This document shows, piece after piece, positions 1 through 64,000 of a stretch of DNA of 64,000 bases. Made by a program: the position numbers and the translations under genes. The stretch covers positions 1-64,000 of the forward strand of contig PABA01000027.1 in NCBI GenBank assembly GCA_002699025.1, read 5' to 3'. Origin of the DNA: Sandaracinus sp. Lineage in GTDB: Bacteria > Myxococcota_A > Polyangia > Polyangiales > Houyiibacteriaceae. Every line of letters begins with the position of its first letter. The first letter of the stretch is position 1. Below the pieces are notes generated by a model. It did not search any database. It was given only the letters and a program-made list of their open reading frames with translations, and was not told where the DNA came from.

Positions 1-613
1 CGGGCGGCGGCGCTCGGTGGTGATGGGGCAGATGGGGGGGCGGGTCGGGGAGCGGAGCGCGGCGGTGACGAGGTCGGGCGGCGGCGGCGCTCGGGGGAGA
101 TGGGGCGGATGGGGGTCGGGGAACTGGGGCTCGTCAGGGACGCGTGACATGTCGGTTGCCCCGTCGGCTTGGCGGCGCCTGTTCGGCGCCGCGGTGAAGC
201 TCCGGCGGGGTGGCGGGGCGGTCGCGAGATCGGGCGGCGGCGGCGCTCGGGGAGCTGCGCCGCGTCAGGCGCGCGTGACATGCCGGTTGCCCCGTCGGCG
301 GGTCGCGCTTCGCGCTCGCAGGAGTCGCGCCGCGTAGCCGAACGAGCTCGAAGCGCCCTTTCCACGAGCCCCAGTTCCCCGATCCCCATCCGCCCCATCC
401 CCCCCGGCCTCTCCGCCGCGCCACCCCCACCGCATACATCGGCTGCCCCATCTCCCTCCCGGCCCCGGGGCCCCGCGCCCCCGCGGGGCCCCGGCCTCTC
501 CGCCGCGCCACCCCCACCGTACGCATCGGCTGCCCCATCCCCCACCCGGCCCCGGGCCCCGCGCCCCCGCGGGGCCCTCGACGCGAAGGTGCGCTGGCGC
601 CACGCTCGCGGCG
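1..613. other. Gene-free, repeat-rich leader upstream of mutY
   Basis: I see no convincing gene here. The stretch is dominated by G-runs and short repeats. A 35-bp inverted repeat with one mismatch has its arms at 99-133 and 365-399. The arms contain the word TCGGGGAACTGGG, which turns up again near 28425. A direct repeat reading roughly GTGACATGYCGGTTGCCCCG occurs near 144 and 276. The right part holds a two-copy tandem repeat annotated separately. Open frames that cross this region are low-complexity Arg/Gly/Pro text, as expected at this base composition. Confidence 0.7.
408..577. repeat. Two-copy 87-bp tandem repeat before mutY
   Basis: Two near-identical units begin at 408 and 495. Each starts CCTCTCCGCCGCGCCACC and ends in a G+C palindrome of the type GGCCCC...GCGGGGCC. 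They differ at only a few bases and end 36 bases before the mutY start, so they sit in the expected promoter or leader region. The role is unknown. Confidence 0.8.
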
Positions 614-1750
614 ATGGCCGCCGACGCCCGCGCCGCGCTCCTCGCCTGGTACGACGCCCACAAGCGCGACCTGCCCTGGCGCCGCACCCGCGACCCCTAC
701 GCGATCTGGGTCTCGGAGATCATGTGCCAGCAGACCCGCGTCGACACCGTCATCCCCTACTACCACCGCTTCCTCGAGCGCTTCCCGACGGCCGCCGAGC
801 TGGCCGCGGCGAGCGAGGACGAGGTGCTCGGGCTCTGGAGCGGCCTCGGCTACTACCGGCGCGCGCGCCTGCTCCACCGGGGCGTGAAGGAGGTCGTCGC
901 GACCTACGGCGGCAAGGTCCCCGCCGAGCGCGAGGCGCGCCTCGGCCTGCCCGGCGTCGGCAAGTACACGGCCGGCGCCATCGGCTCGATCGCCTTCGAC
1001 GCCGAGGAGCCCATCGTCGACGGGAACGTCGCCCGCGTCCTCGCCCGGCGCCACCGCGTCGCCACGCCCCTCGGCGCGAAGGAGACCGAGAAGCGCCTCT
1101 GGGAGCTCGCCGGCGAGCTGGTGAAGGGGCCGCGCCCCGGCGACCTGAACCAGGCGCTGATGGAGCTCGGCGCGACCGTCTGCACGCCCAAGAACCCGCG
1201 CTGCGAGGGCTGCCCGGTGCAGGCGAGCTGCGGCGCCCACGCGGCCGGCGAGGTCGACGCGCTCCCCGTCCCCAAGAAACGCAAGAAGCCCAAGCTCGTG
1301 CACGCCGTCGCCGTCGTCGCGACCGTGGGGACGCCCGCGAAGGTCTGGCTGGTGCGCGGCGAGCGCGCCCTCTTCGGCGGGCTCTGGAGCGTGCCCATGG
1401 TCGAGACCGCCGCGCCGCAGCTCTCGCTCCTCGCGGGTCCGGCGAGCGCGCGCGGAGAGGGCGTGCGCTCCGACGCGCACGCGGACCCGAAGGACGCCCC
1501 CGCCGGCCGCGACGCCGCCTTCGCCGCCCTCGCCAACGTCGGCGTGAAGGCGCGCGTGAAGGAGAAGGCCGGCTACGTCGAGCACGTCCTCTCGCACCGC
1601 CACCTGAAGATCGACGTCTGGCGCGCCGTCGCCGCCCGCGGCCGCGACGGCCTCGCCGAGCTCCGCGCCGCCACCCGCGAAGAGGTCGGCGCCCGCGGCT
1701 TCGGCGTCTCCCGCCTGACCAAGAAGATCCTCGACGCCGCCCTCGGCTGA
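614..1750 (+). CDS. mutY: A/G-specific adenine DNA glycosylase MutY
   Basis: MutY removes adenine mispaired with 8-oxoguanine and starts base excision repair. The 378-residue protein has the usual MutY length. The N-terminal helix-hairpin-helix glycosylase domain carries the catalytic Glu35 in the stretch SEIMCQQTRV, the LPGVGKYTAGAI hairpin, and the catalytic Asp136 in IVDGNV. Four cysteines for the 4Fe-4S cluster follow at 190, 197, 200 and 206 (C-x6-C-x2-C-x5-C). The C-terminal third is the NUDIX-like domain that reads 8-oxoG (FGGLWSVPMVE). The ATG at 614 gives a start matching family members. The gene stands alone, with 191 bases before the next gene. Confidence 0.95.
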   Translation: MAADARAALLAWYDAHKRDLPWRRTRDPYAIWVSEIMCQQTRVDTVIPYYHRFLERFPTAAELAAASEDEVLGLWSGLGYYRRARLLHRGVKEVVATYGGKVPAEREARLGLPGVGKYTAGAIGSIAFDAEEPIVDGNVARVLARRHRVATPLGAKETEKRLWELAGELVKGPRPGDLNQALMELGATVCTPKNPRCEGCPVQASCGAHAAGEVDALPVPKKRKKPKLVHAVAVVATVGTPAKVWLVRGERALFGGLWSVPMVETAAPQLSLLAGPASARGEGVRSDAHADPKDAPAGRDAAFAALANVGVKARVKEKAGYVEHVLSHRHLKIDVWRAVAARGRDGLAELRAATREEVGARGFGVSRLTKKILDAALG

Positions 1751-1941
1751 GCCCGCGCAGCGCGCGCCCCCGGCCCCCAACCCGCTGCGAGCCCTGCTCC
1801 TGGTCCCGCGGCCCGCCCTCCTCCGCGTCAGCCCGCGTCGTCGTCCGCCAGCCCTTTCGCGTATTCGCGGGCGTCGAAGCCACGCCCGCTCTCCGCCGCG
1901 CGATCCTCGCCTTCCGGGCGTGGTCACGCTACACCCGGTGG

Positions 1942-2577
1942 GTGACGCTCCGTCGCGACCAGCGCGTGCTCGTGCGCCTCGCCTTCGGCGCCCTCGCCTT
2001 CGGCGCGCTGGTCCTGCTCTGGGAGCTCCTCGCGCTCCAGGCGCCACACGGGCCCGCGTCCATCGACGCCTTCCCGGAGCCCATCGCCGCGCTCCGCTCC
2101 ACCGCCTTCACCATCGGCCTGCTCGCCCTCGGCGCGGCCTGGGTCGCGCCCTTCGCCGCGCCCGACGAGCTCCCCGCGCCCTGGCTCGCCTTCGCGGTCG
2201 CCGGCGCCGTCGGCACGCTCGGCGTGCTCGGCTGGGGCGCGGCCGGCGGTCGCTTCGGGCTCCAGCTCCACGACCCGATCCCCAGCGACCGCACCTACGC
2301 CTGGACCCGCGTGCTGGTCCAGGGCGCCGCCACGCTCCCGCTCCTCGACCTCGCGCGCCGCGTGCTCCTCCGCCGCGGCGCGCCCGAGCCGCGGCGCGAC
2401 GCCGAGGGGCCCGCTGCCGAGAGCGCGGCCGAGCGAACCACCGCCGAACGAGCCGCCGCCGAGCAAGCCGCCGCCGAGCGAGCCGCCGCCGAGCGACCGG
2501 CTGACGAAGGACGCACCGAGCGCGCCGCCCGCGAGCTCCGCGCCGCCGAGCGCGCCGAAGCGAGGGCCGAGGGATGA
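1942..2577 (+). CDS. Small multi-pass membrane protein with Ala/Glu/Arg-rich tail
   Basis: The frame gives about 211 residues from a GTG at 1942; no ATG is available nearby, so the start is uncertain. Three or four hydrophobic segments are visible: around residues 11-26, around 43-65, and two in the 70-100 and 125-140 zones. The last 55 residues are a charged low-complexity tail of repeated AAAER/AAAEQ units built from 15-bp DNA repeats. The stop codon overlaps the ATG of the ABC ATPase that follows (ATGA), so the protein is translated together with the transporter and may be an accessory part of it. I do not recognise a family. Confidence 0.6.
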   Translation: MTLRRDQRVLVRLAFGALAFGALVLLWELLALQAPHGPASIDAFPEPIAALRSTAFTIGLLALGAAWVAPFAAPDELPAPWLAFAVAGAVGTLGVLGWGAAGGRFGLQLHDPIPSDRTYAWTRVLVQGAATLPLLDLARRVLLRRGAPEPRRDAEGPAAESAAERTTAERAAAEQAAAERAAAERPADEGRTERAARELRAAERAEARAEG

Positions 2578-3545
2578 GCGACGCCCACGCCGTCCTCCGC
2601 TACGAGGACGTCCGCAAGACCTACGGCCGCACCGAAGCCCTCCGCGGCGTCAGCCTCGAGGTGCGCGACGGCGAGGTCTTCGGCCTCCTCGGCCCGAACG
2701 GCGCCGGCAAGACCACGCTCATCCGCATCGGCCTCGACATCCTCCGCCCGGACTCCGGCGCCGTCACCCTCTTCGGCGCCCCCCTCCACCGCGACACGCT
2801 CGACCGCGTCAGCTACCTCCCGGAGGAGCGCGGCCTCTACAAGAAGACCAAGGTCCTCGACGCCCTCACCTACTTCGGCCGCCTCAAGGGCCTCAGCCAG
2901 TCCGACGCCCGCGACGCCTCCTCCCGCTGGCTCGAGAAGGTCGGCATGGGCCACGTCGCCAAGAAGAACGTCGAGACCCTCTCCAAGGGCATGAGCCAGA
3001 AGGTGCAGATCGCCGGCGCCCTCCTCAGCGAGCCCGAGCTCTGCGTCCTCGACGAGCCCTTCAGCGGCCTCGACCCGGTCAACATGGACCTCGTCAAGCG
3101 CCTCATCCTCGAGCGCCGCCGCGCCGGCCGGGCGACCATCCTCTCGACGCACATGATGAACCAGGTCGAAGCGCTCTGTGATCGCGTCGCCGTCATCCAC
3201 GCCGGCCAGCGCGTCGTCTACGGCCCCCTCCGCGAGGTGCGCCGCGAGCACTCGCACCCCACCGTCCGCGTGCGCGTCGACGGCGAGCTCCCCGAGCTGC
3301 CCCTCGTCGAGGCGATCACCGAGACCGCCGAGGGCCTCGAGCTCCGCCTCCGCGACGACGCCGCCCCGAGCGAGCTCCTCCGCGCGCTCGTCGACGCCGG
3401 CGTGACCGTGCACCACTTCGAGGAGCTCCTCGCGACCATGGAGCAGATCTTCCTCCAGGCCGTCCGCGAGGACCCGACCCTCGAGGCGCCTCCGAAGGAC
3501 CTCGGCGAGCCGCCGCGCGACCCGGACGAGGAGGCCGCCGAGTGA
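2574..3545 (+). CDS. ABC transporter ATP-binding protein (NatA-type)
   Basis: This is the cytoplasmic ATPase of an ABC-2 type exporter. In its 323 residues I see Walker A GPNGAGKT near residue 40, a Q-loop region, the signature LSKGMSQK, Walker B LCVLDEP followed by the D-loop GLDP, and the switch His in STHMM. The roughly 100 residues after the ATPase core fit the DUF4162 domain often found in NatA-like proteins. It overlaps the preceding membrane protein by 4 bases and the permease after it by 4 bases (GTGA). The three therefore form one coupled operon. The substrate cannot be read from sequence; sodium or drug export is a family-level guess. Confidence 0.9.
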   Translation: MSDAHAVLRYEDVRKTYGRTEALRGVSLEVRDGEVFGLLGPNGAGKTTLIRIGLDILRPDSGAVTLFGAPLHRDTLDRVSYLPEERGLYKKTKVLDALTYFGRLKGLSQSDARDASSRWLEKVGMGHVAKKNVETLSKGMSQKVQIAGALLSEPELCVLDEPFSGLDPVNMDLVKRLILERRRAGRATILSTHMMNQVEALCDRVAVIHAGQRVVYGPLREVRREHSHPTVRVRVDGELPELPLVEAITETAEGLELRLRDDAAPSELLRALVDAGVTVHHFEELLATMEQIFLQAVREDPTLEAPPKDLGEPPRDPDEEAAE

Positions 3546-4885
3546 TCCGCCCGCGCAAGGTCGCGGCCATCGCGCGCTTCGAGTTCGCCAACATCGCGAA
3601 GCGCTGGTCCTACCTGATCGTCACCTTCGGCCTGCCGCTCTTCTTCAGCGCGCTGAGCGGCGGCCTGCTCACGCTCCAGGGCCACTTCCTCCAGCAGCGC
3701 GTCGAGGAGCGCCTCGTCTACGGCGTCGTCGACCAGCACGGCGTCGTCAGCGAAGACGCGATCTGGAAGCCCTGGGAGGACCTCGAGAGCGAGGAGGCGC
3801 GCGAGGCCGCCGTGCGGGCGAACCTCGTGACCGACGCGCGCGACTTCATGGTCCTCGACGCCGTCGTGCTGCGGCGCTTCGCGGGCGAGGACGAGGCCAT
3901 CGAGCTGCTCCAGGAGGGGCGCCTCGGCGCCGTCTACGTGGTGGCCGAGGACTACCTCGAGAGCGGCCAGGTGACCGTCTACGAGTCCGAGAACGGGCCC
4001 GTGATCAGCGTGCGGAGCGCCACCGTCGAGCCCGTGCTCTCGCGCCTGCTCGCCGACCGGCTGCTCCGCGGCTCCGTCGACGACGCGATCGTCGAGCGCG
4101 CCCTCTCGCCCATGCAGCTCGAGCGCGCCGTGGCGACCGAGAGCGGCGTCGTGCGGAGCGGCGAGGACCGGGTGATCGAGATCATCCTCCGCACCGGCGT
4201 GCCCTTCCTGCTCGGCGTGCTGCTCCTGACCGCGCTCCTCAGCGCGAGCGGCTACCTCGTGCAGACCATCGCGCTCGACAAGGAGAGCAAGGTCGTCGAG
4301 GTGCTGCTCAGCTCCGCCGACCCGGACGAGATCCTCACCGGCAAGCTCGTCGGCCTCGGCGGCGCGGGCCTCTTACAGTTCTTCGTCTGGGCGGCGATGG
4401 TCGTCGGCGGCGCGCTCGTGCTCGCGGCGATCGTGGCGTCGCTCGACATCCCGATCCCCTGGGAGGCGATCGCCATCAGCCCGGTCTTCTTCGTGATGGG
4501 CTACCTCTTCATCGGCAGCCTGATGCTCTGCACCGGCTCGCTCGGCAGCAGCGTCCCCGAGTCGCAGAAGCTGACCCTCGGCTGGGCCATGCTCGCCGTG
4601 CTCCCGCTGATGATGATGGTGATCCTCCTCGAGGAGCCCCACGGCGCCGTCGGCCAGCTCCTCACCTGGATCCCCTTCAGCGCGCCCCTCACCGTCGTCG
4701 TCCGCATGAGCATCGACCCCGAGGGCATCGCCTGGTGGGAGGTCCTCGGCGCCCTCGGCGTGCTCCTCGCCTCCACCTGGCTCGCCATCCGCTTCGGCGC
4801 CCGCCTCTTCCGCGTCGGCCTCCTCCTCACCGGCTCCCGCCCCGGCCTCCGAGAGCTCCTCCGCCAGGCCCGACTCTTGGACTGA
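3542..4885 (+). CDS. ABC-2 type transporter permease (NatB-like)
   Basis: The 447-residue integral membrane partner of the ATPase begins at a GTG overlapping the ATPase stop. One transmembrane helix lies near residues 18-40. A large extracytoplasmic domain of about 180 residues follows, and then a block of five or six helices ends the protein. This is the ABC-2 / NatB arrangement. The motif TIALDKESKVVEVLLSS just before the second helix block is typical of the family. The gene ends 89 bases before the convergent TIR-like gene, where base composition drops sharply. Confidence 0.88.
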   Translation: MIRPRKVAAIARFEFANIAKRWSYLIVTFGLPLFFSALSGGLLTLQGHFLQQRVEERLVYGVVDQHGVVSEDAIWKPWEDLESEEAREAAVRANLVTDARDFMVLDAVVLRRFAGEDEAIELLQEGRLGAVYVVAEDYLESGQVTVYESENGPVISVRSATVEPVLSRLLADRLLRGSVDDAIVERALSPMQLERAVATESGVVRSGEDRVIEIILRTGVPFLLGVLLLTALLSASGYLVQTIALDKESKVVEVLLSSADPDEILTGKLVGLGGAGLLQFFVWAAMVVGGALVLAAIVASLDIPIPWEAIAISPVFFVMGYLFIGSLMLCTGSLGSSVPESQKLTLGWAMLAVLPLMMMVILLEEPHGAVGQLLTWIPFSAPLTVVVRMSIDPEGIAWWEVLGALGVLLASTWLAIRFGARLFRVGLLLTGSRPGLRELLRQARLLD

Positions 4886-4974
4886 GCGGCCGCCGCGAAG
4901 ACTCGCCACGCACCCGCGACCGCCGCGCGCCGCGCCAGTCCTCACGACTTAGCGGCTTCGCTGAAACGCGCCCA

Positions 4975-5976
4975 CTAGTGCGCAACAGACTTCAATGGAG
5001 GCAACCGCTCCCCAGGATTCGGCCTGTTTTGCAGCAAATACTCCAATACACCCACTACTTTGGGCACCATGCCGCGAACAGACTTTAGGCTCTCTTCGAT
5101 ATACCTGAAGCTCCTTTCTACACGATTCTCATCCAAAGCGATCGCGACAGGAATCCTGGAAAGCATCGCGTCTACCGTAACCACGCTCCAGTAGTACTTC
5201 CAAACGACATCTCCATCCTGTTTGTCAGCCTCCTCGTTCACAACCATGAGAGCTCGTCTGGCCGCGTCGCTTCGAAGTGGATATGGTTCAATCGAGCCAG
5301 GAATTCCCGATTCAGGAAACGCTTCTAGATGCAGTTTGACCAACCGCGCGATCAGATCACACTCGTTGAGCGCCTCGCGAAGTATAAAGGAACGCTCTGG
5401 TGCCGAAACCCACGTCAGCCCACGAGGACGCTGACGTTTCTCGGAAGCCATTGAGAGCACACGATAGAGCGTTCTTCTCAGCTGCGTGCGCATCTCCCTG
5501 AACTTCTCCCCATCTTCTTGTTTGTCCACATAAACAAAGTGGGCCGCGCGATGCTGGCGATAGTCGAAAGGAAAGTCCTCAGGTCGGCACACGCTTCTAT
5601 CATAGAGCATTGCAATCCGCGACCATCCGAGTTTACTCACCGCGTAGCCTAGCTCGAACACAACGTTCGGGTTCGGCATGAGTCGCTGTGAACGCCCATC
5701 CTGGCCTTGCCTTGAGTTCACAATTGACACGTCTGCAACGAACCAGTCCGACTCGTCTATTCGACTCAGAATGGTGTCCCTGATATTCGGGGCTCCATCC
5801 GCGCCGCGCGTTGCGAAGAGAATTTCGATCTCTTGGCCAAGGTCCTTTCCCACCTTCTTCGCAGCGTGATCAAGAGCATCACTAAGCAGTGATCGTCGCC
5901 CATGGAGATCGGTCTGAAAGCTGAAGAAGACTCGGAGAGGTCCTTCGCTCATTGGCATGTCTACTGGATCGACCAT
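4975..5976 (-). CDS. TIR-like / nucleotide-binding domain protein, probable defence effector
   Basis: The protein has 333 residues if it starts at the ATG at 5976, chosen because AGGA lies 8 bases upstream; ATGs at 5958 and 5952 are alternatives. Residues 15-165 read as a flavodoxin-like TIR or deoxyribosyltransferase-like fold: RVFFSFQTDL at the first strand, NIRDTILSRIDESDWFVADVS in the middle, and PNPNVVFELGYA with Glu108 as the candidate catalytic residue. In related families such domains hydrolyse NAD or nucleotides. The C-terminal half (170-333) is helical and unrecognised, perhaps a sensor. The gene is single, about half G+C by eye against over 70% on both sides, and uses A/T-ending codons freely, which points to horizontal transfer. 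An antiphage role is inference from fold and composition. Confidence 0.7.
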   Translation of the reverse strand: MVDPVDMPMSEGPLRVFFSFQTDLHGRRSLLSDALDHAAKKVGKDLGQEIEILFATRGADGAPNIRDTILSRIDESDWFVADVSIVNSRQGQDGRSQRLMPNPNVVFELGYAVSKLGWSRIAMLYDRSVCRPEDFPFDYRQHRAAHFVYVDKQEDGEKFREMRTQLRRTLYRVLSMASEKRQRPRGLTWVSAPERSFILREALNECDLIARLVKLHLEAFPESGIPGSIEPYPLRSDAARRALMVVNEEADKQDGDVVWKYYWSVVTVDAMLSRIPVAIALDENRVERSFRYIEESLKSVRGMVPKVVGVLEYLLQNRPNPGERLPPLKSVAH

Positions 5977-6150
5977 TCGCCTCATCCTACCAGGAGTCGC
6001 ACGCGAGGCGCAGTGCCCTCGACTTCTTGGCACAAAGCGGAGTCGTCACCGCAATGCCACGAACCTTGGCGGAGTACGACTAGCTAGCTCACAGGTTGGA
6101 CGACTGGGCTTCGCGCCGAACCGTTCTCGTCCGGATAGCTAGACCGCAAC

Positions 6151-7578
6151 TCAGCGGGCCCGCGAGAAGCTCAGCGGTGCGCTCACCGTGGTCGTCCCGT
6201 CCGCCGCGGGGAAGGCCATCCGGCGCCCGCGGCCGGCCACGCAGTCGTCGACGGGAAGCCCGAGGGTCGAGCCCGAGACCGTCGAGCCCGTCACGGAGCC
6301 GCGGGCGTCGATCGTGAGGTTCAGGGTCAGCTCCCCCTCGAGCTCGGGGCTCGCCCTCAGCGCGCGCTCGTAGCAGGCGCGGATGGACCCGAGGAAGCGG
6401 CGGAGGACCCGCTGCGCGAGCGCGCCCTCGAGCGGCCCCCGCGCCGTGAGGGAGCCGAGCTGCACGCGCGTGGCCACCCGTTGGCCCCGGCCCGCGCCAA
6501 GGCCGCCGCCCGAGCCGGTGCCGGCCCCGCGGGTGCCGAGGCCGCCCAGGCCGAGCGTGCCCTCGCCGGTCCCGCCGCCCCCGCGGCCGGAGCCGCCCAA
6601 GCCGAGGCCGCCCATGCCGAAGCCGTCCAGGTCGACCCCGCGTATGCCCGCCATCGCGTCGCTGCCGAGCGCGGCGTTCGCGCCGAAGGGGGACGCGCCG
6701 TCGAACGTCGAGCCGAGCGCCCGCAGGATCCCGGCGTTCTCCGCGATCTCGCGGTCGGTCGCAAGCACGCGCTCGGCCGCCCGGAGGCTCTGGGCCTCGC
6801 GCTTTCGTTCCAGCCGTCGGCGCTGCGCCGCGATGGCCGCCCGGGCCGCGTCGTCGTCCTCGCTCGCGAGCGCCTCGGCGCGCTCGAGCTCGGCGTCGAG
6901 CGCCTCGCCGAGCGCCTCCCCCAGCCGCCCGCGGCCGAGCGCGTCGAGCTTCGTGCGCGCGGCCGCCGCGAGCGACCGGGCCGCGAGCACCTCGGCCTCG
7001 GCGGAGGCGCGGTAGGCCTCGATCGCCGCCTCGGGCTCCCCCGCCAGCTCGTGGGCGCGGGCGAGCGCGAAGTGCACGCGGGCGCGGGCCGGGTCGAGCT
7101 CGAGGGCGCGGGCGAGCTCGGCCGCCGCCTCGGCCGCCCGGCCCCGCGGCCCCGGCTCGGCCGCCTCGCCTTCCGTCTCCGGCGCGTCGGGCGCGTCGCC
7201 TTCCGTCTCCGGCCCGTCGGCCGTCTCGCCCTCTGCTCCTGCTTCCCCGTCGCGGACCTCCCGGGCCGCGGCGAGGAGCGAGCGCCCGAGCAGCTCGTGC
7301 GCGTCGGCGGATGCGTCCGCGAGCTCCACCGCCCGCCGCGCCGCCGTCACGGCCTCGCTCGGCTGGTCGGCGCGGAGCCGCTCGCGCGCCAGGCCGGCCC
7401 AGGCCTCGGCGTCGTCCGGCCGGGCCGCGGGCGCCTCCTCGTAGCGCGCCGCCGCGACCTCGTGATCGCCGGCGCGAGCCGCCCGCCACCCCTCGGCGAC
7501 CGGGTCGACCTCGGGCGCGTCGGCCCCGCAGGCGGAGAGGATCAAGGCGAGCGTGAGCGCGAAGCGTCGTCCGTCCAT
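6151..7578 (-). CDS. TPR lipoprotein with Gly-rich linker and possible AgmX/PglI-type C-terminus
   Basis: Starting at the ATG at 7578, the 475-residue protein opens with a lipoprotein signal (MDGRRFALTLALILSAC; lipidated Cys17). TPR-like repeats follow over about residues 25-220 with acidic Glu/Ala spacers, then a Gly-rich segment (GMGGLGLGG type) near 310-350. The C-terminal domain of about 100 residues contains IRACYERAL, LTLNLTIDARGSV and a closing hydrophobic strand. That pattern fits the TonB-like domain of AgmX/PglI-type myxobacterial proteins, some of which are linked to gliding. Export to the envelope is expected. The gene stands alone, with repeats upstream. Confidence 0.75.
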   Translation of the reverse strand: MDGRRFALTLALILSACGADAPEVDPVAEGWRAARAGDHEVAAARYEEAPAARPDDAEAWAGLARERLRADQPSEAVTAARRAVELADASADAHELLGRSLLAAAREVRDGEAGAEGETADGPETEGDAPDAPETEGEAAEPGPRGRAAEAAAELARALELDPARARVHFALARAHELAGEPEAAIEAYRASAEAEVLAARSLAAAARTKLDALGRGRLGEALGEALDAELERAEALASEDDDAARAAIAAQRRRLERKREAQSLRAAERVLATDREIAENAGILRALGSTFDGASPFGANAALGSDAMAGIRGVDLDGFGMGGLGLGGSGRGGGGTGEGTLGLGGLGTRGAGTGSGGGLGAGRGQRVATRVQLGSLTARGPLEGALAQRVLRRFLGSIRACYERALRASPELEGELTLNLTIDARGSVTGSTVSGSTLGLPVDDCVAGRGRRMAFPAADGTTTVSAPLSFSRAR

Positions 7579-8236
7579 CGGCCGTAACCTACGCGCCGAA
7601 GCGCGCACCCTCCCTTGGAAAATGGAGCCGGAACCGAACGACTCCGAGCCCCCCGCGCCCATCCCCACGCACCCATCCCCACGCGCCCATCCCCACGCGC
7701 CCATCCCCGTCGTGCTCGTCCTCGTGCACGTGCACGTGCTCGTGCTCGTGCTCGACGGAGCGCTCGGTGGGGAGCTCGAGCACTCCGCGGGGGCTCCTGG
7801 CCGGGGCTCCACTCGCGCTCGGCTCCCTCGCAGGCTGGTCGCTCGGGCTCGAGGTCGCACTCGGGCTGGAGCTCGTCGCTCTGGCTCGCGCTCCGCCGCC
7901 TGGGTTCGGGCTCTTGCTCGCGCTGGTGCTCACGCTCGGGCTCGCGCTCGCGCTCTCCCGCTCGGGCTCTCTCGCTCGGGCTCGGGCTCCTCGCTCGAAC
8001 TCGGGCTTCCCCGTCGGGCTCGCGCTCACGCCGACGCTCACGCCTCCGAGGCCGACGAGTGGCCGCTCATCGGGAACACGACCCTCGGTTCCCCGGCCCC
8101 CGACCCCCATCTCCCCGCGCGGCCCGGGCCGCCGGCGCGCCGTACACCCCACGACGCTCCTGCTCTGCGCTCCGGTCGCTTCCCCCGCGTCAGCGGGCAC
8201 GGGCAGGGGCACGGGCACGGGCAGGGGGGCGGGCCA
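7579..8236. repeat. Composite hexamer-repeat element
   Basis: This gene-free 658-bp stretch lies between two minus-strand genes. It carries several (A)CGCGCCCATCCCC units near 7656-7708, then a CTCGTG/CTCGTC hexamer run with the palindrome CGTGCACGTGCACG at 7723-7736. A long stretch of GGGCTC/CTCGCG-rich words follows, and GGGCAC hexamers at 8197-8225 end it. Frames through it encode only periodic His/Val or Arg/Ser text on both strands, so I do not call a gene. Confidence 0.75.
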
Positions 8237-10969
8237 TCAGGGATGGCCCGCCAGCCACTCCCGCATGTCCCGCGCCGGATGCGCGTACCCCCCCTCCTCG
8301 CTCACCCGCTGCGCCTCCACCACCATCTCCCGCCCGCGCCTCCGGTCCACGCCCGCCTCGTAGAGCGCGCGCCCGTACCAGTAGTCCACGTCCGCCCGCG
8401 CCTGCGCGCTCGCCGGGCTCTCGTGGCGGATGCGCCAGGCGCGCTCGAGCTCGCCGAGCACCTCGCTCGCCCTCCCCCGCTCGACCTCCACGGAGCCGAT
8501 GTTCTGCAGCACGATCGCCAGGTCCGGGTGCGCCTCCCCGAGCAGCCGCTCCCGGAGCGCCAGCGCCTCGCGCCAGATGCGCACGGCCTCGTCGGTCTGC
8601 CCGAGCCGCGCGTGGCTCCCGGCCATGTTCAGGAGCCCCCGCGCGTACTCCGTGTGCTCCTCCCCGTACGCCGCGCGCACGGCCTCGAGCGCCTGCTCGT
8701 ACTCGGGGATGGCCTCGGCCGGGTGCCCGGTCATCGCCAGGATGTCGCCCCGCTTCATCAGCGCCCGCGCGCGCACCGGGTGGTCCGCCGGGAGCACCTC
8801 CACGGCCCGCGCCCGCGCCGCGTCAATCCGCTCGCGCGCCTCCTCGCGCCGCCCGGCGCCGACCCACGCGCCGGCCAGGCGCACCTGCGCGGCGATGCGA
8901 TCGGGGTGCGAGGGATCGAGCTCGGCCTCGAGCAGCGCGTCGAGCCGCTCGAGCGGCTCCACGGCGCCGTGGAAGTCGCGCATCTTCGCGAGCGTGTCGC
9001 CGAGCTGCGCCAGCGGGCCGGCCAACGCCAGGCTCTCCGCGCCCCGGTGCCGCTCGACCAGCTCCACCGCCCGCCGCGCCTCCTCGAGCGCCGCGTCGCG
9101 CCGCCCCTCGGCGCTCGCCAGCCGCGCCCGCTCGCTCGCCAGCGCCGCCTCGGCCATCGGTCGCGGCCCGAGCCGGCCGAGCGTCGCCCCCGCGAGGTCG
9201 CCCCAGACGCGCCCCTCGGCGGGCCGCGATCGCCGCACGCCGGCCACGTCCACCAGCCGCGTCGCCGCCTCCACCAGGAGCTCCCCGTCGCCCCCGCGCA
9301 CGGCCCCGAGCGCCGCCTCCCGGAGCGCCTCCTCGGCGCCCTCGAAGTCGCCCCGCGCGTGGAGCGCCTCGCCGCGCACGAGCGCCGCCTCCGCCACCAC
9401 CGGCGCCCAGCCGATCCGCCGCGCGTCGGTCCAGGCCTCCGCCGCCGCGTCCACGGCCTCGTCCACGCGCCCGGCCCGCCGCTTCGCCCGCGCGCCCTCG
9501 ATGGCCCGCCGCGCCGCGTCGACGGCCTCGGCGTCCTCCGCGGGCGGCACGGGCGCCTCGAGCGCGCCCTCGCAGGCCACGAGCGAGGGGAGCGACTGGG
9601 CCGCGGCCGCCGCGTTCTCCACGACCTCCGCGTCCGCGCGCATCAGCTCGTCGCCGAGGAGCCGGAGCGCGAGCCGGCGCCGGTCGAGGCAAGCCCGGCG
9701 CCGATCGAGGAGCGCCTCGCTCTGCGTGTGCTGCACGTGGGTCGCCTCGCAGGCCGTGCGGTAGGCATCCCCGAGCGAGGCCGCGTAGTCGTCGAGGCGG
9801 GCCACGGTCGCGCCGACGCTCCGCTCGGCGAAGGGCACGCCGACCGCGCGCATGGCCCCCTCGACCTCGGCGCGCCGCGCGTCGCCCCACGCGCCCTCGA
9901 GCGCCGCGTCCGCGCCGGCGCAGGGGTCCTCGCTGGCGCCCTTCGCGAGCGTGCCGGCGAGGAAGGCCACGCCCACCACCAGCGCGACGCCGCCGACGCC
10001 GAGGAGGGCCCGCCGCCGCCGCTGGGGGCGGAGCCGCTCGCGCCGGAGCGCCTCGAGGAGCGCGCGCATGGAGGGCCAGCGCGCCTCCGGCTCCACGCTC
10101 AGGCCGCGGAGGAGGATCTTCCGCAGCCGCGCCGGCACCGGCGGCTCGGCGGGCGGCGGGCGGACGTTGCCCTGGAGCGTCGCCAGAGCCAGCGCCGGGA
10201 AGGTCTCCGCGTGGATGGGCCGCTCGCCGTAGAGCGCCTCGTAGAGGGAGACGCAGAAGGCGTACTGATCGCTCAGGGCATCGGCCGGCTGCGGCCGGAG
10301 GAGCTCCGGCGCCATGTAGCCGGGCGTGCCGACCAGGTCCTCGGTGCGCGTGAGCTCGAGGGAGATGTCGCTCTCCACGAGCTGCGTCGCCATGGCCTCC
10401 GCGTCGCGCTCCTCGAGGGGCCGCGCGAGGCCGAAGTCGCCGACCCGCGCGTGGCCGTCGTCGTCGACGAGCACGTTCGCGGGCTTGAAGTCGCGGTGCA
10501 CGAGCCCGGCCTCGTGGGCGACGGCGAGCCCCTCGCCGGCCTCGAGGAAGCGGTCGAGGATCTCCCCGGTGGCCTCGCCGCGCTTCCAGCGCGCGGTCTC
10601 GCGGAGGGCCCGCATCCAGGCGCGGAGATCGCGCCCCTCGACGAGCTCCATGGCGATGAAGATCCGCGACTCGCCGTCCGCGTCCTCGAAGACGCCCGCG
10701 TCGTAGACGCCGACCACGTTGCGGTGACTGACCCGCGCCATGGCCTTGGCCTCGCGGGCGACTCGGCCGCGCGCCTTGGTGTCGCCACTCTGGTCCGCGC
10801 GCAGCACCTTCAGGGCCACGCGCCGGTCGAGCTGCGGGTCGCGCGCGAGGTAGACGATCCCCATGCCGCCGGCGCCGAGGCGCCGCTCGAGCACGTAGCG
10901 GCCGACGCGACCTTCGCCGGTCGGATCGCTCGCGCGCGGGCGCGCCGGCCGGGTGGTGGGGGTCTCCAC
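8237..10969 (-). CDS. Membrane-anchored Ser/Thr protein kinase with TPR sensor domain
   Basis: The 910-residue kinase starts at GTG 10969. The kinase domain (about 24-290) is complete. It has the Gly loop LGAGGMGIVY (31-40), Lys54, HRD ending at Asp160, Asn165, DFG at 178-180 and APE at 220-222. A basic stretch and one transmembrane helix follow near residues 315-340. The outer 560 residues are helical and end in TPR repeats (about 560-880), a likely protein-binding sensor. This layout (cytoplasmic PknB-like kinase, helix, TPR exterior) is common in myxobacteria. Substrates are unknown. It stands alone, divergent from serS, with repeats on both sides. Confidence 0.92.
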   Translation of the reverse strand: METPTTRPARPRASDPTGEGRVGRYVLERRLGAGGMGIVYLARDPQLDRRVALKVLRADQSGDTKARGRVAREAKAMARVSHRNVVGVYDAGVFEDADGESRIFIAMELVEGRDLRAWMRALRETARWKRGEATGEILDRFLEAGEGLAVAHEAGLVHRDFKPANVLVDDDGHARVGDFGLARPLEERDAEAMATQLVESDISLELTRTEDLVGTPGYMAPELLRPQPADALSDQYAFCVSLYEALYGERPIHAETFPALALATLQGNVRPPPAEPPVPARLRKILLRGLSVEPEARWPSMRALLEALRRERLRPQRRRRALLGVGGVALVVGVAFLAGTLAKGASEDPCAGADAALEGAWGDARRAEVEGAMRAVGVPFAERSVGATVARLDDYAASLGDAYRTACEATHVQHTQSEALLDRRRACLDRRRLALRLLGDELMRADAEVVENAAAAAQSLPSLVACEGALEAPVPPAEDAEAVDAARRAIEGARAKRRAGRVDEAVDAAAEAWTDARRIGWAPVVAEAALVRGEALHARGDFEGAEEALREAALGAVRGGDGELLVEAATRLVDVAGVRRSRPAEGRVWGDLAGATLGRLGPRPMAEAALASERARLASAEGRRDAALEEARRAVELVERHRGAESLALAGPLAQLGDTLAKMRDFHGAVEPLERLDALLEAELDPSHPDRIAAQVRLAGAWVGAGRREEARERIDAARARAVEVLPADHPVRARALMKRGDILAMTGHPAEAIPEYEQALEAVRAAYGEEHTEYARGLLNMAGSHARLGQTDEAVRIWREALALRERLLGEAHPDLAIVLQNIGSVEVERGRASEVLGELERAWRIRHESPASAQARADVDYWYGRALYEAGVDRRRGREMVVEAQRVSEEGGYAHPARDMREWLAGHP

Positions 10970-11286
10970 GAGGGGAGGGTGCGACCGGACGGCGCTCGCG
11001 GCAACGGGGGTGGACCGGACGGTGGTGGCTCCGTCCCGGCGGATGGGAGGTGAGCTCGCCGCGTTCCGTAGTGGCGCGCGAGACCGCGGTCGCGTCTCTC
11101 CTCCCGGCGGTCGGGAGGCGAGCCGCGCGCCGCTCTCCGTAGTGGCGCGCGAGACGGCGGTCGCGTCTCCGTCTCGAGGACGTGCACGTGCACGTGCACG
11201 AGGACGAGGACGTTGGGGTGTGGGGCGCGTCGGTCCGGGCGCCGGTGGTGGCTCTCGCGCGCCGGCTGCGTTATCTCGTCGCCACC
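10970..11286. repeat. Intergenic region with 71-bp-spaced direct repeat and CGTGCA palindrome
   Basis: This 317-bp divergent gap separates the TPR kinase and serS. A 32-base direct repeat beginning CCGTAGTGGCGCGCGAGAC sits at 11066-11097 and 11137-11168. Directly after the second copy is the composite-family core at 11175-11212: a perfect 20-bp palindrome of CGTGCA repeats (11181-11200) followed by GAGGACGAGGACG. Promoters for both flanking genes must lie here, but I cannot pick a reliable -10/-35 pair. Confidence 0.7.
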
Positions 11287-12606
11287 ATGCTGGACCTGCG
11301 ATTCGTCAGCGAGAACCTGGACGCCGTGCGCGAGGCCCTCGGCCGCCGCGGCTACGACGACGCCGAGACGCTCGACCGCATCGGCGCCCTCGCGAAGGAG
11401 CGGCGCGAGGGCATCACCGAGGTCGAGGCCCTCCGCCACGAGCGCAAGGAGGCGTCGGCGGCGATGGGAAAGATCGCCGACAAGAAGTCCGCCGAGTTCC
11501 AGGAGAAGCGCGAGGCGCTGCGCGGGCTCGGCGACCGCATCAAGAAGCTCGAGGAGCGGAGCAAGGAGGTCCAGGAGGAGCTCGCCCAGCTCATGCTCCA
11601 CCTGCCGAACCTGCCGCACGAGTCGACCCCCGAGGGCGCCGACGAGAGCGCGAACGTGGTCGTGCGGAGTTGGGGGGAGAAGCCCGAGCTCGGCTTCGAG
11701 GCGAAGGACCACGTGGACCTCGGGCAGGGGCTCCGCATCCTCGACTTCGAGCGCGCGGCGAAGGTGGCCGGGGCGCGCTTCGTCTTCCTCCGCGGGCTCG
11801 GCGCGCGGCTCGAGCGGGCGCTGATGCAGCTGATGCTCGACCTGCACGTGGACGAGCACGGCTACGAGGAGCTCTGGGCGCCGGCGCTGGCGAACGACGC
11901 GGCGCTGACGGGCACGACGCAGCTTCCGAAGTTCCGGAAGGATCTGTTCGAGATCGCCCAGGACGCGGAGTGGGCGGAAGAGAACGAGGCGAAGGGGCAC
12001 CAGCTCTTCCTGATCCCGACCGGCGAGGTGCCGCTCACGAACTTCCACGCAGGCGAGATCCTCGAGCCGGAGGACGTGCCGCGGGCCTACTGCGGCTTCA
12101 CGCCCTGCTTCCGCAGCGAGGCCGGGAGCTACGGCAAGGACACGCGCGGGATGATCCGTCAGCACCAGTTCGACAAGGTCGAGCTCGTGCGCCTCTGCCG
12201 GCCCGAGGACGCGCTCGAGCAGCACGCCCTGCTCACCTCCCACGCGGAGGCCGTGCTCCAGCGGCTCGGGCTGCACTACCGGGTGGTGGAGCTCTGCGCG
12301 GGCGACCTCGGCTTCGGCGCGAAGAAGTGCTTCGACCTCGAGGTTTGGCTGCCGGGGCAGCAGGCCTACCGGGAGATCTCGAGCTGCAGCTGGTTCGGCG
12401 ACTTCCAGGCGCGGCGCCTGAAGGCGCGCTACCGGCCCGAGCCGAAGGCGAAGCCGCAGCTCCTGCACACGATCAACGGCTCGGGGCTGGCGATCGGGCG
12501 GGCGCTCGTGGCGGTGCTCGAGCAGGGGCAGCGCGAGGACGGGAGCGTCGTGATCCCGGAGGCGCTCCGCCCCTACCTCGGCGGGCGCGAGGTGCTCGAG
12601 GCGTGA
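11287..12606 (+). CDS. serS: Seryl-tRNA synthetase
   Basis: SerRS charges tRNA-Ser (and tRNA-Sec where present) with serine in the cytoplasm. Starting at ATG 11287 the protein is 439 residues, the usual bacterial length. The first 110 residues form the long antiparallel coiled-coil arm (RHERKEASAAMGKI onward). The class II catalytic core follows, with motif 2 around CFRSEAGSYGKDTRGMIRQH and motif 3 NGSGLAIGR near the end. The stop overlaps the GTG of the lipoprotein gene downstream. A large repeat-bearing gap lies upstream. Confidence 0.96.
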   Translation: MLDLRFVSENLDAVREALGRRGYDDAETLDRIGALAKERREGITEVEALRHERKEASAAMGKIADKKSAEFQEKREALRGLGDRIKKLEERSKEVQEELAQLMLHLPNLPHESTPEGADESANVVVRSWGEKPELGFEAKDHVDLGQGLRILDFERAAKVAGARFVFLRGLGARLERALMQLMLDLHVDEHGYEELWAPALANDAALTGTTQLPKFRKDLFEIAQDAEWAEENEAKGHQLFLIPTGEVPLTNFHAGEILEPEDVPRAYCGFTPCFRSEAGSYGKDTRGMIRQHQFDKVELVRLCRPEDALEQHALLTSHAEAVLQRLGLHYRVVELCAGDLGFGAKKCFDLEVWLPGQQAYREISSCSWFGDFQARRLKARYRPEPKAKPQLLHTINGSGLAIGRALVAVLEQGQREDGSVVIPEALRPYLGGREVLEA

Positions 12607-13457
12607 GGCCGGTCGCGGCGCTGGCGCTCGGGCTGCTCGTCGGCTGCACCTGCGGGCGGCAGAAGGACGAGGCGGCGGAGGCGACCGCGGCGGAGGCGAC
12701 CGCGGCGGGGGCGGCCGGCGCCGCCGACGAGGGCTCGCCGCGCGTCGACCCGCCGCCCATCTCGAGCCTCACCGTGGGCGGGCGCCTGCCCGAGCTGCGG
12801 CGCCTCGACCCGATGGACCCGCGCCTCGAGACGGCGCGGCGCTGGGCCGGCGAGTGCGACGGCGGGAACGCGCGGAGCTGCTGGCTGCTCGGGCGCGCTT
12901 GGGAGCAGGGCGAGGCGATGGACGCCGACGAGGGCTCGGCGCGGCGGCTCTACCGGCGGGCGTGCCGGGAGGGCGGCCAGGGCTGCGCGGACGCGGCGCG
13001 GCTCCACCCGGACCAGGCGAAGGCCTACGCGGAGCAGGGGTGCCGGGCGGGCTTCGGGCGCGACTGCGCTCGCTGGGCCGAGCTCGATCCGGAGGCGGCG
13101 GACGCGAAGCGGCTCGGCTGCGCGGCCGGCTGGCTCGAGGGCTGCGAGGAGGAGGTCGAGGGCTGCGGCGGCCCGCTCGGGCGCTGCGTGGAGCAGGCGC
13201 GGGCGCTCGCCGAGAGCCGGCCCGAGGAGGCGCGGCGCTTCGCGCGGGTGGCCTGCAGCGACGCGCGCACGGCCGGCTGCGCGGTCTACGCCGAGCTCCT
13301 CGAGAGCCAGGATCGGGAGGCCGCGAAGGTCGCCTGGCGCTGGGCCTGCGAGGGCGGCGACGCGGCGGCCTGCGAAGTGCTCCTCGAGCGCTTCGACCCG
13401 ACCCCCGGCGAGCGCGCGCGCCTGGAAGCGCTCGCCAGCGCCCTCCGCCCACGCTGA
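12603..13457 (+). CDS. Cysteine-containing Sel1-like repeat lipoprotein
   Basis: The GTG at 12603 overlaps the serS stop (GTGA), which makes a 284-residue lipoprotein. The signal peptide ends in LLVGC, with lipidation expected at the Cys. Eight or so helical units of Sel1/TPR type then run to the end. Each carries paired cysteines, as in CDGGNARSCWLLGRAWEQG and CREGGQGCADAARL, a pattern seen in secreted myxobacterial Sel1-like proteins. Residues 25-50 are an Ala/Glu-rich linker. Coupling to serS is probably chance packing rather than shared function. A strong hairpin follows the stop. Confidence 0.75.
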   Translation: MRPVAALALGLLVGCTCGRQKDEAAEATAAEATAAGAAGAADEGSPRVDPPPISSLTVGGRLPELRRLDPMDPRLETARRWAGECDGGNARSCWLLGRAWEQGEAMDADEGSARRLYRRACREGGQGCADAARLHPDQAKAYAEQGCRAGFGRDCARWAELDPEAADAKRLGCAAGWLEGCEEEVEGCGGPLGRCVEQARALAESRPEEARRFARVACSDARTAGCAVYAELLESQDREAAKVAWRWACEGGDAAACEVLLERFDPTPGERARLEALASALRPR

Positions 13458-13498
13458 AGCCGCGGCAGCGGGCTGTCCGCGGAACCGCCCGGACGAAG

Positions 13499-13533
13499 CG
13501 AGGGCGCGCGAGCTCGAGGCCCGCGCGCCCTCG
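13499..13533. terminator. Bidirectional hairpin terminator between convergent genes
   Basis: A perfect 12-bp stem, CGAGGGCGCGCG at 13499-13510 and its complement at 13522-13533, encloses an 11-base loop. It lies between the convergent Sel1-like lipoprotein and Kazal genes. There is no T-run, so it may work with Rho or simply as a stabilising 3' hairpin. Confidence 0.7.
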
Positions 13534-13550
13534 GCGTGCTCCCGGTCGGC

Positions 13551-14810
13551 TCAGCCGCGGGGCGGCGCCATCTCGTAGGGCAGGCAGATGCCCGCGCAGA
13601 CGGCCGGGCAGGCCTCGTCGCCGCTGCACGGGCTGTGGCACTCGTCCGTCGCGCAGAACTCGCCCTCGGCGCAGTCGTCGTCGGCGTAGCAGTACGTCTC
13701 GCCGCCGCCCCCGCGGCACTCGCCGTCGTGGGCCACGGGCACGTCCGCGCAGCCGGCCTCGCACTCGTTGCCGTAGGTGTTCCCGTCCGCGCCGCAGACC
13801 GGCGCCCACACGTCCGGGCAGAGGCAGGTCGCCCGGCACTCGCCATCGTGCGCCACGGGCACGTCCGCGCAGCCCGCCTCGCACTCGTTGCCGTAGGTGC
13901 GCCCGTCCGCGCCGCAGACCGGCGCCCACACGTCCGGGCAGATGCAGGTCGCCCGGCACTCGCCGTCGTGCGCCACGGGCACGTCCGCGCAGCCCGCCTC
14001 GCAGGCGTTCCCGTAGGTGCGCCCGTCCGCGCCGCAGACCGGCTCCCAGACCTCCGGGCAGCCGCACACGCCGCCGCACTCGCCCGGCTCGGCGGGCACG
14101 CCCGCGCACTCGGCGAAGCAGGCGTTGTCGTAGGTCACGCCGTCGGCGCCGCAGACCGGCGCGTAGATCTCGGGGCAGACGCAGCCCGGGTCGTCGCAGG
14201 CCCCGTCGGCCCAGTCCTCCACGCCGCTGCAGCGCGCCTCGCAGGCGTTGCCGTAGGTCTTCCCGTCGGCGCCGCAGACCGGCGCGTACACGGCCGGGCA
14301 GTCGCAGGTCGGCGCCGGCTCGCACACGCCGCAGGCGGCGAAGGTCGGGCAGGGGGCGCCGTCCTCGCAGATCGGGCACTCGTCGAGCGAGCACACCATG
14401 CCGGGGCCGCAGTCGGCGTCGCTCCCGCACCCGGGCGGCGGCGGCTCGACGGGCTCGCAGACGCCGTAGCAGACGGCCGGGCAGATGGCGTCCGGGTCGC
14501 CCTCGCAGGGGCTCCGGCACTCGTCGTGGTTGCAGACGCCGCTCGCGCAGTCCCCGTCGGCGAGGCAGTAGCGGACGTCCTCGCACTCGCCCTCGTAGGC
14601 GATCGGCACCCCGGCGCGATCGGCCTCGCAGGCGTTCCCGTACGTCACCCCGTCCTCACCGCAGACGGGGGCGTACTCGGTCGTACACACGTCCGGCGGG
14701 TCCGGCTCGCAGTCGTCCACGCCGACCATCAGCGGCGCGGCGAGCGCCAGGAGCGAGAGCAGGGGCGCGCGCTTCGCGCCGCGGAGTCCGAGTCCAAATC
14801 CAAGTCGCAT
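13551..14810 (-). CDS. Secreted protein with six Kazal-type inhibitor domains
   Basis: The 419-residue exported protein starts at ATG 14810 behind a good ribosome site (GAGGTGAA). A signal peptide covers about residues 1-29. Six Kazal-like modules follow, each with the signature C-x-APVCGxDGxTYxNxCEA and a closing Cys about 15 residues on. One lies next to the signal, then a Cys-rich spacer (60-155), then five more in tandem. A final Cys-rich segment (CYADDDCAEGEFC) closes the protein. Kazal domains inhibit serine proteases in animals; in bacteria the target is unproven. The last three modules are almost identical at DNA level, with a 120-bp period over about 13730-14050, so they arose by recent duplication. 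Confidence 0.85.
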   Translation of the reverse strand: MRLGFGLGLRGAKRAPLLSLLALAAPLMVGVDDCEPDPPDVCTTEYAPVCGEDGVTYGNACEADRAGVPIAYEGECEDVRYCLADGDCASGVCNHDECRSPCEGDPDAICPAVCYGVCEPVEPPPPGCGSDADCGPGMVCSLDECPICEDGAPCPTFAACGVCEPAPTCDCPAVYAPVCGADGKTYGNACEARCSGVEDWADGACDDPGCVCPEIYAPVCGADGVTYDNACFAECAGVPAEPGECGGVCGCPEVWEPVCGADGRTYGNACEAGCADVPVAHDGECRATCICPDVWAPVCGADGRTYGNECEAGCADVPVAHDGECRATCLCPDVWAPVCGADGNTYGNECEAGCADVPVAHDGECRGGGGETYCYADDDCAEGEFCATDECHSPCSGDEACPAVCAGICLPYEMAPPRG

Positions 14811-14983
14811 CGGTTCACCTCACCAAGGGGGGGTCCACGCAGGGGGCGCTCAGCACGCCCTCGCTCTCGGAGTGGCGCCGGCGCCGCCCGCCCGTCACGA
14901 AAATCCGCGCCCACCGCCATCCCCGCGCTCCAGCCACCTCGCACGACCACGCCCCGAGCCCGCGGCCGTGCTAGATCCGGGAC

Positions 14984-15784
14984 GTGGCGCTCATCGAAGT
15001 GCGCGGCTTGAAGAAGGCCTTCGGCGACGTGGTCGTCCTGGACGGCGTCGACCTCGACATCGAGCGCGGCGAGTTCGTCACGCTCATGGGCGTCTCCGGC
15101 TCGGGCAAGAGCCTCCTGGTGAAGATGCTCATCGGCCTCCTCCCGGCCGACGCCGGGACCATCCGCTTCGACGGTGAAGACGTCACCCACCTGCCCGAGC
15201 ACGAGTGGACGCCGGTCCGCCGCCGCATCGGCATGCTCTTCCAGGAGTACGCCCTCTTCGACTCCATGAGCGTCTTCGACAACGTCGCCTACGGCCTCCG
15301 GGAGCAGCGCCTCATGCCCGAGCCGCAGATCGCCGAGCGCGTGAAGGAGTCCCTCGACTCGGTGAGCCTCCCGGACTCCGCGGACCTCTGGCCGAAGGAG
15401 CTCAGCGGCGGCATGAAGAAGCGCGTCGCCCTCGCCCGCGCCATCGCCATGCACCCGGAGGTCGTCTTCTACGACGAGCCGACCGAGGGCCTCGACCCGA
15501 TCAACGTGACGCGCGTCGACCGGCTCATGCTGCGGCTCCGCGCCGAGAAGGGCATCACCTCGGTCATCGTCACGCACAACATGCAGAGCGCCTTCAAGAT
15601 CAGCGACCGGCTGATCTTCCTGCACGACGGCCAGGTCGCGCTCACGGGCACGCCGGACGAGCTGCGGGCGCGCCGCGAAGACCCGCGGCTGCGCCACTTC
15701 GTGGAGGCCTCCCTGAAGCGGCTCCCGCGCCGCTCGCGCCCGCCGGGCACGCCGAGCGAGCCGCCGCCGGTCGGGGTGCCGTAG
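14984..15784 (+). CDS. ABC transporter ATP-binding protein, MlaF-like
   Basis: The 266-residue ATPase begins at GTG 14984. It has Walker A GVSGSGKS, the Q-loop region MLFQEYALFDSMSVFDNV, the signature LSGGMKKRVALARAIA, Walker B VVFYDEPTEGLDP and switch His in VTHNM. The FQEYALFDSM and YDEPTEGLDPI wording matches MlaF/Ttg2A, which powers phospholipid or hydrophobic-compound transport across the envelope. Unlike a standard mla operon, no permease (MlaE) or MCE-domain protein (MlaD) lies next to it, so the partners must be encoded elsewhere. The C-terminal 25 residues are Pro/Arg-rich and extra. Confidence 0.85.
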   Translation: MALIEVRGLKKAFGDVVVLDGVDLDIERGEFVTLMGVSGSGKSLLVKMLIGLLPADAGTIRFDGEDVTHLPEHEWTPVRRRIGMLFQEYALFDSMSVFDNVAYGLREQRLMPEPQIAERVKESLDSVSLPDSADLWPKELSGGMKKRVALARAIAMHPEVVFYDEPTEGLDPINVTRVDRLMLRLRAEKGITSVIVTHNMQSAFKISDRLIFLHDGQVALTGTPDELRARREDPRLRHFVEASLKRLPRRSRPPGTPSEPPPVGVP

Positions 15785-15949
15785 CCGCCCCGAGCCGCGA
15801 ATCCGGGTGGCTGCCGAGCGAAGCCCACGCCGCGCCGTCGCCGTCGACCTCCTCCGCTCCGTCGAAGCCGCCCCGCTCCTCCGCGCGGGGCCGTCGCCGG
15901 CGACGTCGACGTCCTCCCGGCGGCGCGATCGGGGCGAGGAGGGTCGCGC

Positions 15950-16633
15950 TCAGCGGAGCGGGAGCGGCTCGGGGAGAGGCACGACCTCGGCGAGGCGCGG
16001 CGCGTTGCCCCCGTGGCGCGGCGGCGCGGGCAGGTCGTAGAGCTCGACCTTCCGCGCGGCGAAGTCGAGCACGACGAAGCCCGGCCCGTGCTCGCGGTGG
16101 AGCGTGCCCGCGTTGATGAAGACCAGCCCCGGGAAGGGCCGCACCATCCGCGCATGCGTGTGCCCGCCGACGACGAGGTCGACCTCCGGGTCGAGCCAGA
16201 GCGCCCGCAGCTCGTGGAGCGCCTGCAGCCCGTAGCCGCGGGTCTCCGGGCGGAGCTCGGCCATGTCGTTCTCGCCGACGCCGTGGCAGAGCAGGAGCGT
16301 GCCGGCGGCGGTGCGGAAGCGGCGCGTGCGCGGGAGCGACTCGAGCCAGGCCCAGGTGTTCGGGCGCACCTCGCGCGTCGCGTCCGGGAGCCCGCGCTGC
16401 TCGTTCGCGAGGAACCAGCGGTCGTGGTTGCCGGCGACGGTCTGCACGCCGTGGTTGCGGAGCAGCGTGCCGCAGCGATCCACGTTCCCCTGGCCGTCCA
16501 CGATGTCGCCCACGCAGAGCGTCGCGTCGACGCGCCCCTCGTGCTCGAGGAAGTGGATGGCGGCCTCGAGGAGCACGTCCTCGCCGTGCACGTCCCCGAT
16601 CGCCCCGACACGGCGCAGAACCCCGGTACCCAC
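15950..16633 (-). CDS. Metallophosphoesterase of the YfcE/calcineurin-like type
   Basis: The 227-residue protein starts at GTG 16633 and carries the full set of metal-binding motifs: GDVHG (Asp14, His16), GDIVDG (Asp43), GNHDRW (Asn69, His70), a lone His in LLCHGVGEND, and GGHTHAR near the end. This defines a two-metal phosphodiesterase or phosphatase of the YfcE / ApaH-like class; the natural substrate is not predictable. It is monocistronic and convergent with the MlaF-like gene. Confidence 0.88.
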   Translation of the reverse strand: MGTGVLRRVGAIGDVHGEDVLLEAAIHFLEHEGRVDATLCVGDIVDGQGNVDRCGTLLRNHGVQTVAGNHDRWFLANEQRGLPDATREVRPNTWAWLESLPRTRRFRTAAGTLLLCHGVGENDMAELRPETRGYGLQALHELRALWLDPEVDLVVGGHTHARMVRPFPGLVFINAGTLHREHGPGFVVLDFAARKVELYDLPAPPRHGGNAPRLAEVVPLPEPLPLR

Positions 16634-16806
16634 GCCGGCAACTTAGCCCGGATTCGTCCCCCGTCGACGCGCTCGCGCACATCCCTCGGGCCCGCGGCGG
16701 ATTCTCGCTTCGCCGAGACGCGGCCTCGGCCGGCGGCGAAGTCACGTCGCGAGCCCGCCCCGCCCCCGAGACCTCGCCTCGGCGCGGAGCGCGGCGGCGG
16801 CCGGCG

Positions 16807-17484
16807 TCAGAAGGCCTTCGGGCCCTCGCCGCGATCGCGATCGAGCCAGGCGAGCAGGCCGAGCCCGAGCAGCACCCCGGGGAGGACGGCGAGGACCGCG
16901 ACGAGGCGCCCCGGCGCCGGCCCGAAGCTCGCCCAGAGCCAGGCGCTGAGCAGGTTCACGGCTCCCGCGACGAAGCCGATCAGCGCCCCGAGGCCCTGCT
17001 GGCGCGCGATGAGCGCCCCGCTGAGGGCGCCGCCGAGGAGCGACGCGACGACCGGCCCGAGGCTCAGCCCGCACCCCCACTCGGGGAAGATGCCGACGAC
17101 CCACATGGCCGACCAGACCAGCGCACAGAGCCCGGCGAAGACCCCCGCCGTGCGCCGCCTCGAGAAGCTCTCGCCGTAGATCCGCTCGAGCGGGTCCACC
17201 CGCCCCTCGCGGGCCTTCGCCCGGCTCCGGATCCGCGGCGAGAGGCTCTCCCAGAGCGCGTCCGCGCCGCGCGCGTCGATCAGCTCGAGCAAGAGCTCCC
17301 CCGGCAGCGTCTTCGCCTCCAGCTTCGCCTCGAGCTCGTCCTTCCCGCGCCCCGACTCGACCCAGAGCAGGAGCAGCACGTCCGGCTCGAGCATCACCTC
17401 GAGGCGCTCCGCCGGCACGCGCCGCAGCAGCTTCACCAGCGCCTTCGCCGTGCGCCGCGTCTTCTTCTCCGGCCCGCTCCCCAT
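16807..17484 (-). CDS. Hypothetical membrane protein with soluble N-terminal half
   Basis: The 225-residue product is called from ATG 17484; an in-frame start at 17523 would add 13 Gly/Pro-rich residues that look non-native. Residues 1-115 are charged and helical (MLEPDVLLLLWVESGRGKDELE). Residues 120-215 hold four hydrophobic helices with small-residue spacers, resembling a glycine-zipper or DUF-type membrane module. I do not recognise the family. It is divergent from the molybdopterin oxidoreductase, with a 15-bp tandem repeat between them. Confidence 0.65.
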   Translation of the reverse strand: MGSGPEKKTRRTAKALVKLLRRVPAERLEVMLEPDVLLLLWVESGRGKDELEAKLEAKTLPGELLLELIDARGADALWESLSPRIRSRAKAREGRVDPLERIYGESFSRRRTAGVFAGLCALVWSAMWVVGIFPEWGCGLSLGPVVASLLGGALSGALIARQQGLGALIGFVAGAVNLLSAWLWASFGPAPGRLVAVLAVLPGVLLGLGLLAWLDRDRGEGPKAF

Positions 17485-17526
17485 CGCCCCGCCAGCATGG
17501 GCCCCCGGGCCGCCCGGCGCCACGGT

Positions 17527-17616
17527 GCGCGTTCGACCGCCGCTCTCTCGACCGCCGCGCGTTCGACCGCCGCGCGTTCGACCGCCGCGCGTTCGACCGC
17601 CGCTCTCTCGACTGGC
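17527..17616. repeat. 15-bp tandem repeat in a divergent promoter region
   Basis: Six 15-bp units sit between the membrane protein and the oxidoreductase. Four read GCGCGTTCGACCGCC, one GCTCTCTCGACCGCC, and the last is a degenerate GCTCTCTCGACTGGC. The array ends about 40 bases before the oxidoreductase ATG. Each unit contains TTCGA or CTCGA, so evenly spaced protein binding sites are possible. Confidence 0.85.
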
Positions 17617-17657
17617 CCCCCTTTCGACCGCTCCCCCGTCGCCCTACCCTCGCCGCC

Positions 17658-19853
17658 ATGGCTCCGCCCCCGACGCGCACGACGACCTTCGGCACCTGCC
17701 CGCTCTGCGAGGCCATGTGCGGCATCCGCATCGAGCTCGAGGAGGGGCGCGTCCAGGCCATCCGCGGCGACGACGCGGACCCCTTCAGCCAGGGCCACAT
17801 CTGCCCCAAGGCGCCGGCCCTGAAGGAGCTCCACGAGGATCCGGACCGGCTGAAGCACCCGCTCCGCCGCGTCGGCGGTCGCTGGGAGCCGCTCCCCTGG
17901 GACGACGCCCTCGACCTCGCCGCCGAGGGCCTCCATCGCGTCCAGCGCGAGCACGGCCGCGACGCCATGGGCCTCTATCTCGGCAACCCGAACGCGCACA
18001 ACCTCGGCGCCATGCTCTTCGGGCCGCTGATGCTGCGCGCCCTCCGCTCGAAGAACCGCTTCAGCGCCACCAGCGTCGACCAGCTCCCGCACATGTTCGC
18101 GAGCTGGCAGATGTTCGGGCACCAGCTCTTCTTCCCGGTGCCGGACCTCGACCGCACCGACTACTTCCTGATCCTCGGCGCGAACCCGCTCGCCTCGAAC
18201 GGCTCGATCATGACCGCCCCGGACATGCGCCGGCGCCTGCGCGAGATCCGCGAGCGCGACGGCCAGGTGGTGGTCGTCGACCCGCGGCGCACGGAGACGG
18301 CGAAGGTCGCGAGCGAGCACCTCTTCATCCGGCCGGCGACCGACGCCTTCTTCCTGCTCGCGCTCGTCCGCGAGGTCTTCGCGCAGGGGCTCGTCGACCT
18401 CGGGCGCCTCGCCGATGACTGCGACCGGCTCGACGTGCTCGAGGCCGTCGCCCAGCCCTACACGGCGCGCCGGGCCGAGCGGGTCACGGGCATCCCGGCG
18501 GCGACCATCAAGCGCGTCGCCCGCGAGCTCGCCATGGCCGAGCGCGCCGCCGTCTACGGGCGGGTCGGCGCGTGCACGCAGGCCTTCGGTGGGCTGAACG
18601 CCTGGCTGATCCACGCGCTGAACCTGATCACCGGGCACTTCGATCGGCCGGGCGGGGTCATGTTCACGACGCCGGCCGTCGACGTCGTCTCCGCGGCCGG
18701 CGGCTTCGGCATCGGCCGCGGGAGCTTCGGCCGCTGGAAGAGCCGCGTACGCGGGCTGCCCGAGTTCGGCGGTGAGCTGCCGGCGAGCTGCATGGCCGAG
18801 GAGATGCTCGAGCCGGGCGAGGGGCAGATCCGCGGCATGATCACCATGGCCGGCAACCCGGTGCTCTCCGTGCCGAACGGCGCGCGCCTCGACGAGGCCT
18901 TCGCGTCGCTCGACTTCATGATCTCGATCGACCCCTACCTGAACGAGACCACGCGCCACGCGGACCTGATCCTGCCGCCCGTCTCGCCCCTCGAGCGCGA
19001 CCACTACGACCTCGTCTTCCACGCCGTCGCCGTGCGGAACACGGCCAAGTTCGTGCCAGCGCCGCTCCCGAAGCCGGCCGGCGCGAAGGACGACGGCGAG
19101 ATCCTCCTGGGGCTGCTGCGCCGGGTGGAGACGCTCCGCGGCGGGCCCCTCTCCCGGCGGGCGCTCGAGGCGCGGGCGCTCGAGGCGCTCGGTCAGCGCG
19201 GCCTGCTCGACCTCGGCCTGCGCACGGGGCCCTGGGGGAAGGGCATCGCCGGCTGGAAGCCCGCGGGGAGCGGCGAGAAGGGCAAGCTCTCGCTGAAGGT
19301 GCTGAAGGCGCACCCGCACGGGCTCGACCTCGGGCCGCTGATGCCGTCCATGCCCGAGCGCCTGCCGGCCCAGCACCCGCGCATCGATCTGGCGCCCCAG
19401 TGCTTCGTGGACGACCTGCCGCGCCTCGACGCGAGCGAGGGGAGCGAGACGAGCCTGCGCCTCATCGGCCGGCGCCACGTGCGCAGCAACAACAGCTGGA
19501 TGCACAACGTGCCGCAGCTGATGAAGGGGCGCGATCGCTGCACGCTGATGATGCACGCGGCGGACGCGAAGAAGCGGGGCGTGAAGAGCGGCGACGTGGT
19601 CGTCGTGCGCTCGCGCGTCGGCGCGGTCGAGGTGGTCGTGGAGGTCGGGGACGAGATGATGGAGGGCGTCGTCAGCCTGCCGCACGGCTTCGGGCACCAC
19701 CGGGCGGGGACGCGCATGGAGGTCGCCGAGGCGCATGCCGGGGTGAGCCTCAACGACCTGACGGACGACGGCTACGTGGACGAGCTCACGGGCACGGCGG
19801 CGATCAACGGCGTCCCCGTGGAGGTCGAGGCGCGCGCCGAGGCGGCGGAGTAG
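17658..19853 (+). CDS. Molybdopterin-dependent oxidoreductase (formate dehydrogenase / DMSO reductase family)
   Basis: The 731-residue enzyme begins with a 4Fe-4S ligand set, Cys14, Cys17, Cys21 and Cys49 (C-x2-C-x3-C-x27-C). The large molybdopterin-binding domains follow (LILGANPLASNGS, VVVVDPRRTETAK, ITGHFDRPGGVM, MAGNPVLSVPN). The C-terminal 120 residues are the dinucleotide-binding beta-barrel (RRHVRSNNSWMHNVPQL, VSLPHGFGHHR). No twin-arginine signal is present, so it is cytoplasmic. The Mo ligand and substrate cannot be fixed by eye. No electron-transfer subunit is adjacent. A MobA-like cofactor enzyme lies near 36.8 kb. Confidence 0.9.
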   Translation: MAPPPTRTTTFGTCPLCEAMCGIRIELEEGRVQAIRGDDADPFSQGHICPKAPALKELHEDPDRLKHPLRRVGGRWEPLPWDDALDLAAEGLHRVQREHGRDAMGLYLGNPNAHNLGAMLFGPLMLRALRSKNRFSATSVDQLPHMFASWQMFGHQLFFPVPDLDRTDYFLILGANPLASNGSIMTAPDMRRRLREIRERDGQVVVVDPRRTETAKVASEHLFIRPATDAFFLLALVREVFAQGLVDLGRLADDCDRLDVLEAVAQPYTARRAERVTGIPAATIKRVARELAMAERAAVYGRVGACTQAFGGLNAWLIHALNLITGHFDRPGGVMFTTPAVDVVSAAGGFGIGRGSFGRWKSRVRGLPEFGGELPASCMAEEMLEPGEGQIRGMITMAGNPVLSVPNGARLDEAFASLDFMISIDPYLNETTRHADLILPPVSPLERDHYDLVFHAVAVRNTAKFVPAPLPKPAGAKDDGEILLGLLRRVETLRGGPLSRRALEARALEALGQRGLLDLGLRTGPWGKGIAGWKPAGSGEKGKLSLKVLKAHPHGLDLGPLMPSMPERLPAQHPRIDLAPQCFVDDLPRLDASEGSETSLRLIGRRHVRSNNSWMHNVPQLMKGRDRCTLMMHAADAKKRGVKSGDVVVVRSRVGAVEVVVEVGDEMMEGVVSLPHGFGHHRAGTRMEVAEAHAGVSLNDLTDDGYVDELTGTAAINGVPVEVEARAEAAE

Positions 19854-20171
19854 GCGGGGGGATCCCCCTGCCTTCGGTCAGGACGCGTTCCGCCGTCCGC
19901 TCTCCGGGCGCGGGCTCGACGTCGCGGCCCGGCCCGCGTCCGCGGACGAGCCCGGCGAAGCCGGGGGCACACCACGCTGCGACGATCGGCTTCGTGAAAC
20001 GTGCGCGGGCGCGTTTCACGAAGAGCCCCTCGCTCCTCGCCAGACTCGCTTCACGCGAGGCCGAGCCGTCGCTCGCGCGGCGTGTCCGGGTTCCCACCGG
20101 CGGCGCCTTGACCTCCGGCGCGGCGGCGGGCACCACGAAGCTCGGTGGCTCGGGGGACCACCGGCTCCCCC
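19854..20171. other. Intergenic region with 11-bp stem hairpin
   Basis: This 318-bp stretch between two plus-strand genes has no convincing gene. Just after the oxidoreductase stop is the palindrome GGGGGATCCCCC. At 19991-20022 lies a perfect inverted repeat, TTCGTGAAACG and CGTTTCACGAA, around a 10-base G+C loop. The rest is unremarkable, and the kinase promoter is presumably in the last 100 bases. Confidence 0.7.
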
Positions 20172-22106
20172 ATGTCCGCCTCTCCCTCGCGCGCCCGCCC
20201 GAGTGACCTCCCGCCCTCGCGGCAGCGCGGGCTCTCGCAGTACGCCCGGCTCCGCGTCGGGTCGAAGGCCGATGCGCTCCTGAGCGACCTCGTCGAGCTG
20301 GCCGGGCCGACCCCGCTCGGCGCCCCCTCGCTCGAGGCGCACCTCTTCCGCTCGCTCCGGAGGCGCCTCGGCGATCCGGCCGCCTGGCGGCGCCGCGGGG
20401 CCGAGTCGGCGACCTGGTTTCGCCCGGCCGCCACGGGCTACGGCGAGCAGCTCGCGCGCTTCCGCGCCATGTGGAGCCCGGGCGACGCGGAGATCCTCGA
20501 GCTCCACTTCGCGCGCCTGCTCGAGCCCGGCGAGGTGGCCTGGGTGATCGACGCGCCGGAGGCCCGCGTGCGCGAGACGCTCGAGGCCGCCCTCGAGGCC
20601 GGCGAGCGCCTCTTCGGCGCGGAGCCGCCGAGCGCCTCGGGCGACGTCCGCGGCGCGCTCCTCGAGGCCTTCGCCATGCGCGCGGCTGCCTCGCCGAGCG
20701 TGCCGCCGACGGGGCCCGCGCCCCTCGCCCCCGGCGCCTTGATCGCCGAACGCTACGAGCTCGAGGCGCGGCTGGGGAGCGGCGCCTACGCGGAGGTCTT
20801 CCGGGCGCGCGACCGGCTCGTGCCCGACCACGTGGTGGCGCTGAAGATCCTCGCGGCGCCCGTGCGCACGGAGGAGGGGCGCGCGCATGCGCTCCGGGAG
20901 ATCCGCTGCCTCGCGGCCGTCTTCCACCCCTCGGTCGCGCAGCTCAAGGACCACGGCTGGCACGCGGACCGGCTCTGGATCGCCATGCCCTTCTACGAGG
21001 GCGAGACCCTCGAAGCCCGGCTCGCGCGGGGCCCGCTCACGCGCCGGGAGGCGCTGGCGATCTTCCGCCCCCTCGCGCTGGCGCTCGACGCGCTCCACGC
21101 GGTCGGCGTGCGACACCAGGACGTGAAGCCGGACAACGTGCTCCTCGCGCGGGTGCGCGGCGGCGGCGAAGCGGGCGAGCTGCTGCCCGTGCTGATCGAC
21201 TTCGGCGTGGCCGTCGGCGAGAGCGAGACCTTCCTCGCCGGGACGCCCGAGTACTTCGCGCCGGAGATGGCCGCGCGGCTCCGGGACGAGCTGCCGGATC
21301 GACCCATCGACGCGAAGGCCGACGTCTTCTCGCTCGCCCTCTGCCTCCGGGACGCGCTCAGCCCGAGCTGCTTCCGCGCCGAGGAGGAGGCCCTCGAGGA
21401 GACCATCGCCCGGCGCGCCACGGAGGCGCCGCGCCTGCCGCCCGAGCCCGAGCTCCGCGACCTCCAGGCCCCGCTGGGCCGCTGGCTCGCGCTCGAGGCC
21501 GGGGCGCGCCCGACGGCGGCCGCGCTCGCCGAGGAGCTCGACGTGCTGCTCGAGCCCGAGCGGCGGCGGGCCCAGCGACGGCGCCGGCTGCGCTGGGGGC
21601 TGCGCGCGCTTTTCACCTTCCTGCTGGTCGGTGGCGCCATCGGCTACGGGCTCCACCGGCGCGCCGAGGCGCACCGGGCGGCGGCCGAGCGCGCCGAAGA
21701 GCAGGCCGCCGAACAGCGCAGCCAGGCGCGCCGAGCGCGGGCACGGGCCGAGCGCGTCGAGACCGCGCTCCACGACGAGTCCGAGCAGCGGCTGGCGCTC
21801 GAGGATCAGGTGCGGGCGCTGCGGGAGAGCGCGCTGAGCCGGGACGAGCTGGCGCGGCGCCTCGCGGAGGCCGAGGCCGAGCGCGACGAGCTCCAGGCGC
21901 GCGTCGTCCGCGAGCGCATGCGCCTTCAGCGGCAGCGCCGCGCCAACGAGGATCTGATGCAGGCCTACGCGCGCCTCCGCGACGACCTCGCCGCCGCGCG
22001 CGCCCGCGCGACGGCCGCGAGCCGGGCCGCCGGGGGCGCCCCGGGCGAGGCGCCGACCGAGGAGCCCGCGCCGCCGCCGCCCGCGCCCGCCGGACCCACC
22101 GAGTAG
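20172..22106 (+). CDS. Ser/Thr protein kinase with sigma-like N-terminal helix-turn-helix and coiled-coil tail
   Basis: The 644-residue protein is called from ATG 20172; a start 27 bases upstream is possible. Residues 20-150 resemble a sigma-70 family region: SPGDAEILELHFARLLEPGEVAWVIDAP at 102-129 has the spacing of region 4. The kinase domain (195-460) has LGSGAYAEVF, Lys225, a catalytic loop reading HQDVKPDN (315-322), so Gln replaces the usual Arg, DFG at 343-345 and PE at 364-365. One transmembrane helix lies near 475-497, followed by a long Ala/Arg/Glu coiled coil and a Pro-rich end. It is convergent with the SDR gene. Whether the HTH-like part binds DNA is untested. Confidence 0.88.
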   Translation: MSASPSRARPSDLPPSRQRGLSQYARLRVGSKADALLSDLVELAGPTPLGAPSLEAHLFRSLRRRLGDPAAWRRRGAESATWFRPAATGYGEQLARFRAMWSPGDAEILELHFARLLEPGEVAWVIDAPEARVRETLEAALEAGERLFGAEPPSASGDVRGALLEAFAMRAAASPSVPPTGPAPLAPGALIAERYELEARLGSGAYAEVFRARDRLVPDHVVALKILAAPVRTEEGRAHALREIRCLAAVFHPSVAQLKDHGWHADRLWIAMPFYEGETLEARLARGPLTRREALAIFRPLALALDALHAVGVRHQDVKPDNVLLARVRGGGEAGELLPVLIDFGVAVGESETFLAGTPEYFAPEMAARLRDELPDRPIDAKADVFSLALCLRDALSPSCFRAEEEALEETIARRATEAPRLPPEPELRDLQAPLGRWLALEAGARPTAAALAEELDVLLEPERRRAQRRRRLRWGLRALFTFLLVGGAIGYGLHRRAEAHRAAAERAEEQAAEQRSQARRARARAERVETALHDESEQRLALEDQVRALRESALSRDELARRLAEAEAERDELQARVVRERMRLQRQRRANEDLMQAYARLRDDLAAARARATAASRAAGGAPGEAPTEEPAPPPPAPAGPTE

Positions 22107-22148
22107 GGCGCTCGGGCGCCCGCGGTCGGCGCTCCGGCGAGCGCGCGC

Positions 22149-22293
22149 GAGCCGACCTCGCGCTCAGCCGTTGCGCGTCATGAGCAGGTGCGCGACGCCG
22201 GGCATGCGCCGGCCGACCTCGCGCGAGCCGACCTCGCGCTCAGCCGTTGCGCGTCATGAGCAGGTGCGCGACGCCGGGCATGTGCCGGCCGAC
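22149..22293. repeat. Tandem duplication of the 3' end of the SDR gene
   Basis: About 69 bp starting GAGCCGACCTCGCGC recur with a 76-bp period (22149-22217 and 22225-22293) with a single C/T difference. The right copy contains the SDR stop codon and last 18 or so codons; the left copy is a free-standing duplicate beyond the stop. The near identity means the duplication is recent. Confidence 0.9.
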
Positions 22294-23031
22294 GAAGCCG
22301 GCGAGCTTGCCGTGCCCGGTGAAGACGTGCTCCCGATCGCGCCGGTGGAGCGCGCCGACCATCGCCTTCGCCGCCTTCTCCGCGCTCCACATCAGCTTCG
22401 CCGGCCGCGGGTCCTTCCGAGACGGATCGTGGCGCCCCTCGTTGTCGACCTGCGCGATCTCGCTCTCGACGAAGCCCGGGTGGATCGTCGTGCAGCTCAC
22501 GCCGCTGCCGTGGAGCTCGATGGAGAGGGTCTGCCCGATGCCGCGCACGGCGTACTTGCTCGCGACGTAGGCGCCGTTCTTCGGGAGCGGCAGCATGGCG
22601 GCGACGCTGCCGAGGAGCCCGATGCGCCCGCCCGTCTGGCGAAGATGCGGCAAGGCGAAGCGCACCGTCTGCGTGAGCCCGACCACGTTCACGTCGAGCT
22701 GCCGGCGCCAGTCCTCGGCCGTGAGCTCCTCGATCTTCCCGACCACGCCGAAGCCCGCGTTCGCCACGCAGACGTCCATGCGCCCGAGCACGCTCGCGAC
22801 CTGGTCCGCCGCCTCCCGCACCGCCGCCTCGTCGCGCACGTCGCAGGGCACGGCGAGCCCGCGCCCGCCGATGGCCGAGACCTCGCGCGCGACCTCCTGC
22901 AGCCGCGCCTCGCGCCGGCCGGAGACCGCCACGTGTGCCCCCTCGCGCGCCAGCTCGAGCGCCAGCGCCTTGCCGATGCCGCTCCCGCCGCCGGTGATCC
23001 ACGCGACCTGTCCCTCGAAGCGCTTCGCCAT
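22240..23031 (-). CDS. Short-chain dehydrogenase/reductase
   Basis: The 263-residue classical SDR has the NAD(P)-binding TGGGSGIG (13-20), NAG (91-93) and the catalytic Ser142, Tyr155 and Lys159 (YVASK). The sequence around SGRRE suggests NADP preference because of the Arg pair after the second strand. The C-terminal part (MWSAEKAAKAMVGAL, HVFTGHGKLAGFVGRHMPG) matches SDRs that act on lipids or sterols. The ATG at 23031 is preferred over an upstream in-frame ATG at 23043. It lies 53 bases downstream of the membrane protein gene on the same strand and may share its transcript. Its 3' end is duplicated in tandem. Confidence 0.9.
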   Translation of the reverse strand: MAKRFEGQVAWITGGGSGIGKALALELAREGAHVAVSGRREARLQEVAREVSAIGGRGLAVPCDVRDEAAVREAADQVASVLGRMDVCVANAGFGVVGKIEELTAEDWRRQLDVNVVGLTQTVRFALPHLRQTGGRIGLLGSVAAMLPLPKNGAYVASKYAVRGIGQTLSIELHGSGVSCTTIHPGFVESEIAQVDNEGRHDPSRKDPRPAKLMWSAEKAAKAMVGALHRRDREHVFTGHGKLAGFVGRHMPGVAHLLMTRNG

Positions 23032-23084
23032 GCGCCGCACCATGCCCGCGATCCGGCGCCGCGACAACGAGCGGCCCCGCGTCC

Positions 23085-23924
23085 CTATGGGCCGGCCTCC
23101 GACCGCCGACCTCGCGCCCCGTTCTCCCCGCGCTCTTCGACCTCCGCCACTTCGCCCTCCTCGCCCGGGTCGACGCGGACGCGCGGCATGGGGGAACGGG
23201 GAACGAGCTCGAGGGCGTCCTCGATGGCGGCGCAGGTCGCGCGCGCCGTGGCGCCGTCCACGAAATCCGTGAGCAGGACCGGGTCGAGGCTCCCGGCTCG
23301 GATGGCGACCACCAGCTGCGCGCCCGAGCGGCGGGCCCGGCGCGCGGCGCCCCCGAGGAGCCCCTCGGCCTCGGCGCTGCCCACGTCGAGGACGCGCACG
23401 TAGGCGACCTCCTCGCAGGGGAGCTCGACACGAACGGCGCCGCCCCGGCGCACGCGGAGCAGGCCCCGCTCGATCTCGACGTGGTCGGGGCGCAGGGCGC
23501 GGCGCACACGGAAGACGGAAGCGACGAGCAGCGGCGAGCCGAAGATGAGCCCCTGGACGAGGGGGCCCCACTTCTCGAGGACGACGGAGAACACGAGGAG
23601 CGTCGCGATGAGCGCGCCGCCGACGGCCGCGAGGATCGTCGAACGGAGGCGCGGACGGACCTCGATGCGCCGCCGGTCCCGGGCGGCCTGCCGGTAGGTG
23701 GAGGCGCCCCGTTCGCGCGTGACGCGGAGGGCGTGGGAGGACGCGTCCACGTCGGGCGCCCAGTGGCCCCCCTCGCGGAGCCCTCGGACCAGCGCCGGCC
23801 AGCGCGCCTCGGCCTCCTCCGCGCCGAGCTCGCGCCGGAGCCACCAGGCGAGCTCCGAGCGCGTGGTCTCCTTCTTCAAGCCCCACGCGAGCGCGCGGAG
23901 GACGAGGTCGTCGGTCGCCGACAC
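23085..23924 (-). CDS. Hypothetical two-helix membrane protein
   Basis: The 279-residue protein starts at GTG 23924. The N-terminal 90 residues are a soluble helical domain (ELAWWLRRELGAEEAEARWPALVRGL). Two transmembrane helices with a short turn follow near 103-125 and 130-145. The C-terminal 120 residues (HVEIERGLLRVRRGGAVRVELP onward) are beta-rich and recall a PH-like domain. The tail is acidic and charged. I do not recognise the family. It is divergent from the thioesterase with a 151-bp gap, which should hold both promoters. Confidence 0.65.
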   Translation of the reverse strand: MSATDDLVLRALAWGLKKETTRSELAWWLRRELGAEEAEARWPALVRGLREGGHWAPDVDASSHALRVTRERGASTYRQAARDRRRIEVRPRLRSTILAAVGGALIATLLVFSVVLEKWGPLVQGLIFGSPLLVASVFRVRRALRPDHVEIERGLLRVRRGGAVRVELPCEEVAYVRVLDVGSAEAEGLLGGAARRARRSGAQLVVAIRAGSLDPVLLTDFVDGATARATCAAIEDALELVPRSPMPRVRVDPGEEGEVAEVEERGENGARGRRSEAGP

Positions 23925-24075
23925 GGCTCCAGGCTGCGGGCCTGGGGAGCGCGGGTCCAGCCCGGAGACCCGGGGAGCGGGGCGAGCGCGACCGCACCGG
24001 CGGGCCATGGGCGCCTGCCGAGCGTCGGGCCCCGCGAGACGTAGCGGTGGGCGCCGCCGCGCGACCAAGCGCGCG

Positions 24076-24891
24076 ATGGAGCGTGACGTGAACGATTTCG
24101 CCGAAGCCACCCGGGTCGAGAAGATCGCCGACGATCGCTGGGGCGCCTCGATCCCCGAAGGATGGGAGCAGGGGCGCGGCGCCTTCGGGGGCCTCGTCGT
24201 CGGCACGCTGATCCGGGCGCTCGAGAAGCTCGAGGAGCCCGAGCGTCCGCTGCGCGCGTTGAGCGCGGAGATCCCGAGCCCGGTGCTCCCGGGCCACGCC
24301 GAGATCCGCCTGACGACGCTGCGCCGCGGCTCCGGGCTGAGCAGCCACGAGGCGCACCTCGTCCAGAAGGACGACGCGGGCGAGGAAGCGATCGTCGCCC
24401 GCGCGAGCGGCGTCTTCGGGAAGGCCCGCGACGTGGACCTCGGCTGGCAGCCGGAGCCCCCCGCGCTCCCGGACTGGCGCGAGGCGAACGTCCTCGAAGG
24501 CCGCGCGCTGCCGCCGCCCTTCGCGCGGCACTACCGCTTCCGACCGACCGGGCCCGCCCCCTTCGCCGGCGGCGCCGAGGCGGTCGTCGAGGGCTGGGTC
24601 GAGCTCGCGCGGCCCGCGGAGCGGATCGGCGCGCCGGAGCTGGCGGGCCTGATCGACGCCTACTGGCCGAGCTTCTTCGCGCGGAGCCGCGCGCCCCGGC
24701 CGGCCGCGACCGTCGCCTTCATGCTGCACCTCACGCCCGCCGCCGCGCGCCTCGACCCGAGCGAGCCGCTCTTCTTCCGCTCGCGGGGGCATCAGGTCGC
24801 CGAGGGCTACCTCTTCGAGCGCCGCGAGCTCTGGTCGCCGCGGGGCGAGCTCGTCGCGCTGAACCCGCAGACCTTCTGCATCATCCGCTGA
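24076..24891 (+). CDS. Acyl-CoA thioesterase-like protein (TesB-type double hotdog)
   Basis: The 271-residue protein resembles TesB-like thioesterases that hydrolyse acyl-CoA. The N-terminal hotdog has WEQGRGAFGGLVVGTLIRAL, where family members use a Gly/Ala-rich turn before the long central helix, and ALSAEIPSPVLPG for the next strand. The second hotdog ends in FERRELWSPRGELVALNPQ, typical of the family's final strand. A paralogue at 33671-34471 has the same layout. No other fatty-acid gene adjoins it, so the physiological substrate is unknown. Confidence 0.8.
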   Translation: MERDVNDFAEATRVEKIADDRWGASIPEGWEQGRGAFGGLVVGTLIRALEKLEEPERPLRALSAEIPSPVLPGHAEIRLTTLRRGSGLSSHEAHLVQKDDAGEEAIVARASGVFGKARDVDLGWQPEPPALPDWREANVLEGRALPPPFARHYRFRPTGPAPFAGGAEAVVEGWVELARPAERIGAPELAGLIDAYWPSFFARSRAPRPAATVAFMLHLTPAAARLDPSEPLFFRSRGHQVAEGYLFERRELWSPRGELVALNPQTFCIIR

Positions 24892-24982
24892 GCGGCGCGG
24901 TCTACGTCGAGCTCGGGGCACGGAGAGCTCCGCCCGATGGATTCGCCCCCCCGCCCGCGTCACAGCCGATATGCTCCCGCGC

Positions 24983-25414
24983 ATGAGCGCGAAGCTCCCG
25001 ACCCTCGCGGGGACGATGACCCCCTTCCCGTACTCGATCCCGCCCGGCGCCACGCTCCACGAGGCGCGCAAGACGATGCAGGAGCACGGCATCCACCACC
25101 TGCCGGTGCAGCGGGGAGACGCCATCCTCGGCATGGTCGCCACCGAGGACCTGCTCGCGGCCGAGGCGCGGGGCGACGACTTCGGGAGCACCTCGGTCGC
25201 GCAGGTCTACGTGAGCGATCCCTACGTGGTCGACCTGCACGCGCCGCTCGTCGGCGTGGTGCGCGAGATCGGCCGGCGCCGCATCGACTCGGCCGTGGTC
25301 ACGCGCGAGGGCAAGCTCGCCGGCATCGTCACGACGACGGATATCTGCGAGGCCTTCGCGGACTTCCTCCAGGAGGTCGCCCAGCCGCCGCCCCCGGGAG
25401 GCTCGGCCGCCTGA
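24983..25414 (+). CDS. CBS-domain pair protein
   Basis: The 143-residue protein is two CBS motifs and little else. The first is around residues 15-70 (PPGATLHEARKTMQEHGIHHLPVQ) and the second around 75-132 (VVREIGRRRIDSAVVTREGKLAGIVTTTDI). Paired CBS motifs (a Bateman module) bind adenine nucleotides and act as energy or ligand sensors. An ATG 12 bases upstream is also possible. It is monocistronic, and no partner enzyme lies next to it. Confidence 0.88.
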   Translation: MSAKLPTLAGTMTPFPYSIPPGATLHEARKTMQEHGIHHLPVQRGDAILGMVATEDLLAAEARGDDFGSTSVAQVYVSDPYVVDLHAPLVGVVREIGRRRIDSAVVTREGKLAGIVTTTDICEAFADFLQEVAQPPPPGGSAA

Positions 25415-25566
25415 GCGCCGCGCCGCCCGGACGGAGGACGAGGGCCTCGACTGGGCCCGCGCGCCATCGCGCCGTCCCCGACGCCACCCGGCCGCCCCAT
25501 CCTGGCTCCCCCGCGAGCCAGCGAGCCGGAGCGCGACCCGCCGCCGAGAAGAGGAGCCCGCACGCC

Positions 25567-26394
25567 GTGAAGCCCGGAACGCACAGCCGCACCGCCGCCA
25601 TGGTCGCCGCCCTCCGTGCGCGCTCGACCGCCGCCGCCGCGCCCCTCTGCCGCGACGAGTGGGCCGCCGCGCTCGCCGGCGAAGAGGGCGAGGGGCTCGC
25701 CGAGAGGATGCTCGCCGCCAACCCGCACCTCGGCCTCTGGGTCGCCGCCCGGAGCGCCTGGCTCGACCGCGCGGTCGCGCGGGCGACCGAGGCCCAGGTC
25801 GTGATCCTCGGCGCCGGCTTCGACACGCGCGCCGCCCGCCTCGCGCGATCGGGCCGGCGCTTCTTCGAGGTCGACGCGCCCGCCTCGGCCGCCGAGAAGC
25901 GCCGCCGGCTGGCCGCCCTCGAGGGCTACCCGGCGGACGCGGCCACGCAGGTCGAGTGCGACTTCGAGCAGGACGACTTCGTGGAGCGGCTCGCCGCCGC
26001 TGGCTTCGATCGCGGCGCGCCGGCCTGCGTCATCTGGGAGGGCGTCAGCTACTACCTCCCCGAGGCCGCCGTGCGGGCCACGCTCCGCCGCGTCGCCGAG
26101 GGGCTGCACCCGGAGAGCCGCGTCCACTTCGACTTCGTCGGCACGCGCTTCGTCCGGGGCCAGACCGAAGCCGCCGAGGACGCGGCGATGCGGGGCCTGG
26201 TCGCGGACCTGGGTGAGCCCATGGTCTGGGGAGTGAACGACCCGCTCCCGCTCCTCTACGACGTCGGCTTCCGCCGCGTCTTCGTCGATGGCTTCGACGA
26301 GATCGTCCTCGCGCTCACCGGCACCTACGAGCGCGAACGCGCCTTCCGCTTCCAGTACGTGGCCGAGGCGAGCGTCGCCGCGGAGCTGAGATGA
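25567..26394 (+). CDS. Class I SAM-dependent methyltransferase, LCMT/PPM1-like
   Basis: The 275-residue enzyme belongs to the leucine carboxyl methyltransferase-like group. The GTG start at 25567 is chosen because it keeps the SRTAAMVAALRARS opening that this family conserves; ATG 25600 would remove it. SAM-binding motif I is VVILGAGFDTRA (near 80-90), followed by the acidic strand end FFEVDAP. YLPEAAVRATLRRVAEGLHP and HFDFVG complete the Rossmann core. In actinobacteria and myxobacteria relatives methylate small molecules, often in secondary metabolism. It is coupled by ATGA to the alpha/beta hydrolase. Confidence 0.87.
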   Translation: MKPGTHSRTAAMVAALRARSTAAAAPLCRDEWAAALAGEEGEGLAERMLAANPHLGLWVAARSAWLDRAVARATEAQVVILGAGFDTRAARLARSGRRFFEVDAPASAAEKRRRLAALEGYPADAATQVECDFEQDDFVERLAAAGFDRGAPACVIWEGVSYYLPEAAVRATLRRVAEGLHPESRVHFDFVGTRFVRGQTEAAEDAAMRGLVADLGEPMVWGVNDPLPLLYDVGFRRVFVDGFDEIVLALTGTYERERAFRFQYVAEASVAAELR

Positions 26395-27167
26395 GCCCCT
26401 TCGAGCTCACGCTCGGTGACCGGGCCGTCAGCGCGCGGCGCCACCCGGGGGCGGCGCCGACGCTCGTCTTCTGCCACGGCGCCGGGGGCAACGAGCGCTC
26501 CTTCGACGAGCTGCTGGCCGAGCTGCCGACCTCGCGCGCCTTCCTCGTGCCCTCGCTCCCCGGGCGGCTGGGGAGCGAGGGACCGCCGCTCGGATCCGTC
26601 GCGGAGATGGCGCGCTTCGTCCTCGCCGCGGCCGCGGCGGCCGGCGTGGAGGCGCCGCTCTTCGTCGGGCACTCGCTCGGTGGCGCCGTCGCCCTCGAGG
26701 CGGCGCTCCAGGCGCCCGAGCGCGTCGCGGGGCTGGCGCTCTTCGCGACGGGCGCGCGCCTCCGGGTGCACCCGACGATCCTCGAGGCCCACGCGCACGC
26801 GGCCGAGCGCGGCGAGCGCGTGCCGCTCACGCTGGCGTGGCGCGCGGACACGGACGCGGGCCTCGTCGCGCGCTGCGAGGCTCGGCGCGCCGAGACGCCG
26901 CCGGAGACGACCCTGGCCGACTGGCGGGCGGCCGACGGCTTCGACCGGATGGACGCGCTGGCCGAGGTGCGCGCTCCGGCGCTGCTCGTCGGCGGCGAGG
27001 AGGACGCGCTCACCCCGCCGAAGTACATGCAGTACCTCGACCGGCACCTCGCGGAGAGCGAGCTCCACCTCCTGCCGCGGGCCGGGCACATGCTGCCCCA
27101 CGAGCGCGCGGCCGAGGTCGCGGAGCTCCTCGAGCGCTTCGCGAGCGGCCTGCCGAAGCCGGGCTGA
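26391..27167 (+). CDS. Alpha/beta hydrolase
   Basis: The 258-residue hydrolase has the oxyanion strand CHGAGGNERSF (29-39), nucleophile Ser95 in GHSLGG, an acid in GGEEDALTPP and the catalytic His in AGHMLPHE near 230. The cap is short. This is the common carboxylesterase / lactonase type; substrate is not predictable. Its ATG overlaps the methyltransferase stop, so the two are co-translated and may act on one metabolite. Confidence 0.88.
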   Translation: MSPFELTLGDRAVSARRHPGAAPTLVFCHGAGGNERSFDELLAELPTSRAFLVPSLPGRLGSEGPPLGSVAEMARFVLAAAAAAGVEAPLFVGHSLGGAVALEAALQAPERVAGLALFATGARLRVHPTILEAHAHAAERGERVPLTLAWRADTDAGLVARCEARRAETPPETTLADWRAADGFDRMDALAEVRAPALLVGGEEDALTPPKYMQYLDRHLAESELHLLPRAGHMLPHERAAEVAELLERFASGLPKPG

Positions 27168-27488
<321 letters not shown>

Positions 27489-28313
27489 TCAGCGCAGGAA
27501 CGAGATGACCCGCTCGATCGCTTGCTCGGTCTCCGGCAGGGCGGCGTCGTTCAGCCAGCCGTGGGGCATGCGCTCGACCAGCTCGAGGTCCGTCGGGAGG
27601 CCGCGCGCGTTCCGGCGCGCGTAGAGGCGCTCCGCCTGCGCGACCGGGACCAGCCGGTCGGCCGTGCCGTGCATCACGAGGAGCGGCGCCGGGTGGTGCG
27701 CGAAGGCCGCCGGGGAGCGCTCGCGCCAGGCGCGGCGATCGTTCGTCTCGAGCACGAGGCGGAGCAGGAGCCCGGCGCGGCGACCGCCCATGCGATCGAA
27801 CTCGGTCGCGCCGTAGATGCTGACGAGCCGGTGGTAGGGCGCCTCCGTGCGGCCGGCGTGCAGCAGCATGAGCGCGGCGCCCGCGGAGAAGCCCGCCATC
27901 GAGATGCGCTCCGGGTCGCAGCCGAAGGCTTCGCAGCGCGAGCGCCAGAAGGTGGCGGCCGTGTCGACGTCGGCGACCTGCGCGGCGAGCGCGCCGCCGC
28001 GGAAGAGCAGCCGGTAGTCGATGGCGCAGCTCGCGAAGCCCGCGTCCGCGAGGCGCGTGGCGAGGAGGCGCACCGGCTTCATGCGACGCGAGCCGAGGAC
28101 GAAGCCGCCGCCGTGCACGAGGATCACCGAGGGATGCGGCCCGGGGCCGTCCGGCAGGTAGACGTCATAGAGGGGCGCGACGCCGCGCCGCCGCGAGACC
28201 GCGTAGGCCTCCGTCGCCACGGGCTCGCGGGCCTCGAAGCGGCTCGGCAGGGCGAGCGACCAGAGCGCGTGCGCGAGCCCACCGACGCGCGGCCCCTCGG
28301 AAGCGGAGTCCAT
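27489..28313 (-). CDS. Alpha/beta hydrolase, hormone-sensitive-lipase-like esterase
   Basis: The 274-residue esterase has the oxyanion motif HGGGF (67-71), nucleophile Ser143 in GFSAG, Asp219 in HGTADRLVP and His251 in MPHGW. This is the HGGG / GxSAG signature of family IV (HSL-like) carboxylesterases, which favour short acyl esters. There is no signal peptide. The start at ATG 28313 lies 5 codons before the first conserved residues. The gene is followed by the composite repeat and preceded by another repeat-bearing gap. Confidence 0.88.
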   Translation of the reverse strand: MDSASEGPRVGGLAHALWSLALPSRFEAREPVATEAYAVSRRRGVAPLYDVYLPDGPGPHPSVILVHGGGFVLGSRRMKPVRLLATRLADAGFASCAIDYRLLFRGGALAAQVADVDTAATFWRSRCEAFGCDPERISMAGFSAGAALMLLHAGRTEAPYHRLVSIYGATEFDRMGGRRAGLLLRLVLETNDRRAWRERSPAAFAHHPAPLLVMHGTADRLVPVAQAERLYARRNARGLPTDLELVERMPHGWLNDAALPETEQAIERVISFLR

Positions 28314-28711
28314 CCGACGAGCATAGCGTCCCCTCGCTTCGCTCGGGGAGGGCCTCGCTTCGCTCGGCCGGGGGTCGGGGTCTCGTCGCCGAAGGCGACG
28401 CCCGGCCTCCGGCCGGGGGGATCGGGGAACTGGGCCCACGTCGGCACGCGCGTCGGCTCCGAGCCTCCGTGAGCGATCGTCCTCGTCCTCGTCCTCGTGC
28501 ACGTGCACGTGCTCGACCGTGCGCCACGCGCGCATCGTCCGCGCGCGCTCCGATGTCCGCACTCCGCCGGCAGCTCCGACACCTGCGCGAACGAGGCGAA
28601 GCATCGCCCTCACGACCCCCAGTCCCCAGCCCCCTGTCCCCACGGCCCACCGCCGGTCGTCGCTCCAAAGGCGACGAGACCTCGACCCCGCCGAGCGAAG
28701 CGAGGATCGCC
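28314..28711. repeat. Intergenic repeats: GC hairpins and composite hexamer core
   Basis: The 398-bp gap lies between two minus-strand genes. It contains CTCGCTTCGCTCGG repeats at about 28333-28370, small hairpins (GTCGCC-GAA-GGCGAC and CCCGGCC-type), a copy of the word GGATCGGGGAACTGGG that also lies at 99-133, and a CGTCCT hexamer run leading into the palindrome CGTGCACGTGCACG at 28496-28509. A CGACGAGACC segment reappears in inverted form near 28675. No gene is supported. Confidence 0.7.
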
Positions 28712-29836
28712 TCAGAGCTGGTCGATCACGGCGGCCATCGCGTCGAGCTGCGCGCGTCCGAGCAGCTTGCAGCGCGCCGGCGACCAGCCGTGCAGCGGGT
28801 CCGGGTCGTTCGCGTCGTCCTTGAACGGCTGCTCGAGCGTCATGGCCAGCGCGCCGAACGCCCCGGCGACCTGGTTGGTGCACATGCGCATGTTCGCCTT
28901 GCCCGGCGCCGCCCGCGGGTAGCCGTGCTCGGTCTGGAAGCTCGGGCACGCCTTCGCGAGCGCCGCGCAGTAGGCGTCGCGCGCCGGCAGCACGTGCCGC
29001 GGAAGCTCCGCGACCCCGTCGGGCCCGGCGATGAAGTTGTAGGGCAGCGCCTCGTCGCCGTGCACGTCGAGGCAGAGGGCCACCTTCGTCTCGCCCATGC
29101 GCTCCAGCACGCGGAGCACCTCGGGGCTGTGCTCCATCGAGGGCTCGGCCCAGGCGCGGTTCAGGTTCATGCCGCAGGCGTTCGTCCGGAGGTGCCCGCG
29201 GACGCTCCCGTCCGGGTTCATGTTCGGCACCACGTGGAAGACCGCCTTCTTCCGCAGCGCGCGGGCGAGGGCGTCGGCCGGATCGAGGAGCCGCTCCAGC
29301 AGCCCCTCGACGAGCCACTCCGCCATGGACTCGCCCGGGTGCTGGCGCGCGAGGATCCAGAAGGGCCGCTTGCCCTCCGCGGGCTCGCCCACCGTGAGCA
29401 TGTCGAGCGGCCGCCCGTCCAGCGTCTCGCCGAGCACCTCCAGCCGCACCCCCTCGGCCCCCTGCGAGCGACCGATCAGCCGCTGGTGCCGCTCGAGCGA
29501 GTAGGGCGCGAAGTAGGCGTACCAGACCGCGTCCGCCGTGACCTGGTGCGTCACGCGGAGCTCGCCGTCCTCGTAGCGCGTCGGCACGCGGAACCAGTGC
29601 TCACGATCGTAGGACGCGCAGGCCTGGTAGCCGGGCCAGCCGCCCTCGTAGCTCGCGCCCTTCGCGTTGGTGATGCGCCAGGCGAGCCGCCGCCCGCGCG
29701 CGCCCGTGACGCGGAAGTGGAACCACTGGTAGTGCTCGGCGCCCTCGTCGGGGCGGATGGCGAGCTGGAGGTCTTCCGGGTTCTGCTCGAGGACCTCGAT
29801 GTTCCCGGAGTCGAAGCGATCCGTGACGTGCACCAC
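28712..29836 (-). CDS. M14-family zinc carboxypeptidase (cytosolic carboxypeptidase-like)
   Basis: The 374-residue peptidase has the M14 zinc site His166 and Glu169 (HPGES), His259 (DVHGDE), substrate-binding NPDG (207-210) and NLNR (224-227), and the catalytic Glu335 in AMTLEQPFK. The first 150 residues form the beta-rich N-domain typical of cytosolic carboxypeptidases (YQWFHFRVTGARG, WYAYFAPYSLERH). Bacterial members trim C-terminal residues from proteins or peptides; the target is unknown. No signal peptide is seen. It is monocistronic, with a hairpin terminator belonging to the upstream operon just before it. Confidence 0.92.
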   Translation of the reverse strand: MVHVTDRFDSGNIEVLEQNPEDLQLAIRPDEGAEHYQWFHFRVTGARGRRLAWRITNAKGASYEGGWPGYQACASYDREHWFRVPTRYEDGELRVTHQVTADAVWYAYFAPYSLERHQRLIGRSQGAEGVRLEVLGETLDGRPLDMLTVGEPAEGKRPFWILARQHPGESMAEWLVEGLLERLLDPADALARALRKKAVFHVVPNMNPDGSVRGHLRTNACGMNLNRAWAEPSMEHSPEVLRVLERMGETKVALCLDVHGDEALPYNFIAGPDGVAELPRHVLPARDAYCAALAKACPSFQTEHGYPRAAPGKANMRMCTNQVAGAFGALAMTLEQPFKDDANDPDPLHGWSPARCKLLGRAQLDAMAAVIDQL

Positions 29837-29874
29837 GGCGCATCTCTACGGGCGACGCGGCGCCGCGTCCAGCC

Positions 29875-29907
29875 TTCCGCGCGCAGCCGGCGCTCCGGCG
29901 CGCGGAA
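29875..29907 (-). terminator. Hairpin terminator of the VWA lipoprotein operon
   Basis: A perfect 10-bp inverted repeat, TTCCGCGCGC and GCGCGCGGAA, with a 13-base loop lies 9 bases beyond the stop of the lipoprotein gene. There is no T-run. Confidence 0.6.
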
Positions 29908-29915
29908 CGGTGGCC

Positions 29916-31199
29916 TCAGTCGCAGGTGGAGACGTCGACGGCGCCGTTGATCGCCGCGAGAAGCCGGCGGAAGAAGGGCGCGTAGCTCGGCGCGCAGATG
30001 GAGCCGAGGACCGCCTGCGAGCCGAGCAGATCGAGCTCCTGGGCGGTCTCCACGTAGCGCACGCCCGGCGAAGCGCGCGTCAGCGTCACGCCCCCTTCGA
30101 CCCGCTCGCAGGCCGTCGACGGCCCCAGGGTCATCGGATCGATCGCCAGCTCCATGGCGTCGTCCTCGAGGATCGCGTCCCAGGCGGCCGTCTGGAGATC
30201 GACGGGCACCCCGACGAGCGGCGCGAAGACGACCCGGCCGGCGGCCCCGGGGCGCAGATCGCGGAGCCCGTCCACGTAGCGGCTGATCGGGTGCAGCGCC
30301 CCCTCGGCGTCGTGGTACTCGACGCAGCGCGAGTTCAGGTCGCCCGGGAAGGGCCCGCCCATGGTCTGGAAGAGCGCCGGGTTCGCGGCGGAGCAGTCCT
30401 CCTCGTCGCTCACGATGAGTACGACCAGCACACTGTCCGGGCGGAGGAAGCCGGCGTTCACGCCGTCCGCGTGGCCGACCGTGCCGCCGTGGAACTCGAG
30501 CGCCGAGGTCGAGGGCGTGATGGCCTTGAGCATGGCCTCGAGCTGCTGCTCGAAGCCGCAGCCGTTCGTGCCGAGCGTGGCCTTGCAGGCGAAGTCGCGG
30601 CGGAACCGGGAGAGGCCGGCGGTCTCGTACTCGAGGAAGGCCGGGAGCGCGTCGGGGCAGGTCGCGTCGCTCGAGCGCACCGTGGTCGTGAGCACGCCGT
30701 CGCCGCCGAAGTCCGAGTCGGGGCAGGTCGGGACGACGAAGCCGCCCGTGCCCATGTCGGAGCTGACGACGCCGACGTGCAGGTCGTCGATGGGCGGGAA
30801 CTCGACGGCGCCGCCGGGCATGGGCTGGCCCGTCGCAAGCGCGCGGACGAGGTCCGGGAAGGCCGCGACGAGCTCCTCCTGCTCCTCGCTCATGCTGACC
30901 GAGTCGTCGACGACGAGGAGGAGGTCGACGGCGTCCGAGCCGGGCACGCAGGCGTCGACCTCCGCGTCCGGGCCCGCGTCGGTCGCGGCGTCCTCGCCGG
31001 CGTCTGCGCCGCCATCCACGGCGGCGTCGTCGGAGGCGTCCATCGCCGCGTCGGCGAGGTCCTCCGGGTCGGCGCGGCAGTAGCCGTCGGAGTGGCAGAA
31101 CCAGCCGCTCGGGCAGGCGCCGTCGGGGCAGGTGAAGACGCCCTCCTCCGGGTCCGGGCACCCGGCGAGGAGCACGAGCAGGATCGCCGCGCGGCGCAT
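29916..31199 (-). CDS. VWA-type lipoprotein with Asp/Ala linker
   Basis: The 427-residue protein has a lipoprotein signal ending LLAGC (Cys14), a short Cys-rich segment (CPDGACPSGWFCHSDGYC), an acidic Asp/Ala/Gly linker (45-83), and then a domain that opens with VVDDSVSM (98-102 as DxSxS). This is a metal-ion-dependent adhesion site of the von Willebrand A fold. Six further cysteines probably form disulfides outside the cell. Proteins like this are abundant surface lipoproteins in myxobacteria; the ligand is unknown. Its ATG overlaps the stop of the TPR membrane protein upstream (TGATG), so the two are one operon. Confidence 0.82.
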   Translation of the reverse strand: MRRAAILLVLLAGCPDPEEGVFTCPDGACPSGWFCHSDGYCRADPEDLADAAMDASDDAAVDGGADAGEDAATDAGPDAEVDACVPGSDAVDLLLVVDDSVSMSEEQEELVAAFPDLVRALATGQPMPGGAVEFPPIDDLHVGVVSSDMGTGGFVVPTCPDSDFGGDGVLTTTVRSSDATCPDALPAFLEYETAGLSRFRRDFACKATLGTNGCGFEQQLEAMLKAITPSTSALEFHGGTVGHADGVNAGFLRPDSVLVVLIVSDEEDCSAANPALFQTMGGPFPGDLNSRCVEYHDAEGALHPISRYVDGLRDLRPGAAGRVVFAPLVGVPVDLQTAAWDAILEDDAMELAIDPMTLGPSTACERVEGGVTLTRASPGVRYVETAQELDLLGSQAVLGSICAPSYAPFFRRLLAAINGAVDVSTCD

Positions 31200-32059
31200 C
31201 AGAACCGCCCCTCGAGGCCGAGGCCCCCGGGCGCCGGCACGAGGCCGAGCGCGACGGCGGCGGGGTCGTCCTCGTCGCCGCGGACCCACCAGACCACGCC
31301 GGCCGCGAGCGCGGCCGCGCCGAGGCCGAGCGTGACGAGGCCGGCAACGCGACGGCGGTCGGCCGCGCCGGCGTCGTCCGAGACGTCGGACCAGGGTGTG
31401 CCGGGCGCGGCGTCGTTCACCGCGCTGGCGCTGCTCGCGGCGAGGCCGAGGGCGAGGCCACCGCCGACCAGGGCCGCGCCGCCGGTGGCGAGGAGGGCGA
31501 TGGGGCCGGCGCGAGAGGGCCCATCCGAGGGAGGCGCGTCGGCGGTCGCCGGCGCCGCGGCCGGGGCGTCGTCGTCGTCCTCCTGCGCCTGCGCCTCGAG
31601 GGCGGCGGCGCGGGCGACCTGCTCGCGGAGCCGTTCGATGCGGGCGGCGACGGCGGCGCGGTTCTCGACGTCCGGCAGCGCCTCCAGGTAGGCCTCGAAG
31701 GCCTCGATGGCGCGCGGCAGGTCGCCGAGGAGCTGCGCCGTGTGGCCGATGTTGAAGAGGAGGCCCGGCCGGTCGCTGAGCTCCCAGGCGCGCTCGAAGT
31801 GCCCGAGCGCCTCCTCGTAGCGGCCGCCCTCGAAGGCGGCGCGCCCGGCGAGGAAGAGCCCGCGGGCCTCCTCGTCGAGGCGCGCGCTCTCGTCCTGCGC
31901 GCCGATCGTGATGTCGTCGTCGGCCGGCGCCTGCGCTGCCGCGACCGAGCCGGCCGGCGACGCTCCCAGCACCCCCCAGCCCAGCACCCCCCAGCCCAGT
32001 GGCCCCCAACCCAGCGCGCCGAGCAGCGCGAGCCGCCTCATCGTCATCCACCCCATCAT
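31199..32059 (-). CDS. TPR protein with C-terminal membrane helices
   Basis: Called from ATG 32059, which follows GGGAG by 5 bases; a tandem ATG at 32056 is equally possible. The product has 286 residues. A signal peptide with repeated GWGVLGWGVLG text covers residues 7-37. Two or three TPR units follow (AGRAAFEGGRYEEALGHFERAWEL, GLLFNIGHTAQLLGDLPRAI), then a charged coiled segment, and two transmembrane helices near 185-207 and 235-255. The layout fits a periplasmic TPR scaffold anchored in the membrane. It is co-translated with the VWA lipoprotein. Confidence 0.75.
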   Translation of the reverse strand: MMGWMTMRRLALLGALGWGPLGWGVLGWGVLGASPAGSVAAAQAPADDDITIGAQDESARLDEEARGLFLAGRAAFEGGRYEEALGHFERAWELSDRPGLLFNIGHTAQLLGDLPRAIEAFEAYLEALPDVENRAAVAARIERLREQVARAAALEAQAQEDDDDAPAAAPATADAPPSDGPSRAGPIALLATGGAALVGGGLALGLAASSASAVNDAAPGTPWSDVSDDAGAADRRRVAGLVTLGLGAAALAAGVVWWVRGDEDDPAAVALGLVPAPGGLGLEGRF

Positions 32060-32237
32060 CTCGTCTCCCGCCGACGCATCCTGGCACAAACCGGCCGAGT
32101 CGCAGAAGCGCGGTGCAGGCGCCGTTCCATGCGCGAACGGGGCTCGGGGACGAGAGGCGCGGGCGGCGGGGGCGAACGAGGCGGCCTCCCCGACCAGCGG
32201 CTCTCCGACGGGGTCGCCCGCCGGGCGGACGGCGCCC

Positions 32238-32954
32238 TCAGTAGATCGGCGGGGCCGGGAGGCGCCGGCGGGGGGCGCGGACGCGCTCGGTGGCCTTCGC
32301 GAGAGCGGCCCGGCCGCCGGTCTCGATGACCTCGCCGTGCGCCATGACGAGGCGGTCGAAGTCCTCCTCGAGGAGGCGCTCGATGCTGGCCCCGTGGGCC
32401 GCGCGATCCTTCGTCACGAGGCGGAGGAGCCGGCTCTGCCCGCAGCGCCCGAGCGTGCCGGCGACCACGCGGAAGACGAACCAGCTCATCAGCCCCTGCG
32501 CCTCGAGGATGTGGAAGACGAGGTCGGTGACGACGAGCGAGCGGCTCGGCCGGTGGAGGAGGACCACCTCGTTCAGCTTCGGCACGCCCTCGATGGCTAC
32601 CGGGTCGAGCCCCGGCAAGAGCGGCGCCCCGGCCTCGAGCTCCCCGTCGAAGGCGATGTCGGGGCGCTTGGCGGCCAAGCCCGGCGCCCCGAGGAGCGTC
32701 GCCTCCGGGTAGCGCTCCCGGGCCCGCGGCAGGTGCAGGTGGTGGAACTGGTTCGGCCCCACCAGATGCGTGACCGGGCCGAGCGCGTCGAGCTCGGCGG
32801 CGAGCGCGTCGTCGATGCGGATCGGCGACCAGAGCACGAGGCCGTCGCCCGCGCGCAGGACGGTCATGCGGAGCGGGAAGACCACGCCGCCCGGCATGCG
32901 GAGCGTGTCGCGGGCCTCCCAGAGGTCGTCGGCGAGGCGGTTCAAGCGGGGCAT
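32238..32954 (-). CDS. DUF4336 protein (metallo-beta-lactamase-like)
   Basis: The 238-residue protein fits DUF4336: it opens LNRLADDLWEARDTLRMPGGVVFPLRMTVLR and has THLVGPNQFHHLHLP and VLLHRPSRSLVVTDLVFH. These are the degenerate metallo-beta-lactamase positions of that family, whose reaction is not known. A strong ribosome site (AGGAG, 8 bases upstream) fixes the start. It is divergent from the MarR gene, and its promoter region contains the operator at 33005-33044, so it is probably the MarR target. Confidence 0.82.
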   Translation of the reverse strand: MPRLNRLADDLWEARDTLRMPGGVVFPLRMTVLRAGDGLVLWSPIRIDDALAAELDALGPVTHLVGPNQFHHLHLPRARERYPEATLLGAPGLAAKRPDIAFDGELEAGAPLLPGLDPVAIEGVPKLNEVVLLHRPSRSLVVTDLVFHILEAQGLMSWFVFRVVAGTLGRCGQSRLLRLVTKDRAAHGASIERLLEEDFDRLVMAHGEVIETGGRAALAKATERVRAPRRRLPAPPIY

Positions 32955-33004
32955 CGGGCGTCTCCTTCCAGGCCGCGCGGCGCTGCGCCGGCCCGTCGGA
33001 TTTA

Positions 33005-33044
33005 GTCAAGCACCATTGACCAATCTGGTCAAGCACGCTTGACC
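33005..33044. promoter_or_regulatory. Probable MarR operator with two inverted repeats
   Basis: A perfect palindrome, GGTCAAGC-AC-GCTTGACC, occupies 33027-33044. A weaker one, GTCAA-N6-TTGAC, lies at 33005-33020. Both share the half-site GTCAAGCAC, repeated 23 bp apart. The pair sits between divergent marR-like and DUF4336 genes and touches the marR ATG, as expected for auto-repression and control of the neighbour. Confidence 0.8.
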
Positions 33045-33527
33045 ATGTGCTACGATGGGCTCGTGGATCCCTCCTTCCCCGAGGAGCTCGAGGCGGCGAA
33101 GCGCGCGAGCACGGCCCAGCTCCTCTTCAAGTGCGCGCGCCTGGTGAACGAGCGCGCGCTGGCGACCCTCCCCCTCGACGCGGGGACGCCGCGGCCGCGC
33201 CCGGCGCACATGGCGCTCTTCCCGCACATCGACCTCGAGGGCACGCGTCCGAGCGAGCTCGCGCGGCGGGTCGGCGTGAGCAAGCAGGCCGTCGGGCAGC
33301 TGGTCGACGAGCTCGAGGCAATGGGCGTGGTCGAGCGGCGCCCGGATCCGGACGACGGGCGCGCCAAGCGGGTGGCCTTCACGGACGCGGGGCTCCGATC
33401 GATCCTGGACGGGCTCGCGCACCTCCGCCGCGTGGAGGCGGAGCTGGCGGAGGCGATCGGGGAGGACGCGATGGGCGCGCTCCGCGAGGGCCTGCTCGCG
33501 CTGCACGATCACCTGGTCGAGGAGTGA
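33045..33527 (+). CDS. MarR-family transcriptional regulator
   Basis: The 160-residue regulator is called from ATG 33045, which abuts the operator; a GTG at 33063 would give 154 residues and is a serious alternative. The winged helix-turn-helix is clear at about residues 65-110 (PSELARRVGVSKQAVGQLVDELEAMGVVERRPDPDDGRAKRVAFTDAG as separate short blocks), with the Asp-Arg wing motif typical of MarR. Flanking helices form the dimer interface. It likely represses itself and the divergent DUF4336 gene; the inducing ligand is unknown. Confidence 0.88.
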   Translation: MCYDGLVDPSFPEELEAAKRASTAQLLFKCARLVNERALATLPLDAGTPRPRPAHMALFPHIDLEGTRPSELARRVGVSKQAVGQLVDELEAMGVVERRPDPDDGRAKRVAFTDAGLRSILDGLAHLRRVEAELAEAIGEDAMGALREGLLALHDHLVEE

Positions 33528-33670
33528 GGCGCCCGAGCGCGTATCGCGTGGGCGACCCGAGGGCGGCCCCCGCGCCGTCCCGGGGAGCGGCGACGAGGGG
33601 ATGCCGGGGGTGAGGGAGGCGAGCGGCGCCGGGCTCGTTGCCGCGAGAGGCTGACCCCAGGCTCGAGCGC

Positions 33671-34471
33671 ATGACGGCGTTCGACGAGGCGATGGCGTGG
33701 CGGGAGGAGCGAGCGGAGGACCGGCAGGGAGGCTGGGAGGCGCGCTTCGACGAGGCCTGGTACCAGGGTCGCGGCGCCTACGGCGGCGTGGTGGCGGCGC
33801 TCTTCACGCGCGCCTTCGAGCGGGTGGTGCGCGCCGGGCGTCAGCCGCGGACCCTGACCGTCCACTTCTGCGCGCCGGCCACCGGGAGCGCGCGCCTGAG
33901 CGCCCGGGCGGAGCGCGAGGGGAGCTACGTCTCGCACCTGAGCGGGCGCCTCGAGCAGCGGGGGAAGACGGTCGCCATGGCGCTCGGCACCTGGGGGCGG
34001 GATCGGACCGGGGGGCCGGCGCTCGGGGAGAGCTCGCGGCCGGACGCGCCGCCGCCCGAGGACGTGCCGGTGCTGCCCTGGCTCCCCGGCTGGCCGACCT
34101 TCGCCCAGCGCTTCGAGTTCCGCCCCTGCCTCGGCCAGGCGCCCATGAGCGGCGCGAGCGAGGCGCGCCTCGGAGGCTGGATCCGGGGCGCCGAGCCGCA
34201 GCGCGCCGACGCCGCCTGGGTGGCGGCGCTCCTCGACGCCTGGCCCCCGAGCGCCCTCTGCCTGCTCTCGAAGCCGCGCCCCGCGGCGAGCATCGACCTG
34301 AGCTACCACTTCTTCCAGCCCTTCCCCCTGGACGTCCCGGACGACGCCTTCTTCCTCTACGACGCCCGAAGCACCGTCGTGCAGGCGGGCTACGCCGAGG
34401 AGCGCGCAACTCTCTGGGACGCGGAGGGCCGGCTGGTGGCTCGCGTGCGCCAGAACGTCGCCATCATCTAG
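33671..34471 (+). CDS. Acyl-CoA thioesterase-like protein (second copy)
   Basis: The 266-residue protein is a TesB-type double-hotdog protein. The motif WYQGRGAYGGVVAALFTRAF matches the first helix turn of the paralogue at 24076-24891, PRTLTVHFCAPATG gives the next strand, and the C-terminal hotdog ends DAEGRLVARVRQNV. The first residues conserved with the family follow ATG 33671 closely. It is downstream of marR on the same strand with a 143-base gap and may or may not share its transcript. Confidence 0.8.
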   Translation: MTAFDEAMAWREERAEDRQGGWEARFDEAWYQGRGAYGGVVAALFTRAFERVVRAGRQPRTLTVHFCAPATGSARLSARAEREGSYVSHLSGRLEQRGKTVAMALGTWGRDRTGGPALGESSRPDAPPPEDVPVLPWLPGWPTFAQRFEFRPCLGQAPMSGASEARLGGWIRGAEPQRADAAWVAALLDAWPPSALCLLSKPRPAASIDLSYHFFQPFPLDVPDDAFFLYDARSTVVQAGYAEERATLWDAEGRLVARVRQNVAII

Positions 34472-34539
34472 TACCGATCCGGCGCCACGCGCGCACGAGC
34501 GGAGAGGCGAAGGCGGGCGGCGCCGTGTAGGATGCGCGC

Positions 34540-36591
34540 ATGACTCTCGGCACTTGGTGCCACTTTCGGATCGGCGCGCTCGCACCGATGCTCGCGCTGC
34601 TCGTGCTCGGCTGCGGGGACGACGACGGTGCGCGCGACGCGGGCCTCGCCGACGCGGCGGTCGACGCCTCCCCCGACGCGGCCGCCGACGCCGGCCCGAC
34701 CGTGGCGACCTCCGTCTTCGACCCGGCCGCGGACCTGACCGTCCCGGCCGCCTTCTACGACCTCCCCTTCCCCCTCGACACGCGCCTCCGGGACGGGCGC
34801 CCGGACCTGCGCGGCTGGCCCCACGCCCCCGAGAGCGAGGCCGCGCCGGCCATCCGCGACCTCGCCGCAGACCGGCGCGGCTTCGGCGCGCTCGGCGCGG
34901 TCTACTTCCGCTTCGACGCCCCGACCGGCATCGACCTCCGCGACGCCCGCGCGCCGACTCCCGCCGACCCGCTCCTCCTCGTCGACGTCGACCCGGCCTC
35001 CCCGGAGCGTGGCCGCCTCTACCCCCTCGTCGCCGGCGACATCCCCCCGGACGCCTACGCCCCGCCCCACCTCCTCGCCCTCGCCCCGCTCCCCGGCGTC
35101 GTCCTCCCGCCTGGCCGCGCCCACGCCTTCGTCGTCCGCCGCGGCGCCGCCGACCTCGCCCCCGCGCCCGCCTTCGAGGCCCTGGGGGCCGGCCCCCTCG
35201 CCGACACCTACGCCCCGCTCTGGGAGACGCTCGCGACGCTCGGCGTGCCCCGCGAGGACGTCGTCGTCGCCTCCATCGTCACCGCCCACGACGTCGTCGC
35301 CGAGACCGCCGCCCTGGCCGATCGGGTGGCCGCCGAACGGGTGGCCGCCGGCCATGCCCCCGAGCTCCAGGGCCTCGCCCTCGACCCCGACGACGGCGCC
35401 GCGCACGCCCGCTTCTGCGAGCTCCACGCGACCCTCGAGGTGCCCCGCTTCCAGCGCGGCGAGCCCCCCTACGACACGGGCGGCCTCTTCGCCTTCGACG
35501 CCGAGGGCGCGCCGATCCCCCAGACCACGGACTCCATCCCCGTCGTGCTCACGGTCCCGCGCGCGCCCATGCCGGAGGGGGGCTTCCCGCTCGCCCTCTA
35601 CGTGCACGGCTCCGGCGGGCTGAGCGGCCAGGTGGTCGACCGCGGCCCGGTGAGCGACCGGGGCGGCGAGCGGGCCAAGGGCCTCGGCCCGGCGCACGAG
35701 CTGGCCCTCTCCGGCATCGCCGCCGCCGGGAGCGCCATGCCCGTGAACCCGGAGCGCCTCCCGGGCGCCGACGACCGCGCCTACCTGAACTTCGAGAACC
35801 TCCCCGCCTACCGCGACACCTTCCGCCAGGGCGTGCTCGAGCTGCGCCTGCTCCTCGACGCCATCGAGCGCCTCGCCCTCGACCCGGAGGCGCTCGAAGG
35901 CTGCGCCGGGCCGACGCTCCCCGAGGGCACGAGCGCCTTCACCTTCCGGCCGCGCGTCGGCATGGGCCAGTCCATGGGCGCGCAGTACATCGTGCTCTTC
36001 GCGGCCATCGACCCGCGCATCGAGGCGCTCGCGCCGACCGGGAGCGGTGGCTACTTCGCGCTCCTCTCGGAGGCGCTCGGGCTCGCTCCGGTGGTCGGCT
36101 CGCTCCTCGGCACGCGCCGCCGGCCGGGGCTGCTCCACCCGGGGCTCCAGCTCACGCAGCTCGCCTGGGAGCCCGCCGAGCCCTTCGTCTCCATGCCGCG
36201 CCTGACGACGCGCCCGCTGCCCGGGCACCCGCGCCGGCCCCTCTACGCGCCGCTCGGCGAGAACGACTCCTTCTTCCCCGAGCCGGTCTTCGATGCGGCG
36301 GCCGTGGCCTACGGCGCGCAGCAGGTCGGCGAGGAGGTCTGGCCCGAGACGCAGCGCTGGCTCGCGGCGGCCGGCCTCGGGGGCGTCGCCTCGTACCCCG
36401 TGCGCGCCAACCGCGCGGGCGTCAGCTCGGCGGTCGCCCAGTTCGAGCCCGATGGGCTGGTCGACGCGCACCACGTCTTCATGCAACGCCCCGAGGTGCG
36501 CCGGCAGTGGCGCTGCTTCTTCGAGACGCACCTCGCCGGCGACGCGACGCTCGTCGCGCCCGTCCCCGACGCGGACCTCGCCTGCGAGTGA
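34540..36591 (+). CDS. Large alpha/beta-hydrolase lipoprotein
   Basis: The 683-residue protein has a lipoprotein signal ending LLVLGC and an Asp/Ala linker (25-50), typical of exported myxobacterial proteins. A beta-rich N-terminal part (55-330) precedes a hydrolase domain. LALYVHGSGGLSG gives the oxyanion region, and Ser478 in GMGQSMGAQY is the nucleophile. An acid and His are expected near the end, with VDAHHVFMQRPEVRRQW as the candidate His site. The build resembles secreted bacterial lipases with a virulence-factor-lipase type N-domain, but the substrate is open. A 13-bp tandem repeat follows the stop. Confidence 0.78.
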   Translation: MTLGTWCHFRIGALAPMLALLVLGCGDDDGARDAGLADAAVDASPDAAADAGPTVATSVFDPAADLTVPAAFYDLPFPLDTRLRDGRPDLRGWPHAPESEAAPAIRDLAADRRGFGALGAVYFRFDAPTGIDLRDARAPTPADPLLLVDVDPASPERGRLYPLVAGDIPPDAYAPPHLLALAPLPGVVLPPGRAHAFVVRRGAADLAPAPAFEALGAGPLADTYAPLWETLATLGVPREDVVVASIVTAHDVVAETAALADRVAAERVAAGHAPELQGLALDPDDGAAHARFCELHATLEVPRFQRGEPPYDTGGLFAFDAEGAPIPQTTDSIPVVLTVPRAPMPEGGFPLALYVHGSGGLSGQVVDRGPVSDRGGERAKGLGPAHELALSGIAAAGSAMPVNPERLPGADDRAYLNFENLPAYRDTFRQGVLELRLLLDAIERLALDPEALEGCAGPTLPEGTSAFTFRPRVGMGQSMGAQYIVLFAAIDPRIEALAPTGSGGYFALLSEALGLAPVVGSLLGTRRRPGLLHPGLQLTQLAWEPAEPFVSMPRLTTRPLPGHPRRPLYAPLGENDSFFPEPVFDAAAVAYGAQQVGEEVWPETQRWLAAAGLGGVASYPVRANRAGVSSAVAQFEPDGLVDAHHVFMQRPEVRRQWRCFFETHLAGDATLVAPVPDADLACE

Positions 36592-36597
36592 GCCGCG

Positions 36598-36715
36598 CGG
36601 GAGGCGAACACGGGAGGCGAACACGGGACGCGAACACGGGACGCGAACACGGGACGCGAACACGGGACGCGAACACGGGACGCGAACACGGGACACGAAC
36701 ACGGGGCGCGCACGC
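36598..36715. repeat. 13-bp tandem repeat array
   Basis: Eight successive GAACAC words occur exactly 13 bp apart (36606, 36619, 36632 and on to 36697), with the unit GAACACGGGACGC. The first units and the last are degenerate. Because 13 is not a multiple of 3, the same peptides recur in all three frames, which argues against coding. The array lies between the lipase stop and the mobA-like start. Confidence 0.9.
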
Positions 36716-36790
36716 GGGAGGCGGCCGCGGCCCGCCATTGCTCCCGAGGCGCCCTTGGGAAAGAGTTCGTTCATGGGAGAGAGTGCGCCG

Positions 36791-37375
36791 ATGGCAGGGA
36801 CGCTCGGCATCTTCGTCGGCGGCGGGTCGCGGCGCATGGGCTGGCCGAAGGGGCTCCTCGTCGCCCCCGAGGGCGGCACGCTCCTCGATCGCGCCCTCCG
36901 CCTCGCCGCCGAGCTCGAGCGCAGGCCGGTCCTCGTCGGGGACGCGACGCCCTACGCGTCCGTCGCCCGGGACGTGCCCCGCCTCGAGGACGACCCGCCG
37001 GGCATCGGCCCCCTCGGCGGCCTCCGCGCGCTCCGGCGCCACGCCCTCGCGCACGACGGCGGCGCGCCCTTCCTCGCCCTCGCCGTCGACATGCCCCACG
37101 TACCCGCCTCCTTCCTGCGCGCGCTCCTGGAGGCGCCGGCCGACGCGCCCATCGTCGCCCCCCGCCGGGACGATCATTGGGAGCCGCTCCTCGCCCGCTA
37201 CGGCGCCATCGACGACGCCCTCGAAGCCCACCTCGCCGCCGGCCGCCGCGACCTCCAGGGCCTCCTCGACCGCGCCGGCGCCCTCGCCCTCCCGCTCCCC
37301 GATCCGCGCTGGGCCCACGACTGGGACACGCGCGGCGAGGTCCTCGCCGACGGCATGCCCGAGCCCCCCCGCTGA
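36791..37375 (+). CDS. mobA: Molybdenum cofactor guanylyltransferase-like NTP transferase
   Basis: The 194-residue protein starts at ATG 36791 behind GGAGAG. It has the nucleotidyltransferase signature GGGSRRMGWPK (MobA consensus is GGxSxRMGxDK), the metal-binding region LALAVDMPHVP, and GIGPLGGLRALRR. MobA attaches GMP to molybdopterin to form the bis-MGD cofactor used by DMSO reductase family enzymes such as the oxidoreductase at 17658-19853. Because Trp-Pro replaces the usual residue before Lys, another NTP-transferase role (MocA-like) is possible. It is not in an operon with the molybdoenzyme. Confidence 0.78.
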   Translation: MAGTLGIFVGGGSRRMGWPKGLLVAPEGGTLLDRALRLAAELERRPVLVGDATPYASVARDVPRLEDDPPGIGPLGGLRALRRHALAHDGGAPFLALAVDMPHVPASFLRALLEAPADAPIVAPRRDDHWEPLLARYGAIDDALEAHLAAGRRDLQGLLDRAGALALPLPDPRWAHDWDTRGEVLADGMPEPPR

Positions 37376-37498
37376 GGACCCCGGCCGGGCCTGGGCCCTC
37401 GCCAGCCCCGGCCCGCGCGACCCCACACCCACCGCACCGCCATCCCCGAAGCCCCGCGCCTGCATCGAACGCCGGCGAGCCGCGCCCGAAGACGCCCC

Positions 37499-39271
37499 GT
37501 GAAGAACCCGCTGCCCCACCGCCCCCTGGTCGAGCTCCGCCTGCCGCGCGAGGTGCGCGCCGGCGACGAGCTCCAGGCCGAGATCCGCCTGAAGGCCAAG
37601 CGCCCCGTCCGCGTCGCCTCGGTCTTCTTCACCCTCCGCGGCCAGGAGCGCTCGGGCCCGGCCACCTACCCCTTCCTCCGCCTCCAGGCCGAGCTCCTCA
37701 CGCCCGAGGTCCTCCCCTCCGGCGAGACGCGCCTTCGCTGCCGCGCGACGATCCCGGCCGACGCGCCGCCTCGCTACGAGGGCTCGCCCCACTACCAGGT
37801 CGAGTACCTCGCCGACATCCACGTCGACGTCCCCTGGTGGCCCGATCGGCGCGTCAGCTACGTCGTGCCCGTTCGCCCGCGTGACGAGCCCCTGCCCGAC
37901 GAGGAGCCCTACCACTTCAGCACCCGCCCGGCCGGCCCGCTCCCGGGGAAGATGCACCTCGAGGGCATCGTCGACCGGCGCGTGCTCCTCCCCGGCGGGA
38001 CCATCAGCGGGCGCGTCGCCCTCTCGAACATCGCGGCCATCCGCTACCGCGAGCTGACCCTCGACCTGATCGGCGAGGAGACGATGCACGGCCTCCGGCG
38101 CGAGGGGAAGCGCTACAGCCTCCGCCTCCCGCTCCCGACGGCGGACGGCGATCCGATCGACTTCCGCATGCGCGTCCCCGACGTGGCGCCGACCTTCCAG
38201 GGCCACCACGGGCGCCTCGACTGGAAGCTCGTGCTGACCGCGGTGGGCCGGGGCGGCGAGATGCGCGTGCCGATCCCCGTGCGCATCGCGGTGCCCGGCG
38301 AGAACGCGGAGGCGCGCCAGCTCGCGACGGCGCTCCCGAGCATCGGCAACCGGCGCGTCGCCGAGCTCTGGGAGCGCATCGGCGCGGCCGAGCGCTTCCG
38401 CCTCGAGGACGACGCCCTGGTGAGCGAGGAGGGCGCCGTGACGATGCGCCTCGGCCGCGCGCATCGGGGTCGCGAGGGGGTCTTCCTCGAGGCCACGCTC
38501 CACTACCCGAGCCTCGGCATGGGCCTCGACGGCGGGCTGCGCACTGGCTTCCAGCGCGTGCTCGCGCTCGGCGAGCCGGGCGAGGGCTTCTTCCGCGAGC
38601 ACTACGTGGCGGGTCGGGACGACGACCAGGCGCGGGAGTTCGGCGACGCGCTCTTCGCCGCCTGGGCGCCGCCGCACCGGGTCGACGACCTCCACGACGA
38701 GGCGCTGACGCTGAGCCGCGCGGGCGGCACGGAGGACCCACCGGCGATCACGGAGACGCTGCGGCTGCTGCGCCGGCTCGCCGCCCGGCTCGAGGCGCTC
38801 CGGCAGGACCTCCCGCTGCCGCGCGCCTTCGCGGACGCGGGGGAGGCCTGGGAGGCGCTCGCGGAGGAGCTCGAGGGGGGCGCGCTCGCGCGCGGGCCCA
38901 TGGAGATCGCCGGGCGCCTCGACGGCGTGCCCGTCGCGCTGCGCACGGAGTGGAGCGACGAGGGGCCGACGCACCGGCTCGAGGCGCGACCGGCGCACGC
39001 GCTCGAGCCGACCTTCGTGGCCTCGCGGGTGGCGGAGCTCGACGCGGGCGACACCAAGCTGAGCGCGGAGGCGCGGACGCTGGCGCGGGCGCTGCTCGAG
39101 CGGACGGCCGAGGAGGGCGAGGTCCGGACGCTCGAGGTCGAGGCGGAGCGCCTGCAGCTCCGCCTCGCCGAGGGGGTCGCGCTCCAGGACCCGCGCCCGC
39201 ACCTGGCGGATCTGCGGCGCCTCCTTCGCCTCGGGGCCGCGCTCCGCGCCGGCGCCGGCCCCTACCGCTAG
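37499..39271 (+). CDS. Arrestin-like domain protein
   Basis: The 590-residue protein starts at GTG 37499. Residues 10-260 resemble the arrestin or Spo0M fold: VFFTLRGQERSGPATYP, RATIPADAPPRYEGSPHYQVEYLADIHVDVPWWPDRR, LLPGGTISGRVALSNIAAI and FRMRVPDVAPTFQGHHGRLDWKL. The Pro/Glu-Gly/Tyr turn is a family hallmark. The C-terminal 300 residues are mostly helical and unrecognised. No signal peptide is present. The function of such proteins in bacteria is poorly known. It ends 5 bases from the stop of the convergent HNH cassette, where base composition falls. Confidence 0.7.
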   Translation: MKNPLPHRPLVELRLPREVRAGDELQAEIRLKAKRPVRVASVFFTLRGQERSGPATYPFLRLQAELLTPEVLPSGETRLRCRATIPADAPPRYEGSPHYQVEYLADIHVDVPWWPDRRVSYVVPVRPRDEPLPDEEPYHFSTRPAGPLPGKMHLEGIVDRRVLLPGGTISGRVALSNIAAIRYRELTLDLIGEETMHGLRREGKRYSLRLPLPTADGDPIDFRMRVPDVAPTFQGHHGRLDWKLVLTAVGRGGEMRVPIPVRIAVPGENAEARQLATALPSIGNRRVAELWERIGAAERFRLEDDALVSEEGAVTMRLGRAHRGREGVFLEATLHYPSLGMGLDGGLRTGFQRVLALGEPGEGFFREHYVAGRDDDQAREFGDALFAAWAPPHRVDDLHDEALTLSRAGGTEDPPAITETLRLLRRLAARLEALRQDLPLPRAFADAGEAWEALAEELEGGALARGPMEIAGRLDGVPVALRTEWSDEGPTHRLEARPAHALEPTFVASRVAELDAGDTKLSAEARTLARALLERTAEEGEVRTLEVEAERLQLRLAEGVALQDPRPHLADLRRLLRLGAALRAGAGPYR

Positions 39272-39276
39272 TCTAG

Positions 39277-40050
39277 CTAGGGGACCGGAACAGCGACGGC
39301 TTGGTCGGCGTACATCTTCGGAATGCGGCGTCGCGCGATCCGCTTCTTCTCGGACCGCGCGCGCCGGCATCGACATGAGTCCGGGCGGTCAGCCGGGGTG
39401 ATCGCCCAGGTCTGTAGCTCGCGGCGCGCTTGGTCGAGGCTCGCGCGGAGGGTTCGCAGGTGGCGCATGCACTTCTGCCGGTCCGTGCCGCGGCTGGCGC
39501 TCATCTTCTGCATGAGGTCCAGAATGATCCCCGGGAGCGTTTCCACCTGGTCCAGGAGGAACGGGATCCGGTCGCGTCGATGCTTGCGCATCTTCCGCTT
39601 TCGCGGGTCGTTCAGACCGTAGGCCTTCTCGGTGTAGTCGGCGTTGTCGGTGCGGGGATTCAACCTGGCGTTGACGAGGTCGAAGTGGTTCGCCCACGCA
39701 TCGGCACACGGGTCCAGTAGCCGTTGGCCACCTTTGGTCAACGGCTTGTTCCGCCGGCGGTTGTTGCAGAAGCGGCAGGAGTAGTAGCAGTTCGCGTACT
39801 GGTGCTTGCGCTTCTTGCCGGTGGTGCTTTGCGGGTGCAGGTGCTCGACCCACATCATGCCGGTGCCCTCGGCACCGTGCTTGATGATGTCGGCCTCGTG
39901 CAGGAGGCAGAATGCACAGATGAACCCGAACTCCCACCGCAGGCACTCTCGGTAGTCGCCGTAGGTGCCGGGTTCCGGTTTGTGCCGGCGCCGGATGATG
40001 TCTGGCCCCGGGTGCAGCTCCGGCGGCAGAACCCGAGCGGTCGAGCTCAT
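39277..40050 (-). CDS. HNH endonuclease-like protein, last gene of a three-gene cassette
   Basis: The 257-residue protein has a zinc-ribbon HNH core: Cys45 and Cys48 (ICAFC), Glu69-His70 (VEHLHPQS), Asn87, then Cys92 and Cys95 (SCRFCN). These match the paired Cys2 zinc site and beta-beta-alpha metal motif of HNH nucleases. After the core comes a basic stretch (RKRKMRKHRRDR) and helical segments, ending in a second Arg/Lys-rich, Cys-containing tail (SCRCRRARSEKKRIARRR). Its ATG overlaps the upstream stop. G+C is visibly lower than in the flanks, and it is convergent with the arrestin-like gene by 5 bases. DNA cleavage is inferred from the motif, not shown. Confidence 0.78.
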   Translation of the reverse strand: MSSTARVLPPELHPGPDIIRRRHKPEPGTYGDYRECLRWEFGFICAFCLLHEADIIKHGAEGTGMMWVEHLHPQSTTGKKRKHQYANCYYSCRFCNNRRRNKPLTKGGQRLLDPCADAWANHFDLVNARLNPRTDNADYTEKAYGLNDPRKRKMRKHRRDRIPFLLDQVETLPGIILDLMQKMSASRGTDRQKCMRHLRTLRASLDQARRELQTWAITPADRPDSCRCRRARSEKKRIARRRIPKMYADQAVAVPVP

Positions 40051-40466
40051 GAGTCCCGCAGAAACTCTTCGGCTTTGCGGCGCTGTTGCTCGACGGTGTC
40101 GGCGTCGAGCAGGAACGTGGACTCGAACGCCTCATCCATCCTGCTGAGCTCGGCACGCATGGCGCCTTCGAGCTGCTCTTCGAGAGCCGCTCGGCTCGGA
40201 TCGTCGTCCCCCATCGCCTCCAGCTGATCCAGAAGCCGCTCGATCTCAGCTTCGAGTTGGCGTGCGGCCTGCGGCGGAACGACCACCTGGGTGGCTTCGG
40301 CGTGACGGGTGGGAAGAGGGATGCTCGAGGCTGGCCCGGCCACGTCGCTTGCGCCCGACCGAATCGGCACCGGCGGCCGCGCGGCTTCCAAGGTCGCCGC
40401 GGTAGCCGTGCTCGACGTGGCTTGGCCGATCACCAACGCCACCTGCATGTTCCGGCTCATCGTCAT
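40047..40466 (-). CDS. Hypothetical 139-residue protein, middle gene of the HNH cassette
   Basis: I do not recognise a family. Residues 1-60 are Ala/Ser/Pro-rich and probably disordered. Residues 65-139 are a charged helix pair (QAARQLEAEIERLLDQLEAM then LEEQLEGAMRAELSRM), likely a coiled coil. Both ends are translationally coupled: its ATG overlaps the upstream stop and its stop overlaps the HNH start. No signal or membrane helix is seen. It could be an adaptor or an antitoxin-like partner of the HNH protein; that is inference from position alone. Confidence 0.65.
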   Translation of the reverse strand: MTMSRNMQVALVIGQATSSTATAATLEAARPPVPIRSGASDVAGPASSIPLPTRHAEATQVVVPPQAARQLEAEIERLLDQLEAMGDDDPSRAALEEQLEGAMRAELSRMDEAFESTFLLDADTVEQQRRKAEEFLRDS

Positions 40467-41029
40467 TGGTCGAACACCGAACGTAGCTCATCAGCCAACG
40501 ATTTCCAGGCCTTCAGCAAGTCCAGGCAGACTCGCAGGGGCATCTGAACCATCAGGTCGGTCTGAGCGGTGATGTTGGTCGCACCCTCCCGAGTGGCCAG
40601 CAGCCGGACCGAGGGGTGGAGCGTGAGGAAGATGATCGCCGCCCGCTCGCCGGTCCGCATCACGGCCTCGCCGTCGGCCTCCCGGCACTGAACGTCCGTG
40701 GGGATCCCTTGCGGAATGGTCGAGAGCGCCCCTGGCGTGCCTCGCCGCCCATGCTCTTCGGCCCAGGCCTCCACGTCGACCCTGAACTTCTCGTTGTGGT
40801 CCGCTCGCGCCACGAACTGCTGCGGATCGTATTGGACCACCAGGAGCTGACGCAGCGTTGGCTCACTGGCGTAGCGGTGCAGGTTGGCCAGGTGCACCTC
40901 AGGCGCGCCCGCTGGTCCCAGGACTGTCGTCGCCCGATCGGCCAGCATGGCCGTCTGTTCGCCCGGAACGCCGGTCACCTGACCGTCCTTGCCGGGCGGC
41001 GACTCCTCCTGGTGCGGCTTCTTCCCCAT
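40463..41029 (-). CDS. Hypothetical 188-residue protein, first gene of the HNH cassette
   Basis: Called from ATG 41029; a TTG six bases upstream would add two residues. No family is recognised. The first 40 residues are polar and flexible. Residues 45-188 look like a compact alpha/beta domain (EVHLANLHRYASEPTLRQLLVVQ, GERAAIIFLTLHPSVRLLAT, DLMVQMPLRVCLDLLKAWKSL). No catalytic or metal motif stands out. It is the first gene of the coupled three-gene set and divergent from the aldo/keto reductase, with a 137-bp gap that must hold the cassette promoter. Confidence 0.65.
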   Translation of the reverse strand: MGKKPHQEESPPGKDGQVTGVPGEQTAMLADRATTVLGPAGAPEVHLANLHRYASEPTLRQLLVVQYDPQQFVARADHNEKFRVDVEAWAEEHGRRGTPGALSTIPQGIPTDVQCREADGEAVMRTGERAAIIFLTLHPSVRLLATREGATNITAQTDLMVQMPLRVCLDLLKAWKSLADELRSVFDQ

Positions 41030-41166
41030 CGCCAAAGAGCGTAGCGCAGGTCGCCGCGCATCGACGACGACAGAAGTCTAACACCAGGAGTGCGTACACC
41101 CTCCGAGCCCGGGACGTGGCGCGCCTCGCTTCGCGACGCGGGACCGGGAGCCTGTATGGTCCCGCC

Positions 41167-42018
41167 ATGAGCGCGACCCCCGAGGTGAAGACGCACGCCG
41201 GCGTGGCCATGCCCGCGATCGTCTACGGCACGGCCTGGAAGGAGGCGCGCACGGCGGCGCTGGTCGAGCAGGCGCTCGCGGCCGGCTTCCGCGGCGTCGA
41301 CACGGCCTGCCAGCCGAAGCACTACGACGAAGCGGGGGTGGGCCGAGGCCTCGCCGCCGCGATCGCGCGCGGCGTCCCGCGCGAGGCGCTCTACGTGCAG
41401 ACCAAGTTCACGCCCATCCGCGGTCAGGACCCGAAGCGCGTCCCCTACGACCCGGCCGCGCCGCTCCCGGAGCAGGTCGAGCAGTCCGTCGCGCGCTCGC
41501 TCTCGAACCTCGGCGTGGAATGCCTCGACGGGCTCTTGCTGCACTCCCCGCTCCCGACGATGGCGGCGACGCTCGCGGCCTGGCGCGCCTTCGAGGCGGC
41601 GCATGGAGACGGGAAGGTCCGCCAGCTCGGCGTGAGCAATTGCTACCACCCCGAGGTGCTCGAGGCGCTCTGGGAGGCGGCGCGCGTGAAGCCCGCCGTG
41701 CTGCAGAACCGCTTCTACGCGGACACCGGCTGGGACGTCGCGCTCCGAGCCTTCTGCGCCGAGCGGGGCGTCGTCTACCAGAGCTTCTGGACGCTCACGG
41801 CGAACGGCGCCGCGCTGGAGAGCGCGCCCGTGCGCGCGGCGGCTCGGGCGCATGGCAAGACGGCGGAGCAGGTCTTCTACCGGGCGCTGACGCAGCGGGG
41901 CATCGTGCCGCTGATCGGGACGACCTCGGAGGCGCACATGCGCGAGGACCTGGCGATCTTCGGCTTCACGCTCGGGGAGGCGGAGCTGGCGGGGGTGATG
42001 GGCTTGGTGGGGGGCTGA
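41167..42018 (+). CDS. Aldo/keto reductase
   Basis: The 283-residue enzyme has the catalytic tetrad Asp45 (GVDTA), Tyr53 (KHYDEAGVG), Lys80 (VQTKF) and His126 (LLLHSPLP). NAD(P)H-binding elements lie toward the C-terminus (GIVPLIGTTSEAHM). Related proteins reduce aldehydes and ketones to alcohols; the substrate is not predictable. Its stop is followed at once by the composite repeat element. Confidence 0.93.
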   Translation: MSATPEVKTHAGVAMPAIVYGTAWKEARTAALVEQALAAGFRGVDTACQPKHYDEAGVGRGLAAAIARGVPREALYVQTKFTPIRGQDPKRVPYDPAAPLPEQVEQSVARSLSNLGVECLDGLLLHSPLPTMAATLAAWRAFEAAHGDGKVRQLGVSNCYHPEVLEALWEAARVKPAVLQNRFYADTGWDVALRAFCAERGVVYQSFWTLTANGAALESAPVRAAARAHGKTAEQVFYRALTQRGIVPLIGTTSEAHMREDLAIFGFTLGEAELAGVMGLVGG

Positions 42019-42413
42019 GGGGGGAAAAGAAACCCGTGCCCCTGCCCGTGCCCGTGCCCCTGCCCGTGCCCGCAGGCGGACGAACGGAACGCGGGAAGAA
42101 CCCCGTGCCCCTGCCCGTGCCCGCAGGCGGACGAACGGAACGCGGGTCCCCTCGTGGTCTCCGAGCGCTACGTCCTCGTCCTCGTCCTCGTCCTCGTCGA
42201 CGTGCACGTGCACGTGCACGAGGACGTCGCGGGCGGACCGAGGGAACGGCGAGGCGCGCCATCGAGGCGGAGCCGTCCCGGCCGAAGAACGCTCCCATCC
42301 TCCTCCCGCGGGCACGGGCAGGGGCACGGGCACGGGCACGGGTTCCCGAAGGCTTCGCCTTCTCCCACCTTCCTCCCGCGGGCACGGGCACGGGTGTCCC
42401 GAAGGCTTCGCCT
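42019..42413. repeat. Composite inverted-repeat element with CGTGCA palindromic core
   Basis: This is the fullest copy of the family. Left arm: CCCGTG/CCCCTG hexamers at 42032-42075 and again at 42104-42131, each followed by GCAGGCGGACGAACGGAACG. Centre: GTCCTC hexamers into the perfect 20-bp palindrome of CGTGCA at 42201-42220, then AGGACG. Right arm: GGGCAC hexamers at 42305-42346 and 42376-42398, the inverted complement of the left arm, each followed by a CCCGAAGGCTTCGCCTTC hairpin. The last hairpin overlaps the alpha-E gene stop. No gene is supported. Confidence 0.85.
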
Positions 42414-43387
<974 letters not shown>

Positions 43388-43391
<4 letters not shown>

Positions 43392-44899
43392 TCCGCCGCT
43401 CCCTCGAGGTCGTCCTCGTCGCCGTCCGAGGCCATCACCCAGGTGTCCTTGCTGCCCCCGCCCTGGCTCGAGTTCACCACGTAGCTGCCCTCCCGGAGCG
43501 CCACGCGCGTCAGCCCGCCGGGGAGCGCCCAGATCTCCTTGCCGGTGATGATGTAGGGGCGGAGATCCACGCGCCGCGGCTGCGCCCCCTTCCGCGTCCA
43601 GGTCGGGCAGGTGCTCAGCTCGACCACCGGCTGGGCCACGTAGCCGCGCGGGTCGGCCTTCATCTGCGCCGCGAACTCGTCGCGCTCCTTCTTCGTCGAG
43701 CGCGGCCCGAAGAGCATGCCGTAGCCCCCCGAGGCGTCGACGGCCTTCACGACCATGTCGCCGAGGTGCGCGAGCACGTGCGAGAGGTGGCTCGGGTCGT
43801 GGCAGTGGTAGGTCTCGACCTGCTTCAGGATCGGATCCTCGCCGAGGTAGTAGCGGACGATCGCCGGCACGTAGGGGTACACGGCCTTGTCGTCGGCGCA
43901 GCCGTTGCCCGGCGCGTTCGCGAGGACGACGTTGCCCTTCGCGTAGGCCCGGATGAGCCCCGGCACGCCGAGGAGGCTGTCCTCGCGGAAGACCTCCGGG
44001 TCGAGGAAGTCGTCGTCGATGCGCCGGTAGACCACGTCGACGCGCTCGGGCCCGCGGGTCGTCTTCACGTAGACGCGGTCGTCGTGGACGAAGAGGTCCG
44101 AGCCCTGCACGAGCTCCGTGCCCATGCGCCGCGCGAGGAAGGTGTGCTCGAAGTAGGCGCTGTTGTACTGGCCGGGCGTGAGCACGACGACGCGCGCGTC
44201 GTCCCGGGCGAGGTCGCGGAGCGCCTGGACGAGCTGCTGCGGGTAGGCGTCGACGCTGCGCACGCGGACCTTCCCGAAGAGGCCCGGGAAGGTGCGCTTC
44301 ATGACCAGCCGGTTCTCGAGCACGTAGGAGACGCCGCTCGGCGTGCGGAGGTTGTCCTCGAGGACGAGGAAGTCGCCGTCGGGGCCGCGCACGAGGTCGA
44401 TGCCCGAGACGTGCGTCCAGGTGCCGCCGGGGGGCTGGATGCCGTGGAGCTTCGGGAGGTAGCCGCTCGAGCCGAGCACGACCTCCTTCGGGATGGCGCC
44501 GTCGCGGAAGATGCGCTGCTCGCCGTAGACGTCCGTGAGGAAGAGGTTCAGGGCGCGGACGCGCTGGGCGAGGCCCCGGTCGAGCTTGTCCCAGCGGCGG
44601 GCGCTGACCGGGCGCGGGATGAGGTCGAAGGGGAAGATCTTCTCGACGCCGCGGCTGTCCGAGTAGACGCGGAAGGTGATGCCCCCGCGGAGGAAGGCGC
44701 CGTCGGCGAGGCGCTGGCGGAGCTTGAGCTCGCTCGCGCCGACCGCCTCCAGGCGCCGGACGACCTCGGTCACGCCGCGGCGTGGCTTGCCGTCGGGCGT
44801 GAAGATCTCGTCGTAGGCGTTCGCGAGCGGGCGGTAGCCCTCGAAGATCGGCGCGTCCTTCCGATCGCGTTTTCGGGGGCGAGAGGAGGAGCGGGCCAC
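43388..44899 (-). CDS. Circularly permuted ATP-grasp ligase (DUF404/DUF407 type)
   Basis: The 503-residue protein starts at GTG 44899. Recognisable blocks are [19 protein letters not shown] at the N-terminus, [47 protein letters not shown] with the acidic ATP-grasp ligands, [19 protein letters not shown], and the Lys-rich nucleotide-binding part [21 protein letters not shown]-grasp enzymes join a carboxylate to an amine through an acyl-phosphate, so a peptide or amide product is expected. It heads an operon with alpha-E, divergent from the transglutaminase/DUF2126 operon by 224 bases. Confidence 0.92.
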
Positions 44900-45123
44900 G
44901 GGGCGGAGACGCTAGCACGCGTGTCGCGGCGGCGTCGCCGCAGAGTCGCGCGCCCGGGCCGACGTTACCGGGCTGAAATGGCCTCGACACACGCAGGACA
45001 CGCCGCGGCGCCAAGCCCCCGCGCGCGCCGCCTGGAGCGGCCCCGCGCCCCGCCCTCGGCGATTGATCCGGGCCCCCTTTCGCGGTTGACTCGGCCCGCC
45101 TCTCCTCGCCGCGAAAGCTCCCC

Positions 45124-48401
<3,278 letters not shown>

Positions 48402-48405
<4 letters not shown>

Positions 48406-50519
48406 AGGGCGGGCGCGAGGAGAGCGGGCTCGGCGGGGGCCTCGACAAGGCGCTGGCGAAGCACGACGCCCGGCTGCGCGAGCGGGGGCTCCGCGTCTGG
48501 CTCGGCGCCGAGCCGACCTTCACGGACCCACGCTCGACCGAGCCCGAGTGGATCGGCGCGGCGGAGGGGCCGACGAAGGCCGCCCGGGCGAAGCGGCTCT
48601 GGCGGCGGCTCGCGCGCCCCGGCGCCCTCGCGCTCCGCACGATCGGGCGCCAGTACCCGGACGAAGAGGCGCCGCGCTGGTCCTTCGGGCTCTGGGAGCG
48701 GCGCCACGGCGGGCCCGTCTGGAGCGGCCCGCCGGACCCGGCGCTGCGGCCCGAGGGGGCGCCGCCGCTGCGGGCCCCGGCGCCGGCGCGGCTCCGCGAC
48801 GTGCTCGCGGCGGCCCTCGAGGCGCAGGCCTTCGAGACCGACGACGCGCTGCCCCACCGGCTCGTGACCGGCGAGGTGGCGCTCGACGATCCGCGCTTGG
48901 GGCGCCCGCCCCTCGAGGGTCGCCCGGTGCCGCCCGCGGGGCTCCGCGACCCGCTGGCCGAGGAGGGCTGTCGGCTGGTCACGTTCGGGGAGGAGGAGGG
49001 CGCGACGGTCCTCGAGCTGCCGCGCTTCGAGGACGTCGACCTCTTCCTCGCCTTCCTCGAGGTGGTCGCCGGCGCCGCGCACGAGGCCGGCGTGGACGCG
49101 CTCGTCCTTCGAGGTCACGGCCCGCCGGTGAACGAGCGCGTGCGCTGGCAGACGATCACCCCGGACCCGGGTGTGATCGAGGTGAACATGGCGCCGGCGA
49201 AGGGCGTCGCGAGCTTCCACGCGGACACGGCGCGCATCCACGCGGCGGCCGAGGCGGAGGGGCTCGCGCCGACGCGGCGGCACTACAACGGCGCGCTCAC
49301 GGACTCGGGCGGCGGCGGCCACCTCACCTTCGGCGGACCGAGCCCGGACGCGAGCCCCTTCTTCCTCGAGCCGCGCCTCTTGCCGCGCCTGCTCGCCTAC
49401 CTGAACCAGCACCCGAGCCTGAGCTACTTCTTCGGCGCGCCCGCCATGGGCGGCTCGGGGCAGGCGCCGCGCCCCGACGAGGGCGCCCGCGAGCTCTTCC
49501 TCGAGCTCGAGCTCGCCCTCGAGCGCCTCGAGCGGGCCGAGGCGCCGAGCCCCGAGCTCCTCTGGGGGACGCTCGCGCCCTTCCTCTGCGATCGCTTCGG
49601 CAACACGCACCGGAGCGAGGTGAACGTGGAGAAGCTCTGGAACCCGTGGCTGCCGGGGCGCGGCAAGCTCGGCGTGATCGAGCTGCGCGCGCTGCGGCAG
49701 GCGCCGACGGCGCTCCACGCGACCGCGCGGGCGGTGCTCTTCCGCTCCGTGCTCGCGCGGCTGGCGAAGCTCCCCTTCCCGCTCGAGCTGAAGGACTGGG
49801 GCCACGAGCTGCACGACCGCTTCGCCCTGCCCTTCTTCCTGCGGGCGGACCTCGAGGCCGTGCTCCGCGACGTGGAGCAGGCGGGCTTCCCGGTGGAGCG
49901 GGGGCTGAAGGCGGAGCTGGTGGCGGACCCGCATCGGGTGGTCGGCGAGGTGGACCTCGGCGCGCCCGGGGAGGCGCCGCTCACGCTGACCGTGAAGCAG
50001 GCCGTCGAGTTCTGGCCCCTGGTCGGCGACCTCACGAAGCAGGGCGGCACGACGCGGCTCGTGGACTCGAGCGCGAAGCGGCTCGAGCTGCTCCTCCGCG
50101 GGGAAGGCGGGCGCGTGGGCCGGGCGCGGGTCGGCGTGCGCTTCGGCGACGCGCCCGGAGGCGGCCCGCGGATCTTCGGGCTGCCGATGGTGCAGGTGGA
50201 CGACGGCGAGCGGGAGGCGGTGGTCTTCGGGGGGCGCTACCGGACGTTCGTGCCGAACCCCGGGCTCCACCCGGACCTGCCGGCGCACGACCCGCTCGAG
50301 CTCGTGGTGGAGCAGGGGGGCCTCGCGTGGCGGGTGGCGCTCCACGGCTGGAAGCCCGGGGGCGGGGTCTACCCGGGGATCCCGGAGGACGACGCGGAGG
50401 CGGCCGCGCGGCGGATCGAGCGCTTCGTCGTGACGCCCCTCGAGGCGCCGCCGACGCAGGCCCCCGCGCCGCGGAGCGCGCTCACCCGCTACACCTTCGA
50501 TCTCCGGCGGCTCGCGTGA
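48402..50519 (+). CDS. Stand-alone DUF2126 protein, paralogue of the upstream C-terminal half
   Basis: The 705-residue protein starts at GTG 48402, overlapping the upstream stop (GTGA). It lacks the transglutaminase part but parallels the DUF2126 part of its neighbour block by block: [55 protein letters not shown] and [15 protein letters not shown]. Conservation of the Gly-His and NTHR motifs suggests it keeps amidoligase chemistry. Divergence in the first 250 residues fits a paralogue specialised for another substrate. It is followed by a coupled lipoprotein. Confidence 0.88.
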
Positions 50520-51106
50520 GGGGAGCGGGGGCGGCCGGCGGTCGCGGGGCTCGCCGCCGACGGAGCGCGAGCTGGGCGGCGCTGGCGCTGGGGCTGCTCG
50601 CCGCGTGCGGAGGCAAGAGCCGCGAGCACCGCCCCTCGCCCGACCGGGCCCACCTGCTCGACTGGCGCCGCGACGCCGAGCCGCGCGCGCACGGCCACCG
50701 GGCCGGCGACCCGCGCGGGCCGGAGGAGGAGCACGCGGGGACCTTCGAGTACGCCGAGGAGGGCCTCGCCTTCACCGTCGGCTGGGCGCTCCGGGCGCGC
50801 CCGCGGCGGGTCGTGCGCCGGCCGAACGAGGAGGTCGCCGAGCCCGTCGCCATGCCCGAGAGCGTGGGCGTCCCCGAGGCGCTCGAGCTCGAGCTCCGCG
50901 GCAACCCCGACGAGGCCTTCATCGTCGTGGCCTGCGACGACGCCCTCGCCTGGCCCACGGCGGAGGGGCGCGCCGCCGACGCGCTCGAGCTCCGCTGCGC
51001 CGTGCGCGTGCACCGCTTCGACGACGAGCGCTTCCCGGTGCACGACCTGGTCGCCCGCGGCGACGGCACGCTCGAGACCCGCCGCCGCGAGCACCCGACG
51101 CGCTGA
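50516..51106 (+). CDS. Lipoprotein, last gene of the transglutaminase/DUF2126 operon
   Basis: The GTG at 50516 overlaps the DUF2126 stop. The 196-residue protein has a lipoprotein signal, basic for residues 1-17, hydrophobic to [10 protein letters not shown], then mature residues from the Cys. The body is charged ([14 protein letters not shown]) with an Ig-like or beta-rich second half ([37 protein letters not shown]). No family is recognised. As part of this operon it might be the exported target or a carrier for the peptide modified by the ligases; that is speculation from position. Confidence 0.7.
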
Positions 51107-51114
51107 CACGCTCG

Positions 51115-51225
51115 CGCTGCGCTCGCGCGGCGCGCTCGCGGCTTTCCGCTTTCCGCCGTCCGCTCGCGCGGCGCGCTCGCGGCGGTCCGCTGTCCGCCGT
51201 CCGCTGTCCGTCGGCGGCGTTCGGC
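51115..51225. repeat. Inverted left flank of the minisatellite
   Basis: The segment reads GCTCGCGGCTTTCCGC then CCGTCCGCTGTCCGCCGTCC. It is the reverse complement of the ACGGACAGCGGACAGCGG and GCGGAAAGCCGCGAGC parts of the direct units at 51339-52104. Left flank and array could pair as long stems. Confidence 0.8.
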
Positions 51226-51338
51226 ATCACGGCTGAGGCCGCGTCCGCGGAGCGACCGGGCAGACGTCTCCGCCGCGGCGCGCTCACGGCCGTGCACCAG
51301 CATCGACTGGCGTCACGCGTCGATGCCGCGTGCGCCGA

Positions 51339-52104
51339 GCGACTGCCCGCCTCCTCCGCGAACGCGGCCCCCTCCGCAGCACGTCGCGCCGCCGCACGGA
51401 CGGCGGACGGCGGAAAGCCTCGAGCGCGCAGCGCGAGCGTGACGCGACGGCCCGCCTCCCCCGCGAACGCGGCCCCCTCCGCCGCACGTCGCGCCGCCCC
51501 ACGGACGGCGGACAGCGGACGGCATAAAGCCGCGAGCGCGCAGCGCGAGCGAACCGCGACGGCCCGCCTCCTCCGCGAACACGGCCCCCTCCGCCGCACG
51601 TCGCGCCGCCCCACGGACAGCGGACAGCGGAAAGCCGCGAGCGCAACGCGCGAGCGAAACGCGACGGACCGCCTCCTCCGCGAACGCGGCCCCCTCCGCC
51701 GCACGTCGCGCCGCCCACGGACGGCGGACAGCGCACGGCAGAAAGCCGCGAGCGCGCAGCGCGAGCGCATCGCGACGGCCCGCCTCCTCCGCGAACGCGG
51801 CCCCCCTCCGCCGCACGTCGCGCCGCCCCCACGGACAGCGGACAGCGGACGGCGGAAAGCCGCGAGCGCAAAGCGCGAGCGAAACGCGACGGCCCGCCTC
51901 CCCCGCGAACGCGGCCCCCTCCGCCGCACGTCGCGCCGCCCCACGGACGGCGGACAGCGGACGGCGGAAAGCCGCGAGCGAAACGCGACGGACCGCCTCC
52001 TCCGCGAACGCGGCCCCCTCCGCCGCACGTCGCGCCGCCCCACGGACAGCGGACAGCGGACGGCGGAAAGCCGCGAGCGCGCAGCGCGAGCGCAGCGCGG
52101 GCGC
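51339..52104. repeat. Minisatellite: seven direct units of about 93-120 bp
   Basis: Each unit contains CGCCTCCTCCGCGAACGCGG (or the CCC variant), CCCCCTCCGCCGCACGTCGC, then CGGACAGCGG/CGGACGGCGG copies, GAAAGCCGCGAGCG and GCGCAGCGCGAGCG. Units start near 51348, 51450, 51567, 51671, 51781, 51896 and 51990. Small indels vary unit length. The array ends directly at the wrbA stop. Frames through it are broken by the indels, so I treat it as non-coding. Confidence 0.9.
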
Positions 52105-52701
52105 CTACGCGAGCTTCGCGGCGAACTTCGCGATGCGCTCGCCGAGGTACTTCGCGTGCGCGAGGTCCTGCTCGCTCGGCGGGTTCCCCTCCTGGCCGGT
52201 GGTCACGCTCGGGCCGTAGGGGTTGCCGCCGGCGGCGAAGACGCTCTGATCCGTGTAGCCGGGCGTCACGATGTAGCCGCCGAAGTGGAAGATGCTCGTG
52301 TAGAGGTTGAGCAGCGTCGCCTCCTGGCCGCCGTGCGGGTTCATGGCGCTCGTGAAGCCGGCGTAGGCCTTGTCGGCGAGCTTGCCCTGGAACCAGACGC
52401 CGCCGAGCGTGTCGATGAACTGCTTGAGCTGGGCGGCCACGTTGCCGAAGCGCGTCGGGCTGCCGAAGACGACGGCGTCGGCCCAGACCAGGTCGTCGGG
52501 CGTCGCGCGGGGCGCGTCCTTCGTCTTCTCCACGAAGGCTCGCCAGGCCTCGTTGGAGTCGATGGCGGCGTCGGGGGCCGTCTCCTCCACGAGCCGGAGG
52601 CGCACCTCGGCGCCGGCCGCGCTCGCTCCCTCGCCGACGGCCTGGGCGAGGGCGTGGTTGGTCCCGGTGGACGAGTAGTAGACGACGGCGACGTTGGGCA
52701 T
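52105..52701 (-). CDS. wrbA: NAD(P)H:quinone oxidoreductase, WrbA type
   Basis: The 198-residue flavodoxin-like protein has VVYYSSTGTNHALAQAV at the FMN phosphate loop, GSPTRFGNVAAQLKQFIDTLGG in the middle and NPYGPSVTTGQEGNPPSE near the C-terminus, the WrbA signature. The enzyme reduces quinones by two electrons with FMN. AGGAG lies a few bases upstream of ATG 52701. It is divergent from the NIDO-domain protein. The minisatellite touches its 3' end. Confidence 0.94.
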   Translation of the reverse strand: MPNVAVVYYSSTGTNHALAQAVGEGASAAGAEVRLRLVEETAPDAAIDSNEAWRAFVEKTKDAPRATPDDLVWADAVVFGSPTRFGNVAAQLKQFIDTLGGVWFQGKLADKAYAGFTSAMNPHGGQEATLLNLYTSIFHFGGYIVTPGYTDQSVFAAGGNPYGPSVTTGQEGNPPSEQDLAHAKYLGERIAKFAAKLA

Positions 52702-52994
52702 GGGGGCTCTCCTTCTTCGGGTTCGGGGCGAACGTAGAGAGAGCCGCGGCTCCTCGAAAGGGCGCCGCGCGGGAACGGATCGTTGCGTCCGAGGACGCGA
52801 CCGGAGGCGGGGCCGAACGCCACACCGCCGCCCGGATCCGGCTCGAAGATGCGGCTGGTTCGAAGCGTCGCGAAGCACACATCGTTGACGTCGACATGTG
52901 CGATCCCGCACTCTGGGACTTCGGGCGTCACGACCCGGCGGACGTCCCTCCCCCGCGCCGACCCTGGCGCGCTCGCCGGGTGCGGTTGGATGGC

Positions 52995-54722
52995 ATGCGC
53001 AGCGGTACCCTCACGCGCCGGCTCGGCTCGGCAGCGTTCCTCGTCTCGTTCTCCCTCGGCCTGGCCGCGTCCGCCGCGGCCCAGGCGCCGCTCATCGACG
53101 GCTTCGGGGGCACCGTCGACTACGGCGACGACTGCCTGAGCCCGAACGACGACGGCTCCTCGGCGGCGATCGACCTCACGCCCGCCTTCCCCGCGGGCCT
53201 GCGCTTCTTCGACCGCACGCACACCACCGCCTACGTCAACACGAACGGCAACATCACCTTCAGCGGCCCCCTGAGCACGTTCACGCCGCGCGCCTTCCCG
53301 GTCGCCGATCAGCCGATGATCGCGCCCTACTGGGGCGACGTGGACATCCGCCGCACGGGTGGCTCGTGCATGGGCAGCGCCGGCCGCACCTGCACGGTCT
53401 GCGCCCCCTGCCACGACCCGAGCGAGAACGGCGTCTGGTGGACGCTCGAGCCCGGGCGCATGGTCGTGACCTGGGATCGGGTCGGCTACTACTCCTGCAA
53501 CAACGATCGGCGCATGAGCTTCCAGCTCATCCTCACGGCCGTGCCGGGCTGCGGCGGCGTCGACGGCGACTTCGACGTGGAGTTCCGCTACAACCGCTGC
53601 GAGTGGGAGACCGGCGACGCCTCCGGCGGCACGGACGGCTTCGGCGGGACCGAGGCCCAGGCGGGCTTCGACGCGGGCAACGAGATGGACTTCGTCGCCA
53701 TCATGGGCTCGCGCGAGGCGGGCATCGCGAACCGCCTCTGCATGGAGTCGAACGTCGGCGAGACCGGCATCTGGCGCTTCCAGATCCGCGGCGGCACGGT
53801 CGTCTGCCCCGACGCCGGCATGGCCTGCGACACCGGCATGGAGGGCGTCTGCGGCGAGGGGCGCACGAACTGCGTCGGCGCCGGGACCGAGTGCCAGCCG
53901 ATCCTGACGGCGAGCGACGAGCGCTGCGACGCGCTCGACAACGACTGCGACGGGAGCACCGACGAGGGCGACGCGCTCTGCCCGGGCGCCACCGCCATCT
54001 GCGACCGCGGCGTCTGCGTGGACGTCTGCTTCGAGGGCGGCTGCGGCGAGGGCGAGGTCTGCTCGGCGGACGGTCGCTGCGTGGACGCGGCCTGCGAGGA
54101 CGTGACCTGCGGCGAGGGCGAGCGCTGCGTCGGCGGGAGCTGCGTCGGCGCCTGTGACGGCGTGAGCTGCCCGCGCGGCCAGGAGTGCCAGGGCGGCCGC
54201 TGCGTCGACGTGTGCGAGCGCCTCTCCTGCGATCCGGAGTGCCAGGTGTGCAGCGAAGGCGCCTGCGTGGGGCGCTGCGAGCTCACCGGCTGCGAGGAGG
54301 GCGAGGTCTGCCAGGACGACGGCCACTGCGTGGACGCGGGCTGCGCCTCCATGACCTGCCCGGACGGGAGCGTCTGCGAGGCCGGGAGCTGCATCGACGC
54401 CTGCGAGGGCGCGGTCTGCCCCATGGGCGAGAGCTGCGTCGCCGGCGAGTGCGTGCGCATGGCGGAGCCGCCCCCCGGGGAGACCGACGCCGGCCCGTCG
54501 ATGGGCACGGACGCGGGCATGCCGACCGAGACCGACGGAGGCTCGCCGACCGAGACCGACGCGGGCTCGACGACGGGCGAGGAGGACGCCGGTCGGACGG
54601 TGCCCGGCTCCGGGGACGGCGCGGGCTGCGCATGCCGGACGCCCACGGGCGAGGGCGGGCCGATGTCGGCCGGGCTGCTGCTGGTCACGCTCGGCGCGCT
54701 CCTCCGCCGCCGACGCGGCTGA
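52995..54722 (+). CDS. NIDO-domain cysteine-rich surface protein with MYXO-CTERM-like tail
   Basis: The 575-residue protein has a signal peptide ending about residue 26 (FSLGLAASAAAQA). A NIDO-like domain follows (30-250; YVNTNGNITFSGPLSTF, MIAPYWGDVDIRRTG). Next is a MopE-type motif CDALDNDCDGSTDEGD, then a dozen short Cys-pair units (CGEGERCVGGSCVGAC type), an acidic DAG/ETD linker, and a tail reading GCACRT, a hydrophobic helix and RRRRG. This Cys - helix - Arg end is like MYXO-CTERM, a sorting tag of myxobacteria. The protein should sit on the cell surface. Start: ATG 52995 follows an in-frame TTG. Confidence 0.87.
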   Translation: MRSGTLTRRLGSAAFLVSFSLGLAASAAAQAPLIDGFGGTVDYGDDCLSPNDDGSSAAIDLTPAFPAGLRFFDRTHTTAYVNTNGNITFSGPLSTFTPRAFPVADQPMIAPYWGDVDIRRTGGSCMGSAGRTCTVCAPCHDPSENGVWWTLEPGRMVVTWDRVGYYSCNNDRRMSFQLILTAVPGCGGVDGDFDVEFRYNRCEWETGDASGGTDGFGGTEAQAGFDAGNEMDFVAIMGSREAGIANRLCMESNVGETGIWRFQIRGGTVVCPDAGMACDTGMEGVCGEGRTNCVGAGTECQPILTASDERCDALDNDCDGSTDEGDALCPGATAICDRGVCVDVCFEGGCGEGEVCSADGRCVDAACEDVTCGEGERCVGGSCVGACDGVSCPRGQECQGGRCVDVCERLSCDPECQVCSEGACVGRCELTGCEEGEVCQDDGHCVDAGCASMTCPDGSVCEAGSCIDACEGAVCPMGESCVAGECVRMAEPPPGETDAGPSMGTDAGMPTETDGGSPTETDAGSTTGEEDAGRTVPGSGDGAGCACRTPTGEGGPMSAGLLLVTLGALLRRRRG

Positions 54723-54734
54723 GCGAGGCGCGCT

Positions 54735-54773
54735 CCCACCGCGGCGGCCCGGAGCCGGGCCCGCCGCGGTGGG
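54735..54773 (+). terminator. Long GC hairpin terminator after the NIDO protein gene
   Basis: CCCACCGCGGCGGCCCGG at 54735-54752 pairs with 54755-54773 apart from one bulged C, around an AG loop. It begins 12 bases beyond the stop codon. There is no T-run. Confidence 0.75.
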
Positions 54774-54982
54774 GCGTGAACCCATCCCGTCGCCCGCACG
54801 CGCCGGCCGCTCCGAGCCCGTCGCGCGGGGGCACGAACCGGTCCCGAGCCCGGACGCCCGAGTCGGGCGTGAGCCATGTCTCTGCAGGAGGGAGACCGGG
54901 GGCGCGGGGTCGGCGCACCCTGCGGGCGGAGTCCGGGGGGAGGCGGGCGGCCCGAGGCGCCGCCGGGGTAGGCTCCCTGCCC

Positions 54983-56254
54983 ATGACCGACTCGCCTCGC
55001 TTCGACGTCGACGCCTGCCGCGGCGCCTTCCCGCAGCTCGCGGACGGGATCGCCTACTTCGAGAACGCCGGCGGCAGCTACGTGCCCTCGCCGGTCCTCG
55101 ACGCCATGGACGCCTTCCTCCGCTCCTCGCAGGTGCAGCCGAGCTGGAGCTTCGCGAGCAGCCGGAAGGCGCGCGAGCGCGTCGACGCGGGCATCGCCGC
55201 CCTCGCCGCGCTCACGGGGGCGGAGCCGGACGAGCTGGTCCTCGGGCACTCGACGACGGTGAACGTGCTCGTCCTCGCGCAGGCGCTCCGGCCGACCTGG
55301 GAGGAGGGGGACGTCGTCATCGTGACCAACCAGGACCACGAGGCGAACGGCGGCGCCTGGCGGCGGCTCGCGGCGAGCGGCATCGAGGTGCGCGAGTGGA
55401 AGGTCGATCCCTCGACCGGCGAGCTCGACCCGGCGGAGCTCGCGCGGCTCCTCGAGGGGGCGCGCGGCAAGGCCCGGCTCGTGGCCTTCCCGCAGGTCTC
55501 GAACGTCGTCGGCTCGCTGAACGACGTGGGCGCGTGGACGGCGATGGCGCACGAGGCGGGCGCCCAGGTCTGCGTGGACGGCGTGGCCTACGCGCCGCAC
55601 CGTCTGATCGACGTGAAGGGGTGGGGCGTCGACTGGTACGTCTTCAGCGCCTACAAGGTCTACGGGCCGCACCTCGGGGTGATGGTCGGCCGGCGCGAGG
55701 CCATCGCGGCGGCGGCGAACGCGAACCACTACTTCCACGCCGAGAACGTCCCCGCGAAGCTGAACCCGGGGGGCATGCAGTACGAGGCGGTGGCGGCCTG
55801 CGCGGGCATCGGCGCCTACCTCGACGCGGTCTGGGCGGACAGCTTCGCCGCGCCCGAGGGGACGGCGACCCTGCCCGATCCGCGCACGCGCCATGCCGAC
55901 GTCTTCGATCTCTTCGCGGCGCAGGAGGAGGCCATCGCGACGCGCGTGGTCGACTACCTCGCCACGCGCTCGGACGTGCGGCTGATCGGCCGCGCCACCG
56001 GCGAGCGGAGCGCGCGCATGCCGACGATCGCGTTCCACCCCGAGAAGGTCGCGCCGAAGGTCCTCGCCGAGCGCCTCGCCGAGGAGGGCGTCGCCATCGG
56101 CGCGAGCCACTTCTACGCGCCGCGGGTGCTCGAGGCGATGGGCCTCGATCCGGAGCGCGGTGTGGCGCGCATCAGCGCCGTGCACACGAACACGCTCGAG
56201 GAGGTCGAGCGACTCCTCGGCGCGCTCGAGCGCGCGCTGGAGACGCCGGCGTGA
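54983..56254 (+). CDS. Aminotransferase class V / cysteine desulfurase-like PLP protein
   Basis: The 423-residue PLP enzyme has YFENAGGSYVPSPVLDAM at the N-terminus, NQDHEANGGAWRRL with His119 stacking on PLP, VDGVAYAPHRLIDVKGWGVD with the cofactor Asp, and the Schiff-base Lys225 in FSAYKVYGPH. It matches the group of cysteine-desulfurase-like proteins. The usual catalytic Cys loop of NifS/IscS is not obvious, so true desulfurase activity is uncertain; an amino-acid lyase or isomerase is possible. The lipoprotein gene that follows is coupled by GTGA. Confidence 0.88.
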   Translation: MTDSPRFDVDACRGAFPQLADGIAYFENAGGSYVPSPVLDAMDAFLRSSQVQPSWSFASSRKARERVDAGIAALAALTGAEPDELVLGHSTTVNVLVLAQALRPTWEEGDVVIVTNQDHEANGGAWRRLAASGIEVREWKVDPSTGELDPAELARLLEGARGKARLVAFPQVSNVVGSLNDVGAWTAMAHEAGAQVCVDGVAYAPHRLIDVKGWGVDWYVFSAYKVYGPHLGVMVGRREAIAAAANANHYFHAENVPAKLNPGGMQYEAVAACAGIGAYLDAVWADSFAAPEGTATLPDPRTRHADVFDLFAAQEEAIATRVVDYLATRSDVRLIGRATGERSARMPTIAFHPEKVAPKVLAERLAEEGVAIGASHFYAPRVLEAMGLDPERGVARISAVHTNTLEEVERLLGALERALETPA

Positions 56255-56796
56255 GCGCGCTCCGGCTCGGCGCGCTGGCCGCCCTGCTCGCCTTCGCCGC
56301 CTGCGACGAGGAGGAGGCCGTGCCGTCCGGGGCAGCCGCGGCGGCGGAGCACCGGGGCGGGGCGCCCCCCTGCGCGCGCGACGAGGACTGCGTGGTGGTC
56401 GACGTCTTCTGCGGGGGTCGATCGGTCGAGCACCGCTCCGTCGCCGAGGAGGTGCGCGCGCGCTACGGCGAGGAGGCCGCCGTCTCCAACTGCGCGCGGA
56501 GCCCGTGGGCGCCCCCCGAGCGGCTCCAGGCCTACTGCGCGCCGAGCCACTACTGCGCGATGGACGAGATCGTCTGGCCGGGCTTCCGCGCGTGCGAGCC
56601 CGAGGACGCCTGCGCGGCGCTGCTCGACCCGTGCCGGGGCTGGATCGCGGTCCGCGCCGACCGGCTCGAGGAGGCGCGCGCGACCATCGCCTCGGAGGAG
56701 CGAGGGGAGCGGTGCGGCGATCGCGGCGCCCGCCTCGCGGGGGATCGGGGCGCCGACGAAGCGGCCCCCGCGTGTGTGCGCGGCTACTGCCAGTAG
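56251..56796 (+). CDS. Small cysteine-rich lipoprotein
   Basis: The GTG at 56251 overlaps the PLP-enzyme stop. The 181-residue product has a lipoprotein signal ending LLAFAAC, an acidic stretch, and eleven further cysteines, several in CARDEDCVVVDVFCGG and CEPEDACAALLDPC. It probably forms disulfides in the periplasm or on the surface. I do not recognise the family. Confidence 0.7.
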   Translation: MSALRLGALAALLAFAACDEEEAVPSGAAAAAEHRGGAPPCARDEDCVVVDVFCGGRSVEHRSVAEEVRARYGEEAAVSNCARSPWAPPERLQAYCAPSHYCAMDEIVWPGFRACEPEDACAALLDPCRGWIAVRADRLEEARATIASEERGERCGDRGARLAGDRGADEAAPACVRGYCQ

Positions 56797-57024
56797 GGGC
56801 CGCCCGCTCCCACTGGGTCCAGCTGGCGTTCGCGCTTCCGCGGCGGCCCGCGGTCGAGGCGGCGGTTCCACTCCCGCGGCGGCTCGCGGGGCCGGCGTTC
56901 GCGCTCCCTCTGGGTCCCGCTGGCGTGTGCGCTCCCGCGGCGGCCCGCGGTCGAGGCGGCGGCTGCACGCCGCGGCTCGCGGGGGCCGGCGCCCGGGCCG
57001 TTCGACCGGGCGACGGAACGGCGA

Positions 57025-57052
57025 GCGCCGGACCCCCGAAGGAGCCCGGCGC
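57025..57052 (-). terminator. Hairpin terminator of the 13-repeat Cys-rich gene
   Basis: A 7-bp stem, GCGCCGG and CCGGCGC, encloses a loop containing CCCCCGAAGGAG. It lies 22 bases past the stop of the minus-strand gene. The loop core and the following GCGCGTTCAT match the terminator at 63437-63468. Confidence 0.65.
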
Positions 57053-57073
57053 CCGCGCGTTCATGGCTGCGGC

Positions 57074-59545
57074 TCAGCGCGCGCCGCGCTGGTACGCGAA
57101 CTGGTTCACGTAGAGCTCGGTCATGTCCGTGACGCCGTCCATGTCGTTGTCCGTGTCCTGGAAGTCCCAGGGCAGGAAGCCGTTGACCATCACCGAGCCG
57201 CCGTTGGTCACGACGGTGATGTTGGCCCCCATCGCCGAGTCCACGGTGCAGAGCACGTCGCCGCCGCTCGTCAGCGCGAGCACGTCGCCGTTGTCCCCCG
57301 CGTCCCGGCTGCTCGTGAGCGGCGCCGGGAGCGTCTCGATGAAGTCGAAGAGGTCGGTCGACGCCGCGCTGCTCGGGAAGACGGGCCGCGGGCTGTTGAA
57401 GGACGTCGTCGAGACGCCGAGCGCGGTCGCCAGGGCGGCGTCCGTGTCGAGGTTCCACCAGCTGAAGTTCAGCGGCTCGCCGGACGAGATCCGATCGAGC
57501 ACCCGGCTGCGCACCTCGGCCGGCAGGCCGGAGCCCGGCGCGTTGATCACGACGATGTCCCAGCCGCCCATGTCGTACTCGGACGCGAAGGTCGCGCCGC
57601 TGCTCGTCGAGGTGACCGTCGTGGCGCCCATGCGGTTCGCCGCGAGCTCGGCCGGGTCGGTCCCCGTCGAGAAGGACTGGTAGTAGACCAGCACGCTCGT
57701 CGGCGGCGACCAGGCGAGGTCCCGGCAGGTGCCGCTGACGCAGGCCTGGGCCACGCCGCAGGCCGTGCCGCAGCCGCCGCAGTTCGCCGGATCGAAGTCC
57801 GTGTTCGTGCACGTGCCCGAGCAGTTGGTCTGCCCGCTCGGGCAGCTCAGCGAGCAGCTCCCCCCGGCGCAGATCTCGCCGGCCCCGCACGCGGTCCCGC
57901 AGGCCCCGCAGTTCGCCGGGTCGATGTCCGTGTCGATGCACTCGCCGCTGCAGTTGCTGAGGTCCCCGGGGCAGGTCAGCGAGCAGCTCCCCGCCGAGCA
58001 GACCTCACCGGCCGCGCAGGTCGTCCCGCAGGCCCCGCAGTTCGCCTCGTCCGAGGAGAGGTTCGTGCAGGTGCCGGCGCAGTCGGTCAGCCCCGTCCCG
58101 CAGGAGACGACGCAGCTCGAGGCCGCGCAGACCTCGCCGTCGGCGCAGGGCATGTCGCAGCCGCCGCAGTGGCTCCGGTCGCTCGAGGTGTCGACGCAGG
58201 CGTCTCCGCAGAGCGTCGGCGTCGTGCCGCCGCAGGCCAGGCCGCAGGTCCCGCTGCTGCACACCTCGCCGGCGTCGCAGCTCGTCCCGCAGGCCCCGCA
58301 GTTCGCCCGGTCCGAGTTGAGGTCGACGCAGACGCCGCCGCACTCGGTCTGCCCGCTCGGGCAGCTCAGCGCGCAGGCCCCGTCGACGCAGATCTCCCCC
58401 GCGCCGCACGCGCTGTCGCAGGCCCCGCAGTGGGCGAGGCTCGTGTCCGTGTCGACGCAGGCCGCTCCGCACTGGGTCGGCGTGTCGCCCCCGCAGCTCA
58501 GGCTGCAGGTGCCTCCGCTGCAGACCTCGCCGGCGCCGCAGGCGTTGTCGCACGCGCCGCAGTGGGCGAGGTTCGTGTCCGTGTCGACGCAGGCGTCGCC
58601 GCAGAGCGTCGGCGTCGCGCCCCCGCAGCTCACCTCGCAGGAGCCGTCGGTGCACACGGTGCCGTCGCCGCAGACCGTGCCGTCGGCGTCCGCGCAGCCG
58701 CCGCAGTGGCTCCGGTCGGTCGTCGTGTCGACGCAGCGGTCGCCGCAGAGCGTCGGCGTCGCGCCCCCGCAGCTCAACCCGCAGGAGCCCTCGCTGCACA
58801 CCTCACCGTCGCCGCAGGCGTTGTCGCACGCGCCGCAGTGGCTCCGATCGCTCGTCGTGTCGACGCAGCGGTCGCCGCAGACCGTCGGCGTCGCGCCCCC
58901 GCAGCTCAGCCCACAGGAGCCCTCGCTGCACACCTCACCGTCGGCGCAGCTCGTGTCGCAGGCCCCGCAGTGGCTCCGGTCCGTGTCCGTGTCGACGCAG
59001 CGGTCGCCGCAGAGCGTCGGCGTCTCGCCGCCGCAGCTCAACCCGCAGGCGCCCTCGCTGCACACCTCGCCGGCGCCGCAGCTCGCGTCGCAGGCCCCGC
59101 AGTGGTTCCGGTCGCTCGTCGTGTCGACGCAGCGGTCGCCGCAGAGCGTCGGCGTCGCGCCGCCACAGCTCAGCCCGCAGGACCCCTCGCTGCACACCTC
59201 GCCGGCCTCGCAGCTCGTGTCGCACGCGCCGCAGTGGTTCCGGTCGCTCGTCGTGTCGACGCAGCGGTCGCCGCAGAGCGTCGGCGTCGCGCCCCCGCAG
59301 CTCAGCCCGCAGGACCCCTCGCTGCACACCTCGCCGGCGCCGCAGCTCGTGCCGCAGGCGCCGCAGTGATCCGGATCGGAGCCGACGTCCACGCACTCGC
59401 CGCTGCACTCCACCTGGCCGGTCGGGCAGCCCACGGCCGCGTCGATGGAGGCGTCCATCGGGTCGCTCCCGCCGCCGGCCGAACAGGCCGCCGCCACGAA
59501 GAAACACACACCGACGCCCAGGCGCCAGCCCATCCAATCACGCAT
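57074..59545 (-). CDS. Secreted cysteine-repeat protein with 13 tandem repeats
   Basis: The 823-residue protein starts at ATG 59545 with GGAGG upstream. A lipoprotein-like signal ends FFVAAAC. An acidic linker follows, then thirteen repeats of about 43 residues, each of the form CGGATPTLCGDRCVD then DRxHCGACDxSC then GEVCSEGSCGLS, with about 8 cysteines. Repeats 2-5 are nearly identical in DNA. The last 230 residues form a separate alpha/beta domain (VLVYYQSFSTG, WDIVVINAPGSGLPAEV, VMVNGFLPWDFQD) and end at a TELYVNQFAYQR helix. Surface adhesion or scaffold function is likely but unproven. No sorting tail is present. Confidence 0.85.
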   Translation of the reverse strand: MRDWMGWRLGVGVCFFVAAACSAGGGSDPMDASIDAAVGCPTGQVECSGECVDVGSDPDHCGACGTSCGAGEVCSEGSCGLSCGGATPTLCGDRCVDTTSDRNHCGACDTSCEAGEVCSEGSCGLSCGGATPTLCGDRCVDTTSDRNHCGACDASCGAGEVCSEGACGLSCGGETPTLCGDRCVDTDTDRSHCGACDTSCADGEVCSEGSCGLSCGGATPTVCGDRCVDTTSDRSHCGACDNACGDGEVCSEGSCGLSCGGATPTLCGDRCVDTTTDRSHCGGCADADGTVCGDGTVCTDGSCEVSCGGATPTLCGDACVDTDTNLAHCGACDNACGAGEVCSGGTCSLSCGGDTPTQCGAACVDTDTSLAHCGACDSACGAGEICVDGACALSCPSGQTECGGVCVDLNSDRANCGACGTSCDAGEVCSSGTCGLACGGTTPTLCGDACVDTSSDRSHCGGCDMPCADGEVCAASSCVVSCGTGLTDCAGTCTNLSSDEANCGACGTTCAAGEVCSAGSCSLTCPGDLSNCSGECIDTDIDPANCGACGTACGAGEICAGGSCSLSCPSGQTNCSGTCTNTDFDPANCGGCGTACGVAQACVSGTCRDLAWSPPTSVLVYYQSFSTGTDPAELAANRMGATTVTSTSSGATFASEYDMGGWDIVVINAPGSGLPAEVRSRVLDRISSGEPLNFSWWNLDTDAALATALGVSTTSFNSPRPVFPSSAASTDLFDFIETLPAPLTSSRDAGDNGDVLALTSGGDVLCTVDSAMGANITVVTNGGSVMVNGFLPWDFQDTDNDMDGVTDMTELYVNQFAYQRGAR

Positions 59546-59799
59546 CCAAACCTCCCCCGACGGAAAAATCCGCCCCTCTCGCAAAGACCCTATCGAACGG
59601 CGGGCCATCTGTCGATGGCCGTCATCCGGTACACCGTTCGGGGGGAAGGCCCGAAGCCCGGCGCGCAAGACTTGCGTGACCGCGGTGCCGCTCATCCGGG
59701 CCGAACCGCGATCCCTCGTCTCGACGGGCCCTTCGCGGACGCGCACGGACCTTGCTTCACGCTCGGCTCGCGCTCCACCCGCGCCCCCGGACGAAGATC

Positions 59800-60153
59800 A
59801 TGCGTTTCCTTCCCCTCCCGCACGCCCTGCTGCTCGCCCTCCTCCTCGCCGCCTGCACCGCCTGCACCGCCACCATCGGCACGCAGCCGTCGCGCACCGT
59901 CGTCGAGGACGAGCCCCCGCCCCCCCGCGTCACGGTCCAGGGCCCGGCGCCCTTCCCGGACGCCGTCTACGTCCAGGGCTACTGGCGCTGGAACGGCGAG
60001 CGCTACGTCTGGCAGGAGGGCGAGTGGCGCCGCGCCCGCGAGGGGCACCGCTTCGAGCAGCCCCACTGGGAGCGCGAAGACGAGGGCTGGGTCTTCGTCG
60101 AGGGCCACTGGGAGCCGATGATCGTCGACGAGGACGAGGAGCTCATCCGATGA
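59800..60153 (+). CDS. Small lipoprotein with YWxWxGxxY repeats
   Basis: The 117-residue protein has a lipoprotein signal ending LLAAC and three aromatic units: [20 protein letters not shown] and the related [18 protein letters not shown]. Such YxWxGxxW repeats are found in small envelope lipoproteins of many Proteobacteria and Myxococcota; their function is not known. It is just upstream of ftsH, 40 bases apart, and divergent from the 13-repeat protein. Confidence 0.78.
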
Positions 60154-60193
60154 GCGCTCGCGCCCGCCGCCGCCCCCCTTCAGGGTGGCGGCC

Positions 60194-62233
60194 ATGAAGC
60201 GCATCCCCTGGTGGTGGTGGCTCGCGCCCGTCCTCCTCGTGGGCTCGATGATGGCCCTGCGCATGCAGGACGTCGGCAAGGAGCTCCGCTGGGACGAGCT
60301 CGTGACCGCAGTCGAGGAGGACCGGGTGAAGTCCGTCGTCCTCGAGTCGGACCTCGTCCGCGGCATGCTGAAGGGCGGCGGCGACTCGGCGAGCGGTGAC
60401 TCGGCGAGCGGTGACTCGGGCAGCGGTGAGCGCTTCCGCGCCGTCCGCGTCGATGACGAGAGCTTCGTGCCGCTCCTCCGGGAGCACGGCGTCGAGATCC
60501 GCGCCATCCCCGAGTCGGACGGCTCCTGGACGATGTGGATCTGGCTCGCCCTGCCGCTGATCCTCCTCTTCTGGCTCTCCTCGCGCATGGCCTCGGGCGG
60601 CGCGGCGAGCGGCGCGCTCTCCTTCGGGCGCAGCAAGGGGAAGATCTTCACCGAGCGCGACATCCGCGTGACCTTCGAGGACGTCGCGGGCGTGGACGAG
60701 GCGAAGGCCGAGCTCCGCGAGGTGATCGACTTCCTCCAGCAGCCCGAGAAGTACCGCCGCATCGGCGCCCGCATCCCGAAGGGCGTGCTCCTCGTGGGCC
60801 CGCCCGGCACGGGCAAGACGCTCCTCGCGCGCGCCGTCGCCGGCGAGGCGGGCGTGCCCTTCATCAGCATCAGCGGCTCCGAGTTCGTCGAGATGTTCGT
60901 TGGCGTCGGCGCGGCGCGCGTGCGCGACCTCTTCGAGCAGGCGGCGAAGACGGCGCCGGCCATCGTCTTCATCGACGAGCTGGACGCGCTCGGCCGGGCG
61001 CGCGGGCCCGGGAACATGCCGGGGAGCAACGAGGAGCGGGAGCAGACGCTCAACCAGCTCCTCGTGGAGCTCGACGGCTTCGAGCCGCTCGGCGAGGGCC
61101 GCGGCCCGGTGGTGCTGCTCGCGGCGACGAACCGGCCCGAGGTGCTCGACCCGGCGCTGCTCCGGGCGGGGCGCTTCGACCGGCAGATCATCGTGGACAC
61201 ACCGGACCGGAAGGGGCGGCGCTTCATCCTCGAGGTGCACGTGCGCAAGGTGCCCCTCGACGACGACGTGGACCTCGACGTGGTGGCGACGCGCACGCCG
61301 GGCTTCGCCGGGGCCGACCTCGCGAACCTGGTCAACGAGGCGGCGCTGCGGGCGGCGCGCGAGGGGCGCGACACGGTGCAGATGGAGGACTTCTCCGCGG
61401 CCGTGGATCGGGTGCTCGCCGGGCTCGAGCAGCGCTCGCGGCTGGTCGACGAGGAGGAGCGCGAGCGGGTCGCCTACCACGAGACCGGCCACGCCATCTG
61501 CGCGACCTTCGGCGGGAGCGGGACGCGCGTGCACAAGGTGAGCATCGTGCCGCGCTCCGTGGGGGCGCTCGGCTTCACGATGCAGCTCCCCGAGCGCGAG
61601 CGGAAGCTCTACACCGTGTCGCAGCTGAAGTCGCAGATCGTCGGCCTCCTCGGCGGGCGCGCGGCGGAGGAGCTGATCTACGGCGAGCCCTCGACGGGGG
61701 CGGCGGACGACCTGCGCAAGGCGACGGACATCGCGCGCGCCATGGTGCTCGAGCACGGCTTCAGCGAGGCCGTGGGGCCGGTGGCGATCGAGCAGCGGAG
61801 CCACCCCTACCTCGGCACCGTGGCCGGCTCCCGGGACGTCGGCGAGGCGGTCTCCGACCGGGCCGACGCGGAGGTGCGGGCGCTCGTGGAGGGCGCGCTC
61901 GAGGAGGCGAAGCGGCTCCTCGAGGCGCACCGGGAGGAGCTCGAGGGCATGACGCGGGCGCTGCTGGAGCGGGAGCAGCTCGAGGGGGAGGAGCTGCTCC
62001 CCTGGCTGCCGGCGAAGAACGTCCAGGAGGAGCCGGCGCGCGCGACCGAGCCGCCGGAGATGGACGAGGCCGGCCAGGGCGCCGGCGCGGAGGACGGAGC
62101 GGGCGGCGCCGAGCGCGCCGCGCCCGGTGCTGAGCGCGCCGCGAAGGGTCGAGGGCCCGACGGAGGCGACGCCGACACTGGGGACGCCGACGCCGACGAC
62201 GAAGACGCCGACACCGACGAGGCTGCCGAATGA
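60194..62233 (+). CDS. ftsH: ATP-dependent zinc metalloprotease FtsH
   Basis: The 679-residue inner-membrane protease degrades misfolded or regulated membrane and soluble proteins. Two transmembrane helices lie near 8-22 and 114-130, with a periplasmic domain between. That domain contains a [16 protein letters not shown] insertion built from 15-bp DNA repeats. The AAA+ part has Walker A GPPGTGKT (202-209), Walker B FIDELD (259-264) and the second region of homology near 313-330. The protease part has HETGH (429-433). The last 60 residues are an acidic Asp/Ala tail ([14 protein letters not shown]). The thioredoxin gene overlaps its stop. Confidence 0.95.
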
Positions 62234-62664
62234 CCGACTCGATCGTCCTGCGCTGCGCGAGCTGCGGCGCGAAGAACCGGCTCCCGGCCGCGCGCCTGGA
62301 CGAGCGCGCGCGCTGCGCGAAGTGCAAGGCCGCGCTCACGCCCCTGAGCGCCCCCTACGTCGTCGAGCGCCCGGCCGACTTCGACGCGCTCGTGCGGGCC
62401 TCGCCGCTGCCCGTGCTGGTGGACTTCTGGGCGACGTGGTGCGGCCCCTGCAAGATGGTCGCCCCCGAGCTCGAGAGCCTGGCGGCGCAGCTCCGCGGCA
62501 AGCTCATCGTCGCGAAGGTCGAGACCGAGGCCCACCGCGGCCTCGCCGCCGGCCACGGCATCCAGGCGATCCCCACCCTGGTCCTCTTCCGAAAGGGCCA
62601 GGAGGTGAAGCGCCAGAGCGGCGCCATGCCAGCGAGCGCGATCCGACAAACCTTCGCCCTCTGA
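62230..62664 (+). CDS. Thioredoxin with N-terminal zinc ribbon (TrxC/thioredoxin 2-like)
   Basis: The 144-residue protein has two CxxC pairs (Cys9/Cys12 and Cys29/Cys32) forming a zinc ribbon, then a thioredoxin domain with FWATWCGPCKM (active-site 70-74) and the cis-Pro in QAIPTLVLF. This is the build of TrxC, which reduces disulfides under oxidative stress. Its ATG overlaps the ftsH stop (ATGA), so it is made in step with the protease. Confidence 0.93.
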   Translation: MTDSIVLRCASCGAKNRLPAARLDERARCAKCKAALTPLSAPYVVERPADFDALVRASPLPVLVDFWATWCGPCKMVAPELESLAAQLRGKLIVAKVETEAHRGLAAGHGIQAIPTLVLFRKGQEVKRQSGAMPASAIRQTFAL

Positions 62665-62668
62665 AGAC

Positions 62669-62705
62669 CCGTGCCCCTGCCCCTGCCCCTGCCCCTGCCC
62701 GCAGG
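62669..62705. repeat. CCCCTG hexamer run, degenerate composite element
   Basis: ACCCGTG followed by four CCCCTG hexamers and a CCCGCAGG end lies just past the thioredoxin stop. The CCTCGTCGACGT near 62750 may be the remnant of the palindromic core. Confidence 0.7.
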
Positions 62706-62792
62706 CTGAAGAGCGGATCACGGCCCCCTCGTGCCCGCCGAGCCCCCGTCCTCGTCGACGTGGGCTGCAACCCCGACCGGAACCGCACTCCC

Positions 62793-63374
62793 TCAGAAGG
62801 GAACACAGACTCGCCAGTCCGGCTCCTCGCGGATGGTCCCCTCCGCGCAATCGCCGAGGTCGCCCTCCCGAAGGTTGCACACCAGGCACGTCGCGGTCCC
62901 CGCATCGGCATCGCACTCCGGTTCGGTCAGCAGCCGGGGTCCCGCATCGACATCGTCGGGCTGACGGCAATCCAAGAACGTACCGAGCGGACAGCCACAC
63001 TCCCCAAGAGGACCCGCATCCGTTGCGCCCGCGTCCGTCGGTCCGGCGTCCTCCGAGGAACCTGCGTCGATTCCTCCGCCGTCGGACCCACTGCTCGCGT
63101 CCATTCCAGCGTCGCGGACACTGGGGCCCCCATCACTTCCCGCGTCCAGCGAAGACCCGGCATCCGCCGTGGACCCCGCATCCACGTCTGCGCCGCCGTC
63201 GGCACCGGCGTCCAGCTCGATGCAGTCGGTCCCCGTTGCGACGAATCCCTCGGGGCAGACACAGCTCGTCCGCGCTTCGTCCTCGACGAACGGCGAAGGG
63301 CACGAGGGCTCTCCTCCGCAACCGAGCAAGAGGAGCGAGCATGCGATGGGTACGGCGATCGTGTGGCGAGTCAT
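62793..63374 (-). CDS. Lipoprotein with long Asp/Ala/Gly linker
   Basis: The 193-residue protein has a signal ending LLLLGC, a Cys-rich start (CPSPFVEDEARTSCVCPEGFVATGTDC), a low-complexity DAGxDGGxDAG linker over about residues 55-122, and a second Cys-rich block (CGCPLGTFLDC, CDADAGTATCLVC). This is the EGF-like / linker / Cys layout of many exported myxobacterial proteins. No enzyme motif is present. Confidence 0.78.
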   Translation of the reverse strand: MTRHTIAVPIACSLLLLGCGGEPSCPSPFVEDEARTSCVCPEGFVATGTDCIELDAGADGGADVDAGSTADAGSSLDAGSDGGPSVRDAGMDASSGSDGGGIDAGSSEDAGPTDAGATDAGPLGECGCPLGTFLDCRQPDDVDAGPRLLTEPECDADAGTATCLVCNLREGDLGDCAEGTIREEPDWRVCVPF

Positions 63375-63436
63375 GAACGCCTCCTCGGTGGCGCGAACGG
63401 GCGATTGCGGGACGTAGCAAGCCCGCCCCATACGGC

Positions 63437-63468
63437 AAAGGCCGGGCCCCCGAAGGAGCCCGGCCTTT
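63437..63468 (-). terminator. Strong hairpin terminator
   Basis: AAAGGCCGGGC and GCCCGGCCTTT form a perfect 11-bp stem around CCCCGAAGGA. It lies between the partial Cys-rich gene and the linker lipoprotein, both on the minus strand, and ends the former's transcript. The A/T ends of the stem allow use in either direction. Confidence 0.85.
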
Positions 63469-63489
63469 GCGCGTTCATTGGAGTGCTCT

Positions 63490-64000
63490 TCAGCCGCCCG
63501 GAAGCACGCACCTGCCACCGAAGCCGGCGCGCGGATTACAGACGTAGGGAAGCGCGCACTCCGCAGCGGTCGCTCCACCGCAGCAGACCTCATCGAGCCC
63601 GCCGCAGCTGACGCAGATGTCGGCGCCGCGATCGCAGACGGCGAAGGGCGCGCTGCACCCGATGTCCCCGTCGCAGCAGGGGCCACCGATGATCCCGCAG
63701 GCGCCGTCCTCACAACCACCACCGACGCAGGTCCCGTCGTCCGCGCTGCAGTCGTCGCCCTCGCCGACGCAGAGCCCGTCGACGCAGCAGCCGCCGCCAC
63801 CACAGGCCTGACCTTCGCAGCAGGCCTCGCCGGGCTCGCCGCAGGCCTCGCAGGTGGAGCCGCCGAAGCCACCCTGGCAGATCAGCCCGGACGCGCTGCA
63901 GAAGCGGCCCGCCCCGTCGATCGTGCAGCACGGCTCGTCCAGCCCGCCGCAGGCGAAGTCGCCCCCACCGGTGCAGCTCCCGTCGGCGCAGGTCAGCTCA
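63490..64000 (-). CDS. Cysteine-rich exported protein, 5' end beyond the window
   Basis: The minus-strand frame ending in TGA at 63490 stays open to the window end (169 codons plus one base). The translation is extremely Cys-rich: CADGSCTGGG, CGGLDEPCCTIDGAGRFC, CEACGEPGEACCEGQACGGGGCC, CVSCGGLDEVCCGG, CNPRAGFGGRCVLPGG. Paired CC and CGG...CC spacing repeats every 25-30 residues, as in secreted disulfide-rich myxobacterial proteins. The start and any signal peptide are outside. Its terminator follows at 63437-63468. Confidence 0.75.
   Translation of the reverse strand, partial: ELTCADGSCTGGGDFACGGLDEPCCTIDGAGRFCSASGLICQGGFGGSTCEACGEPGEACCEGQACGGGGCCVDGLCVGEGDDCSADDGTCVGGGCEDGACGIIGGPCCDGDIGCSAPFAVCDRGADICVSCGGLDEVCCGGATAAECALPYVCNPRAGFGGRCVLPGG

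Follow-up and report, generated by a model that had tools for sequence, protein, structure and literature searches.

Fold-back elements and MITEs carry inverted arms around a variable middle and are without coding capacity. Among dispersed bacterial repeats, REP elements are entered by IS621, an insertion sequence of the IS110 family (PMC11208160). Rehm et al. (2015) described quadruplex-forming heptamers, GGGAATC and GGGGA(C/T)T, in Xanthomonas and Nostoc (PMC4692102). These heptamers lie almost exclusively nearer to the ORF on their 5' side, whatever the orientation of that ORF; the cause was left unexplained, no function was found, and there was generally no association with mobile elements (PMC4692102). 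Here we analyse positions 42019-42413 of a 64,000-nucleotide stretch of DNA from Sandaracinus sp., an uncultured myxobacterium; the stretch is called the window throughout. The closest published parallel to the repeat at this locus is the GGGAATC repeat of Xanthomonas. We propose, with moderate confidence, that the element is a lineage-specific, non-coding dispersed repeat with two inverted arms that has spread at the DNA level.

Architecture of the locus and its copies

The element occupies the entire gap between two convergent genes, as judged from home-made codon-model gene calls and Pfam (Table 1). Inward from each gene, the arrangement is one or more (CCCSTG)n arrays, a body of ~45-80 bp and a central CGTCCT/CGTGCA array. 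The first-pass annotation had described a large inverted repeat with a palindromic centre, and this description holds. The arms are exact complements over up to 31 bp (42043-42073 with 42308-42338), whereas 40 dinucleotide shuffles gave no more than 14 bp; at 42201-42220 lies the palindrome CGTGCACGTGCACGTGCACG, free of mismatches and exactly 20 bp in length. Both of the GAAGGC-TTC-GCCTTC side hairpins that it listed are also present. Its picture of one long hairpin stands in part: the sequence folds strongly (z = -7.4 as RNA, z = -7.1 as DNA), but both arms are tandemly duplicated, with a 51-bp unit of array tail plus body on the left and a unit of about 53-70 bp on the right. The locus is thus no simple inverted repeat but a nested composite. 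Included in the right-hand duplication is side hairpin 2, which overlaps the stop codon of the Alpha-E gene; given this overlap, the two hairpins seem to have arisen by a tandem duplication that captured the tail of that gene. Named relatives of the Alpha-E protein come mainly from Myxococcota metagenome assemblies.

Table 1 Features of the composite element, its neighbouring genes and further arms of the family in the window
Feature	Position	Strand	Remarks
Aldo/keto reductase gene, left neighbour	41167..42018	+	Codon-model call; Pfam PF00248, E 2e-25; ends at element
A-rich lead GGGGGGAAAAGAAA before left array	42019..42032	+	A enriched at -4..-1 ahead of 152 arrays
Left arm (CCCSTG)6CCC; C-rich strand directed away from left gene	42033..42071	+	
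Left body, first copy (GCAGGCGGACGAACGGAACGCGGG + AAGAAC)	42072..42101	+	51-bp tandem duplication, 45/45 nt identical
Left arm, duplicated (CCCSTG)3CCC array	42102..42122	+	
Left body (GCAGGCGGACGAACGGAACGCGGGTCCCCTCGTGGTCTCCGAGCGCTA), common to other composite loci	42123..42170	+	Own-genome copies 83-89% identical
Central CGTSCW hexamer array: (CGTCCT)4 CGTCGA (CGTGCA)3 CGAGGACG	42171..42226	.	Contains palindrome 42201-42220
Right body (TCGCGGGCGGACCGAGGGAACGGCGAGG...AACGCTCCC...CTCCCGC), common to other composite loci	42227..42309	-	83-91% identical copies, own genome only
Right arm (CCCSTG)5CCC on minus strand, directed away from right gene	42310..42342	-	
Side hairpin 1, GAAGGC-TTC-GCCTTC (GAAGGCTTCGCCTTC)	42348..42362	.	
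Right arm, duplicated (CCCGTG)2CCC array	42380..42394	-	
Side hairpin 2 (GAAGGCTTCGCCTTC), overlapping right gene's stop codon	42401..42415	.	
Alpha-E domain gene, right neighbour	42414..43391	-	Pfam PF04168, E 6e-76
Other family arm in window	8193..8234	-	9 bp after stop of protein kinase/TPR gene
Other family arm in window	27429..27466	-	22 bp after hydrolase gene
Other family arm + degenerate left body in window	62668..62754	+	3 bp after thioredoxin gene

The element's own genome (G000) is a fragmented 9.24-Mb draft, of which we sampled about 1.4 Mb, mostly contigs known to carry arrays; array densities are approximate owing to this sampling, and orientation tests should be little affected by it. 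The left and right bodies each recur in ~8 copies in the own genome, between different, unrelated genes and at 75-91% identity, which makes the composite a dispersed one, shared by ~8 loci. Outside these composites, bodies are mostly locus-specific beyond about 13-25 bp, and a search across the family returned only the central hexamer part from relatives. The arm motif is far more numerous, with 543 matches to (CCCSTG)3CCC in the own genome. Arrays have a very patchy distribution over the phylum: they occur in 48 of 282 genomes, few of which have many, and are absent from many relatives within the same family. They cluster unevenly between contigs and make up 0.4% of the own-genome sample.

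The array itself is a directional unit, (CCCNTG)5CCC with A-rich and GCAGG flanks, and not a tagged imperfect palindrome of 20-40 bp. Across 152-153 arrays the upstream flank is A-rich and the downstream flank reads GCAGGCCGAAGGG. With each cluster represented by a single array, 103 independent arrays remain, of which 60 have exactly five units and only 3 have six. The variable base of the hexamer is also position-specific within the array (p = 1e-12). This peak and the position-specific base make the arrays look like consensus copies and not products of free slippage. Gaps that carry arrays are about 150-270 bp longer than array-free gaps.

Other tandem repeats occur in the window. A degenerate CTCGGG/CTCGCG array (7812-8043), another quadruplex-type hexamer, shares its gap with the arm at 8193-8234. 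A 13-bp tandem repeat, CGGGACGCGAACA, is present in 9.7 copies at 36598-36723, in the gap after a plus-strand frame ending near 36591, and seven copies of a repeat of about 105 bp with internal GGACGGCGGA/GGACAGCGGA alternation lie at 51339-52099. Elsewhere in the own genome, tandem units of array plus spacer include the last codons and stop of the adjacent gene (G000:C128:34030-34444 and G000:C100:71880-72042), from which we conclude that gaps grow by gene-tail duplication.

Outward polarity of the arrays

We assessed the placement of arrays relative to genes using calls from the home-made codon model; Pfam matches on the called strand were obtained for ten genes that carry an array at the 5' end. 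Within 1.27 Mb of the own genome, 86 arrays were intergenic and 2 genic. Density was highest in convergent gaps and 2-60 bp past stop codons, and the share of gaps with arrays was about 15% where the genes converge, 5.5% where they run in the same direction and 2.6% where they diverge. Siting between convergent genes, as first annotated, is correct for the locus at 42019-42413 and amounts to a preference, not a rule, for the family.

Orientation followed a stricter pattern. In own-genome gaps with arrays of one orientation, the array lay closer to its 5' neighbour than to the other gene in 52 of 54 cases, the C-rich strand being the outward strand that points away from the nearest gene. Gaps with both orientations always had the order '+ then -' (14/14). 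Two further genera of the family behaved alike, with outward polarity in 14 of 15 cases and '+-' order in 3 of 3, both in G010 and in G002. The first-pass annotation would have been refuted by a lack of copies elsewhere and of arm complementarity in them; neither holds, given the ~8 composite loci and the oppositely oriented arms, in '+ then -' order, of 20/20 two-orientation gaps over the three genera. Between same-direction genes, own-genome arrays were 14 sense to 13 antisense, and the outward rule is therefore independent of transcription. Outgroups from other families with the same hexamer gave no significant polarity in small numbers (G309, 5/14; G029, 10/15). We also considered general GC skew at gene ends as the cause and rejected it, skew being only about 0.03 in array-free gaps. 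The flanks differ between genera despite the common rule, with AGT ahead of the array in G010 (L142-L181) and hairpins in G002 (L254-L273).

Origin of the element and alternative readings

Composite dispersal, fixed polarity, '+ then -' order, blindness to transcription and tandem duplication of arms together describe the family, and the element has the look of a DNA repeat, either structural or able to spread itself, and not that of a gene or an RNA. Polarity, '+-' order and the 14:13 ratio lead us to prefer a DNA-level, transcription-blind, two-armed repeat of the REP, fold-back or MITE type over a terminator or a structured RNA. Each arm would comprise an A-rich lead, (CCCNTG)~5 CCC and GCAGG, and in full copies the arms would enclose two bodies and the central CGTGCA/CGTCCT palindrome. 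We surmise that such elements settled the gaps between genes through DNA-level copying or recombination on the two fold-back arms, survived best in gaps without a promoter, and often lost all but one arm. The arm that is left would still be directed outward, the other parts of the element having lain behind it. With no enzyme assigned, the element would be non-autonomous or no longer active.

Signs of mobility are mixed. Terminal inverted repeats are present, as the exact arm complement at the locus and in other two-armed gaps too. One-armed gaps contain single opposite-orientation units near the far gene, which weakly favours their being reduced two-armed forms. Target-site duplications were absent from 17 two-armed gaps (mean longest direct repeat 1.8, versus 2.0 when shuffled), and the element thus lacks a defining feature of MITEs. 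We rejected REP/RAYT identity, having found no tagged palindrome and no Y1/RAYT transposase gene (PF01797 is absent from G000, G002 and G010). No transposase or autonomous partner with the same ends was found in the fragmented assembly, where repeats break contigs. Comparison with relatives gave 11 shared gaps, one of them informative: in G002 this gap holds an array, which its own-genome equivalent lacks (83 versus 32 bp). In G002, a 17-bp perfect gene-tail hairpin and then a five-unit array follow an acylphosphatase-like gene (L272, 3921-4020); the own-genome counterpart (G000 C214:26478-26509) has neither. Since the stop-codon hairpin differs there as well, this gap lacks the array without being a clean empty site. 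We also rejected gene cassettes bounded by arrays (5 genes with arrays on both sides, 3.6 expected) and a phage or plasmid origin, which returned no matches. The first-pass annotation had suggested a non-autonomous mobile element or a chromosome-organising site; both stay plausible, but the former comes with no target-site duplication or assigned transposase.

The arrays are themselves entered by another sequence. All four detected left ends of one IS-like element in the own genome lie inside CASGGG arrays, where they adjoin the array GGG in one orientation and in one GGG^CA phase. Copies of this element (CAGAGATGCAATGAAGGGGGTCGAATCC..., ORF MKTYDNEPALYIALDVGSTTWVLA...) are at L212:6316-6466 and at L295, L296 and L297, on G000 contigs C47, C173, C53 and C143. 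Contigs end inside it, and the 24 readable residues matched no profile.

Selection would explain the polarity conserved in three genera just as well, and the repeat may have a function in the host. The arrays might be a polar DNA site whose CCCNTG units are read by a protein that marks or organises gene boundaries, for example as a transcription or nucleoid boundary. We regard this as a tentative alternative, improbable yet deserving attention. It would fit the strict polarity and near-fixed unit number within one family, the sequence-specificity of that polarity, which is absent from other quadruplex motifs, and a rule common to three genera although their flanks differ. A selected site sits less easily with arrays in so small a share of convergent, same-direction and divergent gaps, with the many same-family relatives that have none, and with the uneven clustering between contigs.

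A terminator or 3'-end element, acting through C-rich Rho-type RNA past the stop codon or as a bidirectional long hairpin between convergent genes, is unlikely. The density maximum in convergent gaps and just past stop codons and the strong fold of the locus would suit it, as would hairpins of at least 8 bp ahead of 36% of 3' arrays in G002 (2% of controls). Inverted gene-tail copies ahead of arrays are strong in G002 and weak in the own genome. Given the hairpins between stop codon and array, the G002 array appears to begin just past the transcript end; because hairpins precede it, the array is not the terminator there, and the own-genome pre-array segment is no more structured than controls. 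Half of the one-armed arrays in same-direction pairs, moreover, are antisense and just upstream of a start codon, and the reading is weakened by 5'-end arrays that follow the same outward rule antisense to the gene. We give slightly less credence still to a dedicated machinery of this bacterial family, either a protein that binds DNA sequence-specifically or an enzyme that adds repeats from a template, which would put in place or keep up outward-pointing CCCNTG arrays of a set unit number and mark gene boundaries independently of transcription.

Action through a G-quadruplex is quite improbable. The G-rich (GGGCAN)n strand is a canonical quadruplex motif by sequence, a repeated G3N3 whose variable base falls in the loop, and similar repeats of Xanthomonas and Nostoc form quadruplexes in vitro (PMC4692102). 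Other quadruplex motifs in own-genome gaps, however, are without an outward polarity (3' ends, 15:25; 5' ends, 13:32), and on these grounds we rejected selection for the quadruplex; in outgroups the same hexamer lacks polarity, and Xanthomonas has the opposite, G-rich strand outward. Microsatellite slippage with intergenic tandem duplication, involving no element at all, is very improbable: it would account for hexamer tandem arrays, for the tandem duplications, frequent and locus-specific, that take in gene tails and for the appearance of outgroup arrays, but not for the peak at five units with its sharp fall at six, the position-specific unit bases, the conserved flanks, the polarity or composite spacers common to several loci. 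The structured RNA entertained in the first-pass annotation has the least to recommend it, since despite deep folding energy there is no Rfam family match, orientation is blind to transcription (sense to antisense 14:13) and 1 of 23 consensus pairs covaries among only seven close sequences.

Comparison with known repeats

The two-armed repeat that we favour shares with fold-back elements and MITEs its inverted arms, here built of short tandem units, and its non-coding nature. It differs in having no target duplication or partner transposase and in middles that are mostly locus-specific. Like REP, BIME and REPIN sequences, it is dispersed and intergenic, forms opposite-orientation pairs (20/20 here), lies between convergent or same-direction genes and serves as an IS target (PMC3733652, PMC2817692, PMC3116915). 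Its unit is a polar hexamer array, whereas theirs is small, palindromic and tagged with GTAG or CGTC. The IS-like element enters arrays at a fixed phase, much as IS621 enters REPs (PMC11208160), but has candidate status only, with no profile match to its 24 residues.

The outward polarity known from the Xanthomonas and Nostoc heptamers thus recurs in a phylum unrelated to theirs, where the unit differs and the other G/C strand is outward, and it is lost for the same hexamer in outgroups. Because unit and strand differ here and the outgroup hexamer is non-polar, polarity is separable from quadruplex chemistry and from mRNA-level causes, and the question of its origin thereby becomes testable. 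The arrays may also account for part of the intergenic growth in large myxobacterial genomes. Both sets of repeats are simple repeats of long units, mostly intergenic and no further than about 50 bp from gene ends, and both have a preferred unit number, four there and five here (PMC4692102). In both, the 5'-side ORF is nearer irrespective of orientation (52/54 here, on the C-rich strand), inverted pairs are frequent (in Xanthomonas, among the heptamers) and divergent gaps are avoided (PMC4692102). The published unit is a heptamer with the G-rich strand outward (PMC4692102), whereas ours is a hexamer with the C-rich strand outward, set in a composite with conserved spacers, a palindromic centre and IS-like insertions in its arrays.
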